Numbered from the stretch's first letter, positions 1-30,806 are shown. The stretch: DNA of 30,806 nucleotides from Candidatus Zixiibacteriota bacterium (GCA_030615745.1 JAUWYR010000028.1:1-30806); one strand, 5' to 3'. Made by a program: numbers and translations. Notes: a model not told the origin generated them from the letters alone.

Positions 1-279
1 CTTTTCCATACCGAGGGGGTCCAACTTATCTCTTGATCCTTCGGACAAGCTCTCCTCTCCTTACTCCGCTCATACCTATCACAGCCCACCACACCCTTAA
101 CCTCATCCAACAATACCCCCCTAATACCATCTTTATCCTCTCTCCTTCTATCTCAAGAAATTAGAAATTTCCACACTACAATTTACATAAACTAGAATTG
201 TTTGTTTTTTAAAGTATTTGATAATAAAAAAGGTTTAATGAGAGATTCATAAGTTGACGTGTTTAGATCCGGTTAGGGA
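1..279. other. Left-edge non-coding stretch
   Basis: I see no convincing gene here. The first 170 bases are pyrimidine-rich on the plus strand and leave short open frames (up to about 54 codons, running in from the window edge) that lack a start, a ribosome site or a recognisable protein. The last 80 bases are AT-rich and lead into the 3' end of the minus-strand TPR gene. There is no clear terminator. Confidence 0.5.
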
Positions 280-1359
280 TTATTTTGCGTATGCATCAAG
301 AGATAGGCATTTTTTAAGTAAATCTTTTGTCTTCTTTAACTGATCTTTTAGCCTTTTCTCAATATCCTTATCCAATCTATAGGATAATATCCTCTCACAC
401 TCGTCCTTACACTCCTTTTTCTTTTGAAGCTTAAAGTAAGATTTGGCTATCCTGTATCTGCATTCTATGGTATTTATATATCTGCTTTTGTCAGGATTTC
501 CTATTTTTTCTATAAGTTTCTGATAATAATAAATCGAATTCACCCAATCTTTTTTCAAATAATAGGCTTCAGCTATTGGCCATAAGAAAAGCTTGGTTTG
601 AGGATACTTTTTGTCCATCTTTTCAGCTAATTTTATGGCTTTTCCAAAATGTTTTTCTTCAATGTAAATCCAGATCAAACCGTAGTTTGCTGCCTCTTTC
701 GAGTAGATGCTTTTCTCTCCTGCTATTTTTAGCTCCTCAATTCCTCTTTTTCTCTCATCTTTAAAGAAAGGAAGAAAATGAATCGGCTTAGTTATTACAC
801 TTGTCCAGTAATGATAAGAACCTAAGCCCACATAACAATCATAAAATGTTGAATCGAGCTTAACTGCTTTTTTTAGTGCTGATTTAGCCTTCAAGGCATA
901 TTTGAATCCTTTCCATAACCTACCTCTTTTACCCTCATAGATAGCTAATGCTCCGTATGAGTTTCCGAGATAAAAATGCGCCCAGATGTCAGCTTCATCT
1001 TTTTCTATCCTTTTTTCAGCCAACTCTATCGATTTTCGCATATTTTTAAAGAAATCTCTTCTTTTGAAAGCTGAAGCATAATCTGTCATCTGCATCTGGT
1101 AGGATGAGCCTAAGAAAAAATAGCCTGCTGGGTCTTCTGGTCTTTGAAAAATTATCTGGTTAAAATTTAGTTGAGCTAAATCATAATCTTCTTTAATAGT
1201 CGCATCTATTCCATCCAAAATAAGTTGCTCTATATCTTGAAATTCTGAGTTTTTTTGATTGTTTTGAGCTGAGATGCTATGAATATAAAAAAGAAATTGC
1301 GTATGCATCAAGAGAAAAGATATGAAAATAAGCAATATCGGTTTTGTTAACACTCTCAC
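280..1359 (-). CDS. Exported TPR-like repeat protein (second of a paralogous pair)
   Basis: A 359-residue protein of unknown specific role. An N-terminal hydrophobic segment ending near SISAQ looks like a signal peptide, so it probably acts in the periplasm. The rest is alpha-helical with TPR-like periodicity and blocks such as PAGYFFLGSSYQ, AHFYLGNSYGA and CYVGLGSYHYW. It is clearly paralogous to the gene upstream (1356-2399): both share LDST-YD-Y-GLGSYHYW, LPF--DER--GI-EL and repeat spacing. The start is GTG, overlapping the upstream stop by four bases (GTGA), which implies translational coupling. The last codons (SLDAYAK) and part of the signal peptide are both encoded by copies of a 19-bp dispersed repeat read in different frames. 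TPR proteins are usually scaffolds; the partner is unknown. Confidence 0.8.
   Translation of the reverse strand: MRVLTKPILLIFISFLLMHTQFLFYIHSISAQNNQKNSEFQDIEQLILDGIDATIKEDYDLAQLNFNQIIFQRPEDPAGYFFLGSSYQMQMTDYASAFKRRDFFKNMRKSIELAEKRIEKDEADIWAHFYLGNSYGALAIYEGKRGRLWKGFKYALKAKSALKKAVKLDSTFYDCYVGLGSYHYWTSVITKPIHFLPFFKDERKRGIEELKIAGEKSIYSKEAANYGLIWIYIEEKHFGKAIKLAEKMDKKYPQTKLFLWPIAEAYYLKKDWVNSIYYYQKLIEKIGNPDKSRYINTIECRYRIAKSYFKLQKKKECKDECERILSYRLDKDIEKRLKDQLKKTKDLLKKCLSLDAYAK
285..303 (+). repeat. 19-bp dispersed repeat, copy 1
   Basis: TTGCGTATGCATCAAGAGA. Identical copies lie at 1297-1315 and 6351-6369. This copy encodes, on the minus strand, the last codons of the 359-residue TPR-like protein, a tail absent from its paralogue. 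Confidence 0.85.
1297..1315 (+). repeat. 19-bp dispersed repeat, copy 2
   Basis: Identical to copy 1 but lies in the signal-peptide coding part of the same TPR-like gene, read in another frame (giving LLMHTQ instead of SLDAYA). Confidence 0.85.
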
Positions 1360-2399
1360 TTCGAGGATATCCTTTTCTGGATTTTCTTTTTTAGTTTTTT
1401 TGCTTCCTTTATGATCGGCTTAGCATAATCGTTATCTTTAACATTTTCTTGATTAGCTAAAACGAATCCGAGTTGCTCAACAGATTTTTTGTAATCTTTT
1501 CTGTAAAAGAAAATCTCCGCCATCCAGAATCTACACTCCACCTCAGCGGTCAAGTCATAATAAGGTGATTTTTTGAAATTGTCCAAAAGCTTTTTGTAAG
1601 TTTCCATAGCTTCATCCCATCTTAAAAGTCCCATATAAGCCTGTGCAGACATCCACAGTCTGAAAGGGGCATCCTCTTTCACACTTTTAAGCTCTTCGCT
1701 TAATTTAAGAGCTTTGTCATATTCTTTTTCCTCATTATAGACCCTTAAAAGGGAGTATTTAGCTTCTATAGGTGAATATTTCCCCTTCTCAACTGCTAAG
1801 TTGAGCTCGTAAATCCCCTTTTCTCTCTCATCTCCGATAAATGGGAGCCAGGAGAGAAGTTTTGCTTTAATGCTCCCCCAATAGTGATAGGAACCAAGAC
1901 CATAATAGGCATCGTATAGGGTCGAATCAAGCTCTAATGCTTTCTCTAAAAGTGGCTTAGCTCTCCAGGCATCTCTGAAAGCACCCCACCAGTTTCCTCG
2001 AAATGAACGGTAGATTCCTCTATAACCATAGGTCCCCCCTAAGTAGAAGCACATTTCTGCTGAATCATTATCTTTTTTCAACTTTTCTTTTCCCTTCTCG
2101 ATAGCTAAGTCCGCATAGTGCTCGAAATCAGACTTGTAGGTCTCATTTCTATAATTATCTATCAATGTTTGATATGATGCCGCGATGAAAAAATAGCCGA
2201 TTGGCTCATCTGGATAAAAATCTATTATCTTTTTGAACTCAGCTATTCCCTCATCGAATTTATCCTGCTGAACAAGATAAATTCCTTTAAAAATGATTGG
2301 GTCGAGCTTATCAGAAAGCTCCATTTTTGCCTGTAAATTTACTGCTGAAAGAAAAAATATCCAAAAAAATAAAAATATCTTTTTTTTCATAATTTTCAT
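1356..2399 (-). CDS. Exported TPR-like repeat protein (first of a paralogous pair)
   Basis: A 347-residue protein with an N-terminal signal peptide (a lysine-rich start, then a run around FLFFWIFFLSAVNLQA), followed by helical TPR-like repeats. Visible units include PIGYFFIAASYQ, AEMCFYLGGTYGYRG, AYYGLGSYHYW and FRLWMSAQAYMGL. The start is ATG in an ATGA overlap with the gene upstream; a second ATG three codons in (MKKKIF) is an alternative. It is homologous over its full length to the following gene, so the pair arose by tandem duplication. A periplasmic or outer-membrane scaffold role is an inference; no enzymatic motif is visible. Confidence 0.8.
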   Translation of the reverse strand: MKIMKKKIFLFFWIFFLSAVNLQAKMELSDKLDPIIFKGIYLVQQDKFDEGIAEFKKIIDFYPDEPIGYFFIAASYQTLIDNYRNETYKSDFEHYADLAIEKGKEKLKKDNDSAEMCFYLGGTYGYRGIYRSFRGNWWGAFRDAWRAKPLLEKALELDSTLYDAYYGLGSYHYWGSIKAKLLSWLPFIGDEREKGIYELNLAVEKGKYSPIEAKYSLLRVYNEEKEYDKALKLSEELKSVKEDAPFRLWMSAQAYMGLLRWDEAMETYKKLLDNFKKSPYYDLTAEVECRFWMAEIFFYRKDYKKSVEQLGFVLANQENVKDNDYAKPIIKEAKKLKKKIQKRISSK

Positions 2400-2869
2400 A
2401 GTTCAACTCTTCCAGCTATAAGGTCTTTTGTTAATTTATCGACCTCTGCCTTTTTGGATTTTTTTGTTATATCACACAGAAAGTGGAAATAATCCTCCAT
2501 AAAAGAATAGGTTGAAATCTTTTCCCCTATATCTGAGGTTATCTCGGTTTTTTTCAATAGGTCAAACCATCCATACCTTTGAGTGGTGATAGTTTTTATC
2601 TGATACCAAAAAAGTGTTTTCCCCTTTTCTTTTTTCAAAATTCGTTTTTTAAAGGAGATTCCTTGTTGGTCTAATTGGAAGAGATGATTTTTGCGGTCAA
2701 GAAGGGTGAAAAGCAGAACTATAAGAGCCAGAAGACAAAAGATCACACTTAGGATAATAGAGTGGGTCAAGCTGATAAAAGCTAAAAGCAGAAAGATAAA
2801 GACCACAACTCCGAAGACAATCCTCATCTCTGTTCCGTAGTATCTATATTCAATAGAGTACTTATCCAT
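2396..2869 (-). CDS. Small membrane protein with PH-like cytoplasmic domain
   Basis: A 157-residue protein, first gene of the minus-strand trio. Residues about 15-58 form two adjacent hydrophobic segments (VFGVVVFIFLLLAFISL and IILSVIFCLLALIVLLF), followed by a soluble domain of about 95 residues. The layout of two membrane spans plus a beta-rich tail containing LFQLDQQGISFKKRIL and FWYQIKTITTQRYGWFDLLKK resembles small bacterial PH-domain (YcxB or YdbS-like) membrane proteins. That assignment rests on pattern, not on a diagnostic motif. Its stop overlaps the start of the TPR gene, so the three genes are probably co-translated. Confidence 0.65.
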   Translation of the reverse strand: MDKYSIEYRYYGTEMRIVFGVVVFIFLLLAFISLTHSIILSVIFCLLALIVLLFTLLDRKNHLFQLDQQGISFKKRILKKEKGKTLFWYQIKTITTQRYGWFDLLKKTEITSDIGEKISTYSFMEDYFHFLCDITKKSKKAEVDKLTKDLIAGRVEL

Positions 2870-3010
2870 ATCTTTTTTCTGAAACTAATTTAACAAAAAC
2901 GAAAAATCAAGAGGTTTTATTGAGATTTAAGACATCACCCGGTGTTTTTGTTAAGTATCGGTCTTAAGTTGAGAATGATTAAAGAGTTGGGATAGATTTT
3001 CTAAATTGTT

Positions 3011-3035
3011 GGGGCAGGGGTTGAACCCCTGCCCC
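3011..3035. repeat. Near-perfect GC palindrome
   Basis: Twelve-base arms (GGGGCAGGGGTT and AACCCCTGCCCC) separated by a single G. It lies between the divergent minus-strand trio and the plus-strand cassette. There is no T-run, so a classical terminator is unlikely. It belongs to a set of near-loopless intergenic palindromes in this window. Confidence 0.85.
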
Positions 3036-3145
3036 AGCGTAGAAGAAAAAAAATTCTTTTGGCTTATTTTAGCTGATGTTGCTATTGTATAAATTTCTTT
3101 TTAGTGATAAGGCAGAAGCCTTGTCCCCACATTTTTATTTTGAAA

Positions 3146-3973
3146 ATGATTCTGAAAGATTGTAACGAGCATTTTTTGTTAGTTACATGTTTAATTGGAA
3201 AAAGTATTGATTTTAATAATTTAGTTATTAATTTACATGGCGTGAATTCTAATGGTTGTATAATTAAGGGCAAAAACTTGACCCAAGCTTGGATTAAAGC
3301 ACTGACACACATTATTGAAAACAGAGGGGAATGTCTAAACTTAATGGTGCAGATCGTAAACCCGAAAAGGACTCAATCACTTATTGACAAGAAATATGAT
3401 CGTATTGTAAAAAAATATAGGCTTCTCAACACGAAAAACGTCGCAAATACAATATTTCCGCAGCGTCTGTATGAGATAGTGAACAAGAACAGAGTTAAGT
3501 TATATGAGAAATACAATAATAAGATGTACCCAAAGATTAAAACACGATGGGGAACATATTTTAAGCGAATGATTGATTGGCCCTTTGTTGAGAAGGAAAC
3601 AGAGATAAATCAATTAGAATTCATTATCTCAAGGTTAATAGACCGCAAAAGAATCTATAGACACGCTTACACCATACTTATATGTTCACCCGAACGAAAC
3701 TTTGGACAGCCTGTAGGTGCGCCATGCTTAAATTATTTAACACTACAGATAGACTCAAAAGACAAAAGAATTAGCATGCTTGCGGTATACAGAAATCAGG
3801 ATTTTATACGAAGAGCTTATGGGAATTACATTGGTTTATCCAATTTACAAAGCTTCATTTGTGAACAATCAAAATTTAAAGTTGGGTGTCTGACAATACT
3901 TTCATCGCATGCTTACATAAGTTCATCTCCTAGTCGGAAGGAATTGGAGAAATTTATTAAGGAGATAAAGTGA
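3146..3973 (+). CDS. Divergent thymidylate-synthase-fold protein
   Basis: A 275-residue protein that I read as a distant member of the thymidylate synthase / deoxypyrimidine hydroxymethylase superfamily. GAPCLNYLTLQI (Cys194) matches the catalytic PCH--FQF loop of thymidylate synthase. YRNQDFIRRAY-NYIGLSNL (Arg216, Asp219, Asn233) matches the R-S-x-D...G-P-F-N phosphate and base-binding segment. SSHAYI (His255, Tyr257) matches the D-x-H-x-Y motif. VANTIFPQRLYE near residue 100 is a further conserved-looking block. Catalytic residues are kept but the surroundings differ (Leu after the Cys), so the substrate may not be dUMP. The ATG start is my choice; an in-frame GTG at 3104 would add 14 residues, and neither has a good ribosome site. 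The gene overlaps the radical SAM gene by four bases (GTGA), showing one operon. Confidence 0.7.
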   Translation: MILKDCNEHFLLVTCLIGKSIDFNNLVINLHGVNSNGCIIKGKNLTQAWIKALTHIIENRGECLNLMVQIVNPKRTQSLIDKKYDRIVKKYRLLNTKNVANTIFPQRLYEIVNKNRVKLYEKYNNKMYPKIKTRWGTYFKRMIDWPFVEKETEINQLEFIISRLIDRKRIYRHAYTILICSPERNFGQPVGAPCLNYLTLQIDSKDKRISMLAVYRNQDFIRRAYGNYIGLSNLQSFICEQSKFKVGCLTILSSHAYISSSPSRKELEKFIKEIK

Positions 3974-4995
3974 GCCTCTATGGACCTCCATATCGACTAG
4001 CTGAGTTAAAAGTGGAAGTTACGCAGACTTGCCCCCTCGGTTGTATCCACTGTTCCTCTCTTTCAAATCCCAGTAAATCGCAGCAATTAGAAGAAGAGAA
4101 AGTTAAGGAAATTATATCTGACGCTGTCAAGCTTGGTGCACAGGAAATTGCATTCTCCGGCGGAGAACCGCTCACTTGGCAATCCATTTATGAGGTAGTG
4201 AATCATTGCCTGAAACTCGGAGTAAAATCGACTATTTACACGACAGGAATCAGTTCTACTGATTTGAAGGATGATGCTTCATTTTTCGCAAAGGAATTGA
4301 AGAGATCGGGATTAGGTAGAGCGATTTTCAGCCTTCATGGAGCAAGCTCTGGAACACATGAGATAACAACTCGCGTCGCCGGATCCTTCGATGCCACCAT
4401 AAGATCAATTGAGATATTTAACAAGTTCAAAATTTTCTGTGAGTTGCATTTCGTTCCATTAAAAAATAACTATAAAGAATTGAGGAATCTTGTTGATCTT
4501 GCATCAAATCTTGAAATTAAGAAAATCAGTCTACTTAGGTTTGTGCCACATGGCAGGGCGACTTTATTACATAATATTGAACCGTTATCAAAAGAGGAAA
4601 GCTTTGAACTAAGGAAAGAAATAATTAACATAAAAAAGGTTGACATTAGATTGGGTTCTCCATATAATATATTGGCTTTGGAAGCAGCTGTTTATTGCAA
4701 AGCCGGAATAGACAGGTTAATAATCAATCCATATGGCAATATTTATCCGTGCGATGCATTTAAGAACATACACGTAGAAGATGATTATGTATCTGTGCTG
4801 TATCATCCGTTAAGTGTCATATGGGAGAAGTCCGAATATCTGAATAAAGTAAGGAATTGCTTAAGAAGCGGGTATGCCCAAGTTTGCAAAAGTTGTGATC
4901 AATTAGCACAGTGTAAGTCTGGATGTTTAGCCCAGAAGGTCATAAAAAACGGAACGTTCAAGAAAGATAAAGACCCTGATTGTCTTTTTCAATAG
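3970..4995 (+). CDS. Radical SAM/SPASM enzyme of the TS-like/UDG cassette
   Basis: A 341-residue radical SAM enzyme. Cys21, Cys25 and Cys28 (CPLGCIHC) bind the SAM-cleaving 4Fe-4S cluster, and FSGGEPL (about residue 56) is the SAM-binding GGE motif. The block LLRFVPHGRA near residue 185 is seen in MoaA-, AhbC- and NirJ-like branches. The C-terminus is a SPASM-type domain: INPYGNIYPCDAF, then Cys306, Cys309, Cys315, Cys319 and Cys338, enough for auxiliary clusters. The GTG start overlaps the preceding stop. SPASM enzymes usually modify peptides, but some act on small molecules. Sitting between a thymidylate-synthase-like enzyme and a DNA glycosylase, it could act on a nucleotide or nucleobase; that is inference. 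Confidence 0.85.
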   Translation: MSLYGPPYRLAELKVEVTQTCPLGCIHCSSLSNPSKSQQLEEEKVKEIISDAVKLGAQEIAFSGGEPLTWQSIYEVVNHCLKLGVKSTIYTTGISSTDLKDDASFFAKELKRSGLGRAIFSLHGASSGTHEITTRVAGSFDATIRSIEIFNKFKIFCELHFVPLKNNYKELRNLVDLASNLEIKKISLLRFVPHGRATLLHNIEPLSKEESFELRKEIINIKKVDIRLGSPYNILALEAAVYCKAGIDRLIINPYGNIYPCDAFKNIHVEDDYVSVLYHPLSVIWEKSEYLNKVRNCLRSGYAQVCKSCDQLAQCKSGCLAQKVIKNGTFKKDKDPDCLFQ

Positions 4996-5004
4996 GTGTC
5001 GGTT

Positions 5005-6120
5005 ATGAAAAAAGAGGATAAATTCTCAATATTAATTGATGCGGTCACCCATTGCCGCTTATGCCCTCGGCTGTCTACCCGTTCAAAAATATTGAGCAAG
5101 AATAATGGAAACATCTATTCAAAAGTAATGTTTGTTGCTGAGGCTCCGGGTAGGCGAGGCGCTGATAGAACTGGGATTCCTCTTTGCGGCGATGTTTCGG
5201 GGAATAATTTCCAAAAGCTACTCGATTCCATAGGTTGGGGTAGGGACGATATTTTCATAACCAATGCAGTATTATGTAACCCTCGAGATGACGGTGGAAA
5301 GAATGATACACCTCAAAGACAAGAATTAGCTAATTGCTCATTGTTTCTAAGAATTTTGATTGAGATAGTAGATCCTGAATGCATAGTGACATTAGGTCAA
5401 AGGGCTTTAGACTCGCTGAAAATTATCGCACCACATACAATAAACCTGGGGGAAAATGTGAGGCAAGTTATACCATGGTGTAAAACACGTGTAATTCCGT
5501 TATATCATACCAGTCCTAGAGCTATGATTAGGAGAGGATTTTATCAGCAACTCGAAGATTTTTATTTTCTCAAGAAGGAAATAACAGATAAACATCCGAG
5601 GAAACGAGTTAAACTGCAGGTTCCTTATCAGAAAGCGCTGTTTGAGGATGTTAAGCCTACGAAGTTCCAAAAGCTGGTTGTTTTACTTTTGAAGCAGATA
5701 CATAAAATATCAAAATTTAAGCTAACGAAGCTTATTTATCTTATCGATTATGAAAGTTTGAAATTGCGAAAGAAACTGATAACCAATGCTTTTTATGTAA
5801 AGGGGTTTGATGGGCCTATTCAAACAAATCTCTCACCTGAATTATCTAAACTTGAAGGCAGGGAAATTAAATCCACTTTTTACAGACGCAAACCTTATGT
5901 AGAACTCGGAATCAAGCCCCGGTTCGAACCTGACTTTGAGAATGAAGAGTTAGAAATAATCGCTAAAGTTCTCAAAAAGTATAAAGACAAAAGTGATAAA
6001 GAGCTTAAAACCGTTACATATTTGACTCTGCCAATGAGAAGACTTTTGCGATTAAGGCGAGCCACTAAGAGCACATCTGGGAATTCTCTTTTCAGCTTAG
6101 AAGATTTTAACAAGCAATAA
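5005..6120 (+). CDS. Family 4/5-like uracil-DNA glycosylase fused to a Panacea (DUF4065, SocA-like) domain
   Basis: A 371-residue two-domain protein. Residues 10-195 are a uracil-DNA glycosylase-like domain with the four cluster cysteines of families 4 and 5 in the expected spacing (Cys17, Cys20, Cys111, Cys126). Motif 1 is a hybrid: AEAPG keeps the family 4 acid (Glu46), while GADRTGIPLCGDVSG resembles the family 5 NRTG--F-GD-SG pattern. The second motif reads LYHTSPRAM (His168) instead of the usual HPS/HPA. Residues about 218-352 resemble Panacea: FQKLVVLLLKQI, KLTKLIYLIDYESLKLRKK, then FDGPIQTNLSPEL. The ATG at 5005 has AGG eight bases upstream; an in-frame GTG at 4996 directly follows the previous stop. 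Panacea is known in toxin-antitoxin modules, so the fusion suggests a conflict or control role (inferred). Confidence 0.75.
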   Translation: MKKEDKFSILIDAVTHCRLCPRLSTRSKILSKNNGNIYSKVMFVAEAPGRRGADRTGIPLCGDVSGNNFQKLLDSIGWGRDDIFITNAVLCNPRDDGGKNDTPQRQELANCSLFLRILIEIVDPECIVTLGQRALDSLKIIAPHTINLGENVRQVIPWCKTRVIPLYHTSPRAMIRRGFYQQLEDFYFLKKEITDKHPRKRVKLQVPYQKALFEDVKPTKFQKLVVLLLKQIHKISKFKLTKLIYLIDYESLKLRKKLITNAFYVKGFDGPIQTNLSPELSKLEGREIKSTFYRRKPYVELGIKPRFEPDFENEELEIIAKVLKKYKDKSDKELKTVTYLTLPMRRLLRLRRATKSTSGNSLFSLEDFNKQ

Positions 6121-6125
6121 ATCTT

Positions 6126-6147
6126 GGACAGACCTGAAGGTCTGTCC
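6126..6147. repeat. Near-loopless palindrome
   Basis: Perfect 10-base arms GGACAGACCT and AGGTCTGTCC around a GA dinucleotide, starting five bases after the glycosylase-Panacea stop codon. No T-run follows, so it may stabilise the transcript 3' end or be a dispersed palindromic repeat rather than an intrinsic terminator. Confidence 0.8.
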
Positions 6148-6350
6148 CTACGTCTGAAGTGGCTTTTTCCACTTAAATTTCAAGTTGATTTTAAGAAAAT
6201 TCCTATTAAATTCAAGTTAGCTGAGATTGTGCTATTAGAAAAAGTTGCTTTACTTTTTAAACTTTTAATTGTCGCAGGCGAAAAGAATTAATTAAAATAC
6301 TTGACTTTTGGAAACAGATAGGATAAAATAGAGAAAACATTTAAGAACTT

Positions 6351-6369
6351 TTGCGTATGCATCAAGAGA
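6351..6369 (+). repeat. 19-bp dispersed repeat, copy 3
   Basis: Identical 19 bases in non-coding DNA upstream of the B12-type radical SAM gene. Copies 1 and 3 share further flanking bases (T before, AGG after). A degenerate version (GCGTATGCCTCAATAGA) is at 30724-30740. Confidence 0.85.
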
Positions 6370-6507
6370 CAGGTAATAAGAGACCGGAGGCAACAAAAAT
6401 TTATACCCATGTTTTAAAAAAAGATATAGCCTACATCAGGATTTTTCCGGATAAGATTTTTAGCGAAACTTTTTGTCGCCTTTTAAAAATATGAATAAGG
6501 AGTCTAA

Positions 6508-7989
6508 ATGAGAATACTTCTCGTTTATCCAAAGTATACAGACACCTTCTGGAGTTTTAAGCACGCCTTGAAATTTGTCTTTAAAAAAGCGAGTAGCCCA
6601 GCCCTGGGGTTATTGACTGTGGCTGCGATGCTTCCTGAAGAGTGGGAGAAAAAACTCATCGATATGAATGTAGGGGCTTTGAAGGATAAAGACCTTAAAT
6701 GGGCTGATTTTGTTTTTATCAGCGCTATCTCTATCCAGAAAGAATCTGTAAAGGAAATCATCTCAAGATGCAAAAAAATAGGTGTTAAGATTGTGGCTGG
6801 TGGCCCTCTTTTTACCACCGGATATGAAGAATTTGAGGGTGTAGACCATTTTGTGCTTGATGAGGCTGAAATTACGCTACCGCCATTTTTGGAAGATTTA
6901 AAGAATGGGTGTGCTAAACATATTTACACTTCCGAAAAGTGGGCGGATATAGAAAAGACCCCTACCCCGCTCTGGGAACTTATGAATATGAAAAAATATG
7001 CCACAATGAATATTCAGTATTCACGGGGTTGTCCCTTTAATTGCGAATTCTGTGATATCACCCTACTCTATGGACGAAGACCACGAACAAAGGATAAAGA
7101 CCAGATATTAGCAGAGTTAGAGAGCCTATACTCACGGGGCTGGAGGGGTGGAGTATTTTTTGTTGATGATAACTTTATCGGGAACAGAAGGAAATTAAAA
7201 ACAGAGATTTTGCCTGCTATTGCTGAATGGATGGAAGAGATGCGGCATCCTTTCTCCTTGCAAACGCAAACATCTATAGATCTTTCTGATGATGAAGAAC
7301 TTATGCAATTGATGGTTAAAGCAGGATTTGATACAGTGTTCGTTGGTATCGAAACTCCGAACGAAGAAAGTTTAACCGAATGCACTAAGTTTCAGAACAA
7401 GAATCGTGATTTAATCGCCTGCGTTAAAAAAATCCAGAAGTTTGGTTTAGAGGTGCAGGGAGGATTTATTGTTGGCTTTGACAATGACCCGCTTTCAATT
7501 TTTGAAAGACAGATCAAGTTCATTCAAGAAAGTGGAATCGTTACTGCAATGGTTGGTCTATTAAATGTTCTCCGGGGCACAAGACTTTACCATCGTCTTA
7601 AAAAAGAGAATCGATTGCTAAAAGATGTTTCCGGTGACAATACCGACTGCTCAATTAATTTCATTCCTAAGATGAATAATGAGGTGCTTATAAATGGTTA
7701 TAAAAAGATTCTCTCTACAATTTATTCTCCGGCTTATTATTATGAAAGGGTCAGAAAATTCTTGAAAGAATATAAGCCGTTACAAAAAAGAGCATTCCGA
7801 TTCCATTTTAGCCATTTAGGCACATTTTTTAAATCTACTCTATTTTTAGGTATATTAGGAAAAGAGAGGTTTCATTACTGGAAGCTCCTTTTCTGGTCCT
7901 TGTTCAGGCGTCCACGACTTTTCCCATTGGCAGTAACTTTTGCGATTTACGGTTTCCATTTTCGAAAGATTGTTGAGAAATATGTATGA
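6508..7989 (+). CDS. B12-binding-domain radical SAM protein (DUF4070-like C-terminus)
   Basis: A 493-residue enzyme. Residues 1-135 form a Rossmann-like cobalamin-binding domain (MRILLVYPKY, LGLLTVAAMLP, VKIVAGGPLFT). The ligand position reads DMNVG, without the histidine of DxHxxG, as in many B12-dependent radical SAM enzymes. Cys175, Cys179 and Cys182 (RGCPFNCEFC) bind the SAM cluster. FFVDDNFIGNRR, FVGIETPNEESL and QGGFIVGFDNDP are the usual barrel motifs of this class. The last 150 residues match the layout of DUF4070-type members (the HpnP-like superfamily). Members methylate or rearrange lipids and small molecules; the substrate here cannot be told. AAGGAG lies upstream of the ATG, and the gene stands alone. 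Confidence 0.8.
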   Translation: MRILLVYPKYTDTFWSFKHALKFVFKKASSPALGLLTVAAMLPEEWEKKLIDMNVGALKDKDLKWADFVFISAISIQKESVKEIISRCKKIGVKIVAGGPLFTTGYEEFEGVDHFVLDEAEITLPPFLEDLKNGCAKHIYTSEKWADIEKTPTPLWELMNMKKYATMNIQYSRGCPFNCEFCDITLLYGRRPRTKDKDQILAELESLYSRGWRGGVFFVDDNFIGNRRKLKTEILPAIAEWMEEMRHPFSLQTQTSIDLSDDEELMQLMVKAGFDTVFVGIETPNEESLTECTKFQNKNRDLIACVKKIQKFGLEVQGGFIVGFDNDPLSIFERQIKFIQESGIVTAMVGLLNVLRGTRLYHRLKKENRLLKDVSGDNTDCSINFIPKMNNEVLINGYKKILSTIYSPAYYYERVRKFLKEYKPLQKRAFRFHFSHLGTFFKSTLFLGILGKERFHYWKLLFWSLFRRPRLFPLAVTFAIYGFHFRKIVEKYV

Positions 7990-8085
7990 AAAATTGGAAA
8001 AGAAAAAACTGCGCCTATCGGCGAACTTCTTTTATCCGCAAGACGTTATGTGGAATTGCTTCAACGTATTGCACCAAACACAATG

Positions 8086-8338
8086 TACCAAAAAAGGAGT
8101 TAGCCCAATGAAAATCAAGAAATTCCTGATTCATTTTTTAATCGCTTTTGCTATAACCTTCGTAGTAAATGCAATTGTGGTTTACCTTTGGAATCTTATA
8201 CGGCATGGAGAGGGTGCTTTCAATTGGGAGATAACATTCTTCTTTGCAATAACATTTGGCATTGTCCTGCCATTGTTAGATATTTGGAGAAGCGAGGAGA
8301 AATAGAATCGTTATAACAAGATGCAACTTCAGATAACA
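8086..8338 (+). repeat. Direct repeat copy A (small membrane gene plus tail)
   Basis: About 250 bases that recur with substitutions and small indels at 8962-9211. Both begin with TACCAAAAAAGGAGTT and end with ATAACAAGATGCAACTTCAG followed by ATAACA. The pair flanks the RRM gene. Confidence 0.8.
8108..8305 (+). CDS. Small two-helix membrane protein (intact copy)
   Basis: A 65-residue protein of unknown function. Two hydrophobic segments (FLIHFLIAFAITFVVNAIVVYLW and ITFFFAITFGIVLPLLDIW) flank a short charged loop. The ATG is preceded by AAAGGAG at good spacing, so the longer open frame starting upstream at 7940 is not used. A second copy of gene and flanks, frameshifted, lies at 8984-9178. Confidence 0.65.
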   Translation: MKIKKFLIHFLIAFAITFVVNAIVVYLWNLIRHGEGAFNWEITFFFAITFGIVLPLLDIWRSEEK

Positions 8339-8459
8339 CGAAAACGTTAGACGAAATTCCGGTATGAATGTTTAAAATAAAGGTTCTGTTAAGAAAAAAT
8401 GATAGTAAAAATGGTAAATAAAAATCAAACTAAGCATTTAACAAAAGGAGGAGGTCAGA

Positions 8460-8753
8460 ATGAATATCTACGTAGGCAATTTGTCGCGCGAAATTACCGA
8501 AGAGGATTTGCAACAGGCTTTTGAGGCCTTCGGAAAAGTCGCATCCGCCACTCTTATTAAGGACAAGTTCACTGGCGAACCAAGAGGGTTCGGATTCGTG
8601 GAGATGCCGGCTAAAGCTGAAGCCCAGTCCGCGATCAACGGCCTGAACGGCAAGGAGTTGAAGGGACAAACGCTTAACGTTAATGAGGCTCGCCCTCGCT
8701 CCGAAGACCGTCGAGGTGGAGGGAGACGAGGTGGTGGGCGGCGCTTCCGGTAA
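8460..8753 (+). CDS. RRM-type RNA-binding protein
   Basis: A 97-residue single RNA-recognition-motif protein. RNP2 is IYVGNL (residues 3-8) and RNP1 is RGFGFVEM (about 42-49), with the aromatic residues that stack on RNA in place. The C-terminal tail is Arg/Gly-rich (RRGGGRRGGGRRFR), as in bacterial cold-inducible glycine-rich RNA-binding proteins. A strong ribosome site (AAAGGAGGAGG) precedes the ATG. It probably binds single-stranded RNA in the cytoplasm as a chaperone. Its GC content looks higher than the neighbours', and it sits between two copies of a direct repeat, which hints at a mobile cassette. Confidence 0.92.
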   Translation: MNIYVGNLSREITEEDLQQAFEAFGKVASATLIKDKFTGEPRGFGFVEMPAKAEAQSAINGLNGKELKGQTLNVNEARPRSEDRRGGGRRGGGRRFR

Positions 8754-8790
8754 GCGGCACTCGGACATAATAGAGTCATAGTAGAACTTC

Positions 8791-8865
8791 GCCTACAAAG
8801 TGCTTGTGGTTGACTTTGTTCACCCCAATTTCTTCCGCACTTCGCAAACCCACAAAGGGTCAGGC
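8791..8865 (+). repeat. Imperfect long hairpin after the RRM gene (attC-like)
   Basis: GCCTACAAAG..CTTGTGG on the left can pair imperfectly with CCCACAAAGGGTCAGGC on the right across a 75-base span. It follows the RRM stop codon by about 40 bases. The ends (GCCTAC and GTCAGGC) only loosely resemble integron attC core sites. Confidence 0.35.
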
Positions 8866-8889
8866 TGGGTGAAAACTATGTTTTAAAGT

Positions 8890-8965
8890 GGTAGCCGCCC
8901 ATATGGGCGTAATTCATTGAAAATAAACGCAACATTTTCGTCCCGCTAAAAGCGGGGCGGCTACC
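8890..8965. repeat. Paired hairpin repeat, copy 1
   Basis: Starts GGTAGCCGCCC and ends GGGGCGGCTACC, so the outer arms are inverted repeats. Inside are two smaller palindromes, GCCCATATGGGC and CCCGCTAAAAGCGGG. A second, shorter copy is at 27894-27952. Copy 1 abuts the duplicated small membrane gene. Confidence 0.85.
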
Positions 8966-9211
8966 AAAAAAGGAGTTGGCACAGTGAAAATCAAGAAACT
9001 CCTGATTCATTTTGTAATCGCTTTTTTGCTGTAACCTTCGTAGTTAATGCAATTGTGGTTTATATTTGGAATCTTATACGGTATGGAGAGGGTGCTTTCA
9101 ATTGGGGGATTTCATTCTTCTTTGGCATAGTATGTGGCATTCTTTTCGCCATTGTGTTGGAGGAACGAGGAACAATAGAATCGTCATAACAAGATGCAAC
9201 TTCAGATAACA
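8962..9211 (+). repeat. Direct repeat copy B
   Basis: Second copy of the roughly 250-base unit seen at 8086-8338. It begins inside the last bases of the hairpin repeat (TACC is shared), so the junction of duplication and hairpin coincides. Confidence 0.75.
8984..9178 (+). pseudogene. Frameshifted duplicate of the small membrane protein
   Basis: Homologous to 8108-8305 over its whole length with the ribosome site kept (AAAGGAG), but the start is GTG. Two extra T bases in the run (GCTTTTTTGCT against GCTTTTGCT) shift the frame and bring an early stop. Further substitutions and a small deletion near the 3' end confirm decay. The tag-aligned original stop is at 9176-9178. Confidence 0.75.
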
Positions 9212-9267
9212 AGGGTTTGTGGCTATGCCCAAATGCCTTGGGCACTTTGCAGATACAAAGAATGTTA
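9207..9267 (+). repeat. Imperfect hairpin before the SCP2-cupin gene (attC-like)
   Basis: TAACA pairs with TGTTA at the ends, GTTTGT with ACAAAG inside, and TGCCCAA with TTGGGCA at the tip around ATGCC. It ends in GTTAGCCG, close to the integron core GTTRRRY. Copy A carries a shortened equivalent (GATAAC, then GTTAGACG at 8346-8353) at the same place. Confidence 0.4.
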
Positions 9268-9296
9268 GCCGAAACTGGCGGAAAGGAGTGATAATC

Positions 9297-10091
9297 ATGA
9301 TTTTTTTTAGGCACCTTTTGAAATTAGCTTTAGTATTTGTTGTAATTCAGTTTTGCTTTGTCCAAATAGGTTCCGGACAATCTACAAATCCTGAAACCTC
9401 TGATGTGGGTAACATTCTTAATGTAATGGCGCAAAGTTTCAAAAACAAAATTGAAGAGGACTTCTCAACAGTTGTGCAGTTCGATATTACTGACCGAAAA
9501 GAATCCTGGCACGTGATTGTTGAAAAGGGACGAAAAGTTGTTGTCGGCAAAGGTCCACACGAGGAAGCGCATTTCTTTTTCTTTACTACTACTGACACAC
9601 TGCGTCTTATCTATGAGGGTAAGATGACTGCGGCGACAGCAGCAAGTAAAGCAAAAGGTTCTGATCACGCACCTTTAGACCTAAAATTGGCTGAGAGGTT
9701 GGAATTCACTCCAGAGGTTAGGATTCAGTTTTACACCTTTATCCAGCACTTCTTCAATTCCTCAGTTCCAGAAAAAATTTTGTTGGGAGAGGAATATTCC
9801 CGTGTTGTGCACGGTGGGCATGTTATTGCTCTATATTATTATCCAGGATTTCGTAGCGGTTGGTATTTGTTGAAAAAGGGGGAAAAATTAAATGAGCCGG
9901 GAGATACTAACCCTTTTCCGCAGGCTTTCATTTTTATAGAAGGCGAAGGCTTTGCAAAGATCGGGGACAAAACCATTAAAGTAAAAGCAGGTGAGTCTTA
10001 TTACATTCCACCAAATTCAGATCATGTTGTTTGGACAGAAAGCGAGGTGCCCTTAGTTTTGATTTGGCTTGCCTGGGGAGAGGGGGCTTGA
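9297..10091 (+). CDS. Secreted SCP2-like / cupin fusion protein
   Basis: A 264-residue protein. A signal peptide is seen (FRHLLKLALVFVVIQFCFVQIGSGQS). Residues about 35-140 look like an SCP2 sterol-carrier-type domain: MAQSFKNKIEEDFSTVVQFDI, then W-VIVEKGRKVVVG, TDTLRLIYEGKMTAATA and AERLEF. Residues about 175-262 form a cupin: GHVIALYYYPGF, FIFIEGEGFAKIGDKTIKVKAGESYYIPPNSDHVVW. The C-terminal His of the cupin motif is present, but the first motif lacks the usual H-H pair, so metal binding is doubtful. The ATG at 9297 with GGAAAGGAG upstream is preferred over an ATG at 9219 that would hide the signal peptide. It may bind a lipid or small hydrophobic ligand; the substrate is unknown. Confidence 0.75.
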   Translation: MIFFRHLLKLALVFVVIQFCFVQIGSGQSTNPETSDVGNILNVMAQSFKNKIEEDFSTVVQFDITDRKESWHVIVEKGRKVVVGKGPHEEAHFFFFTTTDTLRLIYEGKMTAATAASKAKGSDHAPLDLKLAERLEFTPEVRIQFYTFIQHFFNSSVPEKILLGEEYSRVVHGGHVIALYYYPGFRSGWYLLKKGEKLNEPGDTNPFPQAFIFIEGEGFAKIGDKTIKVKAGESYYIPPNSDHVVWTESEVPLVLIWLAWGEGA

Positions 10092-10130
10092 ATTTATTTG
10101 CCAACTTCGCCTAACGCAGGAGGTTGTCGG

Positions 10131-10190
10131 AAAACTCCCGAAGTCGATTTATGGTTTTGTAAACACACCATAAATAATTATTTTTTCTTC
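10131..10190 (+). repeat. Hairpin upstream of the transposase relic
   Basis: ATTTATGGT and ACCATAAAT form a perfect 9-base stem around TTTGTAAACAC, followed by an A/T stretch with six Ts. It could act as a weak terminator for the SCP2-cupin gene or be part of an insertion-sequence end (GGTTGTCGGAAAACTCC lies just upstream). Confidence 0.4.
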
Positions 10191-10269
10191 TTCAAGAAGA
10201 TATATTGTCTACATGATTTGAACAAAGCCTGCCCGGCCAGGGATAATATCTTGAGGAGGGGAGGTATCC

Positions 10270-10416
10270 ATGAATGTAAAATATCGTGAATATAACCCGG
10301 AACAGACCTATTTTACCGTAATTGATCCTAAGCTGAAAAGAATTGGGTTTATGAATGCTTGGCTACTAAGTGTGATGCGTATTTTTTTATTTAAAGAAAT
10401 AGATTTCAGCCTTTGA
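10270..10416 (+). pseudogene. N-terminal relic of a transposase
   Basis: A 48-codon open frame with a good ribosome site (GAGGAGGGGAGG). It begins MNVKYREYNPEQTYFTVIDP, which resembles the first residues of IS1182/IS4-type transposases (K-R-Y-x-x-Q-T-x-x-x-x-I-D-P). After about 28 residues the resemblance ends and a stop follows, so only the 5' tip of an insertion sequence remains. The family assignment rests on this short stretch. Confidence 0.45.
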
Positions 10417-10470
10417 GTTTTAAAAAGATTTTGCTATTTGATTGGATGTCGATTTTTGATTATTTTTGAC

Positions 10471-10499
10471 TTGACAAACAGAAAGTTAATTATTTAATT
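10471..10499 (+). promoter_or_regulatory. Possible sigma-70-type promoter for fdhE
   Basis: TTGACA at 10471-10476, then 17 bases and TTAATT (four of six matches to TATAAT). It lies about 40 bases before the fdhE start in an otherwise empty AT-rich stretch. Weak evidence only. Confidence 0.3.
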
Positions 10500-10540
10500 G
10501 ACAGACAATTTTAAATGAGTTCTTTTAATTTTTTTTGACT

Positions 10541-11365
10541 ATGACTCGGGAAGAAAAAATATTAAAGAATTTATACCAGGAACTGGAAAAGGTCCACTCC
10601 GAGGCACAAAGAAATTATAAAGAGGAAAAGATAAAAATTGACCAAGAAGAACTTGAAAAAAGGATTAGTCAATCTGAGCATCTGGTAGATTTTGAGAATA
10701 TAGAGATCGATAAGAGATGGCTTGAAGAGCTTTTTAAAGAATATCTTTTGGCATTAAAAAAGTTCGGAAAAGAAAATGAGATGTTGACAAAAAAGTTAGA
10801 GGATAGCTTTGAGCGGAAAAAGTTAGATTTAGAGGTTTTAATAAAAAAAGTGCTTTGTTCGGATTTAAACTACTTGAGAAGTTTGGCTCAGAAGCTTGAG
10901 GTGGAGGATAATGACCTCCTCTTTTTAGGTCTGGAATTGGGCAAGCCTGTTTTCAAGCTATATGCTGAAAAACTGAAAGGGAAAATAGAGTTCGACAATT
11001 GGGGAAAAGGATATTGTCCGGTATGCGGAAGCCATCCTGCTATGGCTTACTTAAGAAAAGATGATGGTAAAAGGATTTTATGGTGCCAGTTCTGCGGAAC
11101 CGAATGGAGCTTTATGAGGATAAAATGCCCTTTTTGCTCCAATGAGGACCAGAACAGTTTAAGACACTTTTTCACAGATGAAAAAAGCCCTTACCGGGTA
11201 TACGTGTGTGATAAGTGTAAAAGATATGTAAAGACTGTAGATCAACGAAAAATAGAGGAAGAAAAAGTTTTGGATCTGGGTTGGGAAAATTTAGGGACTT
11301 TTACGCTGGACCTTTTAGCACAAAAAGATGGCTACTCGAATATTGGAACTCTGTTTGGAGTTTAA
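10541..11365 (+). CDS. fdhE: Formate dehydrogenase accessory protein FdhE
   Basis: A 274-residue cytoplasmic maturation factor that binds iron through cysteine pairs and helps assemble exported formate dehydrogenases before Tat transport. The family's C-terminal cysteine motifs are all visible: CPVCGSHP, WCQFCGTEWSFMRIKCPFC and YVCDKCKRYVKTVD. The N-terminal half is charged and helical. An in-frame TTG at 10535 would add two residues; neither start has a clear ribosome site. It is the first gene of the formate dehydrogenase locus, separated from the structural genes by a 113-base gap that holds a CRP/FNR-like palindrome. Confidence 0.9.
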   Translation: MTREEKILKNLYQELEKVHSEAQRNYKEEKIKIDQEELEKRISQSEHLVDFENIEIDKRWLEELFKEYLLALKKFGKENEMLTKKLEDSFERKKLDLEVLIKKVLCSDLNYLRSLAQKLEVEDNDLLFLGLELGKPVFKLYAEKLKGKIEFDNWGKGYCPVCGSHPAMAYLRKDDGKRILWCQFCGTEWSFMRIKCPFCSNEDQNSLRHFFTDEKSPYRVYVCDKCKRYVKTVDQRKIEEEKVLDLGWENLGTFTLDLLAQKDGYSNIGTLFGV

Positions 11366-11396
11366 GGTAAAGGAAGGAAGTTTTTTTTCAATTAGA

Positions 11397-11414
11397 TTGT
11401 GAAACTTTTCACAA
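11397..11414. promoter_or_regulatory. CRP/FNR-type operator
   Basis: TTGTGAAACTTTTCACAA is a perfect inverted repeat with the TGTGA-N6-TCACA arrangement bound by CRP/FNR-superfamily regulators. It lies about 65 bases upstream of the cytochrome and formate dehydrogenase genes, a plausible promoter position. A near copy lies upstream of the glutamate dehydrogenase gene. Confidence 0.6.
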
Positions 11415-11478
11415 TGTAGATAAATAAGGTCTTGAAAGACTTAAAAACTAATCTTTAAAATGAAGGAGGTGAGACCAT

Positions 11479-11997
11479 ATGCCACATTGTAAAAAGCTTT
11501 CATTCTATCTTGTCTTAATCTCAGTTATTGCTTTTGCTTTCGCATTTTTACAGGCTCAAGTTCCTAAGGAGACTTCTCCTCCCAAAGAAGCTGAGGAGCT
11601 AACCCCTTTTCAGAAAGGGTGCGCGGTCTGTCATTCACTGGAGAGAATCAGACTGGAGATGGAGAAGTTGATCAAAGATATGCACCAGAAAGCTGGAATT
11701 CAGTTGTCGGATGAGAATGTTAAGGAAATAGAAGAGACCCTTACTCTAAAGCCGGTGAAGGAACCACATAAGGTCTTATTTCAAGAGAAATGTGCCGGGT
11801 GTCATTCCTTGGATAAAGTAGTTCTGGCTCATCAGACCAAGGATGAAGCGGAGATGAAGGATATCATCGAGAGGATGGCGAAGAAAGAGAAGTCAGGAAT
11901 TTCCCAAGAGGAGATTGATAAAATACACCAGTCGATGATCATGTTAAATGAGATCTACGAGAAAGATGTAGAAGTGAAACCTGAAAAGAAAGAATAA
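11479..11997 (+). CDS. Exported diheme c-type cytochrome
   Basis: A 172-residue protein with a signal peptide (LVLISVIAFAFAFLQAQ) and two haem c attachment sites, CAVCH (Cys48-His52) and CAGCH (Cys105-His109). The two halves look like an internal duplication: each has FQ--CAGCHSL followed by a helical stretch. It has a strong ribosome site (GAAGGAGGTGAG) and directly precedes the formate dehydrogenase genes. In many bacteria a membrane cytochrome b (gamma subunit) takes the electrons; here no such gene is present, so this cytochrome is the likely periplasmic acceptor. That role is inferred from position. Confidence 0.85.
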   Translation: MPHCKKLSFYLVLISVIAFAFAFLQAQVPKETSPPKEAEELTPFQKGCAVCHSLERIRLEMEKLIKDMHQKAGIQLSDENVKEIEETLTLKPVKEPHKVLFQEKCAGCHSLDKVVLAHQTKDEAEMKDIIERMAKKEKSGISQEEIDKIHQSMIMLNEIYEKDVEVKPEKKE

Positions 11998-12024
11998 AAA
12001 ATTTAAGGAGGTGAAAAAAATTAT

Positions 12025-15000
12025 ATGAGAGTCTCAAGAAGAGGATTTCTGAAGATAACCGGTGCTACTGCTGGTGGAGCGGTTTTGGGGTCTTTCGGAT
12101 TTTTTCCCAAGGAGGCTAAGGCTCAGGCATTTAAGCTGAAAATAAAATATGCTAAAGAAAGCACTACCATCTGTCCCTACTGCGCTGTGGGATGCAGTGA
12201 AATAGTCTCGGTAAGCAATGGAAAAATAATAAATATTGAGGGAGACCCAGACCATCCCATTAATCAAGGGTCTTTGTGCAGTAAAGGTGAGGCTTTGATT
12301 CAGGTTGCTAATAACGAAAGAAGAATGACCAAGGTTCTATACAGAGCTCCCTACAGCGACAAGTGGGAAGAAAAGACCTGGGATTGGGCTCTGCCTGAGA
12401 TCGCTAAGAGGATAAAAAAGACCAGAGACGAAAACTGGATGGAAAAAGACAGGCAGGGTAGAATAGTTAACCGGACAGAGGCTTTGGCTGGTTTGGGCGG
12501 TGCTGCTATTGATAATGAGGAATGCTATCTCTGGGTCAAGTTAGCCCGAGCCTTGGGAATAGTCTATCTGGAACACCAAGCACGCATATGACACTCTGCC
12601 ACAGTCGCCGGTCTGGCGGAAACTTATGGCAGAGGGGCTATGACCAATCACTGGATCGATATCAAGAATGCAGATTGCATTATGATTATCGGATCCAATG
12701 CCGCAGAAAACCACCCCATCTCCTTCAGATGGGTGACCAAGGCTATGGAGAATGGGGCTAAACTGATAAGTGTTGATCCCCGCTTCACCCGCACCTCAGC
12801 CCGAGCGGACCTCTACGTCCCTATTAGATCTGGCTCAGATATCGCATTTATAGGTGCGATAATAAATTATGTGTTACAAAATGACCTTTACAACACAGAG
12901 TATCTTTTGGACCATACCAATGCAAGTTTTCTGGTCAATCCGGATTTCGGCTTCGATGATGGATTGTTCACCGGGTATAATGAGAAGAAGAGAAAATACG
13001 ATAAAAAGAGCTGGCAATACCAGCTGGATGAGAATGGGATTCCCAAGATTGATAAAACCTTGAAGGACCCTAACTGTGTGTTCCAGCTTTTGAAAAAACA
13101 TTTCTCCCGTTATACCTTAGAGAAGGCGTCCCAGATAACAGGAGCTTCACCCGAGAGTATAGTCAAAACAGCTAAAACTTACGGAGCTACCGGAGCAAAA
13201 GACAAATCAGGAACGATAATGTATGCAATGGGCACCACCCAGCATACAGTTGGCACTCAGAATGTCCGTATATATGCTGTTCTTCAGCTTCTTTTAGGGA
13301 ATGTGGGAGTAGCAGGTGGAGGAATCAATGCATTGAGAGGTGAATCGAATGTGCAGGGCTCAACTGACCATGCCCTCTTGTTTCATATCCTTCCCGGGTA
13401 TCTTAAGACTCCCAGGTCTGAAAACCAGACACTGGCTCAGTATTTGGAAGCTTGGACACCAAAATCCAATGACCCCAAGAGTGCTAATTGGTGGCAGCAC
13501 ACTCCCAAATATATGGTAAGCCTTTTGAAGGCATTCTGGGGAGAAAAGGCTCAAAAGAAAAACGAATTCTGCTATCAATACCTTCCCAAAGTCGGAGCTA
13601 ACTACTCCCATATATCGATGTTTGAGGCGATGTATGATGAAGGAATCAAAGGATTGATCTGCATGGGACAGAATCCAGCAGTTGGCGGACCAAACGTTCT
13701 AAAGGAGAGGAAGGCACTTCAGAAATTGGATTGGCTGGTAGCAGTAGACCTGTGGGAGACTGAGACCGCTGGTTTTTGGGCTGATCCGGATGTGGATCCT
13801 AAGAAGATAAAGACAGAAGTCTTTATGTTACCAGCATCCGCCTCCATGGAGAAGGAAGGGAGTATCACTAATAGCGGGCGTTGGATGCAATGGAGATATA
13901 TGGCGGTTCACTCTCCAGGAGAAGCTAAATCTGATCTGTGGATTCTAGATAGACTCTACAAAGAGTTGAAGAAGCTCTATACCAGTGAAGGTGGTGTTTT
14001 CCCTGATCCCATTGTTCATCTTAATTGGGATTATGGTAAAGGTGAGGAGCCGGATGTGCACTTAGTAGCCAAAGAGATAAATGGTTATGACCTTAAAACT
14101 GGTAAGCTGGTTCCCTCATTTGGTAAGCTCAAGGATGATGGGACAACTTCCTCTGGTAATTGGCTTTATTGTGCAAGCTATACTGAGGATGGTAATATGG
14201 CGGCTCGCAGGAACCTCACCGATGCCCCTAATAAAATTGGACTTTATCCCAAATGGTCGTGGTGCTGGCCGGTAAACAGGAGGATCATTTACAACCGGGC
14301 TTCCTGCGATCTTAAAGGTAATCCTTATGCTCCTCACAAATGGGTGATAAAGTGGACAGGTCCTGAGACTAAATGGACTGGGGATGTTCCAGATGGTGGA
14401 TGGGCTCCTGGAGACAGGTATTCCTTCATTATGAAACCTGAAGGACACGGCAGGCTCTTTGGCTTCGGCTTGGCTGATGGACCGTTTCCTGAGCACTATG
14501 AGCCCCTGGAAAGCCCGGTGAAAAACTTGATGTCTTCTGCGCAGACCAATCCGACCATTGTGATCTGGACCAAGGAGATGGATGAAATCGGGACAGTGAA
14601 GCATTTTCCCATTATCGGTACTACCTATAGAGTTACCGAGCACTGGCAGGCAGGTCAGATGACCAGAAACAATCCCTGGTTAGTTGAGCTGATGCCGGAT
14701 ATGTTTGTGGAGATGAGCAAGTCTTTGGCTAAAGCTAAGAATATAAAGAACGGTGATAGGGTAAGGATTTCAACTGCTCGCGGTGAGATAACCGCCTATG
14801 CTGTGGTAACTGACCGTTTCAAGCCCTTCAAGTTGAATGGAAAAGCTTACGAACAAATTGGGTTGCCCTGGCATTATGGGTACAAAGGTTTGGCTAAAGG
14901 TTGTAGTGCCAACTGTCTGACCCCTCATGTGGGAGATGCCAACACCATGATACCCGAATATAAAGCGTTTTTATGTGACCTGAAAAAGGAGGTTGGTTAA
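12025..15000 (+). CDS. fdhA: Selenocysteine-containing formate dehydrogenase catalytic subunit
   Basis: A 991-residue molybdopterin enzyme that oxidises formate to CO2 in the periplasm. It starts with a twin-arginine signal (SRRGFLK). Cys50, Cys53, Cys57 and Cys85 bind a 4Fe-4S cluster. The in-frame UGA at 12589-12591 (residue 189) is not a true stop: it sits in HQARI-U-HSATVAGLAETYGRGAMTNHW, exactly where FdnG-type enzymes carry selenocysteine followed by His, and the reading frame continues to 15000. A SECIS hairpin follows directly. Later blocks (NVQGSTDH, GQNPAVGGPN, and RNNPWLVELMPDMFVEM near the C-terminus) fit the bis-PGD-binding fold. Gene callers would split it at 12591. The host must have selA, selB, selC and selD elsewhere. 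Ribosome site AAGGAGGTG. Confidence 0.95.
12592..12636 (+). promoter_or_regulatory. Bacterial SECIS element
   Basis: The outer stem CTCTGCCA (12594-12601) pairs perfectly with TGGCAGAG (12627-12634). The apical stem CGCC/GGCG closes a GGTCT loop (12610-12614). The loop starts 18 bases after the UGA, the same spacing and loop sequence as in E. coli fdhF, where SelB binds. Confidence 0.9.
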
Positions 15001-15001
15001 A

Positions 15002-15817
15002 ATGGCAGAAAAAGGTATACTTTTTGATATGGAGAAGTGCATAGCCTGTAGAGCCTGTCAGGTCGCCTGTAAGCAATGGAATGAATTGCCAGCTGAGAAA
15101 ACCACTTTCTTCGCTGCAACAGGTGGATACCAGAATCCGATTGGACTTTCCCCTAAGACTTACACCTTGGTTAAATTTTATGAGGTGGAAAAGGAGAATA
15201 AGCTTCACTGGCTTTTTAGGGTCCATCGGTGCTTTCATTGTGTTGACCCAGCATGTGTTAAGGCTTGTCCGGTTACACCCAAAGCAATGACACACTTGAA
15301 AGAATACGGGCTTACCTATGTAAACAAAGATCTGTGTATCGGGTGCGGAGCCTGTCATGAATACTGTCCCTGGCATATTGCTCAGATCGATGATACTATT
15401 GGAAAGTCCACCAAGTGCACTTTCTGCGTGGATCGGGTAACCAATGGGTTAGAGCCTGCCTGTGCCAAGGCATGCCCTACGGGCGCTATCACATTTGAGG
15501 ATTTTGATAAGCTCTTAGAAATGGCTCATAAAGCCAAGGACAGGCTTAAGAAGAAGGGAAGAAATCCTGTGATTTACGGGGAGAAGGAGCTTAAGACCGG
15601 GATGCATAAGGTCTATGTGCTTCCTGAGCCTTTAGACCTTTATCCTGATCTCCCCAAAAATCCAAAAGTCTCAGAGGACCTGGGATTCTTCCACGACCTT
15701 TTGAAACCTTTTGGCGGCTTGACCCTGACTGCTGCTCTGGTGGGAATGGTCTTAGTGAAAGTAAAAGAGGTAAAAGAGAAAAAAGATAAATTAGTTTCAA
15801 AAAAAGAGGAGGGATAA
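15002..15817 (+). CDS. fdhB: Formate dehydrogenase iron-sulfur subunit
   Basis: A 271-residue electron-transfer subunit of the FdnH type. Cysteine groups for four 4Fe-4S clusters are seen: CIACRACQVAC, CFHCVDPACVKAC, CIGCGACHEYC and CTFCVDRVTNGLEPACAKAC. A single hydrophobic segment near residue 235 (GGLTLTAALVGMVLVKV) would anchor it in the membrane, followed by a lysine-rich tail. It has no signal of its own and would be co-exported with the Tat-bearing catalytic subunit. The ATG at 15002 follows the catalytic-subunit stop by one base, with AAAAGGAGG upstream. Confidence 0.93.
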   Translation: MAEKGILFDMEKCIACRACQVACKQWNELPAEKTTFFAATGGYQNPIGLSPKTYTLVKFYEVEKENKLHWLFRVHRCFHCVDPACVKACPVTPKAMTHLKEYGLTYVNKDLCIGCGACHEYCPWHIAQIDDTIGKSTKCTFCVDRVTNGLEPACAKACPTGAITFEDFDKLLEMAHKAKDRLKKKGRNPVIYGEKELKTGMHKVYVLPEPLDLYPDLPKNPKVSEDLGFFHDLLKPFGGLTLTAALVGMVLVKVKEVKEKKDKLVSKKEEG

Positions 15818-15822
15818 ACTAA

Positions 15823-16884
15823 ATGAAAAAACTTATCTTTTTAGCTATAGCGGGGATACTGTTTTCTCTGTTAATTTCAAATTTAGCCTTCTCCGAGATG
15901 GCTGAGGTTAAGGTTGGAAAAGGAACGCTGAAAATTGGCGGTATTCTCCAGGCAGGATTTACCTTGAATCTTGAGGACGAGGGTATTGGTCCGTCTTTTT
16001 CCAATTCCTTCACTTTGAACCGGGCTCGCTTCCTGTTCTGGGGAGAGATTGTTCCGGGCAAAGTGAAGTACTTCGTCCAGTTGGACACTAAGGTAAAACC
16101 CGCCATTTTGGACTACAAAGCCCGATTCTTCTATATTGAGAAAACTGAGATCACCGTTGGTAGATTCCTGCCCAACTTCACCCTCTATATGCCCTATTCC
16201 ACCGCCAAGCTGGAGATGATCAATTACCCCTTGACTACCTCGAGATTTGCGGTATGGAGACAGGTGGGTATCCAGACCACTACAAAAACTGAGTATGTGG
16301 ATTTCAATGTAGGAATTTTTAACGGATACCCTGCAAACAATTTCTCAGACGACAATGACGCCAAGGACTTTCTGGGACGAGTCGAATTCAAGCCTCCGAC
16401 GGAGAACGCGAAGGTAACGGTCGGTGGTTTCGCTTGGATAGGAAGTGCTTTGCCTAAATTCCAAGGTTACGCAGTATCCAACCCGGACGAGAAGACCCTG
16501 GAGATGAATCGCTTCGGCGGCTTCGCAAAGGTCGATTATAAAGCTAATGATGTTACCTTGAAGTTCAGAGGTGAATTCCTGATGGCTTCCACCGAAAAGC
16601 TAACCTCTGCTCACGTTGATAATGTGGCTTCCGTCGATGCTCAAGCCTACTTTGGTCATATTGGCATCCAACCTGATCCCAGAGTGGAATTTTTGGTTCG
16701 TTATGATTTCTACGATCCGGATACAGACACAGAGGATGATGCTATATCCTGGTTCACCGGGGGGGTAAATTATTACCTTGAAGGCATCAATTCCATGTTC
16801 TATTTAAACTATATTCATAAGATAGAAGAAGGTGATGAGGTTGATAACGACCTGGTGGTTGTGCAGGTTCAAATCACATTTTAA
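15823..16884 (+). CDS. Outer-membrane porin-like beta-barrel protein
   Basis: A 353-residue exported protein. A signal peptide (LIFLAIAGILFSLLISNLAFS) is followed by alternating beta strands, including LKIGGILQAGFTLN, FTLNRARFLFWGEI, KYFVQLDT and FFYIEKTEITVGRFLPNF, ending in a C-terminal Phe (VVVQVQITF). This is the pattern of phosphate-selective porin O/P-like barrels. It starts five bases after the ferredoxin subunit with AGAGGAGG upstream, so it is co-transcribed with the formate dehydrogenase. It may let formate or oxyanions through the outer membrane (inferred). Confidence 0.78.
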   Translation: MKKLIFLAIAGILFSLLISNLAFSEMAEVKVGKGTLKIGGILQAGFTLNLEDEGIGPSFSNSFTLNRARFLFWGEIVPGKVKYFVQLDTKVKPAILDYKARFFYIEKTEITVGRFLPNFTLYMPYSTAKLEMINYPLTTSRFAVWRQVGIQTTTKTEYVDFNVGIFNGYPANNFSDDNDAKDFLGRVEFKPPTENAKVTVGGFAWIGSALPKFQGYAVSNPDEKTLEMNRFGGFAKVDYKANDVTLKFRGEFLMASTEKLTSAHVDNVASVDAQAYFGHIGIQPDPRVEFLVRYDFYDPDTDTEDDAISWFTGGVNYYLEGINSMFYLNYIHKIEEGDEVDNDLVVVQVQITF

Positions 16885-16899
16885 AAAGGAGAATAGCTT

Positions 16900-17541
16900 A
16901 TGGTAGATAAGAAAAAACTGATTTTGGGCATTATCCTTTTTGGCTCTATGTGGGGAGGTTTGGAAGCTCTGGGAATAAGCATTATGAGGTCTTTCGATTT
17001 TTCTTTAAAGTCTCCTTTTCTAACAGCCACCGGGATACTGGTCTTAGGTGTGGCAAGAATGATAATGCCCCGTCGGGGCACTACTTTCCTTATGGGTCTT
17101 GTGGCTGCTGGATTTAAGTTCTTAACCCTTCCCCAGATATTTTTCTGCCAGGTGGTTGCGGTCGCTGTCCAGGGAGCTGTCCTTGAGTTTGCCTTCTCTT
17201 ATATTGAAAAAAGAAATCTTTCCAAATGGTTCTCCTTAGGACTTGTTGGTGCTTTTGCTATGTATGTTAACTATGCGCTCTTTTCTTTTATTGAAACCTA
17301 CCTGGTTCTAAATCCTTTCTGGGTTGATAAGGGATTTTCCGGAGTGCTTAACTATACTTTCCTGGAAGGAAGTCTGGCTGCGGTCTTATGCTTTTTCTTT
17401 ATCAATTTAGGTTTCAATCTGGGGAAATCCTTAGCTCCGATCTTCTACCAATGGCAAACTCTAAAGGCTAAAGCTTACAATGTTTCTGCTATGGTGGCTG
17501 TTTTTGGCTGTTGGGGTTTGGGATTTGTGCTCTATCGCTGA
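16900..17541 (+). CDS. Integral membrane protein of the formate dehydrogenase operon
   Basis: A 213-residue protein with about six hydrophobic segments (LILGIILFGSMWGGLEALG, FLTATGILVLGVARMI, FLMGLVAAGFKFL, VVAVAVQGAVLEFAF, LGLVGAFAMYVNYALF, SLAAVLCFFFINLGF and a last one near the C-terminus). I do not recognise the family. It is not a cytochrome b gamma subunit: no paired haem-ligand histidines are seen. It follows the porin gene by 15 bases with AAAGGAG and is closed by a terminator. Size and helix count recall small-molecule transporter S-components, but this is only a possibility. Confidence 0.7.
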   Translation: MVDKKKLILGIILFGSMWGGLEALGISIMRSFDFSLKSPFLTATGILVLGVARMIMPRRGTTFLMGLVAAGFKFLTLPQIFFCQVVAVAVQGAVLEFAFSYIEKRNLSKWFSLGLVGAFAMYVNYALFSFIETYLVLNPFWVDKGFSGVLNYTFLEGSLAAVLCFFFINLGFNLGKSLAPIFYQWQTLKAKAYNVSAMVAVFGCWGLGFVLYR

Positions 17542-17560
17542 ACAGAAAATTATTAAGAAA

Positions 17561-17597
17561 AAAAGGGTATGGGTTTTCAAAAACCATACCCTTTTTT
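17561..17597 (+). terminator. Intrinsic terminator
   Basis: GGGTATGG and CCATACCC pair, flanked by A4 on the left and T6 on the right, with an 11-base A/T-rich loop. It would end the formate dehydrogenase structural operon 20 bases after the membrane-protein stop; the A- and T-runs make it potentially bidirectional. Confidence 0.85.
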
Positions 17598-17614
17598 AGA
17601 ATGGAGAAAATCAG

Positions 17615-17782
17615 ATGGAGAAGGTAGATAAAAAAGTGGAACTAAAAGTAAATGGCAAAGAAGTATCTTTGAACCCATTTGCTAATAACATCATCAGCAA
17701 CACTATCTGGAGTATGGTCTCTTCCTTAAAATTGGAGGAAGAGCCTGAGAAGATAGAAATTAAGATTTCCCGCGAGTCTTAA
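17615..17782 (+). CDS. Small conserved protein upstream of mobB
   Basis: A 55-residue protein. It begins MEKVDKKVELKVNGKEVSLN and continues through PFANNIISNTIWSMVSS to a charged C-terminal strand (EKIEIKISRES). I recall similar short reading frames beside mobB and other molybdenum cofactor genes, but no function is known. GGAG lies about nine bases upstream of the ATG, and the gene ends 28 bases before mobB. Confidence 0.7.
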   Translation: MEKVDKKVELKVNGKEVSLNPFANNIISNTIWSMVSSLKLEEEPEKIEIKISRES

Positions 17783-17810
17783 AAAGTTATTTTCCCAAAG
17801 AGTTAAGTAT

Positions 17811-18311
17811 ATGCGCATTCTGTTAGTGGTAGGAAGAAAAAAAAGAGGGAAGACCTCTTTGGTTGAGAAGCTTGTCCCTGAGTTTAAGAGGAGAGGATAT
17901 AGAGTAGGAACCATAAAATACACAACAATAGACCACCAGTTCGATACACCTGGCAAAGATTCTTTCAGACATACTAAGGCTGGAGCTGGGACAACTTTAG
18001 TTTTGTCTCCGAAAAGGATTGCCCTTTTTTCCTCTGATCTGAGAAAAAAAGAGCCGGATGAGCTTTTCAAGCTCTTTTTTCAAGATTATGACCTGATTAT
18101 AGGAGAAGGCTTTAAAAACTCCCCTTATCCAAAGATTGAGGTTTTAGATTCATCACAGGATATAAAACCTCTGTGTGGGGAAAAGGATAATTTAATCGCA
18201 CTGGTCTGCGATAAAAAGATAGATTTAAAAGTTCCAGTTTTCTCTTTTGATGAAATAGAACAATTGGTCGATTTTTTGGAAAAACAAATACAGAAGGATA
18301 AAGGTGATTAA
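17811..18311 (+). CDS. mobB: Molybdopterin-guanine dinucleotide biosynthesis protein MobB
   Basis: A 166-residue GTP-binding adapter of molybdenum cofactor synthesis. The Walker A loop is GRKKRGKTSL (residues 8-17). GTIKYTTIDHQFDTPGKDSFRHTKAGA is the family signature with the conserved histidines, and DLIIGEGFKNSPYPKIEV the second. It works with MobA in loading guanine nucleotides onto the pterin used by formate dehydrogenase. Its end touches the TonB receptor start. Confidence 0.92.
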   Translation: MRILLVVGRKKRGKTSLVEKLVPEFKRRGYRVGTIKYTTIDHQFDTPGKDSFRHTKAGAGTTLVLSPKRIALFSSDLRKKEPDELFKLFFQDYDLIIGEGFKNSPYPKIEVLDSSQDIKPLCGEKDNLIALVCDKKIDLKVPVFSFDEIEQLVDFLEKQIQKDKGD

Positions 18312-18312
18312 A

Positions 18313-20301
18313 ATGGACTTAAAAGTTTCTCGCAAAAGAAAAAGCTTGTTTTTTTGGTCTTTGATTTTTTTTATTCTTTTAGGAAACTTTAGCGATTCTT
18401 CTGCAGATAGTTTGTCTTTTGGTGATACGCTCCGGGTTTACTATTTAGGGGAGGTGGTGGTTTCTGCCAAGAAAGGCGCTACTGTGTTGACCAGTGCATT
18501 AAGGGAGATTAGCTCCAAAAGGATTCGAAAAGAGGGGATTTCAAACGTTGCTCAAGCAATTGAATTAGCTTCAGGGTCTTATGTGAGTGTAGGGTCAAGA
18601 AATGAGATGATGGTTCAACTTCGAGGAATAGACCAGAGGCAGATTTCCGTTATGTTAGACGGCGTTCCGATCTATGTTCCCTATGATGGTTTGGTCGATT
18701 TAGGGCAGATTCCAACAAGCGCAATAAGAAAAATCACCGTGACCGAGGGAAATGCTTCGGTTTTGTATGGACCCAATTCCTTAGGTGGCTCTATAAATAT
18801 TTTGACTTCAATCCCGAGTAAGAGGAATTCAAGATTAAGACTTTTTTGGGGAAGCGGAGAAATGCAAGAATATTCTTTACAGCAGAGTTTTTCTTTCAAC
18901 AGCTTTGGGATTCTTTTAAGTGCTGGACGCCAGAGACAGGACTTTTTTCCTCTATCAGAAGATTTTGAGCCAACTAAAAACGAGGATGGTGATAAAAGGA
19001 AGAACAGCTACTTCAAAAAAACAGATTTTTTTGCAAAAATGACTTACAGACCCAATCGAGCACACCATACCTCTTTTTCATTTTCATTCATAGATAACGA
19101 AAAAGGAGTTCCGCCAGACATATATTCCAAACGACCTCGATATTGGAAATTCCCAACCTGGAAAAAGTGGGTTTTGAATTTATCTTCTGTCCAAAAAATT
19201 GGAGAATCGTTTCTTTTAAAAACAATTCTTTTCTATGATAAATATGACAATATTTTAGATATCTACACAAGTGCAACCTATGACACCATAAAGGGGCATT
19301 CTACCTACGATGATTACTCAGTTGGCTCCAATATCTTCCTAACTTATAAATTCTCCGAATTGAGCGAATTAACCTTAGGCATAAACTACAAAAAGGATGT
19401 GCATAGAGAGCAGGATGATCGAGAAAAAGAGTGGGAGAAATACAAGATGGAGACCTACGCTTTAGGTGCAGAACATGAGCTTAAAATCCAAGGTGGCTTT
19501 GGCATCTCTTTTGGTTTAAACTTAAATATGGTCCATCCAGTTTATGCTCATAAGCAACCGTTAAGGGAAGATATAAAAACCTTGGATGGACGATTGGGAG
19601 TTTTCCGTAGTTTTTCATCTGAACTGGAAATATTCGGCTCGGTAGGTCATAGAACCAGATTTCCTACTCTAAAAGAGCTATATTCTGGATATTCAGGTCG
19701 TAATATACCCAATCCCGATTTGAAGGAGGAATCCGCATTTAATTTCGAGATTGGAGCACGATACACTTTTTCTCCTTGGGGCAAATCAGAGCTTGTCTTT
19801 TTCGATAGTGAGGTAACTGATCTGATAGTGAAAAAGCTGGTGGCAACCGATCCAGATACATTCCAGATGGATAATGTGGGAAAAGCTCGTTTTTTTGGAG
19901 CTGAGCTTTCTACTACATTAAAGCTAGAGAAAAATACAACTATTTCAGGAAGTTATTCATATTTAGAGGCAGAAAACCTTTCAGATGATAGAGTGAGTGA
20001 TAAGTTAGAATATCGTCCTCAACACAAACTGAGACTTCGAGGAGAGTATAACTTTCAATTTGGATTATCATTGAGTTTAACTATAAATTATATTAGCAAA
20101 AGAGCTTATTTGGATGATGAAGGATACGACCATAAGTTACCTGATTATACTCTGATAGATGGAAAACTAAGCCAGTCTTTATACAAAAATATAATTCTTT
20201 ACTTTGAAGCCAGGAATATCTTTGATAAAAACTATCAAACAGAATATGGATTCCCTATGCCGGGAAGGACTCTGGGAGGAAGTTTAGAAATCGAGTTTTA
20301 G
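18313..20301 (+). CDS. TonB-dependent outer-membrane receptor
   Basis: A 662-residue ligand-gated barrel. A signal peptide (LFFWSLIFFILLGNFSDSSA) is followed by a plug domain (YLGEVVVSAKKGATVLTSALREIS, then VQLRGIDQRQISVMLDGVPIYVPYDG and NASVLYGPNSLGGSINI). Beta strands run to the C-terminal GSLEIEF with a terminal Phe. The region YLGEVVVSA is the likely TonB box area. An in-frame GTG at 18304 overlaps mobB; I prefer the ATG at 18313. It sits between mobB and mobA in an operon for molybdenum cofactor and formate dehydrogenase, so the ligand may be a molybdenum, tungsten or selenium compound; that is inference from context only. Confidence 0.88.
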   Translation: MDLKVSRKRKSLFFWSLIFFILLGNFSDSSADSLSFGDTLRVYYLGEVVVSAKKGATVLTSALREISSKRIRKEGISNVAQAIELASGSYVSVGSRNEMMVQLRGIDQRQISVMLDGVPIYVPYDGLVDLGQIPTSAIRKITVTEGNASVLYGPNSLGGSINILTSIPSKRNSRLRLFWGSGEMQEYSLQQSFSFNSFGILLSAGRQRQDFFPLSEDFEPTKNEDGDKRKNSYFKKTDFFAKMTYRPNRAHHTSFSFSFIDNEKGVPPDIYSKRPRYWKFPTWKKWVLNLSSVQKIGESFLLKTILFYDKYDNILDIYTSATYDTIKGHSTYDDYSVGSNIFLTYKFSELSELTLGINYKKDVHREQDDREKEWEKYKMETYALGAEHELKIQGGFGISFGLNLNMVHPVYAHKQPLREDIKTLDGRLGVFRSFSSELEIFGSVGHRTRFPTLKELYSGYSGRNIPNPDLKEESAFNFEIGARYTFSPWGKSELVFFDSEVTDLIVKKLVATDPDTFQMDNVGKARFFGAELSTTLKLEKNTTISGSYSYLEAENLSDDRVSDKLEYRPQHKLRLRGEYNFQFGLSLSLTINYISKRAYLDDEGYDHKLPDYTLIDGKLSQSLYKNIILYFEARNIFDKNYQTEYGFPMPGRTLGGSLEIEF

Positions 20302-20315
20302 GGTTTTTGGATGAA

Positions 20316-20909
20316 ATGAAAGTAAGTGGGATAATCTTAGCCGGGGGCAAAAATACCAGGATAAAAACTGAGAAGGCTTTCATTCAACTCGGGACAAAGA
20401 TCCTTATAGAGAATATCATTGGCATTTTCAAAAAAATCTTTTCGGAGATTATCATAGTAACCAACAACCCCCGGTCTTATTTGAAATTTAAAACCAAAGT
20501 GGTGGAGGATCTGATTAAGAATAAAGGTCCCCTGGGGGGTATTTTCTCAGGTCTTTGTTTCTCCACAAATGAGCAAAATTTTGTGGTGGGTTGTGATATG
20601 CCTTTTGTCAATTCGGATTTAGTTAACTACATAATCTCCAAGCCAAAAGAATTTGATGTGGTTATACCTGAAATTAATGGAAAAGTAGAGTCTCTTTTCG
20701 CCAGATATTCAAAGAATGCACTTCCTGTTATCTTTTCCCATCTATTAAAAGATGAATTAAGGATTCAAGATATTCTTTCTGAACTGAATGTTTTGAAGAT
20801 AAGCTCAAAGGAGATTGAAAGATTTGACCCAAAGCATTTGAGTTTTTTTAACATCAATACAGCGGAGGATCTGAAAAAAGCCAAGGATTTATTTTCAAGA
20901 CGTAAATAG
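20316..20909 (+). CDS. mobA: Molybdenum cofactor guanylyltransferase MobA
   Basis: A 197-residue nucleotidyltransferase that joins GMP from GTP to molybdopterin. The N-terminal signature ILAGGKNTRIKTEKAFIQLG shows the LAGG-x-R-x-G-x-K pattern with the Gly replaced by Lys/Thr. Further motifs are VVEDLIKNKGPLGGIFSGL, FVVGCDMPFVN (metal-binding Asp) and FFNINTAEDL. A TTG three codons earlier is an alternative start. It follows the receptor gene by 14 bases. The MITE-like element lies between it and fdhD. Confidence 0.92.
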   Translation: MKVSGIILAGGKNTRIKTEKAFIQLGTKILIENIIGIFKKIFSEIIIVTNNPRSYLKFKTKVVEDLIKNKGPLGGIFSGLCFSTNEQNFVVGCDMPFVNSDLVNYIISKPKEFDVVIPEINGKVESLFARYSKNALPVIFSHLLKDELRIQDILSELNVLKISSKEIERFDPKHLSFFNINTAEDLKKAKDLFSRRK

Positions 20910-20988
20910 CATAATGGTCAACAACTTTTTAACTTGAAAATTTCCGGCATGGACTTTTTTAAATTTGGTAGATGGATTGTCTGAGTTT

Positions 20989-21171
20989 TGTAGGTCAAGT
21001 ATGGCGTAGCCTGCTTGACAAAATAAAGTCAACCTGTGTTCAAAACCTCCCCTTAATCCCCTCCTTAGGAAGGAGGGGAAACCGTTCCCTCTCCTTTTTA
21101 AGGAGAGGGTTAGGGTGAGGTTAAAAAGCAGAAGGTTTGTCAACCAGCCCTTGGGGCATGATTGACCTACA
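20989..21171. mobile_element. MITE-like element with imperfect terminal inverted repeats
   Basis: The ends TGTAGGTCAA and TTGACCTACA are perfect inverted repeats, and the match continues imperfectly for about 37 bases on each side (to TTGACAAA and its complement). The 183-base interior holds two hairpins: CCCCTCCTT with AAGGAGGGG (21058-21078), and CCCTCTCCTT with AAGGAGAGGG (21087-21109). It has no coding capacity. It lies in the 329-base gap between mobA and fdhD, which otherwise shows nothing. Confidence 0.65.
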
Positions 21172-21238
21172 TGACTAAACATAAAAACGAATATAAAGAG
21201 TAAGTATATTCCTTAACTTTGAAAACACTTGAAACAAA

Positions 21239-22060
21239 ATGCCAAAAAGCAAAAAGACTAAGATTCAAAAGATTGTCAAGATTAAAAATGGTATAAAAGA
21301 GTCTTTTGAAGATGAAGTGGTCGAGGAAAGACCCCTATCAATTTTTTTGAATGACCAAAAGCTAATAACACTTTTGAGCACACCTTGTGACCAAAAATTT
21401 TTAGCTTTGGGGTTTTTGTTCTCCGAAGGGCTAATTAAAGAAAAAGCTGAGATTAAAAAACTTCTTTTCAGCTCAAAAAAGAACAAAGTAAGAATCTTTA
21501 CAAAAACAATGCGCAGACTTCCTAAAACTTTTTTAAAGGTTGGCACTCTTACCTCCGGGTGTGGGAAAGGAAAAACTTTCGAAAAAATACCCGAAGGATT
21601 CTTCGAAAAGGATATAAATCCTCTAAAAGATGTTTTGATAAATTTGGAGTTTACCATAAGGGCAGATGAGATAACAAATCTGATCAAAAAGTTCGAAAAA
21701 GAGTCATCTGTTTTCAGGTCAACCGGAGGAGTTCACAGCGCTGCTTTGGCAAAAAAGGGAAAGATTTTGCTTTTTTCTGAAGATATAGGAAGACATAATG
21801 CCATAGATAAAGTCTTGGGAGAAAGTTTGGTCAAGGGAATCCATTTAGGGGACAAAGTGTTAATCTCAAGCGGAAGAATTTCATCTGATATATTAATAAA
21901 AGCTTGGAGAGGGAAAATCAGTTTAATCGTCTCCCGCTCCGCTCCTACCAGTTTAGCCATAGAGTTAGCTCAGAAGCTTGGAATAACCATCGTTGGTTTT
22001 GCACGTGGGAAAAGGATGAATGTTTACTCCTATCCGATGAGGGTAGTCGTAGGCTCTTAA
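21239..22060 (+). CDS. fdhD: Formate dehydrogenase sulfurtransferase FdhD
   Basis: A 273-residue protein that carries sulfur from a cysteine desulfurase to the Mo-bisPGD cofactor, which formate dehydrogenase needs for activity. Family motifs are seen: TPCDQKFLALGFLFSEGLI, TLTSGCGKGKTF, VFRSTGGVHSAAL, FSEDIGRHNAIDKVLGESL, LISSGRISSDILIKAWR and VSRSAPTSLAIELAQKLGITIVGFARG. Of the C-x-x-C pair of the E. coli protein only the first Cys (Cys108, in SGCGKG) is present, which is common in the family. It closes the locus and is convergent with glutamate dehydrogenase. Confidence 0.93.
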   Translation: MPKSKKTKIQKIVKIKNGIKESFEDEVVEERPLSIFLNDQKLITLLSTPCDQKFLALGFLFSEGLIKEKAEIKKLLFSSKKNKVRIFTKTMRRLPKTFLKVGTLTSGCGKGKTFEKIPEGFFEKDINPLKDVLINLEFTIRADEITNLIKKFEKESSVFRSTGGVHSAALAKKGKILLFSEDIGRHNAIDKVLGESLVKGIHLGDKVLISSGRISSDILIKAWRGKISLIVSRSAPTSLAIELAQKLGITIVGFARGKRMNVYSYPMRVVVGS

Positions 22061-22184
22061 TAAAACCTAATTTCTTATTTTAATTAAAATCCCTTCAGCT
22101 AAACAGGTTTTTTAAATTATCGTAACGATACCGAGAAGCTAACTTCAAAGTTGTATCATTTGTTTTTTCCTACCACTACAAGTA

Positions 22185-23441
22185 TTATGGAAAGATTCCT
22201 CTTTGCCTGAGTGCATTGGCTACTTTGGTAACTGCAATCATATAAGCAGCCATTCTCATATCCACTTTCTCTTTCTGAGAGAGAGACCATACCCCATCGA
22301 AACTATTTATCATGATTTTCTCAAGACTTGCATTGATTTGGTCAAGGTCCCAGAAGAAAGCTTGGATATCCTGCACCCACTCAAAATAGGAAACTATTAC
22401 CCCACCACTATTAGCTAAAACATCTGGAATTACGATAGTTCCTTTATCTTCAAGAATTTTCTCAGCCTCGGGTGTGGTAGGACCATTAGCTCCCTCGACT
22501 ATAAACTTAGCTTTAATTTTATCAGCATTTTTATCCGTGATTTGATTTTCCAATGCCGCAGGAATCAGGACATCAACATCCGAAAACAGCAATTCCTCAT
22601 TGGAGATCTGTTCTGTCCCATCTTTTTTATACCCTTCCAAAAGATGGTTTTTTGAGGTCTTCACATATTTCAGCATATCTAAAATATCTAATCCTTTAGG
22701 ATTGTAGAATGCGCCAGATACGTCGCTTACCGCAATGATTTTGCATCCTTCTTTGCTCAAAAGGTCTGCGCCTACTGAGCCAACATTGCCAAATCCCTGC
22801 ACAGCTATTGTTGTGTCCTTTGGGTCTTTGCCCAATTTTTTGAGAAGTTGTAAGGAGGAAATCATTACCCCTCTACCGGTAGCTTCTCTGCGTCCCAGAG
22901 AACCTCCTAATTCTATCGGCTTTCCAGTAACAATGTCTAAGACTGTTCTACCTTCAAACATACTTACTGTATCCATTATCCAGCCCATGGTATCTGCGCC
23001 GGTATTAACGTCAGGAGCTGGAATGTCTCTCCTCCCTCCAATAATGGGCATTATCATCACGGTGTAACGTCTGGTCATGCGTCTGATCTCCTCAGTAGAC
23101 ATTTTAAAAGGATCGCATCTCACCCCACCCTTAGCTCCACCATACGGAATATTTACCACCGCACACTTCCAGGTCATCCAGGCAGCTAAAGCCTTAACTT
23201 CATCCAAAGTTACATCCGGGTGGTATCTTATTCCACCTTTACAAGGTCCCCTCACACTTGAATATTGCACCCGGTGTCCAGTAAATACCTCAGTGTGCCC
23301 ATCGTCCATTAATACCGGAACAGAGACTGTCAATTCCCTTTCAGGCTTTTTGAGAACAGTATGGATATTGGGATCAAGGTTAATCTTCTGGGCTACAGTA
23401 TCTAACTGCTTCAAAGCCATTTCAAATAAGCTCTCTTTCAC
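22185..23441 (-). CDS. gdhA: Glutamate dehydrogenase (family II, hexameric)
   Basis: A 418-residue NAD(P)-dependent enzyme converting glutamate to 2-oxoglutarate and ammonia. Catalytic blocks are RGPCKGGIRYHPDV, AAWMTWKCAVVNIPYGGAKGGV (catalytic Lys) and DIPAPDVNTGADTMGWIMD. The nucleotide fold begins at IAVQGFGNVGS. I place the start at GTG (VKESLFEMALKQLD), because AAAGGAG lies just upstream and family members begin at this point; the frame is open 23 codons further. A near-perfect CRP/FNR-type palindrome at 23493-23510 lies about 50 bases upstream. It stands alone and faces the formate dehydrogenase locus. Confidence 0.93.
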   Translation of the reverse strand: MKESLFEMALKQLDTVAQKINLDPNIHTVLKKPERELTVSVPVLMDDGHTEVFTGHRVQYSSVRGPCKGGIRYHPDVTLDEVKALAAWMTWKCAVVNIPYGGAKGGVRCDPFKMSTEEIRRMTRRYTVMIMPIIGGRRDIPAPDVNTGADTMGWIMDTVSMFEGRTVLDIVTGKPIELGGSLGRREATGRGVMISSLQLLKKLGKDPKDTTIAVQGFGNVGSVGADLLSKEGCKIIAVSDVSGAFYNPKGLDILDMLKYVKTSKNHLLEGYKKDGTEQISNEELLFSDVDVLIPAALENQITDKNADKIKAKFIVEGANGPTTPEAEKILEDKGTIVIPDVLANSGGVIVSYFEWVQDIQAFFWDLDQINASLEKIMINSFDGVWSLSQKEKVDMRMAAYMIAVTKVANALRQRGIFP

Positions 23442-23492
23442 GATTTCTCCTTTTTTTCTGCTTAGAACAAAAGAGTTAAAAAAACCTTTACA

Positions 23493-23510
23493 TTGTGAAA
23501 AATTTCTCAA
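23493..23510. promoter_or_regulatory. CRP/FNR-like site upstream of glutamate dehydrogenase
   Basis: TTGTGAAAAATTTCTCAA differs from a perfect TGTGA-N6-TCACA palindrome by one base in one arm. Its left half and flank (ATTGTGAAA) match the perfect site upstream of the formate dehydrogenase genes. It is about 50-70 bases before the GTG start. Confidence 0.4.
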
Positions 23511-23728
23511 ATTAATGTAGGCATTTTTTAGTTTTTGTCAATACTTTTATGGTGGATTTTATAAAAAAAATCCTCCTTTTGCTTTCACTTAGCTTTTTAT
23601 CCAACCTTAGATATAATCTTTAAAAAAGATGAATTCAGCCGATTTATGAGGAATAAATAGTTAAGATTAGGGATTGATAAGACTTCAAGATATAAGTAAT
23701 CTGTTATTTTAAAAGCTTTTATTGAGGT

Positions 23729-23852
23729 CTCTGAAAAACTCATATTATCAATGCACTGTCATTGCGAGGAGTCCATATGGACGACGAAGCAATCTCAAGA
23801 GATTGCCACGCCCTTCGGGCTCGCAATGACAAAAAACCGTACTTTTTCAGAG
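23729..23852. mobile_element. Nested palindromic repeat element (MITE/REP-like)
   Basis: The outer ends CTCTGAAAAA and TTTTTCAGAG are inverted repeats. Nested inside, TGTCATTGCGAG (23757-23768) pairs with CTCGCAATGACA (23820-23831). The centre carries GACGAAGCAATCTC with GAGATTG. The wording CATTGCGAG...GAAGCAATCTC is typical of dispersed palindromic repeats found in many bacterial genomes. The rest of the 485-base gap (23442-23926) shows no gene. Confidence 0.7.
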
Positions 23853-23926
23853 CTCTCTTATTCTTTTATTGACAAAATTTCTTCAATAGAATACCTTTGA
23901 ATAAAAGTATTTAAAAGGATTATTCA

Positions 23927-24991
23927 ATGAGGAAAACAACTTTCAGGCATAGGCTTTTACGCTATAGCATAATCGAGAGATTTTTTCGGGACCCTGTTAC
24001 TCATAAACCAAGACCCCATACCCTGAAAAGGATTTTTAACATTATCCTGGTTTTCCTTTCGAGAAAGCTTAAACTCTCTTTTGTGTTCGGTTATCCTTAC
24101 AATCTTATAATCGAACCCACAAATGTCTGCACCCTGAATTGCCCTATGTGTCCTTCTGGAAACTCTATGATGAAAAGGAAAAGGGGTATGATGAAATTTA
24201 ATGACTTCAAAAAAATAATAGATGAGATGGGAGGCTATCTATATCAGATCGGACTTATGAATTATGGGGAATCACTTTTGAATCCAGAGCTTTACCGTAT
24301 GATAAAATATGCTAAAACAAAGAATATAACTTGTGTTTTAAGCACCAATGCTTTGTTTTTGAATGAAGATTGCTCTTTGAAGCTTTTAAGGTCAGGTCTT
24401 GATTTCCTTTCGGTATCTTTAGATGGTGCATCACAGGAAACTTATGTAAAATACAGGGTCAAAGGCGACTTCCAAAAAGTTCTGGAGAATATCGGTTATC
24501 TGGTCAAAAAAAGGAATCAGCTAAAATCTTCTCTTTTCATAGATATTGGATTTTTAGTCACAAGGTTTAATGAGAATGAGATCGAGAAGGCGAAAAATTT
24601 AACAGCTAAATTAGGTGTTGATAATTTCTCTTTGGTTAAATTTGCTTTTCCTGATTACAGGAGTATCAAAAAAGAAGTTTTTTTTAATTTTCTTCCTGAA
24701 AATTCGAGTTATTCAAGATATAAGATAGTTAATGGGAAATTGGAGTTAAAAGAAAAACCAGAGAAAAAAACTCCCTGCATCTGGGCTTGGGACCGTGCGG
24801 TTATAAACTGGGATGGGTCTTTGTGTCCCTGTTGTGTGGATTATGATTGCAAGTATAATCTCGGGAATTATTTTGATCAGGGCTTGAAAAAAATTTGGAA
24901 CAGCGAAAAATATAAAAGTCTCAGAAAAAAGATTCTGAAGGATAAAGATAAAATAGAGATATGTTATAATTGCTCTGCTTCGATGGAGTGA
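23927..24991 (+). CDS. Radical SAM/SPASM protein
   Basis: A 354-residue enzyme. Cys68, Cys72 and Cys75 (CTLNCPMC) bind the SAM cluster. NYGESLLNPEL is the GGE-equivalent motif, and SVSLDGASQETYVKYR is a conserved strand of the barrel. The C-terminus is SPASM-like: CIWAWDRAVINWDGSLCPCCVDYD, then LGNYFDQGLKKIWNSEKYKSLRKK and CYNC. The N-terminal 55 residues are basic and hydrophobic. Relatives act on peptides or on cell-envelope sugars and lipids; nothing nearby fixes the substrate. It stands alone. Confidence 0.83.
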   Translation: MRKTTFRHRLLRYSIIERFFRDPVTHKPRPHTLKRIFNIILVFLSRKLKLSFVFGYPYNLIIEPTNVCTLNCPMCPSGNSMMKRKRGMMKFNDFKKIIDEMGGYLYQIGLMNYGESLLNPELYRMIKYAKTKNITCVLSTNALFLNEDCSLKLLRSGLDFLSVSLDGASQETYVKYRVKGDFQKVLENIGYLVKKRNQLKSSLFIDIGFLVTRFNENEIEKAKNLTAKLGVDNFSLVKFAFPDYRSIKKEVFFNFLPENSSYSRYKIVNGKLELKEKPEKKTPCIWAWDRAVINWDGSLCPCCVDYDCKYNLGNYFDQGLKKIWNSEKYKSLRKKILKDKDKIEICYNCSASME

Positions 24992-25017
24992 TAAAAAGAT
25001 GGAGTTAAGAAATTTCA

Positions 25018-25035
25018 GTCAACCTAAAGGTTGAC
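25018..25035. repeat. Near-loopless palindrome with ACTCCAG tail
   Basis: GTCAACCT and AGGTTGAC around AA, followed by ACTCCAG. The palindrome at 27983-28002 has a different stem but the same ACTCCAG tail. Confidence 0.75.
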
Positions 25036-25109
25036 ACTCCAGAAATTCTTTTTTAAGAAAACTTGACGAATTCTTTTTTACTTTCTATATATTTCAGAAA
25101 ATATTCTAT

Positions 25110-25511
25110 ATGAGCAATTCTTCTAAATCGTCAAGATGCTTCGCATATTCAATCCGCCAAAAGATTGGTCTTTTTTTGGGTCTTTTTCTATTTGTTTTAG
25201 TTCTTTTTGTTCCCTCTCCAGGTGGAATGAATCCTTTTGCTCAGAGAATGGGAGCTGTGGTTTTGCTTATGGCTTCAGCCACCCTTTCTAACTCCTATGC
25301 TTTTATGATGCCTGTGGGAACACCACCAAATGCTATTGTCTTTGGCTCTGGATGGGTGAGGGTTCCTCAGATGGCAAAGGCTGGCTTTTTTATGAATCTA
25401 TTGGGCGCGTTTGTTATCACTTTGGTGGTATATTTTATCGCAGTTCCTGTTTTCGGGATAAATATCGGTAGCGATCAAGAGATAGGAGAGATTCCTTTGT
25501 GGGCGCAGTGA
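25110..25511 (+). pseudogene. Anion symporter (DASS/SLC13) gene with a large internal deletion
   Basis: A 133-codon frame that joins the N-terminal end of a divalent-anion:sodium symporter (RQKIGLFLGLFLFVLVLF...AQRMGAVVLLMA) directly to its C-terminal signature (SATLSNSYAFMMPVGTPPNAIVFGSG, then MAKAGFFMNLLGAFVITL). Whole proteins of this family have about 450-500 residues, so roughly 330 are missing with the frame kept. Only four or so membrane spans remain, without the first substrate-binding hairpin, so transport is unlikely. The weak ribosome context also fits a decayed gene. Confidence 0.75.
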
Positions 25512-25553
25512 TTTAAAAATTCTATCAGCCTGTCCGGCTAGGAAGGAGGAGAA

Positions 25554-26561
25554 GTGAAATCGTCAAGATATCGTCAAGTCCGAAGGATTCTTCGAAACTC
25601 TTCGAGCTTCGCAAGGATTATCTTCGTTGTTATCTTAAACTTTATTTCGGTATCGATCAAAAGACAAGTTTCAAGGTTCAAAGTTCAAGGTTCAAGACGT
25701 CTTGCATCTTGCATCTTGTGTCTTGCAACTTGCATCTTGTTATTTTCTTCAAATCTTTTAGCTGAGAAATGGGAGAAATCATTAGATTTTTCCTTGAATT
25801 TGACCCAGAACTCCTATAGCGATAATTGGGTCGGAGGTGAGGCTGGTTCTTTTAACTGGATGAGTAACCTGAACTCCTCTGCAACAAAACAGTTGTCAAA
25901 AGAACTAAATCTAAAAAACACATTGAAACTTGCCTTTGGGCAAACTCATCAGCAGGATAAGGATAGTAAAAAATGGAGAAAGCCAACCAAATCAACTGAC
26001 CTGATAGATTTTGAATCTGTCCTGCGTTTTACCTTAAATGCCTGGGTTGACCCTTACTTCGCTGCTCGCCTAGAAACCCAGTTTCTTGATGCGGAAGTCA
26101 CCGAAGTAAAGCGTTATTTCAATCCGATTAAGATTTCTGAGTCTACAGGAATTGCAAAGGTTTTTTATAAAAAGGAAAAGAGCGAATTTTTGACAAGATT
26201 TGGATTGGGATTAAGACAATATATTCAAAAGGAGATCACCGATACACTTGAGGCAAAAACTATGGTCAAAAAAACCTTTGATGGTGGAATAGAGTCTGTT
26301 ACCGACTTTAAAATCGGATTAGCCGATGGGAAAATAAACTATACCACCAAATTGACTCTATTCAAAGCGATTTTCTATTCAAAAAAAGAAGAGTTATATT
26401 GGAAATGTGTGGATGTAAATTGGGAAAATATATTTTCATCAGGCATCACGACCTACTTAAAAGTTTTCCTTTACGTCCAGTTTTTATATGATAAACAGAT
26501 AGATAAAAAAGGGAGATTCAAACAAACCTTAGCTTTAGGGTTGACATATAGGTTTTTTTGA
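25554..26561 (+). CDS. DUF3078-like outer-membrane beta-barrel protein
   Basis: A 335-residue protein. From about residue 71, EKWEKSLDFSLNLTQNSYSDNWVGGEAGSFNWMSNLN, with DFESVLRFTLNAWVDPYFAARLETQF later, matches the DUF3078 pattern (barrel strands with N-SxxNWxGG) and ends GLTYRFF. The GTG start has a strong ribosome site (AAGGAGGAG). The first 49 residues are unusual (basic, low complexity), and the signal-peptide-like stretch LASCILCLATCILLFSSNLLA is encoded by tandem CTTGCATCTTG-type repeats. The signal may thus have been rebuilt from repeat DNA. Function is unknown; such proteins occur in the FCB group. Confidence 0.75.
   Translation: MKSSRYRQVRRILRNSSSFARIIFVVILNFISVSIKRQVSRFKVQGSRRLASCILCLATCILLFSSNLLAEKWEKSLDFSLNLTQNSYSDNWVGGEAGSFNWMSNLNSSATKQLSKELNLKNTLKLAFGQTHQQDKDSKKWRKPTKSTDLIDFESVLRFTLNAWVDPYFAARLETQFLDAEVTEVKRYFNPIKISESTGIAKVFYKKEKSEFLTRFGLGLRQYIQKEITDTLEAKTMVKKTFDGGIESVTDFKIGLADGKINYTTKLTLFKAIFYSKKEELYWKCVDVNWENIFSSGITTYLKVFLYVQFLYDKQIDKKGRFKQTLALGLTYRFF
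25664..25740 (+). repeat. Degenerate short tandem repeats
   Basis: Left half: TTCAAGG/TTCAAAG units. Right half: CTTGCAT, CTTGTGT and CTTGCAA units. The halves are roughly inverse (CAAG against CTTG). The whole tract is read through as the N-terminus of the DUF3078-like protein. A separate 13-mer AAATCGTCAAGAT occurs at both 25125-25137 and 25557-25569, near the start codons of two consecutive genes. Confidence 0.65.
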
Positions 26562-26595
26562 GTTATATAGAATTAAAACAAGGAGGTGATGAAAT

Positions 26596-26622
26596 ATGCT
26601 TGGCATTATCAGAAAAGGTTGA
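26596..26622 (+). CDS. Possible eight-codon leader peptide
   Basis: A near-ideal ribosome site (AAGGAGGTGATG) six bases before ATG, followed by the short frame MLGIIRKG and a stop, 42 bases before the OmpA-like gene. It may be a leader peptide or the broken 5' end of a lost gene. Too short to support by composition. Confidence 0.25.
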   Translation: MLGIIRKG

Positions 26623-26663
26623 ATAGAGAAAAATAAAAAAACTATTTTTTACGGAGGGAGAAA

Positions 26664-27281
26664 ATGAGAAAGGGAAATATAATGCGACTATTTTTAAGGT
26701 TGTCAATTCCTGTTTTGTTACTGGTCTTTTTTGGATGTGCCTCCACCAAATATGTGAATAAGAAGGTGGAGGAGTTGGAAGGCAAGATTCAACAAAACAA
26801 AGAGCAAATCAAAGATCTCAGTGGTCAGGTAACTGAGATAGACTCCAAGGCTGAAGAGGCTAAAAGAGGTTCAGAGGAAGCTCAAAGACAAGCCCAGGAG
26901 GCTTTGAAAAAAGCAGTGGCTCTGGGAGAGTATAAGGAGTTAGGGAGAAAGGAGATAAACTTCGATTTCGACAAATACACTTTGACCAATATTGCTCGGA
27001 ATGTGTTGGATGAGATCGGAACGATTATGCAGAAAAATCCCCAGTTGGTTTTAGAGATATCCGGTCACACGGACGCGATAGGGTCTAAGAAATACAATCT
27101 ACTTTTAGGTCACAACCGGGCTGAGAGTGTAAAAAGATATCTGTCTGAGAAGTTCGGTATATCCTTGGGAAGGATGTATATTGTGAGCTTCGGAGAGCTT
27201 AAGCCCATTGCTGAAAACGACTCACCTAAGGGAAGAGCGGACAACCGAAGAGTGGAATTGAGGCTTTTAGGTCCCCAATAG
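26664..27281 (+). CDS. OmpA/Pal-like peptidoglycan-binding lipoprotein
   Basis: A 205-residue lipoprotein. The signal ends in a lipobox (VFFGC, Cys29 of the long form), then a coiled-coil of about 60 residues (VEELEGKIQQNKEQIKDLSG, EEAKRGSEEAQRQAQEALKKA). The OmpA C-terminal domain runs from about residue 92: EINFDFDKYTLTN, LEISGHTDAIGSKKYNLLLGHNRAESVKRYL, and VSFGELKPIAEN...GRADNRRVELRL. The conserved Asp and Arg that hold diaminopimelate are present. It tethers the outer membrane to the cell wall. A second ATG at codon 7 is an alternative start. Ribosome site ACGGAGGG. Confidence 0.92.
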   Translation: MRKGNIMRLFLRLSIPVLLLVFFGCASTKYVNKKVEELEGKIQQNKEQIKDLSGQVTEIDSKAEEAKRGSEEAQRQAQEALKKAVALGEYKELGRKEINFDFDKYTLTNIARNVLDEIGTIMQKNPQLVLEISGHTDAIGSKKYNLLLGHNRAESVKRYLSEKFGISLGRMYIVSFGELKPIAENDSPKGRADNRRVELRLLGPQ

Positions 27282-27290
27282 GTAGACTTT

Positions 27291-27725
27291 GTGAAAAAAA
27301 TAACTATACTTGACAAGGTCAAGAGTCCTACTCAGGACTTCTGTTTCCAGGTGGATAGCTTGAAAAAGGGCAGCTACTACTGGGATTCGAGCAAAGGTGT
27401 AACCTATAATTGCATCACCCCCGGTGCGAGCAAGCACACAGGTCCTCCTTTTGAGTTCTCTACCCAGAACTATCCCAATCCGTTCAACCCGACCACTGAG
27501 TTCTTCATTAGCTTACCTCAGGATACTCATGTGAGCTTTGTGATCTATAATGTTATGGGTCAGAAGGTTAAGACCTTAGTGGATGATTATATGAGCGCTG
27601 GAACCCATACTATAAGATGGGATGGAACCAATGAATACGGCAGTGCAGTATCCAGTGGCATTTACTTCTATCGTGTTGTGGCAGGGGATAATGTGGTGAC
27701 TAAGAAGATGATGCTGGTGAAATAA
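27291..27725 (+). CDS. Stand-alone C-terminal sorting-domain protein (probable remnant)
   Basis: A 144-residue product starting at GTG nine bases after the OmpA gene. From residue 60, NYPNPFNPTTEFFISLPQ, with IYNVMGQKVKTLVDDYMSAGTHTIRWDG and SGIYFYRVVAGDNVVTKKMMLVK, is the FlgD-like / type A C-terminal domain that directs large secreted proteins to the type IX or a similar pathway. There is no signal peptide and the first 55 residues match nothing I recognise, so this is probably the surviving 3' end of a larger secreted protein joined to the OmpA operon. It is a good lineage marker for FCB-type phyla. Confidence 0.7.
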   Translation: MKKITILDKVKSPTQDFCFQVDSLKKGSYYWDSSKGVTYNCITPGASKHTGPPFEFSTQNYPNPFNPTTEFFISLPQDTHVSFVIYNVMGQKVKTLVDDYMSAGTHTIRWDGTNEYGSAVSSGIYFYRVVAGDNVVTKKMMLVK

Positions 27726-27749
27726 AGATTTCTAATCTTGGGTTTGACT

Positions 27750-27781
27750 AAAAACCGCCTCTTTCTGGGACGGTTTTTTTA
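27750..27781 (+). terminator. Intrinsic terminator
   Basis: AAAACCG and CGGTTTT pair around a 13-base loop and end in a seven-T run, 25 bases after the sorting-domain stop codon. It would end the OmpA operon. Confidence 0.75.
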
Positions 27782-27893
27782 TTTTAATTCTTAATAAATA
27801 CCATTTGGTCTTTTGATTTTTAAAGACTAAAAATCTTTGGTTTTTATTACGTAGGGGCGGGGCTTGTCCTCGCCCTTTCTTCTTTTACCAGCT

Positions 27894-27952
27894 GGTAGCC
27901 GCCCATATGGGCGTAAGCCATTTTTCGCCCCGCTTTTAGCGGGGCGGCTACC
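27894..27952. repeat. Paired hairpin repeat, copy 2
   Basis: The same element as at 8890-8965 (GGTAGCCGCCC, CATATGGGCGTAA, then GCGGGGCGGCTACC) but 17 bases shorter in the spacer. The inner CCCGCTTTTAGCGGG palindrome has TTTT where copy 1 has AAAA, that is, the loop is inverted. Confidence 0.85.
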
Positions 27953-27982
27953 ATTATGGTAGCTATTTCTCAAGAAACTGAA

Positions 27983-28002
27983 TGTAAAGCTAATGCTTTA
28001 CA
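27983..28002. repeat. Short palindrome with ACTCCAG tail
   Basis: TGTAAAGC and GCTTTACA around TAAT, then CTCCAG. It pairs in style with the repeat at 25018-25035. Together with the hairpin repeat it fills most of the gap 27726-28123, which has no gene. Confidence 0.7.
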
Positions 28003-28123
28003 CTCCAGCAAACCGAAAAAACCAGATAAATAGAACTTGACAACTTGTTTTGCTCTTTGCTGATTAGGTTTGTATTCCTGTTTTTTGAATTTAGAGCTCG
28101 AAATTAAAAATGAGGGTATGGGG

Positions 28124-29341
28124 ATGAAAATTATAGAATTGAAGGCATTCACTTTTTTTGTCTCTGCAATTCCTTTTTTGATTCTTTTTTTCTCAGCTAT
28201 GGTTTTTGCTCAATTTCAATCTAACCATTCCACTGTTAGGGAATTGGGAATCGATGTTGGTATTTTTTTGCCCGGTCCTAAAAATTCGATAACTGATGTT
28301 TCTGAAGTTAAAGTTGGACATTTCACATTATGGGAGGGGGACGATGTAAGAACCGGGGTGAGTGCAATTTTGCCTCATTCTGAAAATATTTTTCAACAAA
28401 AAGTTCCTGCTGGAATATATGTGGGCAATGGCTTTGGAAAAGCTACAGGACTTTCACAGATTGAGGAGCTGGGTAGTTTAGAGACACCAATCTTAATCAC
28501 AAACACTTTGAGTGTTCCAACTTGCGCTCAGGCTACAATCGATTACATTTTAAAAGGGAATGAAAAAGTAACATCGGTAAATCCCGTGGTTTTTGAGACC
28601 AATGATGGATATTTGAACGATATAAGGGGAAGACATATAAAAAAAGAACATGTTTTTAAGGCGATAAATGACGCAAGTGGAAAAGAAGTTGAGATGGGAG
28701 CAGTTGGGGCCGGGACTGGCACTCATTGTATGGGATTTAAAGGAGGGATTGGCAGTTCATCGAGAATCTTACCTGAATCTTTTGGTGGTTTCACTATTGG
28801 AGTGTTGGTAGTTACAAATTTTGGCGGGATATTAGAGATAAATGGTGCTCCGGTGGGAAGGGAGTTAGGTAAATTCTATTTTTCCGAAGGATTCATAGAA
28901 AAGGATGAGCTTTTAAAAGAGGATCAAGGTTCCTGCATAGTGGTAATTGCCACTGATGCTCCATTAGATTCCCGAAATCTAAAAAGATTAGCTAAAAGAG
29001 CAATTTTAGGTCTTGCTAAGACCGGATTTTTTTCAACCAGTGGCTCAGGAGACTATGTGATAGCTTTTACTGTTCAACCAAAATTAAGGATAAAACATGC
29101 GCCTCAAAAGATTTCAAGAAAAGTTGAGCTTTTATATGATGAAAAACTATCACCTTTGTTTTTAGCAGTAGTTGAGGCAACCCAGGAGGCGGTCTATAAT
29201 TCCTTATTTAAAGCGAAAACAGTCAAGGGAAAAGATAATCATATCTTAGAAGCTATTCCAATAGAAAAGGTAAAGAAAATATGTGAAAAGTATAATGTTT
29301 TAGACTGGCACAAAAAGATTTTACCCTACGGGAGAAAATGA
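28124..29341 (+). CDS. DmpA-type aminopeptidase (P1/S58 family)
   Basis: A 405-residue exported hydrolase. A signal peptide (FFVSAIPFLILFFSAMVFAQ) leads to the family fold: ELGIDVGIFLPGPKNSITDVSEVKVGH, RTGVSAILPH, AGIYVGNGFGKATGLSQIEELG and ETPILITNTLSVPTCAQA. The self-cleavage and nucleophile region is GFKGGIGSSSRILP, where a Ser becomes the N-terminal nucleophile after the proenzyme splits. NFGGILEINGAPVG and FSTSGSGDYVIAF complete the match. It removes N-terminal D- or L-residues or beta-amino acids from peptides. The ATG at 28124 has GAGGGT at good spacing; upstream in-frame ATGs would bury the signal. The next gene is another peptidase 43 bases downstream. Confidence 0.88.
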   Translation: MKIIELKAFTFFVSAIPFLILFFSAMVFAQFQSNHSTVRELGIDVGIFLPGPKNSITDVSEVKVGHFTLWEGDDVRTGVSAILPHSENIFQQKVPAGIYVGNGFGKATGLSQIEELGSLETPILITNTLSVPTCAQATIDYILKGNEKVTSVNPVVFETNDGYLNDIRGRHIKKEHVFKAINDASGKEVEMGAVGAGTGTHCMGFKGGIGSSSRILPESFGGFTIGVLVVTNFGGILEINGAPVGRELGKFYFSEGFIEKDELLKEDQGSCIVVIATDAPLDSRNLKRLAKRAILGLAKTGFFSTSGSGDYVIAFTVQPKLRIKHAPQKISRKVELLYDEKLSPLFLAVVEATQEAVYNSLFKAKTVKGKDNHILEAIPIEKVKKICEKYNVLDWHKKILPYGRK

Positions 29342-29384
29342 TCGATTCGTTGAAGATAGTTACATTTTTGAAAAAAGGAGTCTT

Positions 29385-30566
29385 TTGAATAAAAGTTTAT
29401 TGACATCTTTGGTGATTTTCTCAATTATTTTTATTTTTTGTAGAAAGGAATTGAATTTTATGGAGCTACATAAGAGTTCTTTAGTGGCTGATCTTCATTG
29501 CGATACTGCTCTGAGGATGCTTCAGGGGATTCAAATCAGCGTAAGGGATACTTCAGGTCATGTTGATATTCCGAGATTAAGAGAGGGTGGGGTTGATCTT
29601 CAGGTGTTTGCCTGTTTTATCTCCACCAATCATCCTAAGGATGATTGTGCGGATTATGTTCATCGTATGCTTGATACTTTGGAGGCTCAATTTGAAAGGA
29701 ACAAAGCGAATATCGCCATTTGTACAAAAGCTAAGGAGGCAGAGGAAATCATAAATTCTGGGAGGATAGCAGGCTTTCTGGCCATTGAAAACGGGGTGGC
29801 TATTGAGAATAACCTGGAAGAGTTGAAGAATTTCTACAAGCGGGGTGTCCGTTATTTGACCTTAACCCACACCTCAAGCAATGACTGGTGTATCTCATCC
29901 GGGGATGAGAATCCTGAATCCTTTGGTCTTACAGATTTCGGCAGAGAAGTGGTGAAGAAGATGAACGAACTCGGGATGATAATAGATGTCTCCCATGCCT
30001 CTGAAAGCGCGTTCTGGGAAGTATTAAAGGTTACCACCGATCCTATAATCGCTTCCCATTCCTGCGTTTATGCGTTAAATCCCCATGACAGAAATCTAAA
30101 AGATGAGCAACTTAAGGCTTTGGCCAAAAATGGAGGAATGGTGGGTATTAATTTTTTCCCAGCCTATTTAAGCAAAGAATTCAATGAAAAGCTAACAAAT
30201 GCCTGGGAAAAATCTAAAAAAGAAAAAGAAACTCTTTTGAATAAATATAAAGATGATCAAAAGAAAAGAAGGGAGGTTTATCACCAAATCTGGGAGGAGA
30301 TAAAAGAAGAGCTGAAAGGGATCAAGGTTGGTCTTTCGTTGGTTGTGGATCATATCGATTATATCGTTAATCTGGTTGGTGTGGATTATGTTGGATTTGG
30401 CTCTGATTTCGATGGGGTAACATTTTTACCCTCTGGGTTAGAGGACTGCTCCAAGCTTCTTGAGATAACTAAAGAATTGGTTAGACGGGGTTATTCTGAG
30501 AGCGATATAAAAAAGATTTTAGGTGGGAATTTCATGAGGGTTTTCAGGGAGGTGTGTGACAAATGA
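29385..30566 (+). CDS. M19 membrane dipeptidase, predicted lipoprotein
   Basis: A 393-residue zinc dipeptidase of the renal dipeptidase family. Metal ligands are seen in order: DLHCDT (HxD), FLAIENG (bridging Glu), DVSHAS and IASHSCVYAL (His pair), and VGFGSDFDGV (Asp). The start is TTG after AAAGGAG. The N-terminal hydrophobic run IFSIIFIFC ends in a Cys (Cys19) like a lipobox, so it is probably membrane-anchored and exported. It follows the DmpA-type gene closely; together they would break down peptides in the periplasm. The segment around residue 265-310 is a long charged helix. Confidence 0.9.
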   Translation: MNKSLLTSLVIFSIIFIFCRKELNFMELHKSSLVADLHCDTALRMLQGIQISVRDTSGHVDIPRLREGGVDLQVFACFISTNHPKDDCADYVHRMLDTLEAQFERNKANIAICTKAKEAEEIINSGRIAGFLAIENGVAIENNLEELKNFYKRGVRYLTLTHTSSNDWCISSGDENPESFGLTDFGREVVKKMNELGMIIDVSHASESAFWEVLKVTTDPIIASHSCVYALNPHDRNLKDEQLKALAKNGGMVGINFFPAYLSKEFNEKLTNAWEKSKKEKETLLNKYKDDQKKRREVYHQIWEEIKEELKGIKVGLSLVVDHIDYIVNLVGVDYVGFGSDFDGVTFLPSGLEDCSKLLEITKELVRRGYSESDIKKILGGNFMRVFREVCDK

Positions 30567-30604
30567 TGTTTTTGATTTGTTTAATCTCAAAAATTTTTCG
30601 ATGT

Positions 30605-30626
30605 ATCGGCATTAGGAAATGCCGAT
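30605..30626. repeat. Hairpin 1 of a tandem pair
   Basis: ATCGGCATT and AATGCCGAT around AGGA, 39 bases after the dipeptidase stop. Confidence 0.8.
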
Positions 30627-30634
30627 GCCTACAA

Positions 30635-30660
30635 GCTTCGGGAATTCCTATTCCCGAAGC
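30635..30660. repeat. Hairpin 2 of a tandem pair
   Basis: GCTTCGGGAAT and ATTCCCGAAGC around TCCT. The loop is complementary to that of hairpin 1 (AGGA), eight bases away. Confidence 0.8.
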
Positions 30661-30661
30661 A

Positions 30662-30805
30662 TCAAAAGAATTTTTTACCTTCGCTGGTTATTGGAACGTC
30701 CTCAGAGCTTTTTCGATCGGGTGGCGTATGCCTCAATAGAACGTATTCACCTTTCAAGATTTTGTTAACTACTCGGATAAACTTTTCCGGGGCTAAGGAT
30801 TGAAG
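30662..30805 (-). CDS. Possible 3' end of a minus-strand gene running off the window
   Basis: An open frame of 47 codons from the right edge to a TGA, without a start inside the window. The product includes EKFIRVVNKILKGEYVLLRH and ends SEGKKFF; composition is protein-like but no family is recognised. It would be convergent with the M19 dipeptidase gene. It contains the degenerate copy of the 19-bp repeat. The chance of a random open frame of this length is not small. Confidence 0.35.
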   Translation of the reverse strand, partial: LQSLAPEKFIRVVNKILKGEYVLLRHTPPDRKSSEDVPITSEGKKFF

Positions 30806-30806
30806 C

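Follow-up and report, generated by a model that had tools for sequence, protein, structure and literature searches.

A candidate pyrimidine-modifying and pyrimidine-policing operon of Candidatus Zixiibacteriota that combines a thymidylate synthase-like protein, a radical SAM/SPASM enzyme and a UDG-Panacea fusion

The analysed stretch of the Candidatus Zixiibacteriota genome (GCA_030615745.1, JAUWYR010000028.1:1-30806; 30,806 nt, hereafter the window) carries an operon of three coupled plus-strand genes that encode a thymidylate synthase (TS)-like protein, a radical SAM/SPASM enzyme and a UDG-type DNA glycosylase fused to a Panacea domain. The TS-like family, which is represented in at least six bacterial phyla and in a haloarchaeon, is consistently paired with either UDG or a gene denoted HMUDK_hel. 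We favor, with moderate confidence, the interpretation that the operon makes and polices a modified pyrimidine and is a rare radical SAM-containing variant of the gene set that consists of TS-like, UDG or HMUDK_hel, and MazG_C, with a likely role in conflicts with phages or plasmids.

Organization and genomic setting of the operon

The three ORFs (3104/3146-3973, 3970-4995 and 4996-6120) leave no space between them. The stop codon of gene 1 and the start codon of gene 2 overlap in a GTGA at 3970, and a Shine-Dalgarno-like purine-rich stretch just 5' of this start (AAGGAGAT region, 3961-3968, plus strand) looks like a good ribosome-binding site; gene 2 ends at 4995 and is directly abutted by the start of gene 3 (GTG at 4996 or ATG at 5005). 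The original prediction, made from this DNA alone, had described a three-gene cassette at 3146-6120 with the GTGA at 3970 and a stop followed by a start at 4993-5005, and both the ORFs and the domains of their products bear this out. The start of gene 1 is uncertain, with GTG at 3104, ATG at 3146 and GTG at 3242 as the candidates; homology begins only at about residue 40 (approximately nt 3260), and residues 1-19 are modeled with pLDDT below 50 (residue numbers of this protein count from the start at 3146).

Upstream of the operon, an imperfect terminator-like inverted repeat (2997-3049) likely marks the boundary with divergently oriented TPR genes. On the other side, a gap of nearly 390 bases separates the end of gene 3 from the next gene, at 6508, which encodes a B12-binding radical SAM/DUF4070 protein and is not obviously a member of the operon. 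A search of the flanks for direct repeats of the kind that delimit mobile elements gave no convincing candidates. The neighborhood, where the TPR genes are accompanied by metabolic genes such as those of a formate dehydrogenase operon, is not a defense island. The two other radical SAM genes of the window, the above B12-binding/DUF4070 gene (6508-7989) and a radical SAM/SPASM gene at 23927-24991, appear to be unrelated to the operon. The formate dehydrogenase-like catalytic subunit encoded at 12025-15000 contains one in-frame TGA, at codon 189, which, when read as selenocysteine, yields a single 991-residue protein that is likely an ordinary selenoprotein; genes for FdhD, FdhE, MobA and MobB are located nearby.

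Within the phylum, the TS-like gene is patchily distributed, being present in 1 of 132 genomes and not found in the sampled congener; no close homologs were detected in the 131 other genomes of the phylum, in phages or in IMG/VR contigs. This patchy presence, together with a separate, ordinary-looking UDG encoded elsewhere in the same genome (C59), led us to reject a housekeeping role for the cassette.

Domains, folds and active sites of the TS-like protein and the UDG-Panacea fusion

By sequence, profile and structural model, the product of gene 1 (3146-3973, plus strand) resembles dUMP/dCMP-modifying enzymes of the TS fold, with scores below the cut-offs of the established families. The Pfam TS profile gives 16.7 bits (E = 0.004, cut-off 24.3) and the NCBIfam model of methanogen TS, TIGR03283, gives 61.5 bits (E = 7e-17, cut-off 174.6), so that by sequence the protein falls outside canonical ThyA/TYMS. 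An AlphaFold2 model built on 25 sequences (pLDDT 85, pTM 0.85) nevertheless confirms the fold of the TS superfamily. The leading structural matches are the dCMP hydroxylase AfhB of phage HY126 (Z = 18.3) and the CMP hydroxymethylase MilA (Z = 17.8), with thymidylate synthases at Z = 15.9 and lower, and the three quoted matches span 188-201 residues. The original prediction had designated this protein a TS-fold enzyme, to be compared structurally with TS and dCMP hydroxymethylase, and the comparison returned the TS fold rather than an unrelated one.

In the TS of L. casei, Cys198 is the nucleophile and Asn229 contacts the base. In the family profile alignment, Cys198, Arg218 and Asn229 of that enzyme correspond to Cys194, Arg216 (the equivalent of the substrate-binding arginine) and Asn227 of the TS-like protein. 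Both Cys194 and Asn227 are invariant among the 50 non-redundant sequences of the family, and Arg216 is retained in 38; the aspartate of the RxxD motif is present in just six, among them all three that adjoin UDG-Panacea genes. The positions aligned with the C-terminal His-x-Tyr motif, which contacts the sugar, are not conserved in the family, in a part of the alignment that is itself uncertain. Given the established chemistry of TS, the presence of asparagine rather than aspartate at position 227 suggests a uracil-type rather than a cytosine substrate.

Gene 3 (4996-6120, plus strand) encodes a fusion of a UDG domain (residues ~4-200; E = 4.2e-25) and a SocA/Panacea domain (residues 243-342; E = 3.7e-10, 41.2 bits against a cut-off of 25.7), both above the Pfam cut-offs. 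The UDG domain adopts the family 4 fold (Z = 25.8 to 4zbx) and retains the four cysteines of the Fe-S cluster (20, 23, 94 and 114), the catalytic Glu49 in a GEAPG-type motif, and His171, and it scores below the cut-offs of both type 4 models (NF040953, 89.4 against 250; TIGR00758, 81.9 against 125.3). Judging from the sequence, it is a divergent family 4 subfamily with a complete predicted active site. The Panacea domain was assigned by sequence, the structural model being not confident in this region. Fusions that are 36-38% identical to that in the window over the whole length are encoded next to TS-like genes in a Bacteroidota genome (L117) and in Paucimonas lemoignei (L078), so that the Panacea domain exceeds the Pfam cut-off in three TS-adjacent proteins. 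In plasmids, matches were limited to the UDG domain, and among 220 genomes of the order that includes Paucimonas, the full-length fusion was found in Paucimonas alone. PADLOC contains no model that matches either the TS-like protein or the fusion.

The closest other relative of the UDG domain (46% identity) is a stand-alone UDG of the viral contig IMGVR_UViG_3300047160_013439 (L126), which is a candidate modified-DNA phage. The segment of this contig between 4274 and 8669 encodes a TS-family enzyme, MazG/PRA-PH, a thymidylate kinase-like protein, a dCMP deaminase, the UDG and a C5-methyltransferase. The TS-family enzyme of this contig has aspartate in the position of the TS asparagine.

Recurrence of the TS-like family with UDG or HMUDK_hel

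Species genomes yielded 114 loci of the TS-like family, of which 80 were kept; the family was also identified on 24 plasmids, 15 of them called conjugative, and sporadically among Bacteroidota, Planctomycetota, Pseudomonadota and Acidobacteriota genomes. After clustering at 80%, these loci form 49 clusters besides the window. The usual cassette has the order ACP-HTH-ImmA/IrrE-(C1 peptidase)-TS-(UDG or HMUDK_hel)-MazG_C, with HTH and ImmA located near the TS-like gene in 46 clusters, MazG_C in 43, ACP in 40 and the papain-like C1 peptidase in 28. Genes for acpS are often present as well (L002-L014, L027-L106 and others), and conjugative plasmids are frequent among the carriers.

Exactly one of UDG (28 clusters) and HMUDK_hel (21 clusters) is encoded within 4.5 kb of the TS-like gene in all 49 clusters, with no cluster containing both or neither, and the window, with its UDG, follows the same rule. 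If the two genes were distributed independently with the same totals, the probability of such perfect exclusion would be about 2.6e-14, a value that is too small because there are related loci among the clusters. In a control set of 71 UDG-anchored viral loci searched with the same seeds, MazG was found four times and HMUDK_hel never. Within the UDG-bearing part of the TS tree, HMUDK_hel appears at single tips (L054, L007 and L041), as expected if the two genes swap for one another; the TS-like protein of the window, on a long branch, groups with the mainly UDG-bearing part. The GPGA motif of HMUDK_hel had led us to suspect a glycosylase fold, but comparison with solved structures yielded only chance matches to aquaporins and gave this assignment no support. 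Co-occurrence of homologs, on which the original prediction staked its three-gene cassette, accordingly holds across phyla for the TS-like gene and UDG.

The loci closest to the window in arrangement are those of L117 and L078, both MazG_C-TS-UDG-Panacea. These are the only complete loci that lack the HTH-ImmA block (a third locus without it, L041, is cut by a contig end), and Panacea therefore seems to replace this block, as judged from three loci including the window. With the other cassettes the window shares the TS-like family (25-35% identity), the adjacent UDG or HMUDK_hel and, in the two above loci, the fusion; it differs from them in that TS and UDG are separated by a radical SAM gene, an addition that is unique to the window among the TS plus UDG-Panacea loci, and in the lack of adjacent MazG_C, ACP, HTH, ImmA and C1 peptidase genes, the scan of ORFs in the window having returned no MazG_C.

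Experiments have established Panacea, which has dozens of partners, as a neutralizing domain (PMC8832971), and its presence in three TS-adjacent proteins could be taken to mean that the operon is a toxin-antitoxin-like unit, in which the toxic component, either the glycosylase or the TS-like and radical SAM proteins together, is neutralized by direct Panacea binding as in PanAT. We consider this unlikely: only HTH and PAD1, and not a glycosylase, have been reported as widely conserved N-terminal extensions of Panacea (PMC8832971), whereas here the domain is fused to a DNA glycosylase with intact active-site residues, the operon consists of three genes rather than being a two-gene pair, and most of the TS-like relatives have no Panacea at all.

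MazG-type pyrophosphatases, which clear unwanted NTPs, abound among the extra partners of the TS-like family, and a viral contig with genes for base-modifying enzymes also carries a related UDG. These observations would also fit sanitation without any modification: modified nucleotides made by phages would be altered or degraded by the TS-like and radical SAM proteins, and UDG-Panacea would clear the respective bases from DNA. This is the least probable of the readings weighed here. A general sanitation system would have to be far more common than this cassette, and, to our knowledge, TS-fold enzymes install C5 groups rather than remove them.

The radical SAM enzyme, comparison with known systems and predicted function

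Gene 2 (3970-4995, plus strand) encodes a protein with radical SAM (E = 4.7e-18) and SPASM (E = 7e-5) domains, both above the Pfam cut-offs, a CX3CX2C motif at Cys21/25/28 and eight C-terminal cysteines (243, 261, 297, 306, 309, 315, 319 and 338). No named equivalog was found, all NCBIfam scores (PqqE, NirJ, AhbD, MoaA and others) being far below the cut-offs; among solved structures, the best profile match is to PqqE, followed by the cytosylglucuronate decarboxylase BlsE, both distant. PADLOC matches to viperin were generic, and this assignment was rejected. The only close plasmid relative is encoded in Parabacteroides distasonis (L008, NZ_OY725812.1; 31-34% identity, nearly full length, with 31% over 94%), in an operon (5360-9515) with the order Nmad2-HMUDK_hel-radical SAM-HD-like that adjoins a TIR gene with a strong match to ThsB of Thoeris; the HD-like label is our reading of the sequence, outside any Pfam match. 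Like the window, this operon combines a radical SAM/SPASM gene with a nucleotide modification context; unlike the window, it lacks a TS-like gene and has HMUDK_hel in place of UDG. A match to gene 2 in a viral contig is not independent of this locus because the order of the genes is identical and the scores are nearly so. No relatives were detected at 1e-25 in 296 Bacteroidota genomes, a set that includes no positive control genome. Apart from a weak 18-bit match near one further locus (L250), the radical SAM gene accompanies a TS-like gene in this window only, which comes close to the refuting outcome named in the original prediction, namely, that the homologs would hardly ever occur together. 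Gene 2 is thus the weakest link of the proposal, and the trio is a single case: its position in the operon speaks for membership in the cassette, but it does not recur with TS-like genes and is linked to nucleotide modification through one other locus.

The similarity to MilA, the enzyme of mildiomycin synthesis, and to BlsE, a radical SAM enzyme with a nucleoside substrate, as well as the ACP and acpS genes located beside many TS-like relatives, could point to a small-molecule pathway in which CMP or UMP is modified by the TS-fold and radical SAM enzymes toward a nucleoside antibiotic or cofactor, with UDG guarding the DNA of the producer. This appears quite unlikely given that no biosynthetic cluster, and specifically no transporter, glycosyltransferase or aminoacyltransferase, is recognizable beside the operon, that the invariant Asn227 fits uracil rather than cytosine, and that the constant partner of the family is a DNA glycosylase or HMUDK_hel.

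Phage pathways of pyrimidine hypermodification (TS-family hydroxymethylase, kinase and tailoring enzymes) resemble the window in the TS-fold first step, in the placement of a phage dCMP hydroxylase among the best fold matches, and in the viral contig that combines a TS-family enzyme with the related UDG. They differ in that the operon, which is not in a phage, includes no DNA kinase or transferases, and the TS-like family was not found in the phage and viral collections searched.

Our literature search found no description of the trio of TS-like, radical SAM and UDG-Panacea genes, and to that extent the claim of the original prediction that no system of this composition has been described stands. 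It does not extend to related systems: DefensePredictor validated E. coli anti-phage systems with TS (comparable to the TS-like family by domain name alone), dNMP kinase, 5-hmdU kinase and NMAD domains, and its further predictions include defense systems with UDG, MazG, MazG-C and aGPT-Pplase (PMC13092281); nucleotide-centric conflict systems had been predicted earlier (Burroughs et al., 2015, as cited in PMC13092281). The proposed module for an unusual pyrimidine or for defense likewise gains support for the TS and glycosylase pair, through its co-occurrence across phyla, its MazG_C, HMUDK_hel and Nmad-type neighbors, its presence on conjugative plasmids, and the Lamassu-, Thoeris- and PD-T4-6-like genes in the vicinity of relatives (the Lamassu LmuB-like and PD-T4-6-like genes beside relatives of the cassette, and the ThsB-like gene beside the radical SAM relative, in a small hand-picked sample with no baseline); the radical SAM enzyme has one other locus to offer.

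Under the interpretation that we favor, namely, production and policing of a modified pyrimidine, Cys194 of the TS-fold enzyme would attack C6 of a uracil-type (deoxy)nucleotide, and a one-carbon or hydroxyl group would be placed on C5. The radical SAM/SPASM enzyme may then elaborate this group, as suggested by its position in the operon and by its relative in the Nmad2-HMUDK_hel context. UDG-Panacea would remove from DNA either this modified base or the corresponding unmodified one, with Panacea possibly providing control through protein binding instead of the HTH-ImmA block, and the resulting abasic damage would hit DNA containing the wrong pyrimidine, hence the putative role in conflicts with phages and plasmids. 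The single occurrence of the trio, the lack of other TS-like loci with the radical SAM gene, the absence of adjacent MazG_C, ACP, HTH and ImmA genes, and the metabolic neighborhood argue against this interpretation. More speculatively, and with a low probability in our estimate, the operon could be an immune system in which the TS-fold and radical SAM enzymes make an undescribed base and the glycosylase, restrained by Panacea and freed upon infection, strips the mismatched pyrimidine, a form of restriction by base excision with no endonuclease.

An orphan TS-like family that resides on many conjugative plasmids is now tied to one recurrent set of partners. Because UDG and HMUDK_hel swap for one another, they are predicted to perform equivalent jobs, which makes the function of HMUDK_hel amenable to testing. 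In the UDG-Panacea fusion, a glycosylase of the repair type and an antitoxin domain are united in one protein, and the variant with the radical SAM gene offers a candidate path toward a novel DNA base.
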